In this document: piece after piece, positions 1-64,000 of the stretch
How the letters are laid out: every line of letters starts with the position of its first letter
How positions within the stretch are numbered: the stretch's first letter is position 1
DNA from: Bryobacteraceae bacterium
GTDB taxonomy: Bacteria; Acidobacteriota; Terriglobia; Bryobacterales; Bryobacteraceae
Reading direction: 5' to 3'
Length of the DNA: 64,000 bases
NCBI GenBank assembly: GCA_026002875.1
Contig: BPGE01000001.1
Coordinates: 4,745,561 to 4,809,560 of the forward strand
Notes under the pieces: generated by a model
The model's input: the letters and a program-made list of their open reading frames with translations, nothing else
What the model was told of the DNA's origin: nothing
The model's database searches: none
Position numbers and translations under genes: made by a program

Positions 1-382
1 TCAGCATCCCCGCCTGATTCAGGGCGGCCGCCTCGCACGTCGCCTGCGAGCCCAGGTGACAGGCATTCGGGTCCGGGACGAAGTCCACCGCAACGCTGCC
101 GTTCGCCGCAAGGCTGACCGGAAAAGACACGAAGGCTGACAGCACGCTGCCGTCGGGCCACCGGCTCTTGATGTCGGTCTGCCAGGCTGCCGGGACGGTG
201 CCGTTCACTCGCGGCTTTGGATACATCCCCTGCGGGATCTCCCCCTCGATGAACAGCATCAGCGCCGTGAACGGGCGGTTCGTCTGCGGCGCTCCGCCAG
301 CCTCATGGATCCGGATCGTGTTGCTCAAGCCGAACGCCCACGCCGCGCAGGCAGTCAGCAGCCCCGCCATTCTCAGGACCAT
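1..382 (-). CDS. Secreted protein of unknown function (partial, C-terminus outside the window)
   Basis: The reverse strand is open from an ATG at 382 to the window edge, giving 127 residues without a stop. The start is preceded by GGAGAGG about seven bases upstream, inside the last codons of the upstream gene, so translation is probably coupled. The N-terminus (MVLRMAGLLTACAAWAFG) looks like a signal peptide. A later stretch containing WPDGSVLSAFVSFPVSL faintly recalls the N-terminal barrel of PcRGLX/YetA-like proteins, but this is only an impression. It is the third gene of a minus-strand cluster of exported proteins and its function is not recognised. Confidence 0.6.
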   Translation of the reverse strand, partial: MVLRMAGLLTACAAWAFGLSNTIRIHEAGGAPQTNRPFTALMLFIEGEIPQGMYPKPRVNGTVPAAWQTDIKSRWPDGSVLSAFVSFPVSLAANGSVAVDFVPDPNACHLGSQATCEAAALNQAGML

Positions 383-385
383 GCG

Positions 386-1405
386 TCACCTCTCCGTTCC
401 GTAATCGACCCAAAGATGCAGGTAGTCCAGCTGAATGCGCTTCTGCGCCGCCTCATTCGTCGCCAGACTGATTCCGAAGTTTCCAGCCCACAGCCGGCTG
501 TTGGACGCGCTCAATGTCAGGTCGCACCCGGATGGACAGACGCTCCGCTCCGTTCCTCCGTCCAGGCTGATCCACATCCTGTTCGTCTGCGTTCCGTCGG
601 AGCGGATGCGCAGCTTGTGCCAGGCTGTGTCCGCATTGACGCCGGACGCAAGCGTGCTGCCCCAGAGATTCGGTGCTGATGTCGCAAAGTACGTCAGCGA
701 TGGATCCGTTCCCGCGATGTACCTTACGCCGAGTCCGGAAGGCGGCATATCAGTCGAGTTCTGGACCATGCCCAGGAACGTGGACGAAGACGCCGAATCG
801 GCAGCGTCAGGCCAGCGGAAGATGACCACGAACTCCCAGTTCCGGTTCGTCGCCGTGTACAGGTTGTCCGAGTCGGAAGAAAATCCCCCGGTCTCCGCCG
901 CCCAGAACGACCGGTTCCCGCTGGTCGTCGTCGTCGAAATGCCGATGACGCCCGTCGAAATCCCCGCCGGCAGCGTTCCCCGCGGGTTGTTCAGCTCCTG
1001 CGTGCCAGCCACCCGGACAAACACCCAGTCTCCAAAAACTGCGGGTGATGGCTGCGACCAGCGGTAAGCGAAATCCGTCCGGAACAGCGTGTATCGCGTC
1101 GAAGGCTTCCAGTCGAACGTCCCTGCGCTGCCGCCCCCCTGCACCGGCGTCCACGTGTTGTCCGCCGTGCACAGATGAATGTTCTGCCCCGCCGCCGCGT
1201 CCGTCTTGAAAAATGCCTGCCCCACGGTGCAGGCGCCCGGCAGGCTCGTCCCGGTTCTCATCGGCGCTGTCGATGTGGACGACGTGAAGTCCACCACGGT
1301 TGCGCTGAGCGTTCCCAGTACTTGCAGACTGCCATTCACAGTCACCGCCCACAGAACAGCCGCCGTCAGCAGGACGGCGATCACAACATGACTCCATCTT
1401 CTCAT
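386..1405 (-). CDS. Secreted protein with tail-fibre-like N-terminal module and possible lectin-like C-terminal half
   Basis: This is a 339-residue protein. The ATG at 1405 was chosen because AGGGAGAG lies just upstream and a signal anchor or signal peptide follows (MRRWSHVVIAVLLTAAVLWAV). Residues of about 35-80 contain LPGACTVGQAFFKTDAAAG followed by LHLC-like and W residues, a module also present in the next gene upstream (LPGTCSAGEVV). The C-terminal part is rich in aromatic beta-strand sequence, including TAWHKLRIRSDGTQTNRMWI, which resembles a concanavalin/LamG-like fold. Neither the substrate nor the role is recognised. It lies 13 bp after the gene at 1419-3053 and is probably in the same transcript. 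Confidence 0.7.
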   Translation of the reverse strand: MRRWSHVVIAVLLTAAVLWAVTVNGSLQVLGTLSATVVDFTSSTSTAPMRTGTSLPGACTVGQAFFKTDAAAGQNIHLCTADNTWTPVQGGGSAGTFDWKPSTRYTLFRTDFAYRWSQPSPAVFGDWVFVRVAGTQELNNPRGTLPAGISTGVIGISTTTTSGNRSFWAAETGGFSSDSDNLYTATNRNWEFVVIFRWPDAADSASSSTFLGMVQNSTDMPPSGLGVRYIAGTDPSLTYFATSAPNLWGSTLASGVNADTAWHKLRIRSDGTQTNRMWISLDGGTERSVCPSGCDLTLSASNSRLWAGNFGISLATNEAAQKRIQLDYLHLWVDYGTER

Positions 1406-1418
1406 GGCTCTCCCTGCC

Positions 1419-3053
1419 TCAGAATCCGCGCACGATCCGCACATTGAACGCCAGCGCCGCGGGAATCTCCACCGCCGAACCCGTCACGTTGCACAGCCGC
1501 ACGACCACGGTGTCCGCCCCGCTGTACATCATTGCCGTCACCCCCGGCGGCAGCCCCTCTGGATATCCCGCCGCCACCGTCTCTCCAGGCGCCGATCCGG
1601 GAGTCGGAATCCCCATCTCCGAGCAGGACTGGCTGCCCAGCGTCCCGAAGCTCAGGCTCGCCGTGTAGAAAGCCTGGCTCGCAACCGCCCCGCCTCCGGC
1701 GATCCTCACCGGATCCGCCGGCGTGCCGCTGCCCTCCAGTCCCGCCCCGAAATAGATCGTTCCTCCGCACGGGCCGCTCGTTCCGTCAGCCCGGACGCAA
1801 TCCGCCGCTGTCCCGCTCACCACCTGCAGCACGCCATTCGCCAGCCGCGCCACGCCGTTGCCGGTGGCCCTTCTCAGCGCTGTGCCGCTTGTGCCCTGGA
1901 ACACTGCCACCTCGCCATCCTCGGACGATGCGGGGCCCGTCACATTGCCGTTTCCGGTCCCGCAGGCTGCTCCCGCCGACACCAGGTTGCCGTTGGCATC
2001 GAACTTCGCGCAGTCGTTCGCCGCCGCCGTCCCGCTGAACAGCTGGATCTTCGACCCGTTCCCCTGCAGCGCCGACGGCGCAATCTGGTTCAGCGCCAGC
2101 TGCCCCGCGATCTGGCTGAAACTGTAGTCCCCGGCTTGCGCCGTCACCGCACCGGTCCGCCCGAACACCGAACTCACCGCCCCGCTCCCTGTCCCGCACG
2201 GCGCTCCCGCCGACACCAGGTTGCCGTTGGCATCGAACTGCGCGCAGTCGTTCGCCGCCGCCGTCCCGCTGAACAGCTGGATCTTCGACCCGTTCCCCTG
2301 CAGCGCCGACGGCGCGATCTGGCTCAGCGCCAGCTGCCCCGCGATCTGGCTGAAACTGTAGTCCCCTGCCTGCGCCGTCACCGCACCGGTCCGCCCGAAC
2401 ACGGAGCTCACCGCTCCGCTTCCTCCGCTGCCTCCTCCGCTTGCGTTCACCACGCACTTGCCCGGCTGAGCGACGGCAAACTCCACCCGCACCGTGTTTT
2501 CGTCCAGCACCCGCACGGCATCCGGAATCACCGCCTGCCCGCCCGTGTCCGTGCAGCCCACCAGCACGCTCCTCGTGCCGAGGTTGTGGACAAGATTCAC
2601 CGCCGCGGCTGCGCTGAACTCCAGGCTGAAATTCTCGCTGCCGCTGCCGCACGGCGCGTTCGCCGACACCAGGTTCCCGTTCGCGTCGAACTGCGCGCAG
2701 TCGCCCGCCTGCACCGTGCCTCCGCCGAACGCCTGCAGCAGCGCTCCGGTGCCCTGTTTGCCCGCTACGCCGCTCAGTTCGCTCAGCGAGTGGCCGTGCG
2801 GCGCCGTCGCCACCCACGCCCCCGAAGCGTTGCACACATACAGACCCTGGCCCGCGCCTCCCACGACCGCCACCACTTCGCCCGCGCTGCACGTCCCGGG
2901 CAGCGTCCCCACCACGCGCGCGGGCTTCGTCTGCGGCTGCCCGCTGAAATCCGCCTGCCGGCTCTGCGTCGGCAGGTGCACCGTGCTCTGTCCGAACACC
3001 CACGCCGCGCACCAGAGCCCCAGCCCCGTTCTCCAGATCACCCTTCGTCGCAC
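1419..3053 (-). CDS. Secreted repeat protein with phage-tail-fibre-like motifs
   Basis: This 544-residue protein starts at a GTG (3053) with AGGAGG placed ideally upstream. It has an N-terminal signal peptide ending near AAWVFGQ. The body carries a 78-residue repeat, present in two nearly identical copies plus degenerate partial copies, each with AVSSVFGRTGAVTAQAGDYS, a QLAL.QIAPSALQGNG stretch and DANGNLVSA. The VSSVFGRTGAV motif is common in bacteriophage tail fibres and in large bacterial surface proteins. The signal peptide and lack of any other phage gene favour a surface or secreted protein. It is first in a three-gene minus-strand cluster. Confidence 0.75.
   Translation of the reverse strand: MRRRVIWRTGLGLWCAAWVFGQSTVHLPTQSRQADFSGQPQTKPARVVGTLPGTCSAGEVVAVVGGAGQGLYVCNASGAWVATAPHGHSLSELSGVAGKQGTGALLQAFGGGTVQAGDCAQFDANGNLVSANAPCGSGSENFSLEFSAAAAVNLVHNLGTRSVLVGCTDTGGQAVIPDAVRVLDENTVRVEFAVAQPGKCVVNASGGGSGGSGAVSSVFGRTGAVTAQAGDYSFSQIAGQLALSQIAPSALQGNGSKIQLFSGTAAANDCAQFDANGNLVSAGAPCGTGSGAVSSVFGRTGAVTAQAGDYSFSQIAGQLALNQIAPSALQGNGSKIQLFSGTAAANDCAKFDANGNLVSAGAACGTGNGNVTGPASSEDGEVAVFQGTSGTALRRATGNGVARLANGVLQVVSGTAADCVRADGTSGPCGGTIYFGAGLEGSGTPADPVRIAGGGAVASQAFYTASLSFGTLGSQSCSEMGIPTPGSAPGETVAAGYPEGLPPGVTAMMYSGADTVVVRLCNVTGSAVEIPAALAFNVRIVRGF
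1962..2429. repeat. Two direct 234-bp intragenic repeats
   Basis: The block beginning with the segment around 1978 (GACACCAGGTTGCCGTTGG) recurs 234 bp later, at 2212, with only scattered changes over the whole unit. A third, more diverged copy of the beginning is seen near 2668. The period is 78 codons, so the repeat duplicates a complete protein module of the gene at 1419-3053 without shifting frame. Confidence 0.85.
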
Positions 3054-3161
3054 CTGAATTCCTCCTGGGCCGCCGCCGGGCCTGCGGACCCGTGACCCGC
3101 CTGTGATCTACCCCCTCCGGTGCGCCCCGCTCGGCCGCATGCAACAGAACTTGCTCAAAAT

Positions 3162-3184
3162 GAAGCAGAAACATTTTCTGCTTC
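3162..3184. promoter_or_regulatory. Perfect 10-bp inverted repeat in a divergent intergenic region (possible operator)
   Basis: GAAGCAGAAA and TTTCTGCTTC form a perfect inverted repeat separated by three bases. It lies in the 232-bp gap between the divergent genes starting at 3053 (minus) and 3286 (plus). The position and symmetry suit a dimeric regulator site. There is no T-run directly after it to support a terminator. No matching site was noticed elsewhere in the window. Confidence 0.45.
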
Positions 3185-3285
3185 TCCTGTTACGGCCGTC
3201 TCTCTCCCGCCCGGACTTTTGCTCCGTGATACCCTCTCAATATTGGGAATCGCCGGTTTGCTCCGGCATCTCCCGCCTGGAGGAC

Positions 3286-4692
3286 ATGTCCCTTACCCCC
3301 ATGCCGGCCGTTCCGCCCGGCGCGGAGCCAGTCGGCCCTGCCAGCCCTCGCCGCCCCATCCGTCTCCTCCTCATCGCCTACGCCTTCCCGCCTGTCGGCG
3401 GCATCATGGTGATGCGCGCCCTCAGTCTCGCCAAATACCTGCCGTCCTGCGGCTTCCAGGTCCACGTCCTCTCCGCTGCCAACGCCGCCGCGCCTCTCCG
3501 CGATCCGGGTCTTCTCGCCCACGTCCCTCCGTCCGTCTCGCTCCATCACGCCTTCACTCCGGAGTTGCCCTTCCACTTCCGCAAGAAGCTCTGGAATCTC
3601 GTCGCCCGCCCGAAGCCCGCCCCGCCCTCCCGGCAATCCGAATCCGGCGCCCCTTCTGAGTCCTTCATCGCCAACCTTGCCCGCCGCATCTTCTCCCCCG
3701 ATCCCCAGGTCGTCTGGGTTCCCTTCGCCCTCCGCGCCGCTCGCCGCATCATCCGCCGCCATCAGATCCAGGCGGTTCTCGTTACCGCGCCCCCGTTCTC
3801 CGTCTTCCTCATCGGAAACGCCCTCAAGACCTCTTTCCCCCATCTCCGCCTGATCAGCGACTTCCGCGACGAGTGGCTCCGCTTCTACCTCACCGACTTC
3901 GATTTCCTCCGCAGCAGCTACACCCGCCGCCGTGCAGAGCGCATCGAAGCCGATACCGTCGCCCTTTCCGATCTCGTCGTCGCCGTCACGGAATCCTCCC
4001 TCCGCGAAATCCGCTCCCGCTACCCCGGACAGCCGGATGAAAAGTTCGCCCTCGTGCACAACGGCTACGATCCAGAAGTCCTCCAGCCTGTCTTCGAAAA
4101 CCAGCCCCCTCCTCCCCCCGGTCCCAGATCCAGGGTCATCATCACCCACCTCGGAACCGCCTACCGCACAGCCTCGCCCGCTTTCTTCCTCGATGCCATC
4201 GAATCTCTGCCCGAGGAAATCCGTTCCCGCATCGAGATCCGTTTCATCGGGCGCATCTCGGAAACCGAAGAGCAGCTCCTCGCCGCCCGCGGCTCTTCCG
4301 TCCGCATTCTCGGCTTTCTCCCCCAGCAGCAGGCGTTGGCCCGCCTCTCGGAAACCGACTATCTGCTGCTCACCATGACCAACGAATTCAGCCTCCCCGG
4401 CAAACTCTTCGAGTACCTCGCCTCCGGCAAGCCCATCATCGCCCTCTCTCCCGAGAACGGCGAAGTCGCCCGCCTCATCGCCGAGACCGGTGCCGGCTGG
4501 TGCGTCCCTCACGATCAGCCGGAGGCGATCCGCCGCGTCGTCGCTGAAGCCGTGCGCCTCGCTCTCGGCAACAACATCCCCTTCCGCCCCCGCCGCGATG
4601 TCATCTCGCGCTTCGAGCGCCCCAGGCTCGTCGCCTCCTACGCCAGCCTGATCCGCGAACGCCTTTTCCCCGATGACTTAAACTGGGGATGA
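3286..4692 (+). CDS. Glycosyltransferase, GT4/GT-B type
   Basis: This 468-residue glycosyltransferase probably transfers an activated sugar during exopolysaccharide or surface glycan synthesis on the cytoplasmic side. The N-terminal Rossmann half begins with IRLLLIAYAFPPVGGIMVMR, typical of GT4-like enzymes. The C-terminal half has LFEYLASGKPIIAL followed by a conserved GEVARLI stretch, as in the nucleotide-sugar binding region. The reading frame stays open upstream to 3103, but that part is protein-unlike and crosses an inverted repeat. The ATG at 3286 has GGAGG close upstream. The next two genes encode a UDP-sugar dehydrogenase and a polysaccharide deacetylase on the same strand. Confidence 0.85.
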   Translation: MSLTPMPAVPPGAEPVGPASPRRPIRLLLIAYAFPPVGGIMVMRALSLAKYLPSCGFQVHVLSAANAAAPLRDPGLLAHVPPSVSLHHAFTPELPFHFRKKLWNLVARPKPAPPSRQSESGAPSESFIANLARRIFSPDPQVVWVPFALRAARRIIRRHQIQAVLVTAPPFSVFLIGNALKTSFPHLRLISDFRDEWLRFYLTDFDFLRSSYTRRRAERIEADTVALSDLVVAVTESSLREIRSRYPGQPDEKFALVHNGYDPEVLQPVFENQPPPPPGPRSRVIITHLGTAYRTASPAFFLDAIESLPEEIRSRIEIRFIGRISETEEQLLAARGSSVRILGFLPQQQALARLSETDYLLLTMTNEFSLPGKLFEYLASGKPIIALSPENGEVARLIAETGAGWCVPHDQPEAIRRVVAEAVRLALGNNIPFRPRRDVISRFERPRLVASYASLIRERLFPDDLNWG

Positions 4693-4717
4693 CCCCAGCT
4701 CTTTGCGATTTGACGCC

Positions 4718-6040
4718 ATGACGCAACACAACTCTGACGCCTCCCATCGCGAACTCCTGCTTGAAAAAATCCGCTCCCGCCAGGCCCGTGTCGGAGTCAT
4801 CGGCCTCGGTTACGTCGGACTCCCCCTCGCCGTCGAGTTCGCCAAAGCCGGCTTCCACGTCACCGGCATCGACATCTCCTCCCGCAAAGTCGATCAGATC
4901 AACACTGGCGTCAGCTACGTCCAGGACATCCCCTCCTCCGACGTCCGCCATCTCGTGGACAAAGGGCTCCTGCACGCCACCACCGAGTTCTCCGCCGTCA
5001 GCAGGCTCGACACGGTCAACATCGCCGTCCCCACGCCCCTCCGCAAGACCAAAGACCCCGACATGAGCTTTGTGGTCTCCGCGGCTCAGGCCGTCGCCCG
5101 GCACATCCACCCGGGACTCCTCGTCATCCTCGAATCCACCACCTACCCCGGCACCACCGAGGAACTCCTGCTGCCCATGTTCGAGTCTTCGGGCCTGAAA
5201 GCCGGCCGCGACTTCTTCCTCTGTTTCTCCCCGGAACGCGTCGACCCCGGCAATCCGAAATTCCAGACCCGCAACATCCCCAAGGTCGTCGGCGGCATCA
5301 CCCCCGCCTGCACCGAAGTCGGCGCGGCCTTCTACTCGATGGCCCTCGAGACCGTCGTCCCGGTCAGCAATACCGTCGTCGCCGAGATGGTCAAGCTCCT
5401 TGAGAACACCTTCCGCATGATCAACATCGGCCTGGTCAATGAGCTTGCCGTCATGTGCCACCGCATGAACATCAACGTCTGGGAGGTCATCGACGCAGCC
5501 GCCACCAAGCCCTTCGGCTTCATGCCCTTCTATCCCGGTCCCGGTCTCGGCGGCCACTGCATCCCCATCGATCCCTTCTACCTCTCGTGGAAATCCAAGC
5601 AGGCCGGCATTGAAGCCCGCTTCATCGAGCTCGCCGGCCACATCAATGGCGACATGCCCCGCTATGTCGTCTCCCGTCTCCAGGACGTCCTCAACGACCA
5701 CTGCAAGCCGCTCCGCAACTCCCGCATCCATGTCCTCGGCGTCGCCTACAAGCGCGACATCGACGACGTCCGCGAGTCTCCCGCCCTCGACGTCATCCAC
5801 CTTCTCTCCGAGCGCGGAGCCGTGGTCTCTTACTCGGATCCCTATGTCCCCGAGCTCCGCCTCGACTCCGTCGCGCTTCAGGCTCAGCCCCTCGATGCCG
5901 CCGCGTCCTGCGATTGCGCCGTCATCCTCACCGATCACCGCGCCTTCGATTACGACGCCCTCGTCCGCACGGCGCCGCTCATCTTCGACACCCGCAACGC
6001 CCTGCGCGGCCGCGCCGAGCCCCATATCATCCGTCTCTAG
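4718..6040 (+). CDS. UDP-N-acetylglucosamine/UDP-glucose 6-dehydrogenase family (nucleotide sugar dehydrogenase)
   Basis: This 440-residue enzyme is predicted to oxidise a UDP-hexose to the uronic acid with NAD, supplying acidic sugars for polysaccharide. The N-terminus has the Rossmann signature GVIGLGYVGLPLAVEFAKAG. The catalytic cysteine lies near residue 281 in GPGLGGHCIPIDPFYL. The length and the motif GHCIPIDPFYL match the WbpA-type UDP-GlcNAc 6-dehydrogenases more closely than the Ugd type. The ATG at 4718 was preferred over an in-frame TTG at 4703; neither has an obvious ribosome-binding site. It sits 25 bp after the glycosyltransferase and 3 bp before the deacetylase gene, in one apparent operon. 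Confidence 0.9.
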   Translation: MTQHNSDASHRELLLEKIRSRQARVGVIGLGYVGLPLAVEFAKAGFHVTGIDISSRKVDQINTGVSYVQDIPSSDVRHLVDKGLLHATTEFSAVSRLDTVNIAVPTPLRKTKDPDMSFVVSAAQAVARHIHPGLLVILESTTYPGTTEELLLPMFESSGLKAGRDFFLCFSPERVDPGNPKFQTRNIPKVVGGITPACTEVGAAFYSMALETVVPVSNTVVAEMVKLLENTFRMINIGLVNELAVMCHRMNINVWEVIDAAATKPFGFMPFYPGPGLGGHCIPIDPFYLSWKSKQAGIEARFIELAGHINGDMPRYVVSRLQDVLNDHCKPLRNSRIHVLGVAYKRDIDDVRESPALDVIHLLSERGAVVSYSDPYVPELRLDSVALQAQPLDAAASCDCAVILTDHRAFDYDALVRTAPLIFDTRNALRGRAEPHIIRL

Positions 6041-6043
6041 CGC

Positions 6044-6919
6044 ATGACCAACATCCTCACCGTCGACGTCGAGGATTACTTCCACCCCACGGAAGTCCAG
6101 CGCTCGGTCGGCCCATCCGCCTGGGATTCTCTCCCCTCGCGCGTCGAGCGCTCCACCGCCATCGTTCTCGATCTGCTCGCCGAAGCCGGCGTCCGCGCCA
6201 CCTTTTTCGTCCTCGGCTGGGTTGCCGCCCGCCGCCCCGCCCTCGTCCGCCGCATCGCCGCCGCAGGTCACGAAATCGCCTGCCACAGCTTCGCCCACCA
6301 GCTCGTCTTCGCCCTTTCCCCCCGGCAGTTCCTCGAGGACACCCGCAACGCCGCCGACGCCATCGCCCAGGCTGCCGGTTCGCCTCCCCGCGCTTACCGC
6401 GCTCCCAGCTTCTCTGTCACAGCCCGGTCTCTCTGGGCCCTCGAAATTCTCCTCGAGTGCGGCTTCTCCGTGGACTCCAGCATCTACCCCGTGCGCCACG
6501 ACCGCTACGGCATCCCCGGCCGCCCCTGCCACCCCCACCGCATCATCACCCCTTCCGGCTCCATCCTGGAAGTTCCCCCTGCCGCCGTGCCGCTCGCCCG
6601 GAACCACGTCGCACCCGCAGGCGGCGGCGCCTACCTGCGCCTCCTTCCCCTCGCCTATATGGCCTCCGCCATCCGCCTCATCAATCAGACGTATTGCTCT
6701 CCAGCCTGCATCTACGTCCACCCCTGGGAGTTCGACCCCGCCCAGCCCCGCCTCGCCTCAGGCGCTCTCTCGCGCCTCCGCACCTATCTCGGCCTTCGCT
6801 CCATGCCGCGCAAGCTCTCCCGCCTTCTCCGCATGTTCCCCTTCAGCTCCATGTCCGCCGTCTGCCCGCCGGACGGCGCCTATCCCGCCGATCACTCCCT
6901 CTTCGCTTCGCCCCGCTGA
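6044..6919 (+). CDS. Polysaccharide deacetylase of the PEP-CTERM/XrtA-associated subfamily (with DUF3473-like tail)
   Basis: This 291-residue protein starts three bases after the dehydrogenase stop. It opens with ILTVDVEDYFHPTEV, the N-terminal metal-binding region typical of the PEP-CTERM-locus deacetylase subfamily. It then shows HEIACHSFAHQ (metal histidines) and RAPSFSVT. The C-terminal part, with YVHPWEFDPAQPR, resembles DUF3473, which marks this subfamily in exosortase/exopolysaccharide loci. It probably removes N-acetyl groups from the glycan made by the neighbouring enzymes. Two PEP-CTERM proteins at 51281 and 52374 support a sorting system elsewhere in the genome; no exosortase is present here. 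Confidence 0.88.
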   Translation: MTNILTVDVEDYFHPTEVQRSVGPSAWDSLPSRVERSTAIVLDLLAEAGVRATFFVLGWVAARRPALVRRIAAAGHEIACHSFAHQLVFALSPRQFLEDTRNAADAIAQAAGSPPRAYRAPSFSVTARSLWALEILLECGFSVDSSIYPVRHDRYGIPGRPCHPHRIITPSGSILEVPPAAVPLARNHVAPAGGGAYLRLLPLAYMASAIRLINQTYCSPACIYVHPWEFDPAQPRLASGALSRLRTYLGLRSMPRKLSRLLRMFPFSSMSAVCPPDGAYPADHSLFASPR

Positions 6920-6923
6920 CGCC

Positions 6924-8312
6924 TCAGAACCGGAATGCCGCCTGGCTCGGCGACCATGTCAGGTGCGCCGACACAAACCGCTGCCACCTCTTCGGTCCGG
7001 TCGACTCGAAATACGAATACCCCCCGTTGAGCCCCACATACAGATCGCCCGCGATCCGCGTCCCGGTGCTGGCGCCCACCGACCCGCTCTGCAGAACCGC
7101 GTTCTGCAGCAGCCCGCTCCACCGGAAATAGCCCCCGAACACCGCGAAGCTGAACCGGCCCAAACCCCTGCCGGCCGAACCGAACACGGAATCCCGCTTC
7201 GATGCCAGAATCAACCCGTTCCCCGGATTCAGTCCGTGCATGTACCCCACCGAGACGCCCCACTCCCTCCAGTTCCGGCGGAGCGCGGCCATTCCCGACC
7301 AACCGTAAAAGGAACGCTGCTGCACCTCGAGCTGCGTCCCCACCCCCAGCAGCTCCGCCACCACCGGATCGATGTCGACTCTTCCCAGGAACGTCGTCTT
7401 CATGCGGTACACTCCTCCGCCCACCGCCACGCTTGTCTGGGGTGTCAGCTGATGCGTCAGCCGCAGGCCTGCAAACTGCGCCCGGTTGTTGCCGAACAGC
7501 TTCGGATACGAAAACTGGCTGTATCCGTAGCTCCCGCTGATCGCCGTGCGCTGCCCCAGCCGGTAACCTGCGCCCCCGAACACCCCCGCTGAATTCAGAT
7601 CGCGCAGGCCCGGCCCTTTCCTCCGGACGAAACCCGCCTGTGCGCCGCCCCCGAAAGTCCACCGCAGAGTCGGCCGGTAGTTCACTCCGCCGGATGTCCC
7701 GTAAAAGTTCACCCGCGTCCCGAACAGTTCATTGTCGACCAGCCCGTTCTCTCCAAGATCCGTCAGCGGTCCGCCCGGAATCCCGGCCATCGGCAGCATC
7801 GCCGCTCCCGTCACCCCCCAGCCTCCGAATACGCCCGCCGGTGCGCCGTAGCCGAACCCGCCCAGGCTCGAGCCTGCAAACTGCGTCGCGTACACTCCAA
7901 CCTTGTCCGTCGCCCGGTGGCTCACCGATACTCCTGCCACCTGGCTGGCGCCTCCGATTCCTCGGCTCCCCGACCAGCGCTGGTAGTTCGCCGTGTAAAA
8001 TGCCGCCACCGACGTCCGCTCCCACCCCTTCGCTCCGCTCACTCCGCCTGCCCCGCCATAGCCGTAGAAATCTCTCCGCAAACTTTCCACCCGCAGCTGC
8101 CCCAGCGTTTGCGTATACGTCCCGTTGGCTGAAACCCACGGGCGGAACGCCAGCCGCGAGGGCGGCGCCCCGGTATCCACGTCATCCATTCCGCCCATGC
8201 CCCGCAGCCCCCCGAGACCCCACTGCCCCCATGCCAGGCTGCTCCCCGCGAGCAGCCACAGCGCAGCGGCAGTGCATCCTCCCGCCCGAAATTGCTTCCG
8301 TTGTTCTTTCAT
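6924..8312 (-). CDS. Predicted outer-membrane beta-barrel protein
   Basis: This 462-residue protein has a clear signal peptide (cleavage probably after SSLAWG) and a glycine-rich segment (WGLGGLRGMGGM). A long series of alternating aromatic/glycine strands follows, ending in a terminal phenylalanine (AAFRF), as expected for barrel insertion. The ATG at 8312 has GAGAGGAGG upstream. It converges with the deacetylase gene at a distance of four bases. No specific family is recognised; a role as porin or transport barrel is inferred from architecture only. A TAGAAT box lies upstream near 8377 on this strand, with only a weak -35. Confidence 0.75.
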   Translation of the reverse strand: MKEQRKQFRAGGCTAAALWLLAGSSLAWGQWGLGGLRGMGGMDDVDTGAPPSRLAFRPWVSANGTYTQTLGQLRVESLRRDFYGYGGAGGVSGAKGWERTSVAAFYTANYQRWSGSRGIGGASQVAGVSVSHRATDKVGVYATQFAGSSLGGFGYGAPAGVFGGWGVTGAAMLPMAGIPGGPLTDLGENGLVDNELFGTRVNFYGTSGGVNYRPTLRWTFGGGAQAGFVRRKGPGLRDLNSAGVFGGAGYRLGQRTAISGSYGYSQFSYPKLFGNNRAQFAGLRLTHQLTPQTSVAVGGGVYRMKTTFLGRVDIDPVVAELLGVGTQLEVQQRSFYGWSGMAALRRNWREWGVSVGYMHGLNPGNGLILASKRDSVFGSAGRGLGRFSFAVFGGYFRWSGLLQNAVLQSGSVGASTGTRIAGDLYVGLNGGYSYFESTGPKRWQRFVSAHLTWSPSQAAFRF

Positions 8313-8510
8313 GCATTTCCTCCTCTCGCGGCGCCGCCCGCCACACGCATCCTGCCTGCGCAGGAGGCTCTCCCAATTCTACGACTTTAGTCCTCTCTTC
8401 AAACCCGCAACTGGTACTGCATCCACCCGGCATCTTCCCCGCCCGCGCTTCTTCCCGCCGCATTCCGGCTTTGTCCGTCCGTTCATCCGTTACACTGGAA
8501 TCAGACGCGA

Positions 8511-10013
8511 ATGTCTCCGGCACTCTCGGCGCGCACCCTCCTTTCCGTTGCGCTTTCTTTTCTCTGCCTGCCGCTGCTCTCCGCGCAGCAGCCTGCCGGA
8601 CAGCTCGACGCATCTCCCGCCCTCTTTTCGATCCTGGCTGCCCTGAATTCCGCCGGCTTCGACGAGGGACTGCAGTCCCCCAACACGCACCCCCTGCGGC
8701 GCCAGATGCTCGCGTGGGTCGAACAGCGCAATCCTCCCTCTCTCGAAAAGATCCGCGACTTCATCACGGAACGGCGCGCTGACAACCCCGCTGCAGAGCT
8801 CGCCCGTTACATCACCCTCGCCCTGTGCACCGACGGTCCGCCCAACTTCAAGCCGCGCTTCAACTCCAGCCTCATGCCTCCGGAGACGCTGCCCATCGAG
8901 GGCATCCTCCCCCTTCTGGCCCGCTTCCACCGCGAAGCGGAACTCGATGAGGCATTCCGGCGTGCGCAGCCCTATTTCGACCAGGTCATCGCCCAGTACC
9001 ACCAGCCCGTCACCGAGGCCATCTTCGAAGCCAACACCTACCTCCGCAATCCTACCTCCGGACTCCGCGGGCGCCGCTTCCAGGTCTTCATCGAGCTCCT
9101 CGCTCCCCCCAACATCGTCATCTCCCGGCTCCTCGGCGATGATTTCTTCGTCATTGTCACCCCGTCTCCGCGCCCCCGCGTCCACGACATCCGCCACGCC
9201 TATCTCGATCACCTGATCGACCCTCTCACCATCCGTTACGGCGCCGCTCTCGACGCCAAAAAGCCGCTCGCCGACCTCGCCCTCGGCTCGCCGCTCCTTC
9301 CCGAGGAGTACAAGAACGATTTCTCGCGCCTCGCCGCCAAGAGCGCCGTCTTCGCCGTGGAGGCCCGCCTCGCACGCTCCCGGGGCCCCGCTCTCGTCCA
9401 GCAGGCGATGCGCGAAGGCTACATCCTCGCCGCCGCCTTCTACGACGCCCTCGCCGCTTACGAAAAACAGGAAGAGTCGTTCTCGCTCTACTTCCGCAAA
9501 ATGATCGAGTCCATCGATCTCGCCCGCGAAGACCGCCGCATCGCCCAGATCGAGTTCGCCTCCTCCCCCGCCGTCCGCAAGGTCGAAGCTCCCAGGCCGC
9601 CTCCCCAGTCCCCTGCAGAGAAAGACCTTGAACAGGCCGAAAAGCTCTACGAGGCCCGCGACCTCGAAGCCGCCGGCGCCATCTTCCGCCGCGTCTATGC
9701 TTCCGACGCCGATCCGCCCCTCAAGGCCCGCGCCGCTTACGGCCTCGGCCGCATCGCCGCCCAGCAGAAAAATCTCGACCTCTCCCAGCAATGGTTTGAG
9801 CGCACGCTCGAACTCAACCCGGAACCCTTTGAACGCGCCTGGGCCCTCGTCTATCTGGGCCGGCTTGCCCGCGCTGCCCGCGACCCCGAGCTTGCCATGC
9901 AGCGCTACCAGGCCGCCCTTGCCGTCGAGGGCGCCAGCGAAGCTGCCCGCAAGGCCGCCCAGGCGGAACTTGCCCAGCTCGCCGCGCAGTTGCAGCCGCG
10001 CCAGGCGCCATGA
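8511..10013 (+). CDS. Secreted TPR-repeat protein
   Basis: This 500-residue protein has an N-terminal signal peptide (LLSVALSFLCLPLLSAQQ). The long middle part is helical and unrecognised. The last 120 residues hold tetratricopeptide-type helices, for example EKLYEARDLEAAGAIFRRVY, ARAAYGLGRIAAQQKNLDLS and AWALVYLGRLARAARDPELA. A scaffolding role in the periplasm or at the outer membrane is inferred. The next gene, 26 bp downstream, is also a secreted TPR-type protein, so the two probably act together. Confidence 0.75.
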   Translation: MSPALSARTLLSVALSFLCLPLLSAQQPAGQLDASPALFSILAALNSAGFDEGLQSPNTHPLRRQMLAWVEQRNPPSLEKIRDFITERRADNPAAELARYITLALCTDGPPNFKPRFNSSLMPPETLPIEGILPLLARFHREAELDEAFRRAQPYFDQVIAQYHQPVTEAIFEANTYLRNPTSGLRGRRFQVFIELLAPPNIVISRLLGDDFFVIVTPSPRPRVHDIRHAYLDHLIDPLTIRYGAALDAKKPLADLALGSPLLPEEYKNDFSRLAAKSAVFAVEARLARSRGPALVQQAMREGYILAAAFYDALAAYEKQEESFSLYFRKMIESIDLAREDRRIAQIEFASSPAVRKVEAPRPPPQSPAEKDLEQAEKLYEARDLEAAGAIFRRVYASDADPPLKARAAYGLGRIAAQQKNLDLSQQWFERTLELNPEPFERAWALVYLGRLARAARDPELAMQRYQAALAVEGASEAARKAAQAELAQLAAQLQPRQAP

Positions 10014-10039
10014 TTTCTTTCAGTAAGGAACCTTTCGAT

Positions 10040-10816
10040 ATGACGCGTCCCCTCGTTCACACCATCCTCGTTTCCGCGCTGGCCGCTTCGTTCGCCCTTG
10101 CGCAGACCGCCAACCCCAAGCCCCCTCAGCCCAAGAGCCAGAAGGAACTGGACGCTGTCCAGGCCATCTTCCAGGCACCCGATCCTGACTCCCGCATCGC
10201 CGCCGCCAAGGAACTCGTCACCAAATTCGCCGATACCGACTTCAAGGCCACCGCGTTCTACATCGGCGCTTTCTCCTACCAGCAGAAAGGCGACCTCGAA
10301 AACGCCATCGTCTGGGCTGAGCAGGCTCTCGATGCCGATCCCAAGTTCTACGCCGCCCAGCTCATGATCGCCAACGCCCTCGCCGTCCGCACCAAGGAGT
10401 TCGACCTCGACCGCGAAGAAAAACTCGGCCGCGCCGAAAAACTGGCCAAAGACGCCATCAACGTCATCAACGCCGCTCCCAAGCCCCGCCCAGACATCAC
10501 CGACGAGCAGTGGGAGGCTGCCAAGAAGGACTTCATCGCCCAGGCTCACGAAGCCATGGGCCTTGCCGCTCTCGTCCGCAAGAAGTACGACGTCTGCGCC
10601 TCCGAGCTCTCCACCGCCGCCTCGCTCGCCTCGCAGCAGGATCCTTCCCTGATGGTCCGCCTCGCCAACTGCCAGCTCCAGGCGGGCAAGCCCGACGACG
10701 CCCTCGCTCTCCTCGACAAGGTCCTCAACGACCCCAATGTCTCCGGCCAGATCAAGTCTGTCGCCGCGCAGCTCAAGGTCGACGCCAACAAGAAGAAGGC
10801 CGAAGCCGCAAAGTAG
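10040..10816 (+). CDS. Secreted TPR-like helical repeat protein
   Basis: This is a 258-residue protein. The ATG at 10040 is preceded by AAGGAA at a good distance; an upstream in-frame ATG at 10010 would overlap the previous gene. A signal peptide (HTILVSALAASFALAQ) is followed by helical repeats such as DLENAIVWAEQALDADPKFYAAQLMIANAL and, near the C-terminus, GKPDDALALLDKVL. No enzymatic motif is visible. It lies between another secreted TPR protein and rnc (7 bp gap), probably in one transcript. Confidence 0.75.
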   Translation: MTRPLVHTILVSALAASFALAQTANPKPPQPKSQKELDAVQAIFQAPDPDSRIAAAKELVTKFADTDFKATAFYIGAFSYQQKGDLENAIVWAEQALDADPKFYAAQLMIANALAVRTKEFDLDREEKLGRAEKLAKDAINVINAAPKPRPDITDEQWEAAKKDFIAQAHEAMGLAALVRKKYDVCASELSTAASLASQQDPSLMVRLANCQLQAGKPDDALALLDKVLNDPNVSGQIKSVAAQLKVDANKKKAEAAK

Positions 10817-10823
10817 CACCCCG

Positions 10824-11579
10824 ATGAACGCGCCTCTGGAGGAGCTGGAATCCCTTCTCGGCTACCGCTTCCGCGACCGGGACCTGCTCCTCCGCGCGCT
10901 CACCCACAAGTCTCTCCGCGCCGAGTCTTCCGAAGACGTCCAGCACAACGAACTGCTCGAGTTCCTCGGCGATTCCATCCTCGGCTTCCTCGCCTCCGAG
11001 TTCGTCTTCCGCCTCCTCCCCGGCGGCAGCGAGGGCGACCTGTCCCGCCTCAAGGCCCACCTCGTCAGCGCTTCCCGGCTCCACAGCGTCGCCGTCGCCC
11101 TCGATCTCGGCCGCTTCCTCAGGCTCGGCAAGGGCGAAGAACAGAGCGGCGGCCGCAACAAAAAGGCCCTCCTCGCCGACGCCCTTGAGGCCCTCCTCGC
11201 CGCCGTCTATCTCGACGCCGGCCCCATCGTCGGCCTCGACGTCTGCCGCCGTCTCCTCGAGCGCTTCCTCTGGCCCGTCCTCGAGTCCAGCCTCTCCGCC
11301 GCCTCCGACATCCCCGTCGATCCCAAGAACGCTCTCCAGGAACTCGCCCAGTCCCGCAAGCTCCCCCTGCCGCGCTATTCCCTCATCTCCCAGTCCGGCC
11401 CCGAGCACGCCAAAGTCTTCACCGTGGAAGTCCGGCTCGGCCCCGGCCGCGCCGCCGCCGCCCAGGCCAGCTCCAAAAAAGCCGCCTCCCAGAAGGCCGC
11501 CGCCATCCTCCTCGATCAGCTCCGCACCGAACTCAGCCAGCCCGGCGGCGCAGCCTGCATCGAATCCTCCGCCGTCTGA
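10824..11579 (+). CDS. rnc: Ribonuclease III
   Basis: This 251-residue endonuclease cleaves double-stranded RNA in rRNA maturation and mRNA turnover. The RNase III signature is present as NELLEFLGDSILG, and the second acidic cluster as KKALLADALEALLAAVYLD, giving the metal-binding glutamate and aspartate residues. The C-terminal double-stranded-RNA-binding domain begins at DPKNALQELAQ and ends with the KKAASQKAAA helix. The ATG at 10824 starts the conserved fold directly; the frame is open further upstream only because it overlaps the previous gene. Confidence 0.95.
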   Translation: MNAPLEELESLLGYRFRDRDLLLRALTHKSLRAESSEDVQHNELLEFLGDSILGFLASEFVFRLLPGGSEGDLSRLKAHLVSASRLHSVAVALDLGRFLRLGKGEEQSGGRNKKALLADALEALLAAVYLDAGPIVGLDVCRRLLERFLWPVLESSLSAASDIPVDPKNALQELAQSRKLPLPRYSLISQSGPEHAKVFTVEVRLGPGRAAAAQASSKKAASQKAAAILLDQLRTELSQPGGAACIESSAV

Positions 11580-11655
11580 TCCTCCCTGTTTCAGACATTT
11601 TTCTCTGAAAAGAGCCCCGCAATCGGCTACCCTGTGAGAAGGAGCCTCTGCATCC

Positions 11656-12561
11656 ATGTCCGATCGAGCTTCCCTTCTCCGCGCGGCTCTGGAGCGCCGC
11701 CAGGCCCTCGTCGTCCCGGGCTGCCACGACGCCCTCAGCGCCCGCATCATCGAATCCGCCGGCTTCGAGGCCGTCCAGGTCTCTGGCTTCGGTCTCGCCG
11801 GCTCCCTCCTCGCTCTCCCCGACGTCGGACTCGTCGAGATGAAAGACATCCTCGACATCACCGGCAACATCGTCCGCGCCGTCAAGATCCCCGTCATGGC
11901 CGACATCGACACCGGCGGCGGCAACGCCCTCAATGCCGCCCGCATCACCGAACGCCTCATCGAAATGGGCGTCGCCGGCGTCAACATCGAAGACCAGGTC
12001 TTCCCCAAACGCTGCGGCCACATGGAGGGCAAGCAGGTCATCTCCGCCGAAGAGATGGCCGGCAAGGTCCGCGCCATGGCCGATGTCCGCGCCCGCTCCG
12101 GACGCGACCTCGTCATCAACGCCCGCACCGACGCCTACGCCGTCCTCGGACTCGATGAAGCCATCCGCCGCGCCAATCTCTACCTCGAATCCGGCGCCGA
12201 CATGGCCTTCATCGACGGCATTGGCACGCGCGCCGACATCGAACGCGCCGTCCGCGAAATCCGCGGCCTCCTCTCCGTCAACCTCATGGATGCGGTCACC
12301 GGCGTCAAGACCGAGCTCATCCCCATCCCCGAACTCGCCGCCATGGGCGTCGCCCGCGTCTCCATCCCCGTCGCCTCCATCCTCGTCATGCACCGCGCGC
12401 TCACCGATTTCTTCTGCGATCTCCGCAATTCCCCCGCCGGCATCCTCGCAGGAGAAACCCGCCGCCTCACCGCGTTCAGAGACTTCACCGATTTCGTCGG
12501 CCTCCCCCAATACCGGGAGATGGAAAACAGGTACCTGCCCGCGCGCTCCGGCGCGCACTGA
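11656..12561 (+). CDS. Isocitrate lyase/PEP mutase superfamily lyase (methylisocitrate- or dimethylmalate-lyase-like)
   Basis: This 301-residue TIM-barrel enzyme has the family hallmarks VMADIDTGGG (metal-binding DxD region), NIEDQVFPKRCGH with the catalytic cysteine of lyase members in KRCGH, and INARTDA. The KRCGH loop argues for a C-C lyase that releases pyruvate or glyoxylate, such as methylisocitrate lyase, 2,3-dimethylmalate lyase or an oxaloacetate decarboxylase relative, rather than a phosphonate mutase. It is first in an operon with LeuC-like, LeuD-like and isopropylmalate-dehydrogenase-like genes. A weak hairpin (TTTCAGA/TCTGAAA, 11590-11611) lies in its leader, and AAGGAG precedes the ATG. 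Confidence 0.85.
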   Translation: MSDRASLLRAALERRQALVVPGCHDALSARIIESAGFEAVQVSGFGLAGSLLALPDVGLVEMKDILDITGNIVRAVKIPVMADIDTGGGNALNAARITERLIEMGVAGVNIEDQVFPKRCGHMEGKQVISAEEMAGKVRAMADVRARSGRDLVINARTDAYAVLGLDEAIRRANLYLESGADMAFIDGIGTRADIERAVREIRGLLSVNLMDAVTGVKTELIPIPELAAMGVARVSIPVASILVMHRALTDFFCDLRNSPAGILAGETRRLTAFRDFTDFVGLPQYREMENRYLPARSGAH

Positions 12562-12574
12562 GAGGAGTTCCGTC

Positions 12575-13807
12575 ATGACCCTCGCAGAGAAGATTCTCGC
12601 CCGCGCCTCGGGCCGCTCCCGCGTCGCTCCCGACGAGATCGTCGTCGCCGACGTCGATCTCGCCATGAGCCACGAGAACGCCGACCTGGTCCGCAAAGCT
12701 TTTCTCGAAATCGGCGTCCCCCGCGTCTGGGACCCCGAAAAAATCGTCATCATCTTCGATCACCGCATCCCCGCCGAAAGCGAAAAAACCGCCGCTACCC
12801 ACAAGGCTGTCCGCGAATTTGTCCGCCAGCAGGGGATCCGCCACTTCTACGACGTCGGCCGCGGCGGCATCTGCCATCAGGTGCTCGCCGAAAACGGCCA
12901 CGTCCAGCCCGGCATGGTCGTCGTCGGTACCGATTCCCACACCACCACCCACGGAGCCTTCGGCGCCTTCGCCACCGGCATTGGCGCCACCGAAATGGCC
13001 GGCGTCTGGGTCGAAGGCAGGCTCTGGTTCAAGGTGCCCTCGACTCTCCGGATCGAAGTCGAAGGCGAATTCGCCCCCTGGGTCTCCGCCAAGGACCTGA
13101 TCCTCTACATCATCGGCAGGCTCGGCGCCGCCGGCGCCGACTACCGCGCCGTCGAGTTCGACGGCAGCGCCATCCGCCGCATGACCATCGCCTCCCGAAT
13201 GGTTCTCTGCAACCTCTCCATGGAAATGGGCGCTAAAGTCGCCTTCACGCCCGTCATGGAAATCGCGCCCGATGCCGACGCCCGTTACGAGCGCGTCCTC
13301 CACATCAACCTCGACTACGATCTGCCCGAGCCCCAGATCGCCTGCCCCCACTCCGTCGATCACGTCAGGCCAGTCTCCGCCCTCGGCGAGATCCCCGTCC
13401 ATCAGGCCGTCCTCGGCTCGTGCACCAACGGCCGCCTCGAGGATCTCGAAATCGCCGCGTCAATCCTCCGCGGCCGCCGCGTCCACCCGCAGACGCGCCT
13501 CATCGTCATCCCCGCCTCCCAGCGCGTCTGCCTCGACGCCATGCGCCTCGGCTATCTGGAAACTCTCATCGAAGCCGGCGCCATCGTCAATCCGCCAGGC
13601 TGCGGCCCCTGCGTTGGCGTGCACCAGGGCATCCTCGCCGCCGGCGAAGTCTGCATCTCTTCCACCAACCGCAACTTCATCGGACGCATGGGCAGCAAGG
13701 ACTCCTTCGTCTACCTCTCGAGCCCTGCCGTCGTCGCCGCCTCGGCCGTCGCCGGCCGCATCGTCCATCCCGAAATCGTCATGGCAAAGGAGGACGCCCA
13801 TGTCTGA
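12575..13807 (+). CDS. Aconitase-superfamily hydro-lyase large subunit (LeuC/homoaconitase/dimethylmaleate-hydratase type)
   Basis: This 410-residue subunit has the short stand-alone form found in archaeal-type LeuC, homoaconitase and dimethylmaleate hydratase. The [4Fe-4S] cysteines are visible in VLGSCTNGR and PPGCGPCVG, and the substrate region in GTDSHTTTHGAFGAFATGIG. The ATG at 12575 has AGAGGAG just upstream, 13 bp after the lyase gene. The enzyme would interconvert a 2- and 3-hydroxyacid through an alkene. Which substrate is used is not determined; the flanking lyase and dehydrogenase suggest something other than plain leucine synthesis, as no leuA is nearby. Confidence 0.88.
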   Translation: MTLAEKILARASGRSRVAPDEIVVADVDLAMSHENADLVRKAFLEIGVPRVWDPEKIVIIFDHRIPAESEKTAATHKAVREFVRQQGIRHFYDVGRGGICHQVLAENGHVQPGMVVVGTDSHTTTHGAFGAFATGIGATEMAGVWVEGRLWFKVPSTLRIEVEGEFAPWVSAKDLILYIIGRLGAAGADYRAVEFDGSAIRRMTIASRMVLCNLSMEMGAKVAFTPVMEIAPDADARYERVLHINLDYDLPEPQIACPHSVDHVRPVSALGEIPVHQAVLGSCTNGRLEDLEIAASILRGRRVHPQTRLIVIPASQRVCLDAMRLGYLETLIEAGAIVNPPGCGPCVGVHQGILAAGEVCISSTNRNFIGRMGSKDSFVYLSSPAVVAASAVAGRIVHPEIVMAKEDAHV

Positions 13808-14327
13808 CGCTTCCTCGATCCTCTGCGGCCGTGTCGCCGCCGTTCTCGGCCCCAACATCGACACCGACATCATCTACCCCGGCCGCTACCTCAACATCAC
13901 CGATCGCGAGAAGACCGCCGAGCACCTCTTCGAGCTCGCCTACCCGGAAATCCGCTCGAAACTCCGGCCCGGCGATTTCATCGTCGCCGCCGCCAACTTC
14001 GGCTGCGGCTCCAGCCGCGAGCAGGCTGCCGCGGCGCTGAAATTCTCCGGATGCGGCGCCGTCATCGCGGCCAGCTTCGCCCGCATCTTCTACCGCAACG
14101 CCATCAACCTCGGCCTGCCCGCCATCGTCAGCCCCTCCGCCCACCTCGAGTGCAGCGAGGGCGACGAACTCGAAATCGACCTCGCCGGCGGCCTCATCCG
14201 CAACCTCTCGCGCAACCTCTCCATCGCCGCTGCGCCTCTTGATCCGCGCGCCATCGAACTGATCCGCTCCGGCGGCCTCATCCCCTATCTCAAAGCCAAA
14301 TACGCCTCCGCGCCCGCGGCAGGCTGA
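13800..14327 (+). CDS. Aconitase-superfamily hydro-lyase small subunit (LeuD-like)
   Basis: This 175-residue swivelling-domain subunit pairs with the preceding large subunit. The ATG overlaps the large-subunit stop by eight bases, so the pair is translationally coupled. The motifs DTDIIYPGRYLNITD and NFGCGSSREQAAAALK are characteristic, the latter binding the substrate. The substrate-specificity loop in LeuD/HacB proteins is YLxxT; here it reads RYLNIT, which does not by itself fix the substrate. Confidence 0.9.
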   Translation: MSDASSILCGRVAAVLGPNIDTDIIYPGRYLNITDREKTAEHLFELAYPEIRSKLRPGDFIVAAANFGCGSSREQAAAALKFSGCGAVIAASFARIFYRNAINLGLPAIVSPSAHLECSEGDELEIDLAGGLIRNLSRNLSIAAAPLDPRAIELIRSGGLIPYLKAKYASAPAAG

Positions 14328-14347
14328 GTCGCAGGAGGAATCACATC

Positions 14348-15460
14348 ATGGCGAAACACCAGATTGCATGGCTCCCCGGCGACGGCATCGGCGTCGAAGT
14401 CGCCCAGGCTGCCCGCCTCGTTCTCGACGCCGCCGGCTACGACGCCGAATACCACCACGGCGACATCGGCTGGCGCTTCTGGGTCGCCGAAGGCGATGCG
14501 CTCCCTCAGCGCACCCTCGACCTGCTCGCCCGCACCGAGTGCGCGTTCTTCGGCGCCATCACCTCGAAACCCGCCGCCGAAGCCGCCCGCGAGCTCGCTC
14601 CCGAACTCCAGGGCCGCGGCCTCACCTACCGCAGCCCCATCGTCCGCATGCGCCAGCTCCTCGACCTCTACATCTGCCAGCGCCCCTGCCGCGCCCTGCC
14701 CGGCAATCCGCTGAATTACCGCGAAGGCGTCGACCTCGTCGTCTTCCGCGAGAACACCGAAGGCATGTACATCGGCGTCGAGTTCCCCCAGGTGCCCGAA
14801 TCCTTTTACGCCGAAAAGGCGATGAGCCGCATCCCCCGCGACGCCGCCATCTCCATCCGCTCCATTACGGCCAACGCCTCGCGCCGCATCGTCAAAGCGG
14901 CCTTCGAGTTCGCCCGCCGCAACGGCCGCCGCAAGGTCACCGCCGTCCACAAGGCCAACGTGCTCCGCGCCACCTGCGGGCTCTTCCTCGAACAGGCCAC
15001 CGAAGTCGCCGTGATGTACCCGGACATCGAATTCGACACCGCCAACGTCGACGCCATCTGCATGTGGCTCCTCAAGAACCCGCATAACTACGACGTCATC
15101 GTCACCACCAACCTCTTCGGCGACATCCTCTCCGATCTCTGCGCCCAGTTGGTCGGCGGCATGGGCTTCGCTTGCAGCGGCAACATCGGAGAGAAATACG
15201 CCGTCTTCGAGCCCACACACGGCTCCGCCCCGAAATACGCCGGCCTCAACAAGGTCAACCCCATCGCCGCCATCCTCGCCGCCGCCATGATGGCCGGCTG
15301 GACCGGCGAAAAAGAGATCGAGGCCGCCATTCACAGCGCCGTCGAAGAAGTCGTCCGCCGCGGCGAAGTCCGCACCTACGACATGGGCGGCTCTTCCTCC
15401 ACCATGCAGATGGCCGAGGCCATCGCCGCCGAGGCCGCACGGCTCCGCGCTCACGCCTGA
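14348..15460 (+). CDS. Isocitrate/isopropylmalate dehydrogenase family protein
   Basis: This 370-residue oxidative decarboxylase has GDGIGVEVAQAARLVLD near the N-terminus, VFRENTEGMYIGVE, the catalytic lysine in AVHKANVLR, the metal aspartates in NLFGDILSDL and the NAD-site motif EPTHGSAPKYAG. The EPTHGSAP motif and lack of the NADP-type residues suggest NAD. The family includes isocitrate, homoisocitrate, isopropylmalate and tartrate/malate dehydrogenases; the substrate cannot be assigned from sequence alone. The gene is last in the operon, 20 bp after the small hydro-lyase subunit, with AGGAGG upstream. Confidence 0.88.
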   Translation: MAKHQIAWLPGDGIGVEVAQAARLVLDAAGYDAEYHHGDIGWRFWVAEGDALPQRTLDLLARTECAFFGAITSKPAAEAARELAPELQGRGLTYRSPIVRMRQLLDLYICQRPCRALPGNPLNYREGVDLVVFRENTEGMYIGVEFPQVPESFYAEKAMSRIPRDAAISIRSITANASRRIVKAAFEFARRNGRRKVTAVHKANVLRATCGLFLEQATEVAVMYPDIEFDTANVDAICMWLLKNPHNYDVIVTTNLFGDILSDLCAQLVGGMGFACSGNIGEKYAVFEPTHGSAPKYAGLNKVNPIAAILAAAMMAGWTGEKEIEAAIHSAVEEVVRRGEVRTYDMGGSSSTMQMAEAIAAEAARLRAHA

Positions 15461-15693
15461 GCGTTGCCGCGCTCCAGCCCCGGGAGCGCCCGGCTTGCAT
15501 CGCGCGGCGCCATCTGCGCCGCGCATGACGCCCCATGCCGGGCCGCGCTGCGGCCATGGCCGGCGCTCGGAAAGTGACGCGTCCCGGGCGCGGCCGGGGG
15601 CGAAGCGCGCCTCGTGCCCTGCGGCACGCGTCTGCCGGGAGCGCGCGCTTCGTCCTCCGCCGGACAACGCTCAGTCCTGCAAACCAGGACGGC

Positions 15694-16464
15694 TCACGGG
15701 AAGCTGTAGGTCGTCGTCAGCTTGTAGAACGAGCCTGTTCCGTCCGTCGCCGGCCGGCTCATCACGTCCGGCCCGGCCGTGAACCGCACGCTGAACTTGC
15801 CCATCGTCGCCTGCACATACGGCCCGAACCACTTGTACACGCCCGCCCCGCGCGGCGCCCCCGTCCCGCTCGGCGACGAGTCCAGCTGCTCGTAGTGCAG
15901 GCCTGCCGACACCAGTTTCGAGAACCGCGCTCCGCCGTTCACCCAGGAATGCAGGAAGTTGTTCTGCACCGGAACCGTCACCAGCGCCCCGCCGGTCCCG
16001 GCGGTCTTCCCTTTCCGCAGAGCCGTGTAGCGTCCGAGATAAAACTCGCCTTCGGCGCGGTCCGTCGACAGGTTCACCGTGATGTTCGGAACGATGCCTT
16101 CCAGAGCCATTGCGTACGAGCCGTTCGACAGCAGCCGCCCGTTCAGAAAGCCGAGCTGCGGATTCCACGTCAGCTTGCCGCCGAGCGTGCGGATGTTGAC
16201 GCCCGAGCCGAACTCGGTCCACAGCGCCCCTCCGCCTCCCGTCCCGAACGAGGGCGTCGTCCAGATGATCCCGTACACGGTCCAGTCCAGGCGTTCGTTC
16301 GCCTTGTAGCCGGCGCTGAACGTCGGATAAAAGCCGAAAAACGCATCCTGATTCAGGGAAACCCGGTACGAAACCCGGTCGTCTGCGCCCGATTGCGCAT
16401 GAAGATGCGGAGAAAATCCAAGTGCAAACACACTGAGAGCAGCAACAGTTTTTGCAATATTCAC
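15694..16464 (-). CDS. Small predicted outer-membrane protein of unknown family
   Basis: This 256-residue protein starts at a GTG (16464) with AGGAGG ten bases upstream. A signal peptide (AALSVFALGFSPHLHAQ) is followed by amphipathic strands and a C-terminus ending in TYSFP. The composition (YKANERLDWTVYGIIWTTPSFG and similar) suits a 10-14-strand barrel. It stands alone between convergent or divergent neighbours and no function is visible. Confidence 0.65.
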   Translation of the reverse strand: MNIAKTVAALSVFALGFSPHLHAQSGADDRVSYRVSLNQDAFFGFYPTFSAGYKANERLDWTVYGIIWTTPSFGTGGGGALWTEFGSGVNIRTLGGKLTWNPQLGFLNGRLLSNGSYAMALEGIVPNITVNLSTDRAEGEFYLGRYTALRKGKTAGTGGALVTVPVQNNFLHSWVNGGARFSKLVSAGLHYEQLDSSPSGTGAPRGAGVYKWFGPYVQATMGKFSVRFTAGPDVMSRPATDGTGSFYKLTTTYSFP

Positions 16465-16605
16465 GAGAAACAGTCCTCCTGGGAACGGTTTTCAGCGGTG
16501 ATCGTCAGGGAACAGCAGGGAAGGGACCGGACAGGGGTCTGTGGTCAAAGGCTGGTTCTGCCAGTCAGGTGGGCACGACAGCCAAACTGTACTTTAACAC
16601 ACAGT

Positions 16606-16632
16606 CAAAATGTACGGATATCCGAACTTTTG
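16606..16632. promoter_or_regulatory. Imperfect palindrome with perfect CGGATATCCG core
   Basis: The core CGGATATCCG (16615-16624) is a perfect palindrome, flanked by CAAAA on the left and TTTTG on the right at nearly symmetric distances. It lies about 140 bp upstream of the barrel gene that starts at 16464 (minus), in a 298-bp gap after pyrC. It may be an operator. A TTGACT box on the minus strand overlaps its edge, but no convincing -10 follows. Confidence 0.35.
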
Positions 16633-16762
16633 ATGGGCCCGATCACGGAAACCGTTGAAAAATCCCCCACGCCGAAAGGGAGATTGGCACGCCCAAAAAA
16701 CCCGTCCCCGCGCCCCCGGCGCGTCATTCGATGGACTGTCGCAACGGAACTGATATGCGCGA

Positions 16763-18061
16763 TCAGAACCCGGGCGCTTTCCACGCGATCTCGCCGCCGA
16801 CGATGGTCACGATCGGTCCGCCGCGGAACGTCCGCCCGCTGAACGGCGTGTTCGCGCTCTTCGACAGCGAATTCTTCACGTCGTATGTCCACGGATACTC
16901 GGGGTGGAAGATCGTGACGTCGCCCGCGTATCCGGGCTTCAGCGCTCCCCGCGCCTGCTCGCCTTTCCAGCCGATAATGCGCGCCGGCTCGCTCGTAAAC
17001 AGCGCAATCAGCCGTTCAAGCGGAATGCGCCCGGAATGTACCAGCACTTCCAGCGCGACGCCAAGCGCGGTTTCCAGCCCGATGATGCCGAACGGGCAGC
17101 GCTCGAACTCCTGCATCTTGTCGTCGCCAGCATGCGGCGCGTGATCGGTGGCCAGGCAATCGACCGAGCCCTTGACGATCCCCTCGATCACAGCCTCCGT
17201 GTGTTCCGGTCCGCGCAGGGGCGGCTTCATCTTGTAGTTCGAATCATAGGGCCGCATATGGCCCGTGTGGAGCGCAATGTGGTGGGGCGTCGCCTCGCAG
17301 GTAACGGGCAGCCCGCGCCGCCGCGCGAAGCCGACCATCGCCACGGCGTTCTTCGTCGAGATGTGGGCCACGTGATACCGCGCGCCGGTCAGCTCGGCCA
17401 GCAGGATATCGCGCGCCACCATCACGTCTTCCGCCGCGGCAGGGATTCCGCGCAGCCCCAGGCGCACGCTGTCGGCGCACTCGTGCATGTCGCCGCCCGC
17501 GGAAAGGTGCAGATCCTCGCAATGCTGGATCACCGGGATATCCAGCGCCCGCGCCGTCTCCATGGCGCGCCGCATCACGCGCGCGTTCATCACCGGGCGC
17601 CCGTCGTCGCTGATGGCCACGGCGCCGGCGGCCACCATCGACCCGATCGCGGCCAGCTCTTCGCCCTCGCTGCCTTTCGTGATCGCGCCGATGGGAAACA
17701 CGTTCACCACCGCCTCGCGCCGCGCCTTCTCCACGATGTACGTCGTCACCGTGGCCGAATCGTTCACCGGGTTCGTGTTCGGCATGCAGCACACCGTCGT
17801 GAAGCCGCCCGCCGCGGCGGCGCGCGACCCCGTCGCGATCGTCTCGGCGTGCGTGAACCCCGGCTCGCGCAGGTGCACATGGATGTCGATGAAACCCGGC
17901 GCCACCACGAGCCCTGCCGCGTCCAGCGTGTCCGCGCCCGGCGCGGACAGGTCCTTGCCCACCGCGGCGATGCGGCCTTCTTCGATCAGCACGTCGGCCA
18001 CGCCGTCATGGCCCGACGCCGGGCAGATCACCCGTCCATGGCGGATCAGCAGTCTCCTCAC
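16763..18061 (-). CDS. pyrC: Dihydroorotase
   Basis: This 432-residue zinc amidohydrolase makes dihydroorotate from carbamoyl aspartate in pyrimidine synthesis. The metal-binding start FIDIHVHLREPG is intact, followed by VCCMPNTNP, HCEDL, AHISTKNAV and the catalytic CLATDHAPH. The length fits class I dihydroorotase. Its start overlaps the pyrB stop by four bases, so the two are co-translated. In many bacteria this class of dihydroorotase forms a complex with aspartate carbamoyltransferase, which would suit the gene order. Confidence 0.96.
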   Translation of the reverse strand: MRRLLIRHGRVICPASGHDGVADVLIEEGRIAAVGKDLSAPGADTLDAAGLVVAPGFIDIHVHLREPGFTHAETIATGSRAAAAGGFTTVCCMPNTNPVNDSATVTTYIVEKARREAVVNVFPIGAITKGSEGEELAAIGSMVAAGAVAISDDGRPVMNARVMRRAMETARALDIPVIQHCEDLHLSAGGDMHECADSVRLGLRGIPAAAEDVMVARDILLAELTGARYHVAHISTKNAVAMVGFARRRGLPVTCEATPHHIALHTGHMRPYDSNYKMKPPLRGPEHTEAVIEGIVKGSVDCLATDHAPHAGDDKMQEFERCPFGIIGLETALGVALEVLVHSGRIPLERLIALFTSEPARIIGWKGEQARGALKPGYAGDVTIFHPEYPWTYDVKNSLSKSANTPFSGRTFRGGPIVTIVGGEIAWKAPGF

Positions 18062-18969
18062 GACAGCAATACCCTTTCCAGCACGGCCATGCGCACCGGC
18101 ACGCCGTTCTCCACCTGGTTCAGGATCATCGACCGCTGCGAATCAGCCACCTCGGACGAAATCTCGCGCCCCCGGTTCATCGGCCCCGGGTGCATCACGA
18201 TCACGTCCGGGTGGGCGAGATCGACATGCTCCTGCCGCAGCCCGTAGAAGCGGAAGTACTCTCCCGCCTGCATCGGCGGCTCGTGGATGCGCTCCAGCTG
18301 CACGCGCAGCATCATGATCACGTTCGCCCCGCGCACCGCGCGCCGCATGTCGTACTCGATCTCGACGCCCTTGGCCATGGCCGCCATCTCGCGCGGCAGC
18401 AGCGGCGGCGGGCCGCACAGCACGACGCTGGCGCCAAACTTCGACAGCAGAAAGATGTTGGAACGCGCCACCCGGCTGTGCAGGATGTCGCCGATGATGA
18501 CCACCCGCAGCCCCTCCAGCCGCCCGCACCGGTCGAGAATCGTCCGCGCATCGAGAAGCGCCTGCGTGGGATGCTCGTGCGTCCCGTCGCCCGCGTTCAC
18601 GATCGGCGTCGACAGATGCCGCGCAAGGAAGTGCGGTGCGCCCGAAGCCTGATGCCGCATCACGATCACCGAAGGCCGCATCGCCGACAGCGTGTTCAGC
18701 GTGTCGACCAGGCTCTCGCCTTTCGCCACGCTCGACCCGGCCGCCGTGATCGACAGCGTGTCCGCGCCCAGGCGGTGCGCGGCGATTTCGAAACTCGACC
18801 TTGTTCGCGTCGAATTTTCGAAAAATGCATTCACGACCATCATGCCCGTGCACGTGTTGACCTTCGCGAACGTCGGTCCTCCGTGCGGCTGGAAAGCGAC
18901 GGCGCGGTCGAGGATGCGCTCGATCTCCGCGCGGTCCAGATCTTCGATTCCGAGCAGGCTGCGGCCCAT
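18058..18969 (-). CDS. pyrB: Aspartate carbamoyltransferase catalytic subunit
   Basis: This 303-residue transferase makes carbamoyl aspartate. The carbamoyl-phosphate loop FFENSTRTRSSFE is present, as are SVAKGESLVDT and the aspartate-site region MHPGPMNRG. No regulatory subunit gene (pyrI) is nearby; pyrC follows with a four-base overlap and pyrR precedes by 11 bp. Confidence 0.96.
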   Translation of the reverse strand: MGRSLLGIEDLDRAEIERILDRAVAFQPHGGPTFAKVNTCTGMMVVNAFFENSTRTRSSFEIAAHRLGADTLSITAAGSSVAKGESLVDTLNTLSAMRPSVIVMRHQASGAPHFLARHLSTPIVNAGDGTHEHPTQALLDARTILDRCGRLEGLRVVIIGDILHSRVARSNIFLLSKFGASVVLCGPPPLLPREMAAMAKGVEIEYDMRRAVRGANVIMMLRVQLERIHEPPMQAGEYFRFYGLRQEHVDLAHPDVIVMHPGPMNRGREISSEVADSQRSMILNQVENGVPVRMAVLERVLLS

Positions 18970-18980
18970 GGCGCGCCTCC

Positions 18981-19532
18981 TCAGCCAACCTTCTCGACCA
19001 GCATCACTTTCTCGACGCCGTCGATCTCCTGGAACTTGACCTCGATGATCTCGCGCGACGACGTCGGCACCTTGCGGCCGATGAACTGCGCCTCGATCGG
19101 CAGCTCCCGGTGGCCCCGGTCGATCAGCACCAGCAGCTGCACGCGCGCCGGGCGGCCGTGCTCGAACAGCGCATCGAGCGCCGCCCGCACCGTGCGGCCG
19201 GTATAGAGCACGTCGTCCATCAGGATCACGTCCTTGCCCGTGATCGGGAAATCGATCTGCGTGGCTGCAACGACGGGCTTCGGGCCGATGGTCGACAGGT
19301 CGTCGCGGTACAGCGTGATGTCAATGGCGCCGACAGGAATCTTCAGGTTTTCCAGCGTTTCGATCTTGCGCGCGATGCGCTCGGCCATCGGCACCCCGCG
19401 GCGGCGGATGCCGATGAATGCGAGATTGGCCGGATCGGCCGCCTTCTCCAGAACTTCGTGCGCCAGCCGGACCAGCGTGCGGTCCATCTCGGAGGCGCTC
19501 ATCAGTTGGGCTTTTTCGCGGGTGGCGCTCAT
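18981..19532 (-). CDS. pyrR: Bifunctional pyrimidine operon regulator / uracil phosphoribosyltransferase
   Basis: This 183-residue PRTase-fold protein has the PRPP-binding motif VILMDDVLYTGRTVRAALD and the PyrR-typical start AHEVLEKA...FIGIRRRGVPMAERI. In other bacteria PyrR binds pyr mRNA to cause attenuation when uridine nucleotides are high, and has residual uracil phosphoribosyltransferase activity. Only 20 bp separate it from the gene upstream and no anti-terminator/terminator pair is visible there, so the mode of control here is unclear. Confidence 0.93.
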   Translation of the reverse strand: MSATREKAQLMSASEMDRTLVRLAHEVLEKAADPANLAFIGIRRRGVPMAERIARKIETLENLKIPVGAIDITLYRDDLSTIGPKPVVAATQIDFPITGKDVILMDDVLYTGRTVRAALDALFEHGRPARVQLLVLIDRGHRELPIEAQFIGRKVPTSSREIIEVKFQEIDGVEKVMLVEKVG

Positions 19533-19552
19533 CGGAGTTCAGTGTACTAATT

Positions 19553-19891
19553 TCAGTGCCGCCGCATGCGGTCCCGCACGCGCCGGGCCGTCCGCTCGAG
19601 TTCTTCGAGTTCCTTCAGGGCCTTGATCGAAAGCACGTGCCCCTTGCTCTGCTCCAGCTCTTCCTGCACGGAGTCGAGGATCTTGCGCATGCGTTCGAGA
19701 TCTTTCTGGTTGGCTTCGTAGTTGGCCTTCCTGACCGCCTCCGACCACAGCCGCCCGTCCGGCAGCCGTTTCGGTTCCTCTCGGCCGGGCGGCGGCGCAG
19801 GCAGCTGCTGCGCTGCGGAAGAAACGCCGCAAAACAGCAGGGCCGCCAGGAACCGCCTGCTAGACTGAACTCTGATGAAGGACGTTGGCAT
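19553..19891 (-). CDS. Small secreted protein with coiled-coil, upstream of pyrR
   Basis: This roughly 112-residue protein has a hydrophobic leader (RRFLAALLFCGVSSAAQQ). A proline-rich segment and a charged helical tail with heptad character follow (YEANQKDLERMRKIL, EELEQSKGHVLSIKALKELEELERTARRVRDRMRRH). The start is uncertain: ATG codons at 19891, 19897 and 19900 are in frame and all overlap the start of the divergent homoserine dehydrogenase gene at 19875. It precedes pyrR by 20 bp on the same strand. The function is not recognised. Confidence 0.6.
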   Translation of the reverse strand: MPTSFIRVQSSRRFLAALLFCGVSSAAQQLPAPPPGREEPKRLPDGRLWSEAVRKANYEANQKDLERMRKILDSVQEELEQSKGHVLSIKALKELEELERTARRVRDRMRRH

Positions 19892-21179
19892 CGGCATCAT
19901 CGGCCTCGGCAATGTTGGAGGGGGAACACTTACCATTCTCTCGGAAAACGCTGCGGAAATCGCCCGCAAGCTCGGCTTCGGGCTGCGCGTCGTGGCGGTG
20001 TGCAGCCGCAATCCGGCGGCGCGATCCCTGCCCGCCGGCGCGGCGCCCGCCCTTGTCACCAGCGACTGGCGCGAGGTGGTGGCGCACCCGGACGTCGAAA
20101 TTGTTGCCGAACTCGTCGGCGGTACCGCCGTCGCCGCCGAAATCGTCGAAGCCGCGCTCGATGCCGGCAAGAGCGTGGTGACGGCGAACAAGGAGCTCGC
20201 CGCCCTGCGCGGCGCCGAGCTCTGGCGGAAAGCGGAAGCCCGCGGCGCGGCGCTCGCCATGGAAGCCAGCGTCTGCGGCGGCATTCCCATTCACGCCGTG
20301 CTGCGCGAGGGCATCGCCGGAGACCGCGTCGAAGCCCTCTTTGGCATCCTCAACGGCACCAGCAATTACATCCTCACGGAGATTGAGCAGCACGGCGCTC
20401 CGTTCGGCGACGTGCTGGCCGAGGCGCAGCGGCTCGGTTACGCCGAGGCCGACCCGGCTGCCGACGTCGATGGATACGACGCCCGCTCGAAGCTTGTGCT
20501 GCTGGCCTCGCTCGCCTTCGGTGTGCGTCTCCAGCCGGCCTCTGTTCCCACTGAAGGGATCCGGCGCGTCTCGCCGATCGACTTCGAATACGCACGGCAG
20601 CTCGGCTGCACCATCCGCCTGCTCTGCGCGGCGCGCCGCGAGCAGGACGGGCTCTTCGTCAGCGTCCGCCCGTCCCTGTTGCCGCTGATGACGATCATGG
20701 CCGGCGTCCGCGGCGCCTACAACGCCGTGTGGGTGCGCGGCGCCTATGGCGCAGACACGTTCTATTACGGACGCGGCGCCGGACCGCTGCCGACCGGCGT
20801 GGCTGTCGTGAGCGACCTGATGCGCGTGGCGCGCGAACTCCGCCCCGCCCCCGCGCATCGCGTGCCGCCGTTCGCCGCCCGCACGCTGGATGACGCCGAA
20901 CCGCTGCCCATCGGACTCCAGGTGCGGCCCTGGTACCTGCGCTTCCGCATCAAGGACCGTCCTGGCATCATCCGCGACCTCTCCACGATCCTCGCGCGCC
21001 ACGCCATCTCGATCGACGCCGTGCTGCAGCTGCCGGAGCAGGACAAGCAGAACCTGCCGTTCGTGATCACGCTCGAAAGCTCTCCCGAAGCAGCCGTGCG
21101 CGCTGCGCTTCAGGACATGGCTCAGCTCGATTTCATGGTCGAGCCGCCGCTGGCGATGCCCATCGAAAAAGGCGTTTGA
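19875..21179 (+). CDS. hom: Homoserine dehydrogenase with C-terminal ACT domain
   Basis: This 434-residue enzyme reduces aspartate semialdehyde to homoserine in threonine/methionine synthesis. It has the N-terminal GIIGLGNVGGGTL Rossmann motif, VVTANKELAA, GILNGTSNYILTEI and LGYAEADPAADVDGYDA with the catalytic acidic residues. A C-terminal ACT domain (YLRFRIKDRPGIIRDLSTIL) gives likely threonine feedback control. The length is standard. A second, shorter homologue lies just downstream on the opposite strand (21255-22217). Confidence 0.94.
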   Translation: MKDVGIGIIGLGNVGGGTLTILSENAAEIARKLGFGLRVVAVCSRNPAARSLPAGAAPALVTSDWREVVAHPDVEIVAELVGGTAVAAEIVEAALDAGKSVVTANKELAALRGAELWRKAEARGAALAMEASVCGGIPIHAVLREGIAGDRVEALFGILNGTSNYILTEIEQHGAPFGDVLAEAQRLGYAEADPAADVDGYDARSKLVLLASLAFGVRLQPASVPTEGIRRVSPIDFEYARQLGCTIRLLCAARREQDGLFVSVRPSLLPLMTIMAGVRGAYNAVWVRGAYGADTFYYGRGAGPLPTGVAVVSDLMRVARELRPAPAHRVPPFAARTLDDAEPLPIGLQVRPWYLRFRIKDRPGIIRDLSTILARHAISIDAVLQLPEQDKQNLPFVITLESSPEAAVRAALQDMAQLDFMVEPPLAMPIEKGV

Positions 21180-21254
21180 GGCGGGCTTCCGGCCTGCCGG
21201 TTCCCGTCCAGTGCGGCGAATGACCCTCGCGAAGCGCCCGGTTCAGCGCGGCGA

Positions 21255-22217
21255 TTACAGGCTGCGGGCGGCGTCGACGAGATCGGAAAACACGCCGTAG
21301 GCGGTCTGATCAAGGCCCGGATTCAGACTGAAAACGCCCAGGTCGCCCATCGTGTCCGTGTGCAGCACGAGGACGTTCGACGTCCCGCGCACCTGCGCCA
21401 GCAGGTCGCCCGCATCGAGCACTTCCGCGCGGACGCGGAGCGAAACGCCCTGCGGCGTGCGCCTGCCGCGGCAGACCAGCGCGATGCGTTTGCCTGCCCG
21501 CTCGGTGACGGCGATCTTCTCCGGCGTCAGCCGCCCGATGCCGCGGCGGTTGACCCCGGCGGGCGTGATGCGCGCGTCCATGAGAACGTTCGCCAGCGCT
21601 GCCGCCTTGCAGGCGCTGTCCCAGCCGTCGATGTCGAACCACGGATCGGCTTCGGTGACGCCGAGCCGGCGCGCCTCTTCGATGCCTTCCTCAAGCGTCA
21701 GCCCGCGCCTCATGGCGTCGAGAATGACCTGCGTGGTGGAGTTGAGCACGCCCGCGAAGCCAAGCACGCGCGTGCCCGGCAGGCAGTGGCGGGCGAGGTT
21801 GAACACGGGCGTGCCGTCCATCACCGAGGACTCGAAGCGGAACTCGACGCCCGCGCGGCGCGCCTCTTCAGCCAGCGCGGCGTAACAGCAGGCGATGGGC
21901 CCCTTGTTGGCCGTCGCCACGTGCATGCCGCGCGCGAAAGCAGCGCGGATGTGGCTGGCGGCAGGCTCGCCGTTTTCCGGGTTCAGCGTCGTCAGCTCGA
22001 CGAGAATCTCCGCCCGGGAGCGGTCCAGAAACTCCTCCGCGCTTCCCGCGGGCGGGCCGAAGGCGGGCTCCTCGGGCAGTCCATGCAGATCGTACGCGGT
22101 GCCATGGCGCAGCGTGTGGGCGGCGACGATGCGGAAAGGATAGACATGCCGCTGCCGCGCGATGAGACGCGCCAGCGCGCGCGCCACTCTGCCGTAGCCA
22201 AGAATCGCGACTCTCAA
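21255..22217 (-). CDS. Second, ACT-less homoserine dehydrogenase-like protein
   Basis: This 320-residue protein has the Rossmann start VAILGYGRVARALARLI, ATANKGPIA, and LGVTEADPWFDIDGWDS, all matching the homoserine dehydrogenase fold. It lacks the ACT domain. In the core, the canonical NGTxNYIL is replaced by NSTTQVILDAM, so activity on aspartate semialdehyde is likely but not certain. It is convergent with the ACT-containing enzyme and its start overlaps the stop of the DUF4139 gene by four bases. Confidence 0.8.
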   Translation of the reverse strand: MRVAILGYGRVARALARLIARQRHVYPFRIVAAHTLRHGTAYDLHGLPEEPAFGPPAGSAEEFLDRSRAEILVELTTLNPENGEPAASHIRAAFARGMHVATANKGPIACCYAALAEEARRAGVEFRFESSVMDGTPVFNLARHCLPGTRVLGFAGVLNSTTQVILDAMRRGLTLEEGIEEARRLGVTEADPWFDIDGWDSACKAAALANVLMDARITPAGVNRRGIGRLTPEKIAVTERAGKRIALVCRGRRTPQGVSLRVRAEVLDAGDLLAQVRGTSNVLVLHTDTMGDLGVFSLNPGLDQTAYGVFSDLVDAARSL

Positions 22218-24211
22218 AACTCCAGCTTCTCGATCAGGGCGTTCAGTTCATTCTCCAGCGTAGCCTTGCGGCGGCGCAGTTCGCTCTGTCGGTCGCGGAG
22301 CTGCGCGATGCGGATGTCGCCTTTGGCCAGCTCGGCCGCATAGCGGTTGACCATCTCCTGCTGTCCGGCCACATTGCGAAGCGTGTTGATGTTCTGCCGG
22401 AGCCGTTCCTGCTCGCCGCTCAACTCCCTCAGCTCGGTCTCGGTGCGGCGCTGCTCGGAGTCCGCCTCTGCGATCTCGCGCTTCTTCGCGGCGATGGCCT
22501 CGAGCTGCTGCCGCGCTGCTGCGCTGAGCGAACGGTTCTGCGTGTAGCGCACCAGGAGATCCGGCGTGAGCGACGTCACTGCGGTGGAGCTTTCCATCTC
22601 GCGCTCTTCGGCAACCGCAAGCTTCGCGCTTCCCTGCGCCGGCACGGCGACAGAGAACCGGTACGACGCCGCCGTCGTCTCGTCGGCCTTCGGCTTCACC
22701 AGTTTCCATCCCGGCGTGACGGCGTGCTCGACGAGCAGGGTCTTTTCTTTTGCGTCCGCATTGGAAACCGTGTAGACGGTCGTGCGCACCAGCGCGGTGC
22801 GGGTGGTGAGCACGCCGCGGCTGGCCTTCAGGCTGCGGATCGTTTCTTCGCCGGATTCGAAGTTCGTCGTCACGCGCACGGCCTGGTCGACGGCGTAGCT
22901 GATGAGCCGCTTCTCGCCGCTCTTGAGCACTTCCATCAACGCTTCGCCGGAGTAGCCGGAGGAGTGGTAAACGGTGATGGGCCCGCCGTCGAGCGTCTTG
23001 CCCGTGGTGTTGGTGATCTCCGCGGCATGGCGCGGGTTGGCCTGCGTGCGGTCCGAATAGATGAGCAGCCGGCGGGCGGCGATCCTTCCCTGGAAGAAGG
23101 GCAGAAGAAGCGATTCGCCTGCGCGCGCGTTGACGGGCGTGGAGAAGCTGTATTCGAAAAGCTCGCCGGCCTCGCGCCCTTCGGCGGCGGAGTCGACCGT
23201 GCTCATCTCCATCTCCAGAGGAGCGGGGGCGGCGGCCTTCGCCTCTGCGGTCTCGGCCATCGCTCCGGCGGCCATGGCCATCATCCTTGAAGTCCGCCCC
23301 GCATCGGCGCGGGCCATCTGCGGCGGGGGAAGAGCGCCGCCGATCACGCCGGCGGCGTGCGTTTGTGGCGCCACAGGTTCAATGCCGGGCAGCTCCACGA
23401 CTCTGCGCTGCACGTAGCGCGCTTCGAGCAGGCGCGTCAGGAAGGAAACGGGCTTGCCGCTGACGACGCTGAGCGCCACCTGATTCCAGTCCTCGCCGGT
23501 CGCGTTCTCAACGATGGCCCAGCCTTCCAGCGTCGCCTCGCCCGCGTCCGGCAGCAGCAGGCGGTAGGTGGATTTCCAGACCGGAGCGGGAGCAAGGTAG
23601 CGGGCCGTCAGGCGCCTCTCGCCGGAGCCGGCGAGATCGACATGGACGGTGCGGCGGTCCGGAGTGAGATCTTTCGCCATCCGCGCCAGGGCGTCGGCGA
23701 GCTGCTGCTGCAGCCGCGGATCGGCCAGGCGGATCTCGGAGGCGGCGTCGAGATCGAACGCGGCGAGAGAGCCGGAATCCAGCAAAAGCGTCAGTTCCTG
23801 TTTTTCACCTTGGTTCGGCAGGGGAGCGAGCCTTCCCGAGACGATGACGCCGGAGACGGGGTTGCCGCGGTACTTCATCTCCAGCCGCGCGCCGCGCCAC
23901 TGGTCCAGCAGGTGGACGAGCGGCTGCCGCGGGTTGACCTGAATCATCCGCGGCGGGTCGCCTGCGCGGGCGGGGTCGGTGAATTCGTAACGCACGCGTT
24001 GAATGCCGCCCGGAGCGTCGAGAACGAGCGACTTGAGCACGTCGTCGAGCTCCCCAGCGCGGAAGTCGAGCGTGGCCGCCTCGCCCGGCTGGACCGTGCC
24101 GGAACGCTCATAGAAGGCGACGCCGTTCTTGTACACGACGACGCGTTTCACGGGCAGCGGCGCCGCGTGCGCAAGCCCCGCCGCGATCAGGGCGGCCGTG
24201 ATGAATCTCAT
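22214..24211 (-). CDS. DUF4139 family exported protein (mucoidy-inhibitor-A-like)
   Basis: This 665-residue protein has a signal peptide (MRFITAALIAAGLAHA) and an opening beta segment VKRVVVYKNGVAFYERSG. A middle portion includes the conserved VWKSTYRLLLPDAGEATLEGWAIVENATGEDW region of DUF4139 proteins. The C-terminal 120 residues form a coiled coil (KKREIAEADSEQRRTETELRELSGEQERLRQ). The biochemical role of the family is not established. It is cotranscribed with the second homoserine dehydrogenase, which overlaps it by four bases. Confidence 0.82.
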   Translation of the reverse strand: MRFITAALIAAGLAHAAPLPVKRVVVYKNGVAFYERSGTVQPGEAATLDFRAGELDDVLKSLVLDAPGGIQRVRYEFTDPARAGDPPRMIQVNPRQPLVHLLDQWRGARLEMKYRGNPVSGVIVSGRLAPLPNQGEKQELTLLLDSGSLAAFDLDAASEIRLADPRLQQQLADALARMAKDLTPDRRTVHVDLAGSGERRLTARYLAPAPVWKSTYRLLLPDAGEATLEGWAIVENATGEDWNQVALSVVSGKPVSFLTRLLEARYVQRRVVELPGIEPVAPQTHAAGVIGGALPPPQMARADAGRTSRMMAMAAGAMAETAEAKAAAPAPLEMEMSTVDSAAEGREAGELFEYSFSTPVNARAGESLLLPFFQGRIAARRLLIYSDRTQANPRHAAEITNTTGKTLDGGPITVYHSSGYSGEALMEVLKSGEKRLISYAVDQAVRVTTNFESGEETIRSLKASRGVLTTRTALVRTTVYTVSNADAKEKTLLVEHAVTPGWKLVKPKADETTAASYRFSVAVPAQGSAKLAVAEEREMESSTAVTSLTPDLLVRYTQNRSLSAAARQQLEAIAAKKREIAEADSEQRRTETELRELSGEQERLRQNINTLRNVAGQQEMVNRYAAELAKGDIRIAQLRDRQSELRRRKATLENELNALIEKLEF

Positions 24212-24260
24212 GCGTTTCCTCCTCTGGTCATGATAAGGTCAAGAACACGCAACAGCGACC

Positions 24261-24641
24261 ATGGCCATCCTGCTTGTGGACGACGAAAAGCCGCTGCTGG
24301 CGCTGCTCCAGAAGTTTCTCGAGCGCGCCGGCTACCAGGTAGACGTGTCCGAGACCGGGTTCGGTGCGCTGGAAAAGTGCCGCGTTTCGCCCTGCCCGTA
24401 CTCCGTGGCGGTCCTGGATCTGAAACTGCCGGATATCAGCGGCGCGGAGCTGTTGCCGCAACTGCTGGAAGCGGCGCCGGATCTCCGGGTGATCGTATCG
24501 AGCGGCGCCCCGTACAGTCCTCAGGCGCTCCCCGAGCCGCTGCAGCCGCGCGTCGAAGCCCTGCTCAAGCCCTTCATGCCGAAAGAGCTGCTGGCGGCGA
24601 TCGAGCGGCTGGCCCCGCGGGCGCGCGGCGCGTCAGTCTAG
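24261..24641 (+). CDS. Single-domain response regulator (receiver domain)
   Basis: This 126-residue CheY-like receiver has the acidic pair in LLVDDEK, the phospho-acceptor aspartate in VAVLDLKLPD, a conserved serine in VIVSSGA and the lysine in ALLKPF. No output domain follows, so it probably passes the signal by protein contact. No histidine kinase lies nearby. Its last codons overlap the convergent gene at 24633 by nine bases. Confidence 0.88.
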   Translation: MAILLVDDEKPLLALLQKFLERAGYQVDVSETGFGALEKCRVSPCPYSVAVLDLKLPDISGAELLPQLLEAAPDLRVIVSSGAPYSPQALPEPLQPRVEALLKPFMPKELLAAIERLAPRARGASV

Positions 24642-25187
24642 CAGCGCCTTCAGGCGCTCGGCGAAGTTCTCCTCGTCCTCGGTCCAAAGGAGTTTCCGCT
24701 CGGCGATCAGTTCGTTTTCAAGATCCGCGGCCAGGTGCAGAACGCTGCGGATGTTGGACTGCACGGGGCGCAGCGCGTCGCTGGAGGGTTCAGGCAGATA
24801 CAGCCGCTGCGGACCGAGGTCGATGCGGACGTGCTCGCCGCGCGGCGCCTCGAACAGCGGCGCGAAGACCTCCAGATACACCGTGGAAGGCTTCAGCTCC
24901 CACTCGCCGGTCCACTGGTACAGATCCCACCGCATCTGGATCTGGATGGCGATGTCGTCGTGCAGGTGCTCCTGAACGCGCGACGCCGCCGCCTGCGGAT
25001 CGAGATCCCCGTCGTAGTATTCCTCCAGCAGCGGAGCTTCGCGGAAAGCGATCGGGTAGATCCGCATGACGCCGCCGGGCTTCAGGCGGGATTGAGGAAA
25101 GACGCCAACCGCCTTCTTCAGATACAGCGGCAGACCGACCGGAGCGAAGTTCTTCAACCACAGCGAGAGAAACAGCGGATCGTGCAC
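24633..25187 (-). CDS. Conserved-looking protein of unknown function downstream of glgB
   Basis: This 184-residue protein starts at a GTG (25187) only six bases after the glgB stop, with GGAGG at the end of glgB upstream. It has no signal peptide or membrane segment. A tryptophan-rich stretch (IQMRWDLYQWTGEWELKPS) and a C-terminal helical part are visible. It is not recognised. The tight spacing suggests a link with glycogen branching or simply co-expression. Confidence 0.65.
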   Translation of the reverse strand: MHDPLFLSLWLKNFAPVGLPLYLKKAVGVFPQSRLKPGGVMRIYPIAFREAPLLEEYYDGDLDPQAAASRVQEHLHDDIAIQIQMRWDLYQWTGEWELKPSTVYLEVFAPLFEAPRGEHVRIDLGPQRLYLPEPSSDALRPVQSNIRSVLHLAADLENELIAERKLLWTEDEENFAERLKALLD

Positions 25188-25193
25188 GGCGGA

Positions 25194-27362
25194 TCAGCCT
25201 CCGATGCGGCGGTAGACGGTGACGGCAAGCGGCGGCAGCGTCAGCGACAGGCTCTGGCGGCGTCCGTGCATCTCCACCCGGTCGGTCCAGAGCTCCCCGT
25301 CGTTGCGGACGCCGCTGCCGCCGAAACGCTCCCAGTCCGTGTTGAGCACCTCGCGGTACACGCCCGGCTCGGGGACGCCGATGCGGTAGTTCTCGCGCAC
25401 GACGGGAGTGAAGTTGCAGACCCAGACCGTGAAATCGCGCCGGTGTTTCGACCAGCGCAGGAAGCTGATGACGCTCGAATCGATATCGTGGAAGTCGATC
25501 CAGTCGAACCCGTTCCAGTGGAAATCGACTTCGTACAAAGTGGGCTCAGAGACGTAAAAGTGATTCAGTTCCCGGACAAACTCCTGCAACTTCCGGTGGA
25601 AATCGTACTGGAGCAGATCCCAGCGGAGCTGCCCCTGCCAGTTCCATTCCTCGTACTGCCCCAGCTCGCAGCCCATGAACAGCAGCTTCTTGCCCGGGTG
25701 GCCGTACATGTAGCCGAGAAAGGCGCGGACGTTGGCGAAGCGCTGCCACTCGTCGCCGGGCATCTTGGCGATCAGGGACGCCTTGCCGTGCACCACTTCG
25801 TCATGCGAGATGGGAAGCATGAAGTTCTCGGTGAAGGCGTACAGGAGGCTGAAGGTGATCTGGTTGTGGCGGAACTTGCGGAACAGCGGGTCGGTGCGGA
25901 AATAGCCGAACATGTCGTGCATCCACCCCATGTTCCACTTCATTGTGAAGCCGAGCCCGCCGGCGTAGACCGGGTGGGACACGCCCGCGAAGGACGTCGA
26001 CTCCTCGGCGATGGTGACGGCGCCGGGAACCTTGTGGGCTTCTTCGTTGAACTTGCGGAGGAACGAAATGGCGTCGAGGTTTTCGTTCCCGCCATACTTG
26101 TTCGGGATCCACTCGCCGTCCCTGCGGCCGTAATCGAGATAGAGCATGGAGGCGACGGCATCCACGCGCAGGCCGTCGATGTGATACTCCTTCAGCCAGA
26201 AAAGGGCGTTCGAAATCAGAAAATTGCGCACTTCATTGCGCGCGTAGTTGAAAATCAGCGTGCCCCATTCCTTGTGTTCTCCGAGCCGCGGATCCTCGTA
26301 TTCGTAGCATGCCGTGCCGTCGAAACGGGCCAGGCCGTGCGCGTCCTTCGGAAAGTGGCCTGGCACCCAGTCGACAATCACGCCGATGCCGTTCTGGTGG
26401 CACTGATCGACGAAATGCTTGAAGTCGTCCGGCGTGCCGAACCGGGCGGTGGGCGCGTAGTAGCCGGTGACCTGGTAGCCCCAGCTGCCGGCGTAGGGGT
26501 GTTCCATAATCGGCATCAGCTCGATGTGCGTGTAGCCGAGGCGCCTGACGTAAGGAACCAGGTGCTGGGCGAGTTCGCGGTACGTCAGCGGCTCGCCCTC
26601 GGGGGTCTTCATCCAGGACTCGAGATGGACCTCGTAACAGTTGACCGGGCGTTCAAGCCAGTTGGTATGCGCGCGCGCCTCCATCCAGGCGCCGTCGTTC
26701 CACTGGTACTGTCCGAGCTCCCAGACCATGGAAGCGGTGAGTGGAGGCGTTTCGGCGGCGAAGGCGTAAGGGTCGCACTTCATCTCGGAGACGCCGAAGA
26801 TTTTCGAGCGGACGAAATACTTGTAAATGTCGCCCTGGCGGACGCCCGGCAGAAAGATCTCCCAGATGCCGCCGTCGCGGCGGCGCATGGGGTGGCGGTA
26901 GGCGTCCCACTGATTGAAGCTCCCGGCGACGCAGACGGTTTCCGCGTTCGGCGCCCAGACGGCGAAGCGGCAGCCCTGGACGCCGTCGATTTCCATCAGA
27001 TGCGCGCCCATGGTGCGCCAGGCTTCATAGTGCGTGCCTTCGGCGTGGAGATAGACGTCGAAATCGCTCAGAAGCAGGCCGAAACGGTATGGGTCTTCGA
27101 TGATTTCCGATCCGCCGCGGTACAGGGAGAGCTCAAGAAGGTAGCGGCCTGGCTCGCGCGCGGTCTGCGCGCCGAAGATCCCTCCGGGATGGAGCTTTGC
27201 CATGGGAACGCGGCCGCCGCCTTCCAGCAGCAGCGCCGCCTCGGCAGCGTGCGGGAGGAAGGCGCGCACCACATAGCCGTCCTCGACACGATGCGGGCCG
27301 AGGACGGAGAACGGATCTCCATGGTAGCCGCCGACGATCGCGTCGAATTCACCGGGGTTCAT
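25194..27362 (-). CDS. glgB: 1,4-alpha-glucan branching enzyme
   Basis: This 722-residue GH13 enzyme introduces alpha-1,6 branches in glycogen. An N-terminal carbohydrate-binding (CBM48-like) part contains [17 protein letters not shown]. The catalytic barrel has [10 protein letters not shown], the nucleophile aspartate in [15 protein letters not shown] (about residue 396), the acid/base glutamate in TIAEES (about 452) and the third acid in [10 protein letters not shown] (about 520). The start at 27362 matches the family start [19 protein letters not shown]. No glgA, glgC or glgP is in the window. Confidence 0.96.
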
Positions 27363-27381
27363 GCGGCTATTATGGCAATTC

Positions 27382-28305
27382 ATGGACCTGAGGTCATTGC
27401 CGAAGGCGGAACTGCACCTGCACCTGGAGGGGGCGGCGGAGGCGGAGACGCTGTGCGGAATCACGCCGGGGCTCGCCGTGGAAGAGGCGCGGGACCGGAT
27501 GCGGTTTTCCGACTTCGCGGAGTTTCTCCAGGCGTTCAAGTGGGTGCACTTCTGCCTGAAGAAGCCGGAACATTTCGCCCTGGTTCTGAAGCGGCTGCTC
27601 GAGCGGCTCGAAGCGCAGGGGGTGCGCTACGCCGAAATCAACGTGAGCGCGGGCGTGATGCTGTGGCGCGGGCTCCCCGTGGACGAGTTCTTCCACGCGA
27701 TCGCGGAGGAGGCGGAGCGCGGGCCCGTGCCCGTGCGCTTCATTTTCGATGCCGTCCGCCAGTTCGGCCTGGCGCATGTCGAAGCGGTGGCGGAAGCAGC
27801 CGTGCGCTGGGCGGGACGGGGCGTGGCGGGGTTCGGCATCGGGGGCGACGAGGCGCGGGGACCGGCGCGGCTCTACAGGGAGGTGTTCGAGCGTGTGCGG
27901 GCGGCGGGATTGGCCGCGGTGCCGCACGGAGGAGAGACGGCCGGCCCGGAGAGCGTCTGGGAGGCGCTCGAGTGCGGCGCGCGGCGGATCGGCCACGGCA
28001 TCCGCGCAGTGGAGGATCCCGTTCTGCTCGAGGAGCTGAAACGGCGCGATGTGGCTCTCGAAATCTGCATCACGAGCAACGTGAGAACCGGCGCGGTGCC
28101 CTCTCTGCGCGAACATCCGGTCCGGAGGCTGTTCGACGCGGGCGTGCCGCTGGTGCTGAACACGGACGATCCGGCGCTGTTCGGTACGACGCTGGTTCGC
28201 GAGTACGAGCTGGCGCGGGACGTGTTCGGATTTGCCGATGAGGAGTTGCAGCAGCTGGCGCGGAACAGTTTCCGCTACGCGCTGGCGGCGCCGCCGCCGG
28301 ATTGA
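27382..28305 (+). CDS. Adenosine deaminase-family hydrolase (adenosine or aminodeoxyfutalosine deaminase)
   Basis: This 307-residue metal-dependent deaminase begins with [13 protein letters not shown], carrying the first zinc histidines. It continues with [26 protein letters not shown] and [10 protein letters not shown], in the order seen in adenosine deaminases. In bacteria this family also includes aminodeoxyfutalosine deaminase of the menaquinone pathway; sequence motifs alone do not decide. The start is divergent from glgB, 19 bp apart. Its 3' end overlaps the convergent cysE by 31 bp. Confidence 0.88.
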
Positions 28306-28943
28306 GCGATCTTCTCGGAGAGTTCGCGGACGATCCTTTCGAGCTGTTCGACACGCTGCGACAGCTGCTCGATGGCCTGGCCCTCGGGATCGGGAAGCTT
28401 GGCGTGTTCGAGAGCTTCTTCATTGTCGAGGCGGCTGCGGACGATCCGGCCCGGGACGCCCACGACGGTGGAATGATCGGGGACGGACTTCAGCACGACG
28501 GAGCCGGCGCCGATGCGGACGTGATTGCCAATGGTGATGTTGCCGAGCACCTTGGCGCCGCTGCCGACAATGACGTGGTTCCCGAGAGTGGGGTGGCGCT
28601 TGCCTTTTTCCTTGCCGGTGCCGCCGAGGGTCACGCCCTGGTAAAGAAGACAGTCGTCGCCGATAATGGCTGTTTCGCCGATGACCACGCCCATGCCGTG
28701 ATCGATGAAGAAACGGCGGCCGATCTGCGCTCCAGGGTGGATCTCGATGCCGGTGAGGGAGCGCGAGAGCTGGCTGATCATGCGCGCCAGCGTCGTGAAG
28801 CCCGCCCGGTAGAGCCGGTGCGCGAGCCTGTGGAGGAGAATCGCGTGAAAGCCGGGATAACAGAACAGGATTTCGATGACGCTCTTCGCCGCGGGGTCTT
28901 CGCGGAAGATCGTATCGATCTGCTCCCGGATCGTGCGGAACAT
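28275..28943 (-). CDS. cysE: Serine O-acetyltransferase
   Basis: This 222-residue left-handed beta-helix acetyltransferase makes O-acetylserine for cysteine synthesis. The N-terminal helical part is followed by [40 protein letters not shown] and [18 protein letters not shown], all classic for CysE. The C-terminus carries an extra coiled-coil tail ([25 protein letters not shown]), longer than in the minimal bacterial enzyme. The ATG at 28943 was chosen; another ATG at 28958 is in frame, and neither has a strong ribosome-binding site. Confidence 0.92.
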
Positions 28944-29167
28944 CGTTTGTCTTATCATTATGTGCCGTCTGCGGGGGTGGCGCTGACGCCAATTCCCAGC
29001 GCCGGGGAGGAGATCCGCGCGCGCTCGCGGCGCGCGCGGCTGGTTCCGTCAGCGCGGGCGGACTTGTCACGGAATGCGTCAGGGGCCAGCCGGAGCCGGG
29101 CGGCAGGCGCGCCGTTGACTCCGGCGCCGCGCGGGCCTCGGCGCCCCTGCGAAAATGGGATTTCGCC

Positions 29168-29767
29168 ATGATCGCTCATCTGCGCGGCACGCTTCTCGAG
29201 AAGCATCCCAACCAGGCCATCGTCGAGGCGCAGGGCGTGGGCTACGACGTCGCTGTTCCCGTCTCGACGTTCGCGGCGCTGCCCGAGCCGGGCGCGGAAG
29301 TCAAGCTGAAGATCCACACGGTGGTCCGCGAAGACGCGATTCAGCTGTTCGGGTTTCTGACGGCGGAAGAAAAGGCGCTGTTCGAGAAGCTGATCACGGT
29401 GAGCGGCGTCGGTCCGAGGCTGGCGCTGACGGTGCTCAGCGGCATTGCCGCGCCGGATCTTGCCGGAGTGATCCGTTCGGCCGACGTGCAGAAGCTGACG
29501 CGCGTGCCGGGGATCGGGAAGAAAACAGCGGAGCGGATTGTGCTCGAGCTGCGGGACAAAATCGATGAAAGCCCGCGGCGCGCCGCCGGTCTACCCGGCG
29601 CGCCCGCCGTGATCCTGTCGCAGGAAGAGGCCGACGTCGTCAGCGCGCTCGTGAATCTGGGCGCGCAGCGGGCGGCGGCGGAGACGGCTGCCCGGCGCGC
29701 TGCGCAGGAGCTCGCCGGGCGCGGTTTTGAGGAAATGTTCCGGCGGGCGCTGGAACTGCTGCGATAA
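29168..29767 (+). CDS. ruvA: Holliday junction DNA helicase subunit RuvA
   Basis: This 199-residue protein has the OB-fold start MIAHLRGTLLEKHPNQAIVE. The two helix-hairpin-helix motifs follow as ITVSGVGPRLALTVLSG and LTRVPGIGKKTAERIVLELRDK, and a C-terminal domain III contacts RuvB (EADVVSALVNLGAQRAAAE). It binds four-way junctions as a tetramer and works with RuvB, encoded six bases downstream. The 209-bp stretch before it (28959-29167) shows no gene. Confidence 0.96.
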   Translation: MIAHLRGTLLEKHPNQAIVEAQGVGYDVAVPVSTFAALPEPGAEVKLKIHTVVREDAIQLFGFLTAEEKALFEKLITVSGVGPRLALTVLSGIAAPDLAGVIRSADVQKLTRVPGIGKKTAERIVLELRDKIDESPRRAAGLPGAPAVILSQEEADVVSALVNLGAQRAAAETAARRAAQELAGRGFEEMFRRALELLR

Positions 29768-29773
29768 TCGGGA

Positions 29774-30823
29774 ATGCCGGAGCGGATGCCAGAGCAGAAC
29801 AGATCGCGGCGTTTTGTTTCCGCGGAAGCGGCCCCCGAGGAGCTGCAGTTCGAAGCTTCGCTGCGGCCGCGGACGCTGGCGGATTTCACCGGGCAGGAGA
29901 AAGTGAAGGAGCTCCTCGCGGTGACGATCGAAGCGGCGCGGCTGCGCGGCGAGGCGATGGATCATGTGCTCCTGATCGGCCCGCCGGGGCTCGGCAAGAC
30001 GACGCTCGCGACGATCATCGCAGCGGAGCTCGGCGTGCCGATCGACCTGTCAAGCGGGCCGCTTCTGCAGCGGAAGATTGATCTGACGGGCATCCTGACC
30101 AATCTTCGCGAGCGGCAGGTCTTCTTCATCGATGAGATCCACCGGCTGATGCCCGATGTGGAAGAGGTTCTCTATTCGGCGCTCGAGGATTTCCGGATCG
30201 ACGTGGTGATCGGGCAGGGGCCGGGGGCGAGGACGCACTCGCTGCCGCTGCACCGGTTCACGGGGGTAGGGGCCACGACGCGGCAGGGCTTGCTGAGCGC
30301 GCCGCTCCGCAGCCGTTTCGGCCTGATCCTGTATCTGAAGCACTACGACGTGCCGGAGATGACCCGGATCGTCATGCGCGCGGCGCGGCTGCTGGAGACG
30401 CCTATCGACCCTGACGCCGCGGAAGAGATCGCCCGGCGGAGCCGCGGAACGCCCCGCATCGCGAACCGCCTGCTTCGGCGCGTTCGGGACTTCGCGCAGG
30501 TGCGCGCTTCGGGCCACATCACGCTCGATGTGGCGCGCGGGGCGCTTGACCTGCTCGAGGTCGACCCTCTCGGGCTCGACGAGGTCGACAAGAAAATCAT
30601 GCTGACGATTCTCGAGAAGTACGGCGGCGGGCCGGTCGGGCTCGGGACCATTGCGGCGTCCACCGACGAAGAGCCGGACACGATCGAGGAAGTGTACGAG
30701 CCCTACCTGATGCAGCTCGGCTTTCTGGACCGGACCCCGCGGGGGCGCGTGGGGACTCCGCGCGCGTTCGAGTACTTCAGGGTGCCGCTGCGGCCGAATC
30801 TCGGGCAGAACCGGCTGTTTTGA
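29774..30823 (+). CDS. ruvB: Holliday junction branch-migration ATPase RuvB
   Basis: This 349-residue AAA+ motor has the Walker A motif GPPGLGKTT, Walker B with FIDEIHRL, the sensor region GATTRQG and the arginine-finger region LRSRFG. A C-terminal winged helix follows (EPYLMQLGFLDRTPRGR). It drives branch migration with RuvA. No ruvC is found next to ruvAB here. An alternative ATG at 29786 is possible. Confidence 0.97.
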   Translation: MPERMPEQNRSRRFVSAEAAPEELQFEASLRPRTLADFTGQEKVKELLAVTIEAARLRGEAMDHVLLIGPPGLGKTTLATIIAAELGVPIDLSSGPLLQRKIDLTGILTNLRERQVFFIDEIHRLMPDVEEVLYSALEDFRIDVVIGQGPGARTHSLPLHRFTGVGATTRQGLLSAPLRSRFGLILYLKHYDVPEMTRIVMRAARLLETPIDPDAAEEIARRSRGTPRIANRLLRRVRDFAQVRASGHITLDVARGALDLLEVDPLGLDEVDKKIMLTILEKYGGGPVGLGTIAASTDEEPDTIEEVYEPYLMQLGFLDRTPRGRVGTPRAFEYFRVPLRPNLGQNRLF

Positions 30824-30832
30824 CGCGCGGCG

Positions 30833-33304
30833 TCAGAACAGGGTTTTCGCCGCTTCATTCGCGTAGCAGATTTTTCCGCCGTCGGATTCCAGGATCAGCA
30901 CGGCGGCGATTTCGGCCTCGGGGCGCGCCGTGGCGGCGAGGGCGCGCGTGGCGGTCAGGAAGAACAGCGGTCCGAGCGCGAGGAAGTCATCGCCGCCGTA
31001 CAGGCGCCGCAGTTTGCGGTGGAACGTTTCGGCCATCTCCCGGGCGAAGCGGGCCATGTCGCTGGCGGCCTTTTTCGGCGCGATGCGCGTCAGGCGCTGC
31101 ACTTCGCGGGCGCAGTCCGCGGTATTGAGGACCGCTTCCACAAGGAACGCGTCGGCCATCAGCAGCGAAACGAAGTTGCGTTGCTGGCGCTTCACGCTGG
31201 CGAGGATGTAGCGCAGGTCGGCGGGCTCGTAATACGCAGCGGTCTGCTTCCTGCCGGCATCCATCAGGAACTTCCACGTCTCGGCCAGGCGCTCGCGGAA
31301 TGCCGGCGCGCACGCCTGAAGAACCGAGTCGACTGTCTTCGGATCCATGAAATCGTACGTCAGGTCCTTCTTGCGCGGTCCGGAGCAGGGTGGGCTGCAG
31401 GACCATGCCAGCAACGGGTGCACGGCGCTCGGCCGCGCGTACGATTCCACGTCCGAAAGATAGAGCGCTGGCAGCCACTGACGAGCCATGTTCTGCACGG
31501 CGGAAGCGGCGCGGCTCATCGTCGGCAGATACTCCGGCGCTCCCGGCGATGGCGTATCGAGCCACGATTCCACCAGCGGACCGGCCACCCGGACGTGAAG
31601 ACTGGCCGTGCAGGGTTTGTCCGGGATCGTGACGTTTTCAAGCCCGTAAGCGCCGAGCACGCGAAGGTACGGAGTGTGCAACACCGCCGGGTTGAGCTGG
31701 CGGCGGTCTGTGAAGCTGAGGGAGAAGTGATCCCGCTTCGCCTCGCCGTTGCAGGCGGAGAGGGCGGCGGAAAAAATCATCGCGGTTTGGGTGCGCAGGT
31801 CGGCCGCTAGGGCGTCCACCGCCTGTGCGGTGTAGCGGATCTGGAGCCGGCCGTCCTCGGTGACGCTCGCTTCGGCGGAGGCGAAGCTTTCGAGATCCCG
31901 CTGCTTGCGGCGCGTGCGCAGCATGGGAGCGTGCAGCTCGACAAAGAAGCGGCGGCGGAATGTTTCAGTGAGCAGGCCGCGGCGAAGCCGGAGCAGCGCA
32001 GTGTCCGGGCTGAAGAGCGGACTCAGATCTCCGCGAGCCACCTGCGCGGCGGCGGCGAGGCCCTCTGCCGTGAAGGGGAACGTCGCGTCGGCAAGAGCGG
32101 CGCGGGACGTCCTGGCGCCGAGTCCGGCGGCGAGGCGCAGTTCCCACTGCTTCGTCAGCGCTTCGGCGGCTGGCGCGGCCAGTTTCAGCGCCGCTTCCGA
32201 CCAGCGGCTCAGCGTGCCCCGCAGCGTTCCCGAATCTCCGAACAATTCCTCCAGCCGGTCCAGGGCCCACTGGCCGGGAGTTTCCGCATTCAGCTCGCGC
32301 GCGGCGGCAGGAGGCAGCGCTTTGAGCAGCTCGGCGACGCCGTCTCTGTCCAGCAGGCGGGCGAGCTGCTGCGCGGCCCAGTGCTGTCCGCTCTTCTCCG
32401 GTTCGCCGCCCGGCGGCGTGGCGAGGTTGTCCAGCAGTTGTGCCAGAGAGTCGAGAACCGCCGGTGGCAGCCAACCGGCAGCCCTGCGCGCCAGGTTGAA
32501 CGCTGCAGCCCCGGAGCCGGCCTCGTCGCCGATCCATTCCTGCAGGCGCGCCGCAAGATCCCGCCACGGCAGGGACTGCTGCAGCAGCTCCCAGAACGCC
32601 GCTTCGGCGCGGGCGCCCAGGCTCTGCCAGAATGCGCGGAGCGCGTCGAATGCCCGCAGCGTGGAGCCGGCGTTCCTGACGAACTCTTCGACCCGGCGGC
32701 TGCCGAGGCTGTTGACGAGTCCGCGCACCCAGTGGAGCGGATGCAGTCCCAGAAGAGCCGAAGCGAGCTCATGCGCGTTGACGACCGCGGCGGATTGAGG
32801 CTGGAAGCTCCAGCCGCCTTCCATCGCGAGGCTGGCGGCGCGTTGCGAGCAGCGCGTGACGGCGACGCGGATTCCCGGCGTGCCGTCGATGTCTTCGCGC
32901 ACGGCGGCGGCAATCCAGCCAGCCGCCCATTCTCCACGGACCGCCGCCATCCCGGCGGAATGAACGCGCACGCCCGTGGTTCCCCGGAGCAGTCCTTCGC
33001 CCACTTCTTTCAGCCAGTGCAGGTCCATGCCGAAAGGCGCCCGGACCGCAAACGCGAGCCGGCCGGAGCCTTGCCGCACGAGGACCGCGCCAGGGGGCAG
33101 ATCCTGCGGCGAACGGATTTCTTCCAGGCCGAAGGGCAACAGACCGGCGCAGCCGGGAAACCGGGCTGCGAGCCAGTTCGATCCCGCCTGAAACCACTCC
33201 GCCGTTTCCGGCGCGGCGGGCGGAAAATCGTCAGGCAAACAGTTGCGGCACGCCATGGCGGCGGCGCTTTCAGGAGAGACAGGACAGAGAAATTCCAGCG
33301 GCAA
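30833..33304 (-). CDS. Large protein of unknown function
   Basis: This approximately 823-residue protein has no recognised domain. A TTG at 33304 is the preferred start because GGAGG lies six bases upstream; an ATG at 33256 and a GTG at 33439 are alternatives. The sequence is mostly helical with many Ala, Leu and Arg. Cysteine pairs near the N-terminus (FLCP followed by MACRNC) and near residue 620 (SCSPPC) might bind metal. There is no signal peptide or clear transmembrane helix. It is flanked by ruvB (convergent) and a small gene at 33495. The function cannot be assigned. Confidence 0.7.
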   Translation of the reverse strand: MPLEFLCPVSPESAAAMACRNCLPDDFPPAAPETAEWFQAGSNWLAARFPGCAGLLPFGLEEIRSPQDLPPGAVLVRQGSGRLAFAVRAPFGMDLHWLKEVGEGLLRGTTGVRVHSAGMAAVRGEWAAGWIAAAVREDIDGTPGIRVAVTRCSQRAASLAMEGGWSFQPQSAAVVNAHELASALLGLHPLHWVRGLVNSLGSRRVEEFVRNAGSTLRAFDALRAFWQSLGARAEAAFWELLQQSLPWRDLAARLQEWIGDEAGSGAAAFNLARRAAGWLPPAVLDSLAQLLDNLATPPGGEPEKSGQHWAAQQLARLLDRDGVAELLKALPPAAARELNAETPGQWALDRLEELFGDSGTLRGTLSRWSEAALKLAAPAAEALTKQWELRLAAGLGARTSRAALADATFPFTAEGLAAAAQVARGDLSPLFSPDTALLRLRRGLLTETFRRRFFVELHAPMLRTRRKQRDLESFASAEASVTEDGRLQIRYTAQAVDALAADLRTQTAMIFSAALSACNGEAKRDHFSLSFTDRRQLNPAVLHTPYLRVLGAYGLENVTIPDKPCTASLHVRVAGPLVESWLDTPSPGAPEYLPTMSRAASAVQNMARQWLPALYLSDVESYARPSAVHPLLAWSCSPPCSGPRKKDLTYDFMDPKTVDSVLQACAPAFRERLAETWKFLMDAGRKQTAAYYEPADLRYILASVKRQQRNFVSLLMADAFLVEAVLNTADCAREVQRLTRIAPKKAASDMARFAREMAETFHRKLRRLYGGDDFLALGPLFFLTATRALAATARPEAEIAAVLILESDGGKICYANEAAKTLF

Positions 33305-33321
33305 GGCAAGCCTCCAGAAAG

Positions 33322-33349
33322 CGGAGGCCCTGCGGCTGCAGGGCCTCCG
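33322..33349. promoter_or_regulatory. Stable hairpin in the leader of the 30833-33304 gene
   Basis: A perfect 12-bp stem (CGGAGGCCCTGC with its complement) closes a four-base loop, just upstream of the TTG start and GGAGG of the minus-strand gene. It is followed on that strand by GCTTTCTGGAGG, so only a short T stretch is present. It may stabilise the mRNA 5' end or act in attenuation. Termination is less likely. Confidence 0.5.
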
Positions 33350-33494
33350 GAAAGCGGCCCGCAGGGAGAACCGGTCCGGTCCGCCCCGGGCGGGCCTCAA
33401 CGGCACCACCAGAAAAGTCCGCCCAATTCGACTGTACACCGGAGAGGCCGGAAATCCGGGCGGATCAAAGGCGCAAAAGATCCGGATTGGCTCG

Positions 33495-33776
33495 CTAAAA
33501 CGGCGGAATTAAATGGATTTGCGGACGGCGCGGATTTTTTTGCAACTCCTGTGACGCACGGCTGCGGCGGCGCTCGAGCCAGGCGTTCATCTCGCCGAGG
33601 GAGGCGAAGAATCCGGCAAAGCGCGGGTCCATGCGGTCCGGAGCGCGGAGCGAGCGGCGGAAGTCGCGCGGCGTAAAGATGCCGTGCGCGTGGATGACCG
33701 CGGCGCCCATCGGGCGGTACTCGTGCGTGCCCTGAGCCCAGGCCAGTTCGTCATCGATCCAGAGTGCGAAACCCAT
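33495..33776 (-). CDS. Small hypothetical protein downstream of a GNAT acetyltransferase
   Basis: This 93-residue protein starts at ATG 33776, one base after the stop of the acetyltransferase, so it is probably translated by coupling. The sequence (MGFALWIDDELAWAQGTHEY, then a basic C-terminus ending in IHLIPPF) has no signal peptide and no known motif. Confidence 0.55.
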   Translation of the reverse strand: MGFALWIDDELAWAQGTHEYRPMGAAVIHAHGIFTPRDFRRSLRAPDRMDPRFAGFFASLGEMNAWLERRRSRASQELQKNPRRPQIHLIPPF

Positions 33777-33777
33777 G

Positions 33778-34179
33778 TCAGGCAAGCTCTCCCCGAAGAA
33801 AAGTCCAGGCCAAAGGCGACTGCGTAAAGCCAATGCGGGGATAGTCGTCCTCGGTCTTCAGCACGCCCAGCAGCACGATGCGGCACGGAGCGGCGCGCAG
33901 CACGGTCCGGAGCAGCTCCTTCCCGATGCCCTGGCGCTGATATTCCGCGCGCACGGCGAGATCGCTGCAGTAGGTGACGAGGACGAAGTCGGTGAAGCAG
34001 CGCGCGGCGCCCGCCAGCTGCGGGCCATCCCAGGCGGTGGCGAGGAGGTTCGAGTGTTCCAGCATCAGGGCGATGGCTTCGGGACTGCCGACGGGGCGGC
34101 GTTCGCCCAGCCCGGAAGAGTTCAGCAGTTCGATGGACTCGCGGGCCGTGATGCGCCGCTCGATTGTGTCGTCCATCAT
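33778..34179 (-). CDS. GNAT-family N-acetyltransferase
   Basis: This 133-residue protein has the acetyl-CoA binding signature LAVRAEYQRQGIGKELLRTVL preceded by strand residues VLVTYCSDLAV. The C-terminal strand ends in FTQSPLAW. The overall order matches small single-domain GNAT enzymes; the acceptor substrate is unknown. It is divergent from the TIM-barrel protein at 34209. Confidence 0.82.
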   Translation of the reverse strand: MMDDTIERRITARESIELLNSSGLGERRPVGSPEAIALMLEHSNLLATAWDGPQLAGAARCFTDFVLVTYCSDLAVRAEYQRQGIGKELLRTVLRAAPCRIVLLGVLKTEDDYPRIGFTQSPLAWTFLRGELA

Positions 34180-34208
34180 GCTATACGATAGCGGGCAGGG
34201 ATCCCATC

Positions 34209-35054
34209 ATGACACGCAAAGACTTCCTCCTCTCCGCGTCGGCTGCGCCCCTGATTGCCGCCGCGCAGCCAGCCGAACCGAAGGTCCAGCGGAAGAACCG
34301 CCTGAAGCAGGGCGTGTGCCCGGGCGTCTTCGGCCGCAACATGCCGTTCGAAGAGCGCGCCCGGCAGGCGGCGCGGCTCGGAGCGCACTGCTTCGATCTT
34401 CAGGGGCCGCAGAATTGGCCGATCCTGAAGAAATACGGGCTCGTTCCAACCGTGGTGCCGGGCGGCGGGCGGCTGACCGACGCGTGCAACGACAAGGCTC
34501 TGCACGAGAAGATCCTCGCCGAGTTCCGTGAAAACATTCCGCGGGCCCGCAAGGAAGGCGTGCCGAACGTCATCACGTTTTCGGGCAACCGGCGCGGCAA
34601 GAGCGACGAGGAGGGGCTGGAGAACTGCTACATCGTGCTGAAAGAGGCGGTCAAGATCGCCGAGGACAACGAAGTCACCATCGTGATGGAGCTGCTGAAC
34701 TCGAAGGTGGACCACAAGGACTATCAGTGCGACCGCACGCCGTGGGGCGTCGAGCTGTGCAAGCGGGTGAATTCGCCTCGGTTCAAGCTGCTGTACGACA
34801 TCTACCACATGCAGATCATGGAGGGCGACATCATCCGCACGATCCGCGAGAACATCCAGTATTTCGGGCATATGCACACGGCCGGCAATCCCGGGCGGCA
34901 CCAGTTCGACGATTCGCAGGAGCTGAATTACAGGGCCATTGCGCGGGCGATCGTGGACGCAGGCTACACGGGATATCTTTCGCACGAATACACGCCGACG
35001 ACGCCTGACCCTGTGAAGACGCTCGACGAGATGATGACCATCTGCGACGTGTGA
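34209..35054 (+). CDS. Exported sugar-phosphate isomerase/epimerase-like TIM-barrel protein (hydroxypyruvate-isomerase-like)
   Basis: This 281-residue protein opens with a short export signal (MTRKDFLLSASAAPLIAAAQ; possibly Tat-like, though without a canonical twin arginine). The rest is an AP-endonuclease-2-type barrel with IVMELLNSKVDH, LLYDIYHMQIMEGD, HMHTAGNPGRHQ and LSHEYTPT, which supply the Glu, Asp, His and Glu metal ligands seen in hydroxypyruvate isomerases. The substrate is uncertain. Acidobacteria often carry exported members of this family. Confidence 0.8.
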   Translation: MTRKDFLLSASAAPLIAAAQPAEPKVQRKNRLKQGVCPGVFGRNMPFEERARQAARLGAHCFDLQGPQNWPILKKYGLVPTVVPGGGRLTDACNDKALHEKILAEFRENIPRARKEGVPNVITFSGNRRGKSDEEGLENCYIVLKEAVKIAEDNEVTIVMELLNSKVDHKDYQCDRTPWGVELCKRVNSPRFKLLYDIYHMQIMEGDIIRTIRENIQYFGHMHTAGNPGRHQFDDSQELNYRAIARAIVDAGYTGYLSHEYTPTTPDPVKTLDEMMTICDV

Positions 35055-35318
35055 GAGCTGGGCGGGGAACCGTTGCCTGGCAACCTTGGGCCGCTTGTTG
35101 TGCGCCTGCTTTGGGGGAAGCGTTGACGATGGGCGGGGGCAAGAAGGTGAACCGCTCCATCGAAATCGCCAGCCCTGCGCGGGCGCGGCGCGCGGCGCCC
35201 CGGACGCCCCAGCGGCGTGATGCGGAGTGTCAGCGGGCTGGGACGGGGCTGACCGCATGGTCGCAGCCCTTCTGGCTGCTCCCGTACGGCTCCAGACGTG
35301 CAGTGCGCGAGGGTCTTG
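35055..35318. other. Intergenic region without recognised gene
   Basis: This GC-rich stretch lies between convergent genes (34209-35054 and the gcvPB end at 35319). No convincing terminator, RNA or coding sequence was seen. Confidence 0.5.
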
Positions 35319-36806
35319 CTACTCGCGGATCCAGCGCACGCGGGGTTTGCGCGCGGCGGAAACCTCGTCGACGCGGGACACGCGCGTCGAGTGCGGCGCG
35401 GATTTCACGAGCTCCGGGTTCTCCTCCACCTCTCTGGCGATGGCGATCAGCGCATCGCAGAAGGCGTCGAGCTCCGCCTTCGGCTCGGTCTCGGTCGGCT
35501 CGATCATCATCGCCCCGTGCACGATCAGCGGGAAGCTCACCGTGTACGGGTGGAAGCCGTAGTCGAGCAGGCGCTTGGCGATGTCGCCCGTGCGGACGCC
35601 CTTCTTCTCCTGCCGCGCGTCGCTGAACACGCACTCGTGCATCGAGCGGGCGTCATACGCGATCTGGTAGTGGGGTTCGAGCCGCGCCCGGACGTAGTTG
35701 GCGTTGAGAAGAGCGTCGAGGGTAGCCTGGCGCAGCCCGGCGCCGCCGTGGGCGAGGATGTAGGCGAGCGCGCGGATCAGCACGCCGAAGTTGCCGTAGA
35801 AGGCGCGCACGCGCCCGATCGATTGCGGCCGGTCGTAGTCCCAGCGCAGCAGTCCGTCTTCGCGCTTCAGCCGGGGAACAGGGAGAAACGGTGCGAGATG
35901 CGGCTTGACGCCGACGGCGCCGGCGCCCGGACCGCCTCCGCCATGAGGCGTGGAAAATGTTTTATGCAGGTTGGCGTGCAGGACGTCGATGCCGAAGTCG
36001 CCGGGGCGGGCGACGCCGACCAGCGCGTTGAGATTGGCGCCGTCCATGTAGACCTGCGCGCCTTTCGCGTGCAGGATCTCCGCGATCTCTTCGATGTGCT
36101 CTTCGAAAACGCCGACGGTGTTGGGATTGGTCACCATCAGCGCCGCCACGTCTTCATTGACGGCTGCGGCGACGGCGGCGGGATCCATCATGCCGTGCTC
36201 GTTGGAAGCAAGCGTCCTGACTTCATAGCCCGCCATGACGGCGGTGGCGGGATTGGTGCCGTGCGCCGAATCCGGCACCAGCACGATCTTGCGGGGATTG
36301 CCCTGCGCAGCCAGGTACGCGCGGATCAGCATGATGCCCGTGTACTCGCCGTGCGCGCCTGCGGCGGGCTGCAGAGTGACATCCGACATGCCGAAGATTT
36401 CAGCCAGGTACTGCTCGAGCGTCGCGATGATCTCCATCGCGCCCTGGCTCAATTCTTCCGGCTGATACGGATGCGCCCACGCCAGGGCTTCTGTCCGCGC
36501 CACAGCCTCGTTGATGCGCGGGTTGTACTTCATCGTACAGGAGCCCAGCGGGAACATGCCGAGGTCGATGGCGTAGTTCCATGTGGACAGACGCGTGAAG
36601 TGGCGCAGGACTTCCACTTCGCTCAGTTCCGGAAAGTCTTCGATCTCGCGCCGCACGTTGCCCGCGCCGAGCGCCGCTTCAGGATCCGTTGCCGGCACGT
36701 CGAGCGCGGGCAGCTGATAGCCGCGCTTGCCCGGGCTCGACAGCTCGAACAGCAGCGGCTCGTTCTGCGTGGGATGCGGGCGCACTTTTCCGAGTGTCTT
36801 CGGCAT
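35319..36806 (-). CDS. gcvPB: Glycine dehydrogenase (decarboxylating) subunit 2
   Basis: This 495-residue PLP subunit of the split P-protein decarboxylates glycine and passes the aminomethyl group to lipoyl-GcvH. The PLP lysine is in NLHKTFSTPHGGGGPGAG. GMFPLGSCTMKYNP is typical of the N-terminus of this subunit. The ATG overlaps the gcvPA stop by one base (TGATG). The two-subunit form occurs in Gram-positives, archaea and many acidobacteria. Confidence 0.95.
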   Translation of the reverse strand: MPKTLGKVRPHPTQNEPLLFELSSPGKRGYQLPALDVPATDPEAALGAGNVRREIEDFPELSEVEVLRHFTRLSTWNYAIDLGMFPLGSCTMKYNPRINEAVARTEALAWAHPYQPEELSQGAMEIIATLEQYLAEIFGMSDVTLQPAAGAHGEYTGIMLIRAYLAAQGNPRKIVLVPDSAHGTNPATAVMAGYEVRTLASNEHGMMDPAAVAAAVNEDVAALMVTNPNTVGVFEEHIEEIAEILHAKGAQVYMDGANLNALVGVARPGDFGIDVLHANLHKTFSTPHGGGGPGAGAVGVKPHLAPFLPVPRLKREDGLLRWDYDRPQSIGRVRAFYGNFGVLIRALAYILAHGGAGLRQATLDALLNANYVRARLEPHYQIAYDARSMHECVFSDARQEKKGVRTGDIAKRLLDYGFHPYTVSFPLIVHGAMMIEPTETEPKAELDAFCDALIAIAREVEENPELVKSAPHSTRVSRVDEVSAARKPRVRWIRE

Positions 36807-38119
36807 CAGGCGAGCACCTCCTTCAGAGTGTCGATATCGGCGCGGCGGTTCATTTCCGTGGCGCAGACGAGCAGGCAGTCGCCAAGCTCCGGATAGAAGC
36901 GTTTCAGAGCGACGCCGCCCAGGATCTTCTTCTCAAGCAGAACCTGCAGGGCGTCTTCAACGGAGCGGCGGCGGGGACGCACGACGCACTCGTTGAAGAA
37001 CCGCCCGCTGAAGCGCAGATCGAGGCCCTCGGCCAGATAGTGCGCCTTGGAGAGATTCTGAAGAGCGAGTTCGCGCAGACCCTGCTTGCCATACACGCTC
37101 ATGAAGACGGTGGCCATGAGCGCGACCAGGGCCTGGTTCGTGCAGATGTTCGACGTGGCCTTTTCGCGGCGGATGTGCTGCTCGCGCGTCGAGAGCGTCA
37201 GGCAGAAGGCGCGGTTGCCGTCCTGGTCTTTCGTCTCGCCCGCAAGCCTGCCGGGAATCTGGCGGATGAATTTCTCCCGCGTGGCGATGACGCCCGCGAA
37301 GGGGCCGCCATAGCTGGGGCTGATGGCGAAGGACTGCAGTTCGCCGGCGGCAATGTCTGCCTCGCGGGGCGGCTCCAGAAGGCCCAGCGAGACGGCCTCC
37401 GTAAAAGCGACAACCAGCAGCGCGCCGCGCCTGTGCGCCAGTTCGGCAGCGGCTTTGACGTCTTCGATGATGCCGAAAAAGTTGGGCGACTGAAGGATGA
37501 CGCAGGCCGTGTCATCGTCGAGCGCCTGCTCCAGAGCGGCCAGATCCGCCCGCCCGGTTTCCGGGTCGAAGGGGAACCCGGCCACATGCATGCGGGCGTT
37601 ATGAGCGGCGGTATCGAGCACCTGGCGGTACTCGGGATGGAGATTGGCAGCCGCCAGGAACCGCGAGCGCCCGGTGATGCGGTAAGCCATCATCGCCGCT
37701 TCGGCGACGGCGGTCGAGCCGTCGTACATGGAGGCGTTGGCCACCTCCATGCCCGTGAGCTGGCAGATCATCGTCTGGAACTCGAAGATCGATTGCAGCG
37801 TGCCTTGCGCGTATTCGGCCTGATAGGGCGTGTACGACGTGAGGAATTCGCCGCGCTGCACGATGACGTCGCAGAGCACGGGACGGTAGTGCGCGTACAC
37901 GCCGGCGCCGAGAAAAGAAGCGTAGCCGTGAGCCATTTTCGCGGCCTTTTCACGGAAATACGCCGTAATCTCGTATTCCGACATGCCGGGCGGAATGCGG
38001 AGCGGCTCGCGGATGAGGGCGTTGGCGGGAACGTGCTTGTAAAGATCTTCCAGCGAGGAAAGGCCGCAGGCGGCGAGCATGGCCTGCCTGTCGGCATCGG
38101 AGTTCGGAAAGTATCTCAA
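36806..38119 (-). CDS. gcvPA: Glycine dehydrogenase (decarboxylating) subunit 1
   Basis: This 437-residue partner of subunit 2 starts at a TTG (38119), chosen because the conserved N-terminus [15 protein letters not shown] begins there. [41 protein letters not shown] and [16 protein letters not shown] are characteristic. No glycine riboswitch was seen upstream. A TAGAAT box near 38150 on the minus strand could be a -10. Confidence 0.95.
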
Positions 38120-38187
38120 GGATCAGGCCCCCGGAAAAGACCATTCTAGCGGAGCGGCGGGCGGTGCACACCACTCTGTAGAGGGTG

Positions 38188-39750
38188 ATGCCGGGCAGGA
38201 AGGACCGGGTGGGAAACTTGGAAAAGAACACACCGGCGGCGGCCGCCTCGGGCAGCGGGTCTATGCCGCTGACGGCACGGAGAGACGCATCCGCAGCGGC
38301 GCAGCTGCTACGATTGCGGTCAGTGAGGTTCTGGATTCCAGGGTTGCGCAGGCGCCGCGCGCCCAGCGTTGATGCGGGCAAACCGGTTTCGCAACCTGAC
38401 GCAGTACAGGCGATCCCGGCTGCCTCTCTGCCAGAAGAAGAGCGCCAGGCGCAAGCCGCGTTCCGCAGCGCCGCGGAGACCGTCGCGCCGCAGTGGAAGG
38501 ACTGGACCGCCTGGGTGCTGGAGCGTTGCAGGGAGCATGCGCCGGACGCCCGCAGGGTTCTCGAGGTGGGCGGCTGCGGGGCGGAGCTGCGCGAGTTTCT
38601 GGAAGGCCGCGAGTTCCACGCGCTCAATTTCCCGTCCGCCGACATCTGCCGCCGCACGCAATTCCCCGCCGGGCACTTCGACGTCGTCTTCAGCAAAATG
38701 ACGTTGGAACACGTCTACGACCCCTATGGCGCCGCGCAGGAGATGACCCGGCTGCTGGCGCCTGGAGGCCTGCTGATTCTTCTCACGGTGTGGTCGTGGC
38801 GCTATCACTCGGCGGCGGGCGTCGAGGATTATTTCCGTTTTTCCACGGCCGGACTGAAGCAGCTCTTCCCCCGCCTGGAGGTGATCGAATCAGGCTACGA
38901 CCTCTCGGATCGCCGGGTCGACTGCCGGATGGACCAGGTCCCCGTGGACGATCTTGGCGGCTGGCGCGAACACTGGGCCGTCTATCTGGTCGCCAGAAAG
39001 CCCCCGCGGCCTGATCCTGATGCGCCGCCTGCCGGCAGGCCCTTCAACCTCTCCGTCTTCAACTATTCGCTTGAGCAAATCCTCGATGACAGCGGCCGGA
39101 TCCTGGAAACGGAGCCATACGCCAGCGCTGTGGACAGAGTGATGAGGCTCGAGCCGTCCATGCTGGATGCGGCGCTGCTCGGCGAGGGGGAGCGCGGTCT
39201 GCCGGCCGAACCGCGGTTTGTTGAAACAGGCTACTCTCGCATGATGCTGGCGCGCTACCTTGTGCCCGGGGCGCTCCTGTGCCGGGATCTCGATGTGCTG
39301 GAAGCAGGCTGCGGACTGGGATGGGGAGCGTTTCTGCTTTCATGCTTCGCCGCGCGCGTCACGGCGTTCGACCGCGACCCCGCAGCGGTGGAATTTGCCC
39401 GCAGCCACTGGCCGGCCGGGAACATCGAATGGCTCGTTGGGGACGCCCTGGAGGCGGGCTTTCTGCAGGGGCGCTATTATGACGCCGCAACGGCGATGGA
39501 GATGGTCGAGCACTTCACCCCTCAGCAGGCCGAGCGGTACGTCGCCTGGCTGGCGGCGCGTCTCAAGACCGGCGGCGTGCTGGCGGGCACTTCAGGTTTT
39601 CCGAAAACCCGCGAAGAAGCCGGCCGCCTCGCCGCGACGAATCCCCACCACCCCTGGATTTACACCGAGGACGAGTTCCTCGCCCTCCTGCGCCGGCACT
39701 TCAGCCGCGCCACCATCATCGGCGGCTGGATGTTTCTGGCGATCCGGTAG
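38188..39750 (+). CDS. Two-domain SAM-dependent methyltransferase
   Basis: This protein of about 520 residues contains two methyltransferase folds in tandem. The first has RRVLEVGGCGAELREFLEG and FDVVFSKMTLEHVYDPYGAA; the second has LDVLEAGCGLGWGAFLL, VTAFDRDPAAVEFAR and AATAMEMVEHF. The second resembles small-molecule or ubiquinone-type methyltransferases. The start is unsure: the first 60 residues look poorly coding, and a GTG at 38323 is an alternative. It lies between gcvH and gcvPA on the opposite strand. The substrate is unknown. Confidence 0.75.
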   Translation: MPGRKDRVGNLEKNTPAAAASGSGSMPLTARRDASAAAQLLRLRSVRFWIPGLRRRRAPSVDAGKPVSQPDAVQAIPAASLPEEERQAQAAFRSAAETVAPQWKDWTAWVLERCREHAPDARRVLEVGGCGAELREFLEGREFHALNFPSADICRRTQFPAGHFDVVFSKMTLEHVYDPYGAAQEMTRLLAPGGLLILLTVWSWRYHSAAGVEDYFRFSTAGLKQLFPRLEVIESGYDLSDRRVDCRMDQVPVDDLGGWREHWAVYLVARKPPRPDPDAPPAGRPFNLSVFNYSLEQILDDSGRILETEPYASAVDRVMRLEPSMLDAALLGEGERGLPAEPRFVETGYSRMMLARYLVPGALLCRDLDVLEAGCGLGWGAFLLSCFAARVTAFDRDPAAVEFARSHWPAGNIEWLVGDALEAGFLQGRYYDAATAMEMVEHFTPQQAERYVAWLAARLKTGGVLAGTSGFPKTREEAGRLAATNPHHPWIYTEDEFLALLRRHFSRATIIGGWMFLAIR

Positions 39751-39761
39751 GAAGCTGCGCC

Positions 39762-40142
39762 CTATTCGCCCAGATACGCCTGGTAATCGGCTGCGCTCAT
39801 CAGACCGTCGAGTTCCGCCGGGTTGCTCAGGCGGATCTTGACGAGCCAGGCGGCGCCGTGGGGATCTTCATTCAGCTTCTCGGGCGCCGTCGCCAGAAGC
39901 TCATTCACCTCGATCACCTCGCCCGAGACAGGCGAATAGATGTCGCTCACCGCCTTGACGCTCTCCACCGAGCCGAGCGCCTTGCCGGCTTCGACCGCCG
40001 CGCCGGGTTTGGGCAGATCGACATAGACGATGTCGCCGAGCTCTTTCTGGGCGTGATTGGTGATGCCGATGGTTCCGGTGTCTCCTTCCACCAGGATCCA
40101 CTCGTGTTCTTTCGTGTAACGGAAGTTGTCTGGATAGCTCAT
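39762..40142 (-). CDS. gcvH: Glycine cleavage system H protein
   Basis: This 126-residue lipoyl carrier has the lipoylation region VESVKAVSDIYSPVSGEVIEVN, with the lysine in ESVKAVSD, and the typical start YTKEHEWI. It shuttles the aminomethyl group between P and T proteins. The ATG overlaps the gcvT stop by four bases. Confidence 0.96.
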   Translation of the reverse strand: MSYPDNFRYTKEHEWILVEGDTGTIGITNHAQKELGDIVYVDLPKPGAAVEAGKALGSVESVKAVSDIYSPVSGEVIEVNELLATAPEKLNEDPHGAAWLVKIRLSNPAELDGLMSAADYQAYLGE

Positions 40143-41227
40143 TTGGGCCGCCGGTAGAAAGGAATGGGAACGGTCACCGCCTCGACGGGCTGCTCGCGCA
40201 CCATGATTTCGATGGCCGTGCCGGGCTGCGCCAGCTCCGCGGGCAGGTAACACATTCCGATGTTTTTGTTCAGAGCGGGCGCGGGTCCGCCGCTGGTCAC
40301 CCAGCCTGCGGGCCGGCCGCCCGCGCGCACTTCATAGCCGTCGCGGCCGATGCCGCGGCCGCGCATTTCAAAGCCGGTCAGTTTCCTGCGGACGCCCTCG
40401 GCTTTCTGCTTCTCAAGACGGGCGCGGCCGCAGAAATCGCCTTTGTCCCACTTGACGATCCACTCGAGCCCTGCCTCGAGCGGCGTGATCGAGGCGTCGA
40501 TTTCGTGGCCGTACAGAGCCATGCCGGCCTCCATCCGGAGCGTGTTGCGCGCGCCGAGGCCGCACGGCCTGATGCCAAAGTCCCGGCCGGCTTCCAGCAG
40601 GGCGTTCCAGATTTCCGCGGCGTGCGCCGGGGCGATGTACAGCTCGAAGCCGTCCTCGCCGGTGTATCCGGTGCGGGCGATGCGCGCCGGATGGCCGCAG
40701 ACCTCGCCGTCGCGGAAGCGGTAGTAACGGATGTCCGCCAGCGGCGCCGGGGTCAGCTTCTGGAGCGTCTCCAGCGCGCGCGGCCCCTGAATGGCGAGCT
40801 GGGCGTACTGCGATCCGTTGTTCTCGACGGCGCAGTCCCAGCGGTTCTGCGACACGATGTGCTCGTAATCCTTGTCCTGATTCGATGCGTTGACGCAGAG
40901 GAAATAATGATCCGCGCTCACGCGGTGGACCAGAATGTCGTCGGCGAAGCCGCCGTGTTCGTACAGCAGCCCTGAGTAGTGGATCTGCCCGTCGGCGAGC
41001 TTCGCCGCGTTGTTCGTGCTCACCCGCTGCACGAGATCCAGCGCCCCGGGACCCCGGATCTCGATCTCGCCCATGTGGCTGACGTCGAACAGGCCCACAG
41101 CCGTCCGCACGGCGCGGTGCTCGTCAAGAATGCCAGTGTATTGCAGGGGCATTTCCCAGCCGCCGAAATCCACCATCTTCGCGCCCAGAGCGCGGTGGAC
41201 ATCCGCAAGCGGGATCTGCTTGAGCAT
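40139..41227 (-). CDS. gcvT: Aminomethyltransferase (glycine cleavage T protein)
   Basis: This 362-residue tetrahydrofolate-dependent enzyme releases ammonia and makes methylene-THF. VDFGGWEMPLQYTGILDEH, GLFDVSHMGE and ARTGYTGEDGFELY are typical, and the C-terminal GCV_T_C part has GRDGYEVRAGGRPAGWVTSG. It begins the minus-strand gcv series, followed by gcvH. Confidence 0.96.
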   Translation of the reverse strand: MLKQIPLADVHRALGAKMVDFGGWEMPLQYTGILDEHRAVRTAVGLFDVSHMGEIEIRGPGALDLVQRVSTNNAAKLADGQIHYSGLLYEHGGFADDILVHRVSADHYFLCVNASNQDKDYEHIVSQNRWDCAVENNGSQYAQLAIQGPRALETLQKLTPAPLADIRYYRFRDGEVCGHPARIARTGYTGEDGFELYIAPAHAAEIWNALLEAGRDFGIRPCGLGARNTLRMEAGMALYGHEIDASITPLEAGLEWIVKWDKGDFCGRARLEKQKAEGVRRKLTGFEMRGRGIGRDGYEVRAGGRPAGWVTSGGPAPALNKNIGMCYLPAELAQPGTAIEIMVREQPVEAVTVPIPFYRRPK

Positions 41228-41337
41228 GACGGTCTTAGCCTAGCACAACGGGCGGCGGGGCGGACAGCCGCCGGACGCCCCGCGGCTGTTGCGGCTGTTG
41301 CAACTCAGTTTCCTGTAAATCATTGCATTTAAAGACG

Positions 41338-41367
41338 TTGTTGTCCTGACGGCTTTCCGGATACAAT
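41338..41367 (+). promoter_or_regulatory. Candidate sigma-70-type promoter for bacterioferritin
   Basis: TTGTTG (41338-41343) and TACAAT (41362-41367) are separated by 18 bp. This places transcription about 40 bp upstream of the bfr ATG. An AT-rich stretch just upstream (AAATCATTGCATTT) might be a metal-regulator site, but the match to a Fur box is weak. Confidence 0.45.
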
Positions 41368-41415
41368 GCGGGAGTCGTACCACGGCTTGACACTGTTCGA
41401 TCTTGAGGAGGCACG

Positions 41416-41892
41416 ATGAAAGGCGATCCGAAGGTTCTGGAATATCTGCAGGAAGTTCTCACGGCTGAGCTGACCGCCATCAACCAGTATTTCCTTCACG
41501 CGGAGATGCTGGAGAATTGGGGCTACGAGCGGCTGGCGAAGATCACCAAGAAAGAGTCCATCGAGGAGATGCGCCACGCCGAGGCGCTGCTGCACCGCAT
41601 GCTCTATCTCGACGGCACGCCGAACATGGCTCGCCTGTTCGACCTGCACATCGGTCAGAACGTGAAGCAGATGTTCGAAAACGATCTCGAGCTGGAGTAT
41701 CAGGCGGTGCCGCGCCTGAACAGGGCGATCAACGCCGCCGTGGAAGCGGGCGACAACGGCTCCCGCGATCTGTTCGAGTCCATTCTCAAGGACGAAGAGC
41801 ACCACATCGACTTCCTGGAGGCTCAGCTCCACATGATCCAGGAGATGGGCTACGAGAACTACCTCGCCCAGCAGATCAAGGAAGAAGAATAG
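41416..41892 (+). CDS. bfr: Bacterioferritin
   Basis: This 158-residue protein stores iron in a 24-subunit shell. The ferroxidase ligands are in place: the Glu of LTAELTAINQYF, the Glu and His of EEMRHAE, the Glu of LELEYQA and the Glu/His of DEEHHID. The methionine of EEMRHAE matches the heme-ligating Met52 of E. coli Bfr, so heme binding is likely. A strong GAGGAGG precedes the ATG. No bacterioferritin-associated ferredoxin gene is adjacent. Confidence 0.96.
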   Translation: MKGDPKVLEYLQEVLTAELTAINQYFLHAEMLENWGYERLAKITKKESIEEMRHAEALLHRMLYLDGTPNMARLFDLHIGQNVKQMFENDLELEYQAVPRLNRAINAAVEAGDNGSRDLFESILKDEEHHIDFLEAQLHMIQEMGYENYLAQQIKEEE

Positions 41893-42011
41893 CTCCCTCC
41901 GATTCCCGCAGCCCGCGCGGCCGCGCCCCCACGGGCGGCCCCGCGGGCTTTTGTTTTCGCCGCGCCCGCCGCGCCGCCGCCGCTGCTTACAATAGAAAAA
42001 CCGATCCAACC

Positions 42012-44519
42012 ATGAGACCCTGGCCCCGGCTGTGTGTGTCTGCCTTCCTTCTCTTGCTGCTCGCTCCTGCGGAGGCCTCCTGGCGGCCCCCCGTCGGCGC
42101 GGCTGCAGTCCGGCAGCAGCTCGAGCGGCTGCGCGTGGTGGGCAGCGTGCTTATGATCGCCGCGCATCCGGACGACGAAAACACGGCCTTCCTCGCCTGG
42201 TGCGCGCAGCATCGCAAGCTCCGCACCGCCTATCTGTCTCTGACCCGCGGCGAAGGCGGGCAGAACCTCATCGGCACCGAGCAGGGCGAGCTTCTGGGCG
42301 TCATCCGCACGCAGGAGCTGCTGGCCGCGCGCCGCGTGGATGGCGCCGAGCAGTTCTTCACGCGGGCCGTGGATTTCGGCTTCTCGAAAACGGCGGACGA
42401 AACGCTCGCGAAGTGGGGCAGAGACGAAATCTTGTCCGACATCGTCTGGGTGATCCGCAATTTCCGCCCCGACGTCATCGTGCTGCGTTTCTCCGGCACG
42501 CCGCGGGACGGGCACGGGCATCATCAGGCTTCGGCGATTCTCGGCCGCGAAGCGTTCCGGCTTGCGGCGGACGCGAAGGCGTTTCCTGAGCAGCTGAAGC
42601 ACGTCAAACCCTGGCAGGCGCGGCGGCTTTACTGGAACACGTTTTCGTTCACCCGCCAGCAGGAAGCTGAAGAAGAGAAAATGCCGCAGCGGCTGCGGAT
42701 CGACACCGGCGACTACAATCCGCTGCTGGGGCTGAGTTACGGAGAGCTGGCGGGTCTCAGCCGGAGCCAGCACCGCAGCCAGGGCATGGGGTCGCCCGAG
42801 CGGCGCGGCCCGGCGCCGAATTTTCTCGTTCTCTACGACGGCGAGCCGGCGCGCGGGGACTTCCTCGAGGGCATCGACACGAGCTGGAACCGGATTCCCG
42901 GCGGGGCGGCTGTCGGCGCGAAGCTCGACGCGGCCCTCGCGGCGTTCCGTCCGGAAGCGCCGGAGCGGGCGGTGCCCCATCTGATCGAGGCGCGGCGGCT
43001 GATGGCGGCGCTCGATCATCCTGATGCGCGGCGCAAGCTCGAGGAACTGGATGAAGCCATAGCCGCGGCGGCGGGATTGTGGCTCGACGTCAGCGCATCG
43101 CGCACCTGGGCCGCACCGGGAGGCCAGGTGGAGCTGGCCATGACGGCGCTGAACCGTTCTTCGCTGCAGGCGCGCCTGCTCGGCGTGGCTCTGGAAGGCA
43201 TGCGCGGCGCGCCGTCCTTCTCCGGCGGGCCTCTCGAGTACAATCAGCCGCAGACCGGCCGCGCCACTCTGCGGGTGCCGGCCGACGAGCCCCTGACGCA
43301 GCCGTTGCAGCTGCGCCATCCGCAGAAGGGCAACCTCTATGGAATTCCGAACCTCGCTGAAGTCGGCCCGGCGGAAGCCCCGCCCGTGCTGACCGCGGTC
43401 TTTCGCGTGGAGATTGCGGGCGGAGAGATCCTGGTGCGCCGCCCCGTCGAACACCGTTACGTCGATCGCGTGCGCGGGGAACGGACGCGGCCTTTCGTGA
43501 TCGCGCCGCCGGTCTCGCTCCATGTCTCCGAAACGCCGCTGCTGTTCCGGACCTCCGCGGCGCGGCCTGTTGCTGTGGAAGTGCGGGCGGTGACCGGAGC
43601 CACGGAAGGCGCCGTGAAGCTCGAGGCGCCGCAGGGGTGGAGCGTCGAGCCGGCCGAGCACCGGTTTTCCCTCGCCGATGCCGGACAGTCGGCGACAGTC
43701 ACGTTTCAGGTCGCGCCCCCGGCGGCGCCGGCCAGGGGCGTTCTCCGCGCCTCGGCGCGGGCGGGCGGGCGCGAGTGGCGCGACAGCGTGGTCCGCATCG
43801 AATACGAGCACATCCCGCCGCAGGTCGTGCTGCGCCCCGCCGAGACGCGCCTGCTTCGGGAAGAGATTCTGATCTCGGCGCGGCGCGTGGGCTACGTCAT
43901 GGGCGCCGGCGACTTCGTGCCCGAGGCGCTCCGGGAAATGGGCTGCGAAGTCGAGCTGCTCGACGAGCGCCGGCTCACGCAGGGCGATCTTTCAGCCTAC
44001 GATGCCATCGTCACCGGCATCCGCGCTTTCAACACGCGCGCCGATCTGCGCGCGGCGGCGGGCAGGTTGCGGGAATACATGGAGCGCGGCGGAACGGTCG
44101 TGGTGCAGTACAACACGCTGGAAGGGTTCGGCCCTGATGCCTCCGATGCGCTGCTGCGCAACGTCGGACCGTTTCCCCTGCGCACAGGACGGAGCCGCGT
44201 CACGGTGGAAGAGGCGCCCGTCCGCGTGCTCCTGCCGGACCATCCGTTGCTTCAGCGCCCGAACCGGATTTCTGCGAAGGATTTCGACGGCTGGATCCAG
44301 GAACGGGCGCTCTATTTCCCGTCCGAGTGGGACGGACGGTATGAAGCCCTGCTGGAAACCGCCGACCCCGGCGAGCCCCCGCAGCGCGGCGGGCTCCTGT
44401 TCGCCCGTGTCGGACAGGGCGCCTACATCTTCACGTCCTATGCGTGGTGGCGTCAGCTGCCCGCCGGAGTAACCGGCGCATGGCGGATTTTCGCCAATCT
44501 CGTGAGCGGGGGGAAATGA
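42012..44519 (+). CDS. Secreted PIG-L family deacetylase with extra C-terminal domains
   Basis: This 835-residue protein starts at ATG 42012 with a signal peptide (LCVSAFLLLLLAPAEA). The LmbE/PIG-L zinc motif AHPDDENTAFL and the later GHGHHQAS are visible within residues 40-190, pointing to de-N-acetylation of a sugar amide. A middle beta-sandwich region follows. The last 220 residues resemble a ThuA/glutamine-amidotransferase-like domain (YDAIVTGIRAFNTRADL, GGTVVVQYNT). The stop overlaps the start of a 41-residue membrane peptide, which in turn overlaps a symporter gene. Confidence 0.87.
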   Translation: MRPWPRLCVSAFLLLLLAPAEASWRPPVGAAAVRQQLERLRVVGSVLMIAAHPDDENTAFLAWCAQHRKLRTAYLSLTRGEGGQNLIGTEQGELLGVIRTQELLAARRVDGAEQFFTRAVDFGFSKTADETLAKWGRDEILSDIVWVIRNFRPDVIVLRFSGTPRDGHGHHQASAILGREAFRLAADAKAFPEQLKHVKPWQARRLYWNTFSFTRQQEAEEEKMPQRLRIDTGDYNPLLGLSYGELAGLSRSQHRSQGMGSPERRGPAPNFLVLYDGEPARGDFLEGIDTSWNRIPGGAAVGAKLDAALAAFRPEAPERAVPHLIEARRLMAALDHPDARRKLEELDEAIAAAAGLWLDVSASRTWAAPGGQVELAMTALNRSSLQARLLGVALEGMRGAPSFSGGPLEYNQPQTGRATLRVPADEPLTQPLQLRHPQKGNLYGIPNLAEVGPAEAPPVLTAVFRVEIAGGEILVRRPVEHRYVDRVRGERTRPFVIAPPVSLHVSETPLLFRTSAARPVAVEVRAVTGATEGAVKLEAPQGWSVEPAEHRFSLADAGQSATVTFQVAPPAAPARGVLRASARAGGREWRDSVVRIEYEHIPPQVVLRPAETRLLREEILISARRVGYVMGAGDFVPEALREMGCEVELLDERRLTQGDLSAYDAIVTGIRAFNTRADLRAAAGRLREYMERGGTVVVQYNTLEGFGPDASDALLRNVGPFPLRTGRSRVTVEEAPVRVLLPDHPLLQRPNRISAKDFDGWIQERALYFPSEWDGRYEALLETADPGEPPQRGGLLFARVGQGAYIFTSYAWWRQLPAGVTGAWRIFANLVSGGK

Positions 44520-44641
44520 ACCTGCACGAAGAAAAACCGCCCTTCTGGGGCACTTGGGGCCGGATCTACGCCGCGCTGGGCGTGTATCTGGCGGTGGTCA
44601 TCGTCCTGTTCACCTGGTTCACCTGGAGCTGGAACCAGTGA
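44516..44641 (+). CDS. 41-residue membrane peptide preceding a sodium:solute symporter
   Basis: This short gene overlaps the deacetylase stop (ATGA) and the symporter start (GTGA). The product has a soluble N-terminus (MNLHEEKPPFWGTWG) and one membrane span (IYAALGVYLAVVIVLFTWFTW). Small accessory subunits upstream of sodium:solute symporter genes are known in other subfamilies, so a similar role is inferred. GGGGGGAA upstream can serve as ribosome-binding site. Confidence 0.75.
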   Translation: MNLHEEKPPFWGTWGRIYAALGVYLAVVIVLFTWFTWSWNQ

Positions 44642-46284
44642 GGCCGCTGGACTGGTGGGTGCTGGGCGCCTCGCTGGCGGGCGTCGTCCTCTATGGTGTG
44701 TGGCGCAGCCGCGGCAGCCGCACCACCCAGCAGTATCTGCTGGCCGACCGGACGATGCCCTGGTATGCCATGGCCCTTTCAATCATGGCGACGCAGGCCA
44801 GCGCCATTACCTTCATCTCCACCACCGGCCAGAGCTACGTCGACGGCATGCGCTTCGTGCAGATGTACCTCGGCCTCCCGCTCGCGATGATTCTGATCTC
44901 GGCGTTCGCCGTGCCCCGCTTTCACGCCTCGGGCGTGTTTACGGCCTACGAATATCTCGAAAAACGTTTCGACGCGAAAACCCGCGCCCTCGCCAGCATC
45001 ATCTTTCTCCTCTCCCGGGGGCTGGCTGTGGGCGTGGCCCTGTCGGCCCCCGCAGTGGTGCTGACGGTCATCATTGGCCTGCCCAGCCAGTGGACAACGC
45101 TCATCATGGGGGCGCTGGTGGTGGCCTACACGGCCTCAGGCGGCATCGCCGCTGTCACGTGGACGGAGTTCGTCCAGATGCTCGTGATGACCGCCGGAAT
45201 CCTGGCCGCGCTGCTGACCGTGATTTTCCTCCTGCCCGCGGAGGTGGGGCTGCGGGAAGCGCTCGCCGTGGCGGGCGCCGCCGGCAAGCTCAACGCTGCC
45301 GTGTGGCGGTTCGACTGGAACGACCAGTACAACATCTGGAGCGGCGTCATCGGCGGCATGTTCCTCGCGCTTTCCTACTTCGGGTGCGACCAGAGCCAGG
45401 TCCAGCGCTACCTCACCGGCAAAAGCGTCGCCCAGTCCCGCCTCGGGCTGCTGTTCAACGGCGTCGCCAAGATCCCCATGCAGTTCTTCATCCTCTTCAC
45501 CGGCGCGATGGTGTTCGTCTTCTATGTGCACACGCAGCCGCCGCTGGTGTTCCATCCCCAGGCGATGAAGGCGCTCGAGCGGCAGGCTGGGTTCAGCCAG
45601 CTGAAGCAGGAATACGACGCGGCCTTCGCGCAGCGCAAAGCCGCGGCGCAGCGGCTCGATCTGCCCGCGTTCCGCGAGGCGCACGGGCGCGTGGATGAAA
45701 TCCGCGGGCGCGCGCTCTCTCTGGCGGGACAGGCGATGGGCCAGGAGCGCGTCAACGACACGAATTACGTGTTCCTCTGGTTCGTCGTGCATCATATCCC
45801 CGCAGGCGTCGTCGGCCTCATCATGGCTGCGATCTTCGCGGCGGCGATGTCGACCATCTCCGCCGAAATCAACTCGCTCGCCACGGTGACCATGGTGGAC
45901 ATCTACCGGCGCTTCCTCCGCAGGGAAGAGCGCGACGGACACTACCTCGCCTCCTCGCGGTGGCTGACGCTTTTCTGGGGCGTCTATGCCATCGTCACGG
46001 CCCTGTACGCCCAGAATCTCGGCTCGCTCGTCGAAGCGGTCAACCGCCTGGGATCGCTGTTCTACGGAACCCTGCTCGGCGTCTTCATTCTCGCGTTCTT
46101 CTTCCCGCGCGTGAAGGGCACCGCCGCGTTCCTGGCGATGATCCTTGGCGAGGCGTCAGTCATCGCGGTCTGGCGCTCCACGGACCTCGCCTTCCTCTGG
46201 CTCAATGCCATCGGCTGCATCGCCGTTGTCGCCTCCGGCTGCCTGCTTTCGGCCGGCGCCCGCGCCGCCCACCGGCCGGCCTGA
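44638..46284 (+). CDS. Sodium:solute symporter family transporter
   Basis: This 548-residue multi-span transporter starts at the GTG inside the preceding stop. SSS-family hallmarks include TQQYLLADRTMPWYAMALSIMATQASAITFISTTGQ and the region FLALSYFGCDQSQVQRYLTGKS; about 13 hydrophobic segments are visible. The substrate could be a sugar or organic acid; its pairing with a PIG-L deacetylase hints at an amino-sugar derivative, but this is inference. Confidence 0.9.
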   Translation: MRPLDWWVLGASLAGVVLYGVWRSRGSRTTQQYLLADRTMPWYAMALSIMATQASAITFISTTGQSYVDGMRFVQMYLGLPLAMILISAFAVPRFHASGVFTAYEYLEKRFDAKTRALASIIFLLSRGLAVGVALSAPAVVLTVIIGLPSQWTTLIMGALVVAYTASGGIAAVTWTEFVQMLVMTAGILAALLTVIFLLPAEVGLREALAVAGAAGKLNAAVWRFDWNDQYNIWSGVIGGMFLALSYFGCDQSQVQRYLTGKSVAQSRLGLLFNGVAKIPMQFFILFTGAMVFVFYVHTQPPLVFHPQAMKALERQAGFSQLKQEYDAAFAQRKAAAQRLDLPAFREAHGRVDEIRGRALSLAGQAMGQERVNDTNYVFLWFVVHHIPAGVVGLIMAAIFAAAMSTISAEINSLATVTMVDIYRRFLRREERDGHYLASSRWLTLFWGVYAIVTALYAQNLGSLVEAVNRLGSLFYGTLLGVFILAFFFPRVKGTAAFLAMILGEASVIAVWRSTDLAFLWLNAIGCIAVVASGCLLSAGARAAHRPA

Positions 46285-46290
46285 CAACGC

Positions 46291-46296
46291 TACAAT
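46291..46296 (+). promoter_or_regulatory. -10-like box directly before the selenocysteine tRNA
   Basis: TACAAT lies seven bases upstream of the tRNA 5' end, the expected distance for transcription to begin at or near the mature end. No clear -35 is seen upstream, inside the symporter gene. Confidence 0.35.
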
Positions 46297-46302
46297 CGGC
46301 TT

Positions 46303-46398
46303 GGAAGCTCCACTGGGCCGGTGCCCGGCCTGGTCTTCAAAACCAGTGGGCGGCCCTCTGGCGCCGCTGGTGGGTTCGACTCCCACGAGCTTCCGCCA
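46303..46398 (+). tRNA. selC: tRNA-Sec (anticodon TCA)
   Basis: The 96-nt sequence folds as a selenocysteine tRNA. It has an eight-base acceptor stem (GGAAGCTC pairing with GAGCTTCC), an anticodon stem CTGGT/ACCAG with loop CTTCAAA (anticodon TCA at 46337-46339), a long variable arm, a T-loop GGGTTCGACTCCC and an encoded GCCA tail. The long extra arm, the eight-base acceptor stem and the UCA anticodon separate it from tRNA-Ser. It implies that UGA can be read as selenocysteine in this organism. selA, selB and selD are not in the window. Confidence 0.95.
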
Positions 46399-46512
46399 CG
46401 CCCTCCCTCCTCCGAAATTCCGTGAAATTTCCTCTATAATTCCGGGTTTCCGCCCGCTCCCGGTTTCGGTAAAATAGGCTCGATTCGGGGCGTCCCCCCG
46501 GTGAGGTTAGCC

Positions 46513-47544
46513 GTGAGCCAGATGGAAAGAATCTACAAAATTCATAAAATGCTCGACAAAAATCGGGCTGTGCCGTTTCAGAAATTACTCGAGGAACTGG
46601 AGGTCAGCCGGGCGTCGCTCAGGCGCGACCTGCAGTACATGCGGGACCGCCTCGGGGCGCCGATCGAGTACAGCCGGGAGCGCCGCGGCTACATTTACGC
46701 CCAGCCGCCCGCCGGCGAAGACGGCGATTCAGCCCGCTACCAGCTCCCCGGAGTCTGGCTCACGCCCGGGGAGATGCACGCGCTGCTTCTGATGTACGAG
46801 CTCCTCAGCCAGATGGATTCCCGCGTGCTGGAAGGAGCGCTGGCGCCGGCTGCGCGCCGCATCGAGGCTCTCATTTCGGGCGGCAGGGTGAAACCGAAGG
46901 ATATCCGCCGCCGTTTCCGCATCATCGCCGCCCGCCACCGTCCGGTCGACGAGCAGATTTTCCGCATCGTCAGCACTGCCGTGCTGCAGAGAAAGCGGCT
47001 GAATCTGACCTATTTCAGCCGCTCGCGCGGAGAAATCATGTCCCGCACGGTCAGCCCCCAGCGCCTCATCTGGTACAGCTCCAACTGGTATCTCGACGCC
47101 TGGTGCCACACAAGGGAGGATTTCCGGAGCTTCTCGCTGGACGCGATCCGCGGCGCCGCGCTGCTCGATCAGAAGGCTGACGAGCATCCGCAGGAAATTC
47201 TCGACCAACGGCTCGGCGCAGGATACGGGATCTTCGCCGGTCCGCCCCGGGAAACGGCGCTCCTCCGGTTCGGGCTTCCCGCGTCGCGATGGATCGAAAG
47301 GGAAATCTGGCACCCGGACCAGCGCCTCACCCCGCTTCCGGGCAACGAATTCCTCCTGGAGGTGCCCTACTCGGATCCCCGTGAACTCGTGCAGGACATC
47401 CTGCGGTTCGTCCCGCACGTCGTCGTGGAGTCGCCGGATTCCCTGCGCCAGCTCGTTCTCAGGCATCTCCAGGACGCCCTTGCCGCGCACAGCGGCGAAG
47501 TGCGGAAGCCCGCAGCCGGCGAAGCCCGCCTGTCGGCTGGATGA
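46513..47544 (+). CDS. WYL-domain transcriptional regulator
   Basis: This 343-residue protein has an N-terminal helix-turn-helix (LEELEVSRASLRRDLQYMRDRLG) and a central WYL domain (WYSSNWYLDAWCHTREDFRSFSLDAI). A C-terminal WCX-like extension follows (GLPASRWIEREIW...VPYSDPRELVQDILRF). The GTG at 46513 was chosen because GAGG lies upstream; GTG 46501 and ATG 46522 are alternatives. WYL domains bind nucleic acid or ligands and often control DNA-repair or defence genes. It precedes an Mre11/Rad50-like pair by 167 bp. Confidence 0.87.
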   Translation: MSQMERIYKIHKMLDKNRAVPFQKLLEELEVSRASLRRDLQYMRDRLGAPIEYSRERRGYIYAQPPAGEDGDSARYQLPGVWLTPGEMHALLLMYELLSQMDSRVLEGALAPAARRIEALISGGRVKPKDIRRRFRIIAARHRPVDEQIFRIVSTAVLQRKRLNLTYFSRSRGEIMSRTVSPQRLIWYSSNWYLDAWCHTREDFRSFSLDAIRGAALLDQKADEHPQEILDQRLGAGYGIFAGPPRETALLRFGLPASRWIEREIWHPDQRLTPLPGNEFLLEVPYSDPRELVQDILRFVPHVVVESPDSLRQLVLRHLQDALAAHSGEVRKPAAGEARLSAG

Positions 47545-47633
47545 ATTTCTTTCCGCAGGATCGCGTGGTGAGCCACCAGGCGCAACACAATCCAGTCAGG
47601 GGAGGGAAATCGGAGGAGGAGCTGGCGCCGGCC

Positions 47634-47702
47634 GGCGCTGGGGAGTAGCTCCCTGCTCTCCAGCGCCGCCGGACGCGGCAGGCGCCCCGCGGCGCTGGAG
47701 AG
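47634..47702 (+). promoter_or_regulatory. Two-state leader: mutually exclusive hairpins upstream of the Mre11-like gene
   Basis: Segment A (47634-47645, GGCGCTGGGGAG) can pair with segment B (47656-47667, CTCTCCAGCGCC) over 12 bp including one G-U. Segment B, extended to 47669, can instead pair with segment C (47689-47702) over 14 perfect bp. Segment C abuts and partly covers the ribosome-binding sequence GGAGAGGAG before the ATG at 47712. Pairing B-C would hinder translation, while A-B would free the site. This is seen directly; the regulatory meaning is inferred. Confidence 0.55.
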
Positions 47703-47711
47703 GAGAAGTCC

Positions 47712-48803
47712 ATGGCAGTCAGACTGCTCCACACAGCCGACTGGCAGATCGGAATGAAAGCGGCCCACCTCGGCCCGGCGGCGCCCCGCGCCCGCGAGGC
47801 GCGGCTCGAAACCGCCCGCCGCATCGCAGAGCTGGCCCGCGCGGAAAAAGTCGATCTCGCCATCCTTGCCGGCGACACCTTCGAGCACTCCGCAGTCCCG
47901 CTTGACGATGTCGGCCGCGTGGCCCGTACGCTTGCGGATTTCGGCTGCCCCGTCATCGTCCTGCCCGGCAACCATGATCCGCTCGGGGCTGGCAGCCTCT
48001 GGGAGCTGCCGGTCTGGGACGAATGCCCCAACGTCCGCATCGCCCGTCTGGAAACCCCCATCGAACTGGAATCCTGCGTCGTCTTCCCCTGTCCTCTCCG
48101 CAGCCGCTGGGGAACGGGCGATCCCACCGCCTGGATTCCCTCCGGCCTGTTCGGGGACCGCATCCGTATCGGCGCCGCCCATGGCGCCGTGGCCGGTTTG
48201 CCCAACCAGGAGCAGACCTATTCGATCCCCGCCGATGCCCCTGCTCTGCGCCGTCTCGACTATCTGGCTCTCGGAGACTGGCATTCGGCGCGCCAGTACC
48301 GCAGCCCGGACGGCGCCGTCCGCATGGCTTACAGCGGCACGCCGGAGCCTGCTTCGTTCGCCGAGGACGCCAGCGGCTTCGTGCTGCTCGTCGACATCGA
48401 CTCGCCCGGCGCGGCGCCGCGCATCCGCCAGCAGCGCGTCGCCCGCCTGCGGTGGATCCGGGAAGAGTTCCAGATCCTCGAGTCCGGCGCCCTCGCCGCG
48501 GTTCTCCGCAAGCTCGAGCCGCTCGCCTCGCCTGAAACGGTCGCGGAACTGCATCTCGCCGGAGCCCTGTATCCCGAGGATCGCGACACGCTCGCCGCTC
48601 TGCGGCAGCTCGCGTCCCGGTTTCTCTTCCTCCGCATCGACGACGGTCTGCGCCCGGTGCTGCGCCTCGAGGATCTCCCGGACGGCCCCCTCCGCGAGGC
48701 CGCCCGCCGTCTCGATCAGCTCGCCCTGCAGGAAGACCCGTCCGCCGAGGCGCGTCAGGCTCTCCAGACCCTGCTCGCTCTCGCGAAAGGAGCCGGCGCA
48801 TGA
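47712..48803 (+). CDS. SbcD/Mre11-like metallophosphoesterase nuclease
   Basis: This 363-residue protein has the phosphoesterase motifs in order: LLHTADWQIG, ILAGDTFEHS, LPGNHDPLG, AAHGAV and LGDWHSARQY. These are as in Mre11/SbcD and YhaO-type nucleases and imply a two-metal nuclease on DNA ends. The C-terminal 110 residues should contact the partner ATPase. Its stop overlaps the start of the Rad50-like gene by four bases, so the pair is probably a complex. It is shorter than E. coli SbcD (about 400). Confidence 0.88.
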   Translation: MAVRLLHTADWQIGMKAAHLGPAAPRAREARLETARRIAELARAEKVDLAILAGDTFEHSAVPLDDVGRVARTLADFGCPVIVLPGNHDPLGAGSLWELPVWDECPNVRIARLETPIELESCVVFPCPLRSRWGTGDPTAWIPSGLFGDRIRIGAAHGAVAGLPNQEQTYSIPADAPALRRLDYLALGDWHSARQYRSPDGAVRMAYSGTPEPASFAEDASGFVLLVDIDSPGAAPRIRQQRVARLRWIREEFQILESGALAAVLRKLEPLASPETVAELHLAGALYPEDRDTLAALRQLASRFLFLRIDDGLRPVLRLEDLPDGPLREAARRLDQLALQEDPSAEARQALQTLLALAKGAGA

Positions 48804-51208
48804 TTGTCCGCAGAATCGCCGTCGAACACTTCGGCCGGTTTCTCCAGCCTCTCGAGGTCGCGCTCGATCCCGCGCGCCCCAATCTTCTCGCCGGGCCCAA
48901 CGGCAGCGGCAAGTCCACGCTGCTCGCCGCTCTCGCCTCCGCCTTCACCGTTTCCGCCACCTCCAATGCCCAGGAGATCAAACGCTGGCAGCCGTGGCAG
49001 CGGAATCTCTTCCCGCGCGTCACCGTCGAGTTCGAGCACGCAGGCAGCCTCTGGCGGCTTCAGAAAGAGTTCGCCTTCAGCCCCCGCGGAAAGGCGCTTC
49101 TGGAGCGTTTCGAGGAAGGACGATGGCGGCCGCACGCGCAGGGAAGACATGTGGAAGAGCGCCTGCCGGAGTTTCTGGGCGCCCCGCAGGGCGGCTCCGG
49201 CTCCTGGCTCGTGGCCGGGGCGCTGTGGGCCCGGCAGAATGAACTCGCGGAACTGCGCCTCGATCAGCCTCTGCAGGAGCGCATCCGCAACTCGCTGGGC
49301 GCCCAGATCCGCTCCGGCCTGGTCGACACCGTCCTGCGCGAAGCGAAGCGGCTGTATGACGAGGATTGGCCGCCTGAGGGCAAATCGCTCCGGAAGTCTT
49401 CCCCGATCCGCACGCTGGAAGACGAACTGACACGCCTGCGCGACCGGGTCCGTGCGCTCCAGGAGAGCCTTGACGCGCTGGAGAACGACCGCATTCAGCT
49501 CGAAAAAGCCCGCGATGAGAGTGCCGCCCTTGAAGTTCGCAAGTCGGAGCTCGAAGCCCGGCTCAGGGAACTGGGCGAAAAGCTGAAACTCAAAACGGAG
49601 CTCGACGCCGGCCGCCTCGAGCTCGAGAAATCCATCCAGGCGGCCCGCTTCGAACTCGACACCGCCGCTTCGGTTCTCAAACTGCGGCAGACGATTGCCG
49701 CCGATCTGGACGCGGCGGCAAAAGCGGTCTCCGCGCTCGAGGAGCGCCTGCAGCGGGCGCGGGCGGAAGTCAAGTCCGCGGAAGACGCATGGATCCAGGC
49801 CCGGGCCGCCGCCTCCGCGCGTGCGGCGGAGGCCGAGGCGCAGATCAGGAGCCTCAACGCCCCGCCGCGGGATCTGCTCGACCGGGCCGCCCGTCTGGAC
49901 CAGCAGCTTCGCGAGCTGCAGGCCAGGCTGGATGGCGCGCTGCTCCATGTTCAGCTTCAGCTGGACGCGCCCGCCCGGATCGGCGTGCACAAGGGCAGCC
50001 CGGAAGGCGTGCTGGAAGGCCAGGCGGGAGAGACGCTGGAGATCAGCGGCTCGCCCGAAATCGAGCTGGCCCTGCCCGGCTTCGGGCGGATGCGCATCTG
50101 GGGGCCTTCCGCCTCGGTGGAAGAACTCCGCGGCCAGATCGCCCGCGTGCGCCTTGAGCGCCATCAACTGACGCAGCCCTGGGGCGCCGCGGATCTGAAT
50201 CTCCTCGAGGAAAAGCGCCGTCAGGCCGAGTCGCTGGAGAACGAGGCCGGCGCCCTCAGAAAGGCTCTTGCCGCCCACGAGAGCGGCGCGAGCCCGGAAG
50301 CCGTCTCGTTCGCCCGCGCCCGCGACTCTGTCCGCGATCTCGAGGAGCAGCTCCGGCAGGCGCACGACAGGCAGCGCGCCCTCCAGCAGCAGAAAGCCGC
50401 CCTCGATAGCGACCCCCGCGGCGAATCTGCGCTGCAGCAGGCAAAGGAGGAAGCGGCGCGGCGGCTCGCCGTGGACGAAACCCGCCTCAGGGAGTTGCTC
50501 GAACGCCTCGCGCTGCTGCCCGCCGGTCTCGACCTTGAAAAGCAGCGCGCCGAGAACGAACTCGCCCGGCTGCAGACGCAGCTGGAACAGGCGCGCGAAC
50601 TGCGCGCGCGGCTCAGCGAACGCATCGCGCAGAAACAGGGCGAAGGCGCCTATGCCCGGCTCGCCGAGGCCGAAGAACAGTTGGCGGCGAAACAGCAGGA
50701 GTACGATTCCGCCCTGCGCCAGGCCCGCGCCAACCGCCTCCTCTGGCAGACGCTCAACGACGTTCTCGAAGAAGCCGAAGGCTCGATCCTGCCCCGCCTC
50801 GAGCAACGGACCATTCAGGTCCTGTCCCGCATCAATGGGGGCTTCCTTCGCGGCGTCCGGCTGGATCGGAGCTCCTGGAAACCGGACGCTGTCACGCCCG
50901 CGGAGGCCGCCGGCGCGCTTGAGGTGGCCCCGGACCGCATCTCCGGCGGCGAGCAGGAGCAGCTTCATTTCGCGCTCCGGCTCGCCCTCGCCGATATCCT
51001 CTCCGAAAGCGAACCTCAGCTCGTCGTGCTCGACGATGTCCTGCTCGCCACCGACTCTGCCCGCCTCCGCAGGATCCTCGATCTGATCGAAGAGCGCCGC
51101 CCGCGCATGCAGTTCCTCATCCTCACCTGCCACCCGGAGCGCTTCGGCGGGCTCGAGGATGCGCGCCTCGTCCGCCTCGGCGCTCGCGACCACTCGGCCT
51201 CTGCCTGA
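48800..51208 (+). CDS. SbcC/Rad50/YhaN-like coiled-coil ATPase without a zinc hook
   Basis: This 802-residue protein has the Walker A motif GPNGSGKST, the ABC signature ISGGEQEQ and Walker B LVVLDDVLLATD, split by long coiled coils as in SMC/Rad50 proteins. There is no CxxC zinc hook; the whole protein has one cysteine (LTCHPERF). The apex at about residues 380-445 is instead a beta-rich segment (HVQLQLDAPARIGVHKG, ALPGFGRMRIWGP). It is shorter than SbcC (about 1050) and closer in size to YhaN-type proteins. It is coupled to the Mre11-like gene upstream. Confidence 0.87.
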   Translation: MIVRRIAVEHFGRFLQPLEVALDPARPNLLAGPNGSGKSTLLAALASAFTVSATSNAQEIKRWQPWQRNLFPRVTVEFEHAGSLWRLQKEFAFSPRGKALLERFEEGRWRPHAQGRHVEERLPEFLGAPQGGSGSWLVAGALWARQNELAELRLDQPLQERIRNSLGAQIRSGLVDTVLREAKRLYDEDWPPEGKSLRKSSPIRTLEDELTRLRDRVRALQESLDALENDRIQLEKARDESAALEVRKSELEARLRELGEKLKLKTELDAGRLELEKSIQAARFELDTAASVLKLRQTIAADLDAAAKAVSALEERLQRARAEVKSAEDAWIQARAAASARAAEAEAQIRSLNAPPRDLLDRAARLDQQLRELQARLDGALLHVQLQLDAPARIGVHKGSPEGVLEGQAGETLEISGSPEIELALPGFGRMRIWGPSASVEELRGQIARVRLERHQLTQPWGAADLNLLEEKRRQAESLENEAGALRKALAAHESGASPEAVSFARARDSVRDLEEQLRQAHDRQRALQQQKAALDSDPRGESALQQAKEEAARRLAVDETRLRELLERLALLPAGLDLEKQRAENELARLQTQLEQARELRARLSERIAQKQGEGAYARLAEAEEQLAAKQQEYDSALRQARANRLLWQTLNDVLEEAEGSILPRLEQRTIQVLSRINGGFLRGVRLDRSSWKPDAVTPAEAAGALEVAPDRISGGEQEQLHFALRLALADILSESEPQLVVLDDVLLATDSARLRRILDLIEERRPRMQFLILTCHPERFGGLEDARLVRLGARDHSASA

Positions 51209-51227
51209 AGCACCCACCTGAAAAGCG

Positions 51228-51260
51228 CAAGGGCATCCAGGCTTCGCCCGGATGCCCTTG
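51228..51260 (-). terminator. Terminator hairpin between convergent genes
   Basis: A perfect 11-bp stem (CAAGGGCATCC / GGATGCCCTTG) encloses an 11-base loop between the Rad50-like gene (plus) and the first PEP-CTERM gene (minus). On the minus strand it is followed by GCGCTTTT, so it should stop transcription of the PEP-CTERM gene. It may also act from the plus side. Confidence 0.7.
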
Positions 51261-51280
51261 ACTGTCCGCGATGCGATGAT

Positions 51281-52003
51281 TCAGTTCCGGTTCAGCCGCC
51301 GCCGCAGCAATCCCAGCCCCAGCAGCCCTGCGCCGATGAGGGCGTAGGTGCCGGGCTCGGGGACATAGTGGGCGGACAGGACGACGTCGTTCATGTCCCA
51401 GTCCCCATAAAGGCGGTCCTCGAAGCCGAAGTAGAACTGGTTCATCAACTGCGTGTTCCGGAATGCGGCCACGCCCAGAGGACTGGCGTCCGAACGGAAA
51501 AAGTCCCCTGAGCTCGAATCCGAAAGATACAGGGCGATCACATCGCTGGCCAGAATCGTCACGGTGTCGCCCACCCATTTCGTCTGATTGAAAAGCGGGT
51601 AAAGCGTAGGCGTAGCGCTCAGCGGATAATAATAGCCGACTTCAAACGTTGGAGAGCCGGCGATCCGCCCCTCCAGCCTGAATGTCCACTGTCCCGGCGC
51701 CAGCAGAAACGGAGTGATCGCGTCGTTGTCCGAATAGTACTCGAGGTTGCTGCCCCCCAGGTTCAGGCCGGTGCCCGGGGTGCCATTCTGAAGATTCCCG
51801 CATCCTGCGAATCCGCCGGCGAGGAAGAAGCCCGCGTTGCAGGACGCGCCATCAGACGACGTCCGGTCCCAGAAAGGCACGTTGTCGTTGTTGACGTTGG
51901 GCCATCCGCTCCACGTGCCCGGACCGATGATGGGTGATCCCAACACGCTGCAGGCCGCCACGGCCAGAATGGCCATGAGCGGCAGGATTCTTCTGAAAAA
52001 CAT
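51281..52003 (-). CDS. PEP-CTERM sorting-signal protein
   Basis: This 240-residue exported protein starts with a signal peptide (LPLMAILAVAACSVLG) and ends with the exosortase signal VPEPGTYALIGAGLLGLGLLRRR. That signal consists of the PEP motif, a hydrophobic span and basic residues. In other bacteria such proteins are cleaved and anchored by an exosortase such as XrtA. The mature part includes DNDAITPFLLAPGQWTFRL and is not a known enzyme. GGAGGGG precedes the ATG. Confidence 0.88.
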   Translation of the reverse strand: MFFRRILPLMAILAVAACSVLGSPIIGPGTWSGWPNVNNDNVPFWDRTSSDGASCNAGFFLAGGFAGCGNLQNGTPGTGLNLGGSNLEYYSDNDAITPFLLAPGQWTFRLEGRIAGSPTFEVGYYYPLSATPTLYPLFNQTKWVGDTVTILASDVIALYLSDSSSGDFFRSDASPLGVAAFRNTQLMNQFYFGFEDRLYGDWDMNDVVLSAHYVPEPGTYALIGAGLLGLGLLRRRLNRN

Positions 52004-52306
52004 CTACCCCTCCTCAAATTTCTGAACTCAAGCGCCGGTACAGCCTCGCGGTGATGAGGCACCCTAGCGTTCTGCCCTCAATGTGGGTGAGAGATTTGAC
52101 CCTGGCAATAGGAGGACCCGCTCCTTTTGCACTGGCTCTCTCGGGCTCTCCGGCTCCCGCCGCGCTCTCCTCTGCAGCGCTGCATGGCTTTGCATCCACC
52201 CGAAGCCGTTGAGAAAACTGAGTGTCGGCGATGGATGACTCACATCCGCCCGGCGCCGGAAAGTGCTGGTACGCGAGTCGGAATTCACCAGCGCCCGGCG
52301 CCGCCC
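52004..52306. other. Intergenic region without recognised gene
   Basis: This stretch lies between two PEP-CTERM genes on the same strand. Apart from the terminator at its left-hand neighbour's side (52307-52345), only weak open frames and no clear promoter were seen. Confidence 0.5.
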
Positions 52307-52345
52307 AAAAAAACAGCCGGAATCCGGCTTGTGCAGGATTCCGGC
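52307..52345 (-). terminator. Rho-independent terminator of the second PEP-CTERM gene
   Basis: A perfect 10-bp stem (GCCGGAATCC / GGATTCCGGC) with a 10-base loop is followed, on the minus strand, by seven T residues. It lies 28 bp after the stop of the gene at 52374-53057. Confidence 0.88.
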
Positions 52346-52373
52346 CCAATCTCATCCAGTATGTGGTCTCAGG

Positions 52374-53057
52374 TTATCCAATCCGTCTCCGGAGAAGGCC
52401 AAGAGCGGCGAGCCCCGCGCCGATCAGGGCGTATGTGCCAGGCTCCGGAATTTCGCCCGTCTGCCTGTACAACTGCCGCACATCCGAGAGCTTGGCGAAA
52501 GCAAAGCCCTGCTCGACATTGGCCACCAGAAGAATGTCCTTGTTCACCCGGATCTTCGAGTAGCCCTGCGGCAGGTTGATTAAATCCATCAGGACGCTGG
52601 GGTAATAGACAAGACCGTTGCCCACGATGTTCAACCCGTCGTAAACAACCTCGCTGACGGTGACGATTGAGTCTGGAGGGTTGCTCGCACCTCCATTGAT
52701 GCTCAGATAGACGCCGTCGATGAGATAGGGCGAAGCCGCGGTCACATCCCAGGAAACATTCAGATTCCACGTCGTGGGGCAATTCCCCGGAGTGCATGCC
52801 GCATACATGCCCCCGGTCAGCTGGAGCCCGAACAGGCCGCCCTGTGTGATCGGATTGACCTGAACGCCTGAAAGATCCGTAGGAGTGGCAGTGCCCGATC
52901 CAAAGATTGTCAGCACAGCCTCAAAATTGCTGAAGACCTTGTCGCCGGATGTGACCGTGCCATTTGTGTCGATGAGCGTTTGCAGGGATACCGGTGTCGC
53001 CCAAGCCATGCCACCGGCGATGATCAGTACGCCTGCCAGCAACCACATGCGTTTCAT
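52374..53057 (-). CDS. PEP-CTERM sorting-signal protein
   Basis: This 227-residue protein has a signal peptide (MWLLAGVLIIAGGMAWA) and the C-terminal sorting signal IPEPGTYALIGAGLAALGLLRRR, nearly the same as in the neighbour at 51281. The middle part (VNPITQGGLFGLQLTGGMY, DGVYLSINGG) is beta-rich and unassigned. GGAGGAG lies upstream of the ATG. The shared tail suggests recognition by one exosortase. Confidence 0.87.
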   Translation of the reverse strand: MKRMWLLAGVLIIAGGMAWATPVSLQTLIDTNGTVTSGDKVFSNFEAVLTIFGSGTATPTDLSGVQVNPITQGGLFGLQLTGGMYAACTPGNCPTTWNLNVSWDVTAASPYLIDGVYLSINGGASNPPDSIVTVSEVVYDGLNIVGNGLVYYPSVLMDLINLPQGYSKIRVNKDILLVANVEQGFAFAKLSDVRQLYRQTGEIPEPGTYALIGAGLAALGLLRRRIG

Positions 53058-53522
53058 GTTTCAGTCGCTCCTCCCGGAAAATCAAGAGCTCTCGGGCTCA
53101 CTCTGTAAAGGTAGGGAAGATTCCTGATTGAATCCATGCGCACTGGTCTAGTACGCGTCGGCTCAAGCGCCGGATTGTCCGGACTGGAGATTCAATTCCT
53201 GTTGACAGAGTGGTCCTGAGTCCCTGGTCGGTGCCGCTTCTTTGCCTTGTATTTGCCCGAACTCCGTGCTTCGGTACTGGAGGTTGGCGGCTTTTGCGCG
53301 CGAGTGGTTTTAGTACAGGTGCGCTCTATTTTTCCGGCTGAGAGGGGCTCAATCCGCGCGGATCCGCTTGCCGCTTGAACTCCCCGTGTGACAGATGCGG
53401 AAAGAGGCCGGGTGCAGGTAGCTGCACATTCACCCTCTCGCGCCTTCTATCTGGGATGATTGCGGCTCTTTTCCTTGGCGGGCTTCCCGTCTTGGCCGGT
53501 CGCCTGGAGCGGCAGAGGCCCT
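53058..53522. other. Intergenic region of 465 bp without recognised gene
   Basis: The region separates the second PEP-CTERM gene from the end of the PP-loop gene. It is less GC-rich than the surroundings. A TTGACA box occurs near 53199 on the plus strand without a convincing -10. Short open frames on both strands look like shadows. Confidence 0.5.
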
Positions 53523-54734
53523 TCACCCTGTCGAACCCGGACGCGAAGGCGCCGGCAGGCGCTGCAGCCGGGGCAGGGCCCCGAATGCCCGCTTGCGGTA
53601 GTAGGCAGGCAGCCGCCACAGCAGGGGCGTCCGCTCAAACCGTTTCAGCGCCTTCAGGATGCGGGACTTCCGGAGGCTCTCATCCAGTCGGCTGGCGATG
53701 TCGGCACGGCCGTGCCGCTCTGCCAGGTCCCGCAGCCGCCCGATGAGGATCTGGCCCTTGGCCGAAGTGGCTTCCAGCTGTGAGGCCAGCTCGACACGAT
53801 AAAGCGAAATGTCAAACGTCTTGCACTCGCCGAGTTTTCCGATTGCGTCCAGAGCCAGCATATTGCGCACGCACTTTTCGCAGCGGCTGCAATTGCGGTC
53901 GTCCTGGCCGTGCGTGTCCTCGCCGATGAAGCAGACGTGAAGGTTCTCAAGCACCAATGGAAATTGGGCGACGAACTCGGTCTTTTCGAGCCGCGTGTGG
54001 CTGAGGCCGTCGTGCAGAATCCGCATCGACGAAGTCGAGAACAGAGGATCCGTCAGCGGATGCGAGCCCCAGGGAATGTCCGGCGAAAGCTCTGATGAGG
54101 GAATCAGCCCTGCGCCAAAGGCGCTTTCCATCTGCAGGTGCGAGCCCGCCAGTGCAGCGCCCGCTGCGAACGTCTCCCACGGCAGCTTGCCCCAGCGCGT
54201 TTCCCGCAGATTCGTTGCCAGCCGGAAGAACCGCGCGCCCATCTGGGCGGCGATGCTTTCCAGCCGCGCTGTCAGGCGCGCATGCGCCTCCTTTTTCCAG
54301 AGCGGCATGTCCAGACCCTGGACATGTATGTAGTGCTTGCACTCGGGGTGCCGGAGCACGGTGAAAAAACTGTCAACGCCTGCGGTGAAGGAAGAGACGA
54401 CTCCCGGCTTGGGCAATCCCGGGGGGAGCGTCTCGGCATGGATCTGAACCGGTTTCGCCAGGTCTGGATACCAGTAGCGCCAGATGGAGAGCAGAGTCTG
54501 CGCATGGAGTTTCAGCCATGCATCCACGGGCAGGTCGATCTGCAGATCCTCCCCGATCACTGCGGCCAGCGGCAGCGCCAGCGCCAGCCACGCGTTGCCG
54601 TTCGCCGGAGGAGGCACTTCTTCCGGAACACGGAACCACAACTGCTCCCTCGTTCCGTCTCCGAATTCCAGATCCACCGTCGATTGGCGGAACCCGCCGC
54701 TCACCAGATCATGCCTGAGATTGAGAACCTTCAC
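53523..54734 (-). CDS. PP-loop ATP pyrophosphatase-like protein (QueC/asparagine-synthetase-fold relative)
   Basis: This 403-residue protein starts at a GTG with GGAGGAG upstream. A PP-loop of the form SFTAGVDSFFTVLRH (normally SGGxDS) lies near residue 115. A cysteine cluster CSRCEKCVRNMLAL near residue 292 recalls the zinc site of QueC-type enzymes. PP-loop enzymes activate a carbonyl or carboxylate by adenylation. No queuosine or cofactor genes are nearby, so the product is unknown. A role in modifying a sugar or small molecule is possible. Confidence 0.72.
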   Translation of the reverse strand: MKVLNLRHDLVSGGFRQSTVDLEFGDGTREQLWFRVPEEVPPPANGNAWLALALPLAAVIGEDLQIDLPVDAWLKLHAQTLLSIWRYWYPDLAKPVQIHAETLPPGLPKPGVVSSFTAGVDSFFTVLRHPECKHYIHVQGLDMPLWKKEAHARLTARLESIAAQMGARFFRLATNLRETRWGKLPWETFAAGAALAGSHLQMESAFGAGLIPSSELSPDIPWGSHPLTDPLFSTSSMRILHDGLSHTRLEKTEFVAQFPLVLENLHVCFIGEDTHGQDDRNCSRCEKCVRNMLALDAIGKLGECKTFDISLYRVELASQLEATSAKGQILIGRLRDLAERHGRADIASRLDESLRKSRILKALKRFERTPLLWRLPAYYRKRAFGALPRLQRLPAPSRPGSTG

Positions 54735-54836
54735 GCATTCTCCTCCCCCTCCACTCTAGCCCACGGTGCCGTTCAGAGCATGTACCCTCTGACCCTTCGG
54801 TGCATCAGCAGCAATGAAAATCCCCGCAGGCTTATC

Positions 54837-54880
54837 ACCGCGAGCGAAGGGCGCGAAGCGCCCGGGAACGACCGGTCCCC
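54837..54880. repeat. Dispersed repeat block, copy 1
   Basis: This block of about 43 bp has the core GCGAAGGGCGCGAAGCGCCC, itself a short palindrome (GGGCGC/GCGCCC). It recurs at 59785-59830 with about five changes. Both copies lie next to the 61-bp palindromic repeat family. Confidence 0.75.
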
Positions 54881-54894
54881 AACCTTGCCTCCCG

Positions 54895-55519
54895 CGCCCT
54901 CCCCAACGGGCTTCCCCTCGCGCTCGCGCGAGGGCTGCATCCCAACCGTGCTGCCCGAGCCCTCCCCAACCGGGTTTCCCCTCGCGCTCGCGCGAGGGCT
55001 GCATCCCAACCGTGCCCCCCGCGTCCTCCCTAACGGGCTTCCCCTCGCGCCCGCGCGAGGGCTGCATCCCAACCGTGCCCCCGCGCGCTCTCCTGCGGGC
55101 TTCCCCTCGCGCTCGCGCGAGGGCTGCATCCCAACCGTGCCCCCCGCGTCCTCCCTAACGGGCTTCCCCTCGCGCTCGCGCGAGGGCTGCATCCCAACCA
55201 TGCCTCGCGCGCCCTCCCCAACGGGCTTCCCCTCGCGCTCGCGCGAGGGCTGCATCCCAACCGTGCCCCCGCGCGCTCTCCTGCGGGCTTCCCCTCGCGC
55301 TCGCGCGAGGGCTGCATCCCAACCGTGCCCCCCGCGCCCCCCCCAACGGGCTTCCCCTCGCGCTCGCGCGAGGGCTGCATCCCAACCGTGCCTGCCGCGT
55401 CCTCCCCAACGGGCTTCCCCTCGCGCTCGCGCGAGGGCTGCATCCCAACCGTGCTGCCCGAGCCCTCCCCAACCGGGTTTCCCCTCGCGCTCGCGCGACG
55501 GCTGCATCCCAACCGTGCC
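54895..55519. repeat. Ten tandem copies of a ~61-bp palindromic repeat
   Basis: Ten units follow one another with periods of 60-63 bp. Each contains the near-invariant block ending GAGGGCTGCATCCCAACC, preceded by the palindrome CCTCGCGC-TC-GCGCGAGG. The linkers vary in a few recurring types (for example, copies 2 and 10 share one linker and copies 4 and 7 another), which indicates duplication in blocks. The array is open in several frames on both strands, but the products are low-complexity (repeats of SREREGKP type) and probably not expressed. It lies between the PP-loop gene and the end of the enolase-family gene. Confidence 0.93.
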
Positions 55520-55639
55520 CGCCTGAGTTGCGAGAACGAGCGGACCCCTGGCCCGAACGGCGGTTTCCGCGCGAGCAGCCGCACGCGCAGCCCCTTCCGG
55601 CAGACCGTTCCCAGGTCCGCCGGCAACGGCGCAGCCACG

Positions 55640-57013
55640 CTAGCTGTACAGCCGGTCCCAGCTCCGCTCGTTGTTCCAGTTCTCCGTCGGTTCGAAGTAC
55701 CCCGTCCCCGGCGCCAGCCGCCGCTTCACTTCGTCCGGGTTCGGTTCCACTCCGAGCCCCGGCTTCTCCGGCACGGCGGCAAACCCCTTCTCGTACAGAG
55801 GCTGATCGTTGCCTGTCACGAGATTCGACCACCACGGCACATCCACCGAGTGATGCTCCAGCACCAGGAAATTCTCCGTCGCCGCCGCGCAGTGCACGTT
55901 CGCCATGAACGAAATCGGCGTCCCCGCGAAGTGCATCGCCATGGCGTGCCCGTACTCCATCACCGCATCGCCGATTTTCTTCGTCTCCAGCAGCCCGCCC
56001 GACGACGCCAGGTCCGGATGGAAAATGTCCACCGCGTGGTGCTTCGCCAGCTCGATGAACGGCTCTTTGAGATAGATGTCCTCTCCGGTCAGCGTCGGAA
56101 TGTCCACCGCCAGCGTGATCTGCTTCCACAATTCCGTCTCCGTCCACGGAATCATGTCCTCCAGCCACGCCAGGTTGTATTTCTCCAGCGCCTTCCCCAG
56201 CCGGATGCAGGAATTCACTCCGATATGCCCGAAATGATCCGCCGCCAGAGGAATGTCCCATCCCACAATTTCCCGGATTTGCGCCACATAATCGCACATC
56301 AGCCCGATGCCTTTCTCCGTCAGCTCCATCCCCGTGAACATGTGCTTCGTCCACACGGAAGACCGCTGCGTCACGCCCGCCGGCGCTGTGACCGCCCCGG
56401 GAATTTTCTCCACCAGATCGATGCCCAAGTCCATCTTGAGCCACGTGAACCCCTGCTCCCGCCGCGCCTTCAGCCGCTCGCCGTACACCTTCGGATCATG
56501 CGACTCCGTCGTGTCCGCGTACAGCCGGATCCGGTCCCGGAACTTGCCTCCCAGCAGCTGATACGCCGGCACGTTATACGCCTTCCCCGCCAGATCCCAC
56601 AGCGCCATCTCCACGCCGCACACTCCGCCCGCCTGCCGCGCATGAAATCCGAACTGCTTGATCTTCCGGAACACCTTGTCGACGTTGCACGGATTCTCGC
56701 CGAGCAGGCGCGACTTCAGCATCAACGCGTACGTCACGCTTGCTCCGTCGCGCACCTCGCCGTAGCCAGAGATGCCCTGGTTCGTGTCGATCCGGATGAT
56801 CGGCACGCGCATCGGCGCGTTCACGATGTGCGCGAACCGCAGGTCCGTGATCCGCAGCGCCGACGGCTTCGAATTCGTGTTGACGTTGTTCTGATACGCC
56901 TGGATCGTTTCCTCGGCCCAGAACCCCGCCGCCACGCCCGCTGCGGCTTTCAGAAATCCTCTCCGGCTCGCTCCGCGCCGGTTCTGCCACCATTTCTTCG
57001 TCGCTCTCTCCAT
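55640..57013 (-). CDS. Enolase-superfamily (mandelate racemase/muconate lactonizing) enzyme with Tat signal
   Basis: This 457-residue protein begins with a Tat-type signal (SRRGFLKAAAGVAAGFW), with GGGAGGGAG upstream of the ATG at 57013. The barrel has FTWLKMDLGID (KxD-like second strand), PLAADHFGH, AWLEDMIPW and TLTGEDIY for the metal ligands, and DIFHPDLASSGGLLETKKI, consistent with a sugar-acid dehydratase of the mandelate racemase group. It is in the same direction as the RraA-like and permease genes upstream, suggesting uptake and catabolism of a hydroxy acid. Confidence 0.87.
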   Translation of the reverse strand: MERATKKWWQNRRGASRRGFLKAAAGVAAGFWAEETIQAYQNNVNTNSKPSALRITDLRFAHIVNAPMRVPIIRIDTNQGISGYGEVRDGASVTYALMLKSRLLGENPCNVDKVFRKIKQFGFHARQAGGVCGVEMALWDLAGKAYNVPAYQLLGGKFRDRIRLYADTTESHDPKVYGERLKARREQGFTWLKMDLGIDLVEKIPGAVTAPAGVTQRSSVWTKHMFTGMELTEKGIGLMCDYVAQIREIVGWDIPLAADHFGHIGVNSCIRLGKALEKYNLAWLEDMIPWTETELWKQITLAVDIPTLTGEDIYLKEPFIELAKHHAVDIFHPDLASSGGLLETKKIGDAVMEYGHAMAMHFAGTPISFMANVHCAAATENFLVLEHHSVDVPWWSNLVTGNDQPLYEKGFAAVPEKPGLGVEPNPDEVKRRLAPGTGYFEPTENWNNERSWDRLYS

Positions 57014-57030
57014 GGCTCCCTCCCTTCGGA

Positions 57031-57951
57031 TCACTGCTCTCGCTTCGGCATCCGGACCTTCGAGCCCTTCGCCTCGGCCCACTTGTTGAATTCATCGATC
57101 ATCTGCGGCGTCCACCGCGTGTCGATCTGCCCCGGCGTGTACTTCTGCTCCCGCAGCATCTGATGGCCCCACTCGTCCTGCAGCCGCGTCAGCTCGCTTT
57201 CATCGGCAACCTTCTCCGCCAGATGCGCCGGAATGAACGTGATCCCCTCCGGATCGCTCAGCACCACGTCGCCCGGCAGCACCGTCGCCTGCCCGATCCG
57301 CACCGGCACGTTGATCCCCATCAGCGTCACTTCCGCAATCGCCGACGGATCGAAGCCGCGGCAGAAAATCTTGAACCCCTTGATCTCCATCAGTCCGCTC
57401 ACGTCCCGCACCGAACCATCCACCACCAGCCCCGTCCCCGTCTTCGTCCAGATCGAGGTCCCCAGATTGTCCCCGATGATCGTGCCGTCCTTGATCTTGC
57501 CGAACAGATCCACCACCATCACATCGCGCTTCACCAGCGTGTCGATGACCCACGAATTCTGCCCCCTGCCCACGCGGTTCTCCTTCTTGCCCATGTCCAT
57601 GATGTAGGCGTCCATGTCCGGTCTCTTCGGCATGAACACGGCCGTCACCGCGCGCCCCACCAGCCGGTCCCCCGTCGGATCGTTCACGTTCACCGTCTTC
57701 CAGTTGCTCTCGAACTGGTTGTGGTAACCCAGCCGCCGCAGCGTCCCCCACGCCTCTTCCGCCGTCGTCAGCTTCAGCCGGTCCAGCACTTCGTCCGGCA
57801 CCTTCGGCCTGCCGTCGGGGAACCGCTCTCCTTTCCATTCCCGCGTGATCTCGATCCGCTGCTGATTGGAAAACATCCCGAGCTGCGCCATCGCGCCCGC
57901 CGCCAGCAGCACGGCGGCAGCGCCCGCAGCCGTCATCGCCTGTTTCATCAT
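57031..57951 (-). CDS. Exported RraA-family (aldolase-like) protein
   Basis: This 306-residue protein has a signal peptide (MTAAGAAAVLLAAGAMAQ) and an RraA-like core: VFMPKRPDMDAYIMDM, GDNLGTSIWTKTGTGLVVDGSVRDVSGL, and GINVPVRIGQATVLPGDVVLSDPEGITFIP. Relatives are 4-hydroxy-4-methyl-2-oxoglutarate aldolases and the RNase E inhibitor RraA. Export makes an RNase role unlikely. AGGAGG lies nine bases before the ATG. It sits between the permease and the enolase-family gene. Confidence 0.85.
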   Translation of the reverse strand: MMKQAMTAAGAAAVLLAAGAMAQLGMFSNQQRIEITREWKGERFPDGRPKVPDEVLDRLKLTTAEEAWGTLRRLGYHNQFESNWKTVNVNDPTGDRLVGRAVTAVFMPKRPDMDAYIMDMGKKENRVGRGQNSWVIDTLVKRDVMVVDLFGKIKDGTIIGDNLGTSIWTKTGTGLVVDGSVRDVSGLMEIKGFKIFCRGFDPSAIAEVTLMGINVPVRIGQATVLPGDVVLSDPEGITFIPAHLAEKVADESELTRLQDEWGHQMLREQKYTPGQIDTRWTPQMIDEFNKWAEAKGSKVRMPKREQ

Positions 57952-58018
57952 CCGTGACCTCCTGTGGTTGTCAGGATCGCAAAGCCTCCACCGCGCCCGT
58001 TCCGGCGCGGCGCCCCTG

Positions 58019-59665
58019 TTACCAGAACCTGTGATTGTGCGCCACCACGCCCGGCAGCACGTACGCATACAGCATCACCAGCAGCCCGATCACCAGCGCC
58101 AGCGCCAGCCCGTGCTTGGCCACCGCGCGGAACAGGTCGCCCTCTTTTCCCTCGATCCCCGCCGCCACGCACGCGATGATCAGCGACTGCGCCGCAACCA
58201 TCTTCCCCATCACTCCGCCCGCCGAATTCGCCGCCGCCATCAGCACGGGATCCAGCCCCAGCTTCGTCGCCGTCACCACCTGCAGGTTTCCGAACAGTGC
58301 ATTGGATCCCGCATCCGTGCCGCTCAGCGCCACGCCGATCCATCCAATGAACGTCCCGAAGATCGGATACAGCACGCCCGTGTGCGTCATCGCCAGCCCC
58401 AGCACGGCGTCCATCCCGCAGTACCGCATCACGTACGCCATGCAGATCATGCATAGAATCGCCAGAAAACTGAACCGCATCCGGTGCATCGTCCCCCGGA
58501 ACACCCGCAGCGTCGTTCCCATCGACAGCCCCAGCACCGGCCCGGCCGCCAGCCCGGCGAGCACCGTCGCCGTCCCCACGCTCGCCAGCCAGTCGAAACT
58601 GAACACCGCCGTGTCCAGCACGTCTTTTTCCACCACCGGCGCCGTCCGCAGCACCATCTGGTGCAGCCCCGGCACAGGCGTCTTGTAGCTCGTCTGCGAG
58701 ATCGCCGCCTTCACCGCAGGAATGCCCCACGCCACCACGAACAGCGCGATCAGCGCGAACGGCGACCACGCATGCACCACCTCCCGCGCCGTATATTTCC
58801 GCTTTTCCGGTCTGGGTTTTTCCCGTTCTTCAGGGAAATGGAATTCCTCTTTGGGCTTCCAGTACTTGAAAAAGACGGCGCAGATCAGGATGGCGCCCAT
58901 CCCGCTCATGATGTCCACAAGGTTCGGATCCACGTAATTCGACCAGAAAAACTGGATTCCGGCGAACGAAAATCCCGCCGCCACGCACGCCGGCCATACC
59001 TGGAATGTCTCCTTCCACCCCACCATCGACCGGACCAGGTAGAACGGCAGCAGCGCCGCGATCGGAGGCAGGATCCGCCCCATCGTCGCGCTCAGGTCGG
59101 ACTCCGGCAGCCCTGTCACCGCCGCCAGCGCCCGCACCGGATTCCCCATCCCGCCCCACGCCACCGGCGCCGTGTTCGCCATCAGGCACACCACCGCCGT
59201 TTCGAAAGGACGGAAACCCAGCCCGATCATCATCGCCGCCGTCACCGCCACCGGCGCTCCTCCGCCGCCTGCGCCCTCCAGAACCGCGCCGAAGCAGAAC
59301 GCGATCAGCAGCATCTGCACCCGCCGGTCGTCCGTGATCGCCCCGATCGAGCCCTTGATCGTTTCGAAGTGCCCGCTCTGCACCGTCAGGTCGTAGACGA
59401 ACACCGCTCCCACCACCACCCACGCGATCCACAGCGCCGCGTACACCGCTCCGTGCGCCGCCGCTCCAGCCACCATGTGCACCGGCATGCGGAAGATCAG
59501 CGCCGCCACCGCCATCGCCGCAATCAGCGCATACAGCGCCGCCAGATGCGCCTTCGTCTTGCGCACCGCCAGCAGGTAGAACAGCACCGTCACCGGTATC
59601 GCCGCCGCCAGCGTCGACAGCACTGCATTGCCCAGAGGATCGTAGTTCTGCGTCCAGACCTGCAT
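58019..59665 (-). CDS. L-lactate permease family transporter
   Basis: This 548-residue transporter of the LctP/GlcA type has about 13 membrane spans. Typical stretches are FCFGAVLEGAGGGGAPVAVTAAMMIGLGF, LMANTAPVAWGGMGNP and GVALSGTDAGSNALFGNLQVVTA. The family imports lactate and glycolate by proton symport; with the two catabolic enzymes behind it, another hydroxy acid is also plausible. Confidence 0.93.
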   Translation of the reverse strand: MQVWTQNYDPLGNAVLSTLAAAIPVTVLFYLLAVRKTKAHLAALYALIAAMAVAALIFRMPVHMVAGAAAHGAVYAALWIAWVVVGAVFVYDLTVQSGHFETIKGSIGAITDDRRVQMLLIAFCFGAVLEGAGGGGAPVAVTAAMMIGLGFRPFETAVVCLMANTAPVAWGGMGNPVRALAAVTGLPESDLSATMGRILPPIAALLPFYLVRSMVGWKETFQVWPACVAAGFSFAGIQFFWSNYVDPNLVDIMSGMGAILICAVFFKYWKPKEEFHFPEEREKPRPEKRKYTAREVVHAWSPFALIALFVVAWGIPAVKAAISQTSYKTPVPGLHQMVLRTAPVVEKDVLDTAVFSFDWLASVGTATVLAGLAAGPVLGLSMGTTLRVFRGTMHRMRFSFLAILCMICMAYVMRYCGMDAVLGLAMTHTGVLYPIFGTFIGWIGVALSGTDAGSNALFGNLQVVTATKLGLDPVLMAAANSAGGVMGKMVAAQSLIIACVAAGIEGKEGDLFRAVAKHGLALALVIGLLVMLYAYVLPGVVAHNHRFW

Positions 59666-59784
59666 CTCGGTTGCCCTGCGGAAAGCGGCATCATATCAAA
59701 CCTCGTCTCAAACCTCGTCCGCCCGCTGAAACACCCGCCGCCATCAGCCGCCAAAATCCACGCAGCTCCACAGCGGGTTCGGAT

Positions 59785-59830
59785 CCGCGGGCGAAGGGCG
59801 CGAAGCGCCCGGGAGCGAGCGGTCGCCCGC
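59785..59830. repeat. Dispersed repeat block, copy 2
   Basis: This block matches 54837-54880 (core GCGAAGGGCGCGAAGCGCCC) with few changes. It lies about 50 bp before a split copy of the 61-bp repeat. Confidence 0.75.
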
Positions 59831-59881
59831 ACGGCGCGAGTCCTGCGCGGCGCAGCGATTTTCGAGCGTGCGGTCCCCGCC

Positions 59882-60111
59882 CGTGCCCCGCCGCGCCCTC
59901 TCCATCGGGTTTCCCCCCGGTCTTGGGTCTGTGAAAAAATCCCCGGCCCGATTTTGGCCAAAAGTGAGGCGTTCTTGCCCTCTCCAGAAGTTCCGGGATG
60001 CGCCGGAAGCGGCCGCCTCAGGGTTCGGCTACCCCCACAAAGGAACCGCTGTGCCCGGCAGGGGATTTTTTCACAAACCCCTTCGCCGAGGGCTGCATCC
60101 CGACCGCGCCC
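59882..60111. repeat. Copy of the 61-bp repeat split by an insertion
   Basis: The left part (GCGCCCTCTCCATCGGGTTTCCCC, ending near 59917) and the right part (CGCCGAGGGCTGCATCCC, starting near 60084) together resemble one unit of the array at 54895. The palindromic centre has been replaced by a segment of roughly 165 bp. Confidence 0.65.
59925..60080. mobile_element. 156-bp element with 20-bp inverted ends (possible non-autonomous/MITE-like element)
   Basis: The ends are inverted repeats agreeing at 19 of 20 positions (left end GGGTCTGTGAAAAAATCCCC). The interior has no gene and no obvious secondary repeat. It interrupts a palindromic repeat copy. Target-site duplication is not evident. It could also be a large hairpin RNA or a variant of the repeat itself. 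Confidence 0.45.
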
Positions 60112-60233
60112 GCTTCCGTTCCTCGCACGAACCGCGCACAGCGCCTGCCCGCTCATGCCCCGCGCCGGTCTTCAGAAAACCCCCTTCCGGCTGCGGTCGC
60201 TCCGTCCCTGCCCGGGCGCTCCCCCATGCCCTG

Positions 60234-60271
60234 AAACAAAACCCCGGCCCCCCTGTGAAGGGAGGCCGGGG
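60234..60271 (-). terminator. Rho-independent terminator of the TonB receptor gene
   Basis: An 8-bp GC stem (CCCCGGCC / GGCCGGGG), extended by further pairs, is followed on the minus strand by TTTTGTTT. It lies about 30 bp after the receptor stop. Confidence 0.75.
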
Positions 60272-60298
60272 TCGAAAGATCGCTGAACTCGAGAAAAA

Positions 60299-63200
60299 CT
60301 AGAACAGGATCTTTGCACTCAGCAGCATGGTGCGCCCGCCGGGATCGGTCACATTCTGACCGAACTGCGGACTGCTCATCACTGCGATCGGGTTGCCGAA
60401 GTTGCGGTGGTTGAACGCGTTGATCCAGTCCGCGCGCAGCTGCAGCCGGAAGCGCTCGGTGATGTCGGTCGTCTTCAGCGCCGAAACGCTCCAGTTGCGG
60501 AAGCCCGGTCCGCGGAAAGTGTTGCGGCCCAGATTGCCGCCATTCGGCTTGGAGTTTGCCAGCGGCGTCCCGGCGGCGGTCAGGTTCGTGAGGAAGATAC
60601 CCGCCCCAGTAATGGGCGTGCTGAATGTCCGCCAGTTGGCGGTGACCGGGTCGAGCGTCAGCGTGCCGTTCTGGTTGTAATCCGGGCGGTGCGGCGCAGG
60701 CGTTCCCGTGCCGCCGGTGTCCACGCCGGTGCGGACCGTGAACGGCTGCCCGCTCTGGAAGTCCGCCGTCCCCGTGAACGACCAGCCCTTGCCCAGCCGG
60801 CGGGCGAAGCCGTTGTTCCACGCCGGCAGCAGGTTCGGCAGATCGTAGTTCCAGTAGGTGGCCACCCGGTGCGGGCGGTCGAACACCGAGCGCGACCACT
60901 CGTTGCGGTAGTTGAAGAAGTCCTGCGGCACCTGCGGGCTCGAGTTCACGATGTCCGCCACGCCCAGGGACTCGTCGTTGTCGGAGTAGTTGGCGCTCCA
61001 CGTGTAGTTGCCGCCGATCGTCAGCCCGTTGGCGAGCCGCCGGTCGAGCTTCACGAACATGGCGTCGTAGCGCGCCTTCGCCGTCGATTCAATCAGCACC
61101 CGCGAGCCCCACGCCGGATTCAGGCGCCGGGAAACGGGGAACGCCGCCGTCGGCAGCAGTCCCGGGATCGAATTGGGGTTCCGCGTCTCCAGCACCCGCG
61201 CAGCCTGCTCGGCCGTCAGAATGCCCGGATTCGCCTGCCCCTGCCGGATCTGCGCGTAGCTGCTCGAGCCGCTGTAGCCCAGCTCGAACACGTAATTGCG
61301 CAGGAACTGCCGTTGCACCGAGAAGCTGTAGAACCGCGTCGTCGGATGCTGCATGTCCGTCGGGCTGTTGACGAACGTCGCATACGGATCCAGCCTCGGC
61401 GTGGCGCTCACTGGCAGCAGGTTCGGCCACTGGTTCACGAGTCCCGTCCGGTCGACTTCGCCCACGACCACGCGAGGGAAGTTGCTGGCGTTCACGGTCA
61501 GGATGTTGAAGAACAGCACGTCGTAGCCCATGCCCCAGCCGCCGCGGAACACGGTCTGTCCGTCGCCGAGCAGTTTGCCCAGCCAGCCGCCTTTGCCTGT
61601 CGGGCTGTAGGCGAACCCGGCGCGCGGCGCCCAGTTGTTGCGGTCCATCCGCACATCGCGCGGCACGCCCACCGCCGCCACCGCATCGTTGGCGGCGCCG
61701 AAGAATCCGAACGGCACCGTGTTCACCTCGTACCGCAGGCCGAGGTTCAGCGTCAGCTCCGGCGTCACGCGCCAGTCGTCCTGGAAGAACAGGAACGTGT
61801 TCCACTGCCGCGCGTCGAACGTGGCCGTATTCAGCGCCTGCCGGAACGCCGCCGGCCGGTTGTTCAGAAAGTCCTGCAGGTTATCGAACGTGTACGTGCC
61901 CTTCGAGTCGAACGCGGCGTTGTTGAACAGCTTGTTGTACCGCACGTCGGCGCCGATCTTGATGGAGTGACGGTTCCAGAGATACGTCGACGTGTTCTGG
62001 AACTGGTAGGAGTTCTGCAGGCGGCCCTGCGGGAAGTTCGAGAGCCCGCCCACCGTGAAAAATCCCGTGATTCCCGTCGTCGGCGTGCGCGGATCGTTCT
62101 CCGGGAAATCCAGGAAGCCGCGGACGTAGGCGAAGCGGAATTCGTTCACCCACTGCGGGCTGAACGTCCGCGTCCACGACGCGGCATGATTCTGCCGCAG
62201 AATCTCCTGCGAGGCTGCGAACAGGCTGCCGAACTGCAGGTTGCTCGTCACATTCGGCTGCATGCGCTGGTCCACCTGAAGGCGGTAGGTCAGTGCGTCC
62301 TTCGACGTCAGCGCATGATCCACCCTCGCCGTGCCGTACCAGAAATTGTACGGGTTGGCCAGAGGAAGCTGGATCTGGCCGACGGGAATCGAAACGCCGT
62401 TCACGGTCACGTTGCGGGGATTCGTATAGCGCGTCACGCGGGGATAAATGTCCTCCAGAAACCGGATGCCGCCCAGGACGGCCTGACGGCTGGCCGGCGT
62501 CTGGTCTGGCCCCAGCGGAACGTTCCGCAGCAGCTGGTAGCCTTCCGCCGTCGGAATCGTCGCCACCGCCGCATTGCGGGCGTCAGGCGCCTCCCGCCGC
62601 CGGTTGGCTTCGATCAGCGCGAAAAAGAACGTGCGGTCCTTCCGGATGGGGCCGCCCAGCGAACCGCCCGCCTGGTTCTGGTTGAAGCGCGGCGTCGAAT
62701 TCACTCCCGCGCGCTTGTTCAGCAGGCTCACCGGCTCCACCCAGTTCGCGCGATAGTAATTGAACACAGAACCGTGGAATTCGTTGGTCCCGCTGCGCGT
62801 CGTCACCATGATCTGCGCGCCGCTGTTGCGCCCGTACTCGGCCGAATAGGCCGCCGTCTGCACCTGGTACTCGGAGATCGCCTCCGGGATGATGCGGTTG
62901 TTGGAGATCGTCACCGATGGATCGTTGTTGTCCACGCCGTCGATCATGAAGTTGTTGTTCCGCGCGCGCTGGCCGTTCGCCGAAATGCCGGTCGACCCGG
63001 GGCCGCGCGCCGCCGTCGGCGCCAGCAGCGCGATCTGGTTCACGTCGCGCGTCGCGCCCGTCAGCGGCAGATTCTCCAGAACCTTCACATCCAGCTTGCG
63101 CTCGATGGAGGCCGTCGCCTTCGACAGTTCCACGCCGGCGGGCGCCGCCACGACTTCCAGCGTCGTCGCCGCCGACGCCACTTCCAGAGACTGGTTCAAC

Positions 63201-63508
63201 ACCACTTCCTGCGTGGCGCCGACTTCCACAGGGCCCACGCGGCGCGTGGCGAAGCCGCTGCTGGCGAACTCCACCATGTACCTGCCCGGCTCGACGGCGG
63301 GGAACCGGTAAAGACCAACCTCGTTCGTCTTCACCGTGCGCCGGATGTTCGTGTCCACGTTGATGATGGACACATCAGCGTTGGTAATCACCGCGCCGGA
63401 ACTGTCCGTCACGGTCCCTGAAATATAGCCGCGCGAGAGCTGTCCCCATGCGGCGAAGCTGCAGAACATGAGCAGAAATACACCCACACGTCGGGTGAAA
63501 TTGTCCAT
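60299..63508 (-). CDS. TonB-dependent receptor with carboxypeptidase-regulatory-like N-terminal domain (Oar-like)
   Basis: This 1069-residue outer-membrane transporter has a signal peptide (GVFLLMFCSFAAWGQ). A carboxypeptidase-regulatory-like beta-sandwich follows at about residues 25-115 (GYISGTVTDSSGAVITNADV). Next is a plug-like domain with SANGQRARNNNFMIDGVDNND and YSAEYGRNSGAQIMVTTRSG, and then a large barrel ending in SAKILF. This architecture is expanded in Acidobacteria, often for saccharide or protein-derived substrates. No SusD-like partner is nearby. GGAG lies about ten bases before the ATG. Confidence 0.95.
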   Translation of the reverse strand: MDNFTRRVGVFLLMFCSFAAWGQLSRGYISGTVTDSSGAVITNADVSIINVDTNIRRTVKTNEVGLYRFPAVEPGRYMVEFASSGFATRRVGPVEVGATQEVVLNQSLEVASAATTLEVVAAPAGVELSKATASIERKLDVKVLENLPLTGATRDVNQIALLAPTAARGPGSTGISANGQRARNNNFMIDGVDNNDPSVTISNNRIIPEAISEYQVQTAAYSAEYGRNSGAQIMVTTRSGTNEFHGSVFNYYRANWVEPVSLLNKRAGVNSTPRFNQNQAGGSLGGPIRKDRTFFFALIEANRRREAPDARNAAVATIPTAEGYQLLRNVPLGPDQTPASRQAVLGGIRFLEDIYPRVTRYTNPRNVTVNGVSIPVGQIQLPLANPYNFWYGTARVDHALTSKDALTYRLQVDQRMQPNVTSNLQFGSLFAASQEILRQNHAASWTRTFSPQWVNEFRFAYVRGFLDFPENDPRTPTTGITGFFTVGGLSNFPQGRLQNSYQFQNTSTYLWNRHSIKIGADVRYNKLFNNAAFDSKGTYTFDNLQDFLNNRPAAFRQALNTATFDARQWNTFLFFQDDWRVTPELTLNLGLRYEVNTVPFGFFGAANDAVAAVGVPRDVRMDRNNWAPRAGFAYSPTGKGGWLGKLLGDGQTVFRGGWGMGYDVLFFNILTVNASNFPRVVVGEVDRTGLVNQWPNLLPVSATPRLDPYATFVNSPTDMQHPTTRFYSFSVQRQFLRNYVFELGYSGSSSYAQIRQGQANPGILTAEQAARVLETRNPNSIPGLLPTAAFPVSRRLNPAWGSRVLIESTAKARYDAMFVKLDRRLANGLTIGGNYTWSANYSDNDESLGVADIVNSSPQVPQDFFNYRNEWSRSVFDRPHRVATYWNYDLPNLLPAWNNGFARRLGKGWSFTGTADFQSGQPFTVRTGVDTGGTGTPAPHRPDYNQNGTLTLDPVTANWRTFSTPITGAGIFLTNLTAAGTPLANSKPNGGNLGRNTFRGPGFRNWSVSALKTTDITERFRLQLRADWINAFNHRNFGNPIAVMSSPQFGQNVTDPGGRTMLLSAKILF

Positions 63509-64000
63509 TATTCAATTCTCCTGAAGAGCGAATTGTGGTGGGTTTTCCCGGAAGCTTGCGTCCGCTGACAGGGCAGAACCGCCTTTTTTCTGATTCCCGG
63601 GCCGGCAGGCAGGACTGAAAAATTCCTTCCGCCCGGAACAGGCTCGGCGCCCTGTTCAGACCGGCTGAAACAGGGCTTCTGATCGCTTCTTTTCAGGTCT
63701 CGCAGCTCGAACCGAGTGCTCGATCCTGCGGGAAAAATACGCCCGCTTCCCTCTCACCATACAAAATTCCGTTCTTTACAGTCAAGTGACTGCCGCGGCC
63801 GCCGTCTCTGCAAAGAAGCAACGGTCCGGAAAAAGTCTCTTGCCCCTGCGGGCCGTCAGCAGGAATCAGAATCCACTCGGGTCGAAATCCGGTTCCGGGC
63901 CGCGGGCGGCGCGGCCGCAGGCCGCGAGAGCCGCCGGCCCCCTCGATGCCCTCAACCCGAATGGCGGTGAATGGGGGTGCGATTTCTCCGCCGCCCTGGC
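63509..64000. other. Upstream region of the TonB receptor gene; no gene recognised
   Basis: No convincing coding sequence was seen in these 492 bp. It holds the candidate promoter at 63756-63785 and a long leader of about 240 bp. The last 180 bp are very GC-rich and featureless. Confidence 0.5.
63756..63785 (-). promoter_or_regulatory. Candidate promoter for the TonB receptor gene
   Basis: On the minus strand, TTGACT (63785-63780) and TATGGT (63761-63756) are 18 bp apart, within the only AT-rich part of this region. The distance to the ATG implies a long 5' leader of about 240 nt. Confidence 0.45.

Follow-up and report, generated by a model that had tools for sequence, protein, structure and literature searches.

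Gene content of the locus

The window, by which we mean the entire 64-kb stretch of DNA analysed, carries a WYL-domain regulator gene followed by a leader and two overlapping genes for a nuclease and an ATPase. The genes, all on the forward strand, are as follows.

46501-47544 (+): WYL-domain regulator with HTH_11, WYL and WCX domains (Pfam)
47712-48803 (+): Mre11/SbcD-like nuclease, 363 aa (PF00149; SbcD relatives in the PDB)
48800-51208 (+): Rad50/SbcC-like ATPase, 802 aa (Pfam and translation)

A whole-genome profile search returned the WYL gene as the only PF13280 match in the genome. A PDB sequence search identified PafBC (6sj9, E 1.3e-19) as the closest relative of its product, with weaker matches to BrxR, CapW and 8tp8 (E 3.9e-4), the last of which we take to be the DriD structure. 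The nuclease/ATPase pair recognised in the first-pass annotation was confirmed by PF00149 and further Pfam matches. The nuclease scored 49.0 bits against TIGR00619, below the 77.65 needed for the SbcD family, and no CxxC zinc hook was seen in the 802-aa translation of the ATPase. A selenocysteine tRNA gene lies immediately 5' of the WYL gene (46303-46394, +; RF01852, 75.5 bits), and two PEP-CTERM proteins are encoded on the reverse strand beyond the Rad50-like gene (51281-52003 and 52374-53057; Pfam).

The order of WYL gene, leader of 167-176 nt and Mre11-like gene was the same in all five genomes of the genus examined, namely that of the window (G000) and G001-G004. One further record, L024 (DYJN01000060.1), apparently corresponds to the G003:C63 contig, and its label, Arcobacter, is at odds with its relatives. 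The first-pass annotation had interpreted the leader as a translational switch or attenuator, in which a segment B pairs either with an upstream segment A or with a downstream segment C beside the Shine-Dalgarno (SD) sequence of the nuclease gene.

An operator-like palindrome and a predicted promoter precede the nuclease gene

WYL loci of the family were fetched (30 loci, from 56 genomes with a match), of which 24 encode close orthologues (L185-L208; E 3e-68 or better). Taking as a site any match to at least 10 of the 12 positions of GGCTCA-N5-TGAGCC, the palindrome was found at the end of the WYL gene or just after it in 20 of these 24, overlapping the WYL stop codon in L199, while a truncated WYL copy (L209) has an exact site just beyond its match. 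The four close orthologues without a visible site were L192, L193, L196 and L208; L208 is cut by the contig end at the WYL stop and L192 is cut 117 nt after it, and the site is absent from L196 and from L193, in which mre11 starts right at the WYL stop codon. None of five distant WYL proteins (L210-L214; 26-32% identity) had the site, the best match being 8 of 12, which speaks for a specific pairing of the close WYL group with this sequence.

Alignment of the 21 loci with a site revealed an invariant A at +13 and an invariant T at +17, with A-rich columns between them, together forming a -10-like hexamer. The expected start column, +24, was A or T in 19 of 21, and columns -14 to -9 were A/T-rich, with T or A at -10 in all 21. 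The -10 columns were found by inspection, and since the loci are related, tests treating them as independent overstate significance. A consensus scan of the leader found no sigma-70-like -35/-10 pair; the -35 position would coincide with the centre of the palindrome. Transferred to the window, the alignment gives the following features.

47543-47550 (+): AT-rich tract GAATTTCT at an UP-element-like position (21 aligned WYL loci)
47558-47574 (+): operator-like palindrome GGATCGCGTGGTGAGCC, matching GGCTCA-N5-TGAGCC at 10 of 12 positions
47586-47591 (+): -10-like hexamer CACAAT at the fixed distance from the operator
47598 (+): predicted transcription start (A), 7 nt past the hexamer
47598-47711 (+): predicted mRNA leader, 114 nt, GGA-rich (predicted start and GGA counts)

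The left half-site in the window's own genome is degenerate (GGATCG). The RNA is predicted to start near 47598, upstream of segment A, and the leader transcript would contain A, B and C. The operator-like site and putative promoter at 47558-47598, on which the first-pass annotation was silent, are a control point with far more comparative support than the RNA switch.

What follows the WYL-operator pair varies outside the genus. At five loci (L194, L195, L198, L203 and L205) a HEAT-repeat/DUF2336-like protein of about 170-178 aa, assigned by Pfam at two of the five, takes the place of Mre11. In L199 and L206, from other genera, the next gene encodes a large protein without a Pfam match, which by eye recalls AddB-type nucleases.

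Co-occurrence of the palindrome with the WYL protein and the predicted regulon

Across 150 genomes of the family, exact palindromes averaged 2.79 per genome in the 24 with a close WYL orthologue versus 0.49 in the other 126 (p 8e-8; p 1.5e-5 without the window's genus), an association to which the WYL-adjacent sites themselves contribute in part. Exact copies of GGCTCA-N5-TGAGCC numbered 9 in G000, 8 in G001, 11 in G002, 5 in G003 and 1 in G004, and a control pattern was found 0 times in each. At sites of the genus genomes away from the WYL gene, A+13/T+17 was kept in 21 of 66 orientations, about 2 being expected (p 1e-15 at p0 0.032); two near-copy DUF499 loci of G002 supply four of these 21. 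The nine exact sites in the window's genome are placed as follows.

Before a CARF-HEPN gene, gap 30
Before Cas3, gap 84
Before a DUF499/HmaC-like gene, gap 46; another gene lies on the opposite side of the site
Before an ADP-ribosylglycohydrolase gene with IMPase, gap 89
Before an M48 peptidase gene, gap 24
Before a 168-aa ORF
Before a 93-aa ORF
Position 938494, with a short ORF only
Position 4839138, intragenic (inside an ORF)

The -10 hexamer was complete at the fixed spacing in five of the nine (281086, 871389, 938494, 1039187 and 2212760). The CARF-HEPN and M48 sites are without its last T, in G001 too, and that of Cas3 is shifted by one. At 2212760 (locus L131 on G000:C1), -10-like hexamers lie on both sides of the operator, one towards the HmaC/DUF499 gene and the other towards a 244-aa ORF without a Pfam match, an arrangement that may represent a bidirectional WYL promoter.

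Several of these associations recur within the genus. CARF-HEPN homologues with a site were found in two other genomes (67% and 53% identity), DUF499-type genes with a site twice in one other genome, and homologues of the 93-aa, M48 and 168-aa products with a site in one other genome each; a Cas3-like match behind a site in one other genome extended over 106 aa at 41%. These counts are a lower bound, since only some of the exact operator sites were fetched as loci.

An identity of the operator with a LexA/SOS box was rejected. Each of the five genus genomes has two LexA genes (L145-L154; G000:C1:531309 and 1393008 in the window's genome), and GG[ACT]TC-N7-GA[GT]CC was absent from up to 260 nt upstream in 10 of 10 lexA loci. 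The boxes seen there by eye were a TTCGC-N7-TTCGCC-type direct repeat and a TGTAAA-N-AATTACA type. In the mostly openly available literature on WYL regulators, acidobacteria and LexA that was covered, no description of the operator or regulon was found.

Competing hairpins in the leader of the window's genome

47621-47679 (+): extended form of the long A:B-type hairpin (AB-state fold; comparable hairpins in five other genomes)
47634-47645 (+): segment A, 5' arm, GGCGCTGGGGAG (sequence, folding, covariation)
47646-47655 (+): conserved apical loop TAGCTCCCTG; TGGCTCCCTG in the four other genus genomes
47656-47669 (+): segment B, the arm common to both helices (folding, stem scan)
47689-47702 (+): segment C, 14-bp partner of B, above chance in one of six leaders, that of the window's genome
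47697-47705 (+): SD stretch GGAGAGGAG (sequence)

The three segments lie and pair as the first-pass annotation described, with 12 bp including one G-U in A:B and 14 bp, all perfect, in B:C. Segment C had been placed next to the SD; it is indeed near it, but actually covers the first six SD bases (GGAGAG, 47697-47702). Apart from B:C, no perfect stem in the window reaches 14 bp with a loop of 3-40 nt, and none of six shuffles produced one. Lowering the minimum length to 12 bp, with the same loop range, adds only CGGAGGCCCTGC/GCAGGGCCTCCG at 33322-33349.

The energies of the two states were computed by enforcing each helix in turn in six stretches. The values for AB and BC, in kcal/mol, were -99.4 and -100.1 (47545-47740), -77.6 and -78.3 (47581-47740), -74.9 and -75.6 (47610-47740), -75.2 and -75.9 (47598-47740), -62.6 and -61.7 (47620-47714), and -62.6 and -67.1 (47598-47714). 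BC is thus better by 0.7 in the four framings ending at 47740, AB is better by 0.9 in 47620-47714, and the gap stays below 1 kcal/mol in five of six framings, BC being ahead by 4.5 in the remaining one. With energies this nearly equal, the leader model is close to bistable, and the winner varies with the chosen ends. In two framings (z -3.40 and -3.68), all 200 shuffles folded less stably than the leader. For an RNA growing from 47581, with its 3' end extended in 5-nt steps, the minimum free energy fold was AB at about 47665-47700 and BC from 47705. The mean probability that the SD is unpaired was 0.20-0.37 in this leader versus 0.52-0.83 in four genus relatives. A 28-nt direct repeat with 79% identity contains A and C, which points to local duplication of A as a possible origin of C.

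Other identities for the leader were considered and rejected. In agreement with the first-pass annotation, no known riboswitch class was recognised: nothing in Rfam reached the gathering score, and relaxing the threshold to E 10 gave eight matches in the leader (seven microRNA models and one lncRNA), all far below cut-off. A search of the genome for a repeat family or mobile element returned only self-matches among the 40 of 163 candidates scored, and no intrinsic terminator was found. A small protein encoded in the leader is disfavoured by the frequent indels between relatives, as judged by eye from the aligned leaders. The sequence TGGCTCCCTGCNC, allowing up to one mismatch, occurs at 51 places across G000 versus 13 for a backward control, an excess that coding bias may cause.

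Conservation of the leader among relatives

Six leaders were compared, five from the genus and one from a neighbouring genus (G152). The aligned genus leaders have in common the inverted repeat close to the WYL stop codon, the sequence GGAGGAG and T[GA]GCTCCCTG, the last of which forms the loop of a hairpin whose stem sequence differs from genome to genome. In a gap-free alignment of the five, the A:B helix showed double-sided changes in 7 of 9 pairs, and 80% of cells pair. Its covariation score of 0.578 compared with a shuffle mean of 0.303 and was reached by none of 500 shuffles, and controls with the partner slid gave 0.14-0.35. A register of 9 pairs round a CUCC loop failed; a different register fits. 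Longer hairpins with a CUCCCUG loop on top were folded in all five genus genomes and in G152, with energies below those of shuffles in five of the six leaders (p <=0.02) and not clearly lower in G004 (p 0.14). The count of spanning pairs was ordinary in three of six (p 0.32-0.74).

Segment C is not kept in this way. The B:C duplex of the window's genome, at -41.7 kcal/mol, compared with a shuffle mean of -21.1, and none of 300 shuffles was as good, whereas in none of the five other leaders was the duplex energy above chance (p 0.08 in G001, 0.25 in G002, 0.67 in G003, 0.32 in G004 and 0.42 in G152). For G004, the start used in the SD and duplex computations (AGC) was misplaced by 3 nt, which makes its SD distances inaccurate; the gene begins either with a TTG lying 3 nt upstream of it or with an ATG lying 3 nt downstream, and the TTG was used for the GGA counts. 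No SD motif was present within 20 nt of the G152 ATG. Among the six leaders, C as a competitor for B is particular to the window's genome, and a conserved translational switch is therefore unsupported. Lack of conservation of A, B and C was a refuting condition set by the first-pass annotation; A:B withstands it and C does not.

A search with a model of the hairpin gave one strong match in each of the five genus genomes, at mre11, the weaker matches having E >=0.17 among the 150 scored of about 6,100-7,400 first-look candidates per genome. On 42 other loci the model gave one marginal match (E 0.93) and missed the hairpin of G152, which was recognised by eye and folding. The hairpin is missing from the short leaders of several Mre11-bearing family members. 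In the genus of G152, one locus (L191, G074) keeps the operator and a CTCCCTG hairpin after the WYL gene, and no Mre11-like gene was found in the examined part of that locus. The leader hairpin is a real, lineage-specific element kept in one genus and a neighbour.

Alternative explanations

The reading of the first-pass annotation, in which the SD is open in the A:B state and covered in the B:C state, with a signal tipping the equilibrium between them, holds in part. The near-equal energies of the alternative pairings, the uniqueness of B:C in the window, the lower SD accessibility compared with the four relatives and the inclusion of A in the predicted transcript all fit it, but B:C exceeds chance in one genome only, neither a ligand domain nor a cut-off match to any Rfam family was recognised, each genus genome has a single strong match to the leader motif, and AB should form first during transcription. 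We consider a two-state switch of this kind improbable. No more probable in our judgement is a reading in which a trans-acting factor such as CsrA binds the leader, with its conserved hairpin, GGA-rich 5' end and SD, and the CUCCCUG loop serves for recognition or stabilisation. The A:B covariation would agree with this, CsrA (PF02599) is present in 5 of 5 genus genomes, and the six leaders contain 5-10 GGA each, a level met by 0.2-12% of random 115-nt stretches; in four leaders, however, the enrichment is modest (2.8-12%), the SD and the purine-rich 5' end account for part of it, no hairpin loop with GGA is conserved, and pairing of the mRNA 5' end with the CUCCCUG loop was not above shuffles in any of the six.

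Hairpin DNA is a substrate of SbcCD enzymes, and the covariation is blind to the difference between an RNA hairpin and a DNA inverted repeat; the hairpins could act as DNA, for example as a cruciform on which the SbcCD-like nuclease works or as an additional protein-binding site. Because transcription is predicted to start upstream of the structure, and several Mre11-bearing family members lack it, this seems very improbable. A role for the WYL protein as a repressor at the same site, like BrxR or CapW, draws on precedent, several WYL regulators next to defence genes being repressors, but is in our view unlikely: the closest PDB relative is the activator PafBC, and the site is centred on the -35 position with no -35 element found, as described for DriD (PMC12340889). 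The adjacency of WYL regulators to defence genes is itself documented in PMC9122601.

Proposed model

The most likely control of the Mre11/Rad50-like operon is transcriptional, by the WYL protein encoded upstream, and we hold it to be likely that this protein governs the operon together with a defence regulon, with the leader serving as promoter and 5' UTR. The WYL protein is probably an activator built like DriD. A WYL dimer would bind the palindrome at 47558-47574, in the place of a -35 element, and help RNA polymerase to start at about 47598 from the -10 CACAAT. The protein, the only WYL protein found in the genome, would probably drive a regulon with Cas3, the CARF-HEPN nuclease, the HmaC/DUF499 gene and the ADP-ribosylglycohydrolase among its members. 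By analogy with DriD and PafBC, we infer that the signal may be ssDNA arising from damage or phage attack. The mRNA would then fold into the conserved long hairpin with its CUCCCUG loop. In the genus relatives most of the SD would stay accessible in this fold; in the window's genome alone, C could take B from A and mask part of the SD, possibly lowering or tuning translation. A bistable switch is possible there, on the strength of one sequence. The model draws on the sequences, the fixed spacing, the recurrence of the site and the covariation; binding, activation as opposed to repression, the ssDNA signal and any effect of the hairpin are inferred from these.

A broader proposal is tentative and somewhat doubtful as a whole: that a regulon for immunity and repair, independent of SOS and comprising type I CRISPR Cas3, CARF-HEPN nuclease, Hma-type ATPase and Mre11/Rad50-like nuclease genes, is coordinated by a single WYL protein acting as activator through a previously undescribed operator, and that a structured leader is superimposed on this in one genus, with a bistable RNA switch on the nuclease ribosome-binding site (RBS) in the window's species. 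WYL proteins are frequent neighbours of bacterial defence genes, and to our knowledge the DNA site and the regulon have been defined for few of them; here the operator, promoter geometry and target list can be read from sequence and are directly testable. If these predictions hold, a single sensor would induce a DNA-end nuclease jointly with CRISPR and other defence genes, tying DNA damage sensing to immunity in this bacterial group. The RNA switch, at present a single-genome feature, would matter much less.

Comparison with known systems

Like translational riboswitches and RBS-sequestering attenuators, the leader of the window's genome, alone among those compared, has mutually exclusive hairpins that include the RBS, with the competing hairpins beside the SD; it differs from them in having no known aptamer, one strong match per genome and an unconserved sequestering arm. 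The operon resembles SbcCD/Mre11-Rad50 in combining a metallophosphoesterase and an SMC-like ATPase in overlapping genes, while the nuclease falls below the SbcD cut-off and the 802-aa ATPase has no CxxC hook. As with BrxR and CapW, a WYL protein stands beside or controls defence genes. Those regulators act locally, whereas the sites here occur genome-wide and their promoter layout suggests activation.

PafBC of mycobacteria is the closest solved relative by sequence and shares the WYL domains and the DNA damage context; it is a heterodimer or fused pair, in contrast to the single protein here. The sequence similarity of the WYL protein to DriD is weak, and unlike those of DriD the predicted targets include defence genes. 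The wHTH, WYL and WCX domains (here by Pfam), a palindrome over -35 at a fixed distance from the -10 (here in 21 of 21 aligned loci and 21 of 66 other orientations) and a repair nuclease among the targets (predicted here) are common to both (PMC12340889). According to that paper, DriD is activated by ssDNA, its palindrome extends over the -35 with constant spacing to the -10, and PafB contacts a site at -24. For SiwR, PMC10693628 describes a 19-bp imperfect palindrome between -35 and -10. The promoter geometry predicted here is of the DriD/SiwR kind, with a different site sequence, GGCTCA-N5-TGAGCC in place of the ATACGAC-N7-GTCGTAT given for DriD (PMC12340889).
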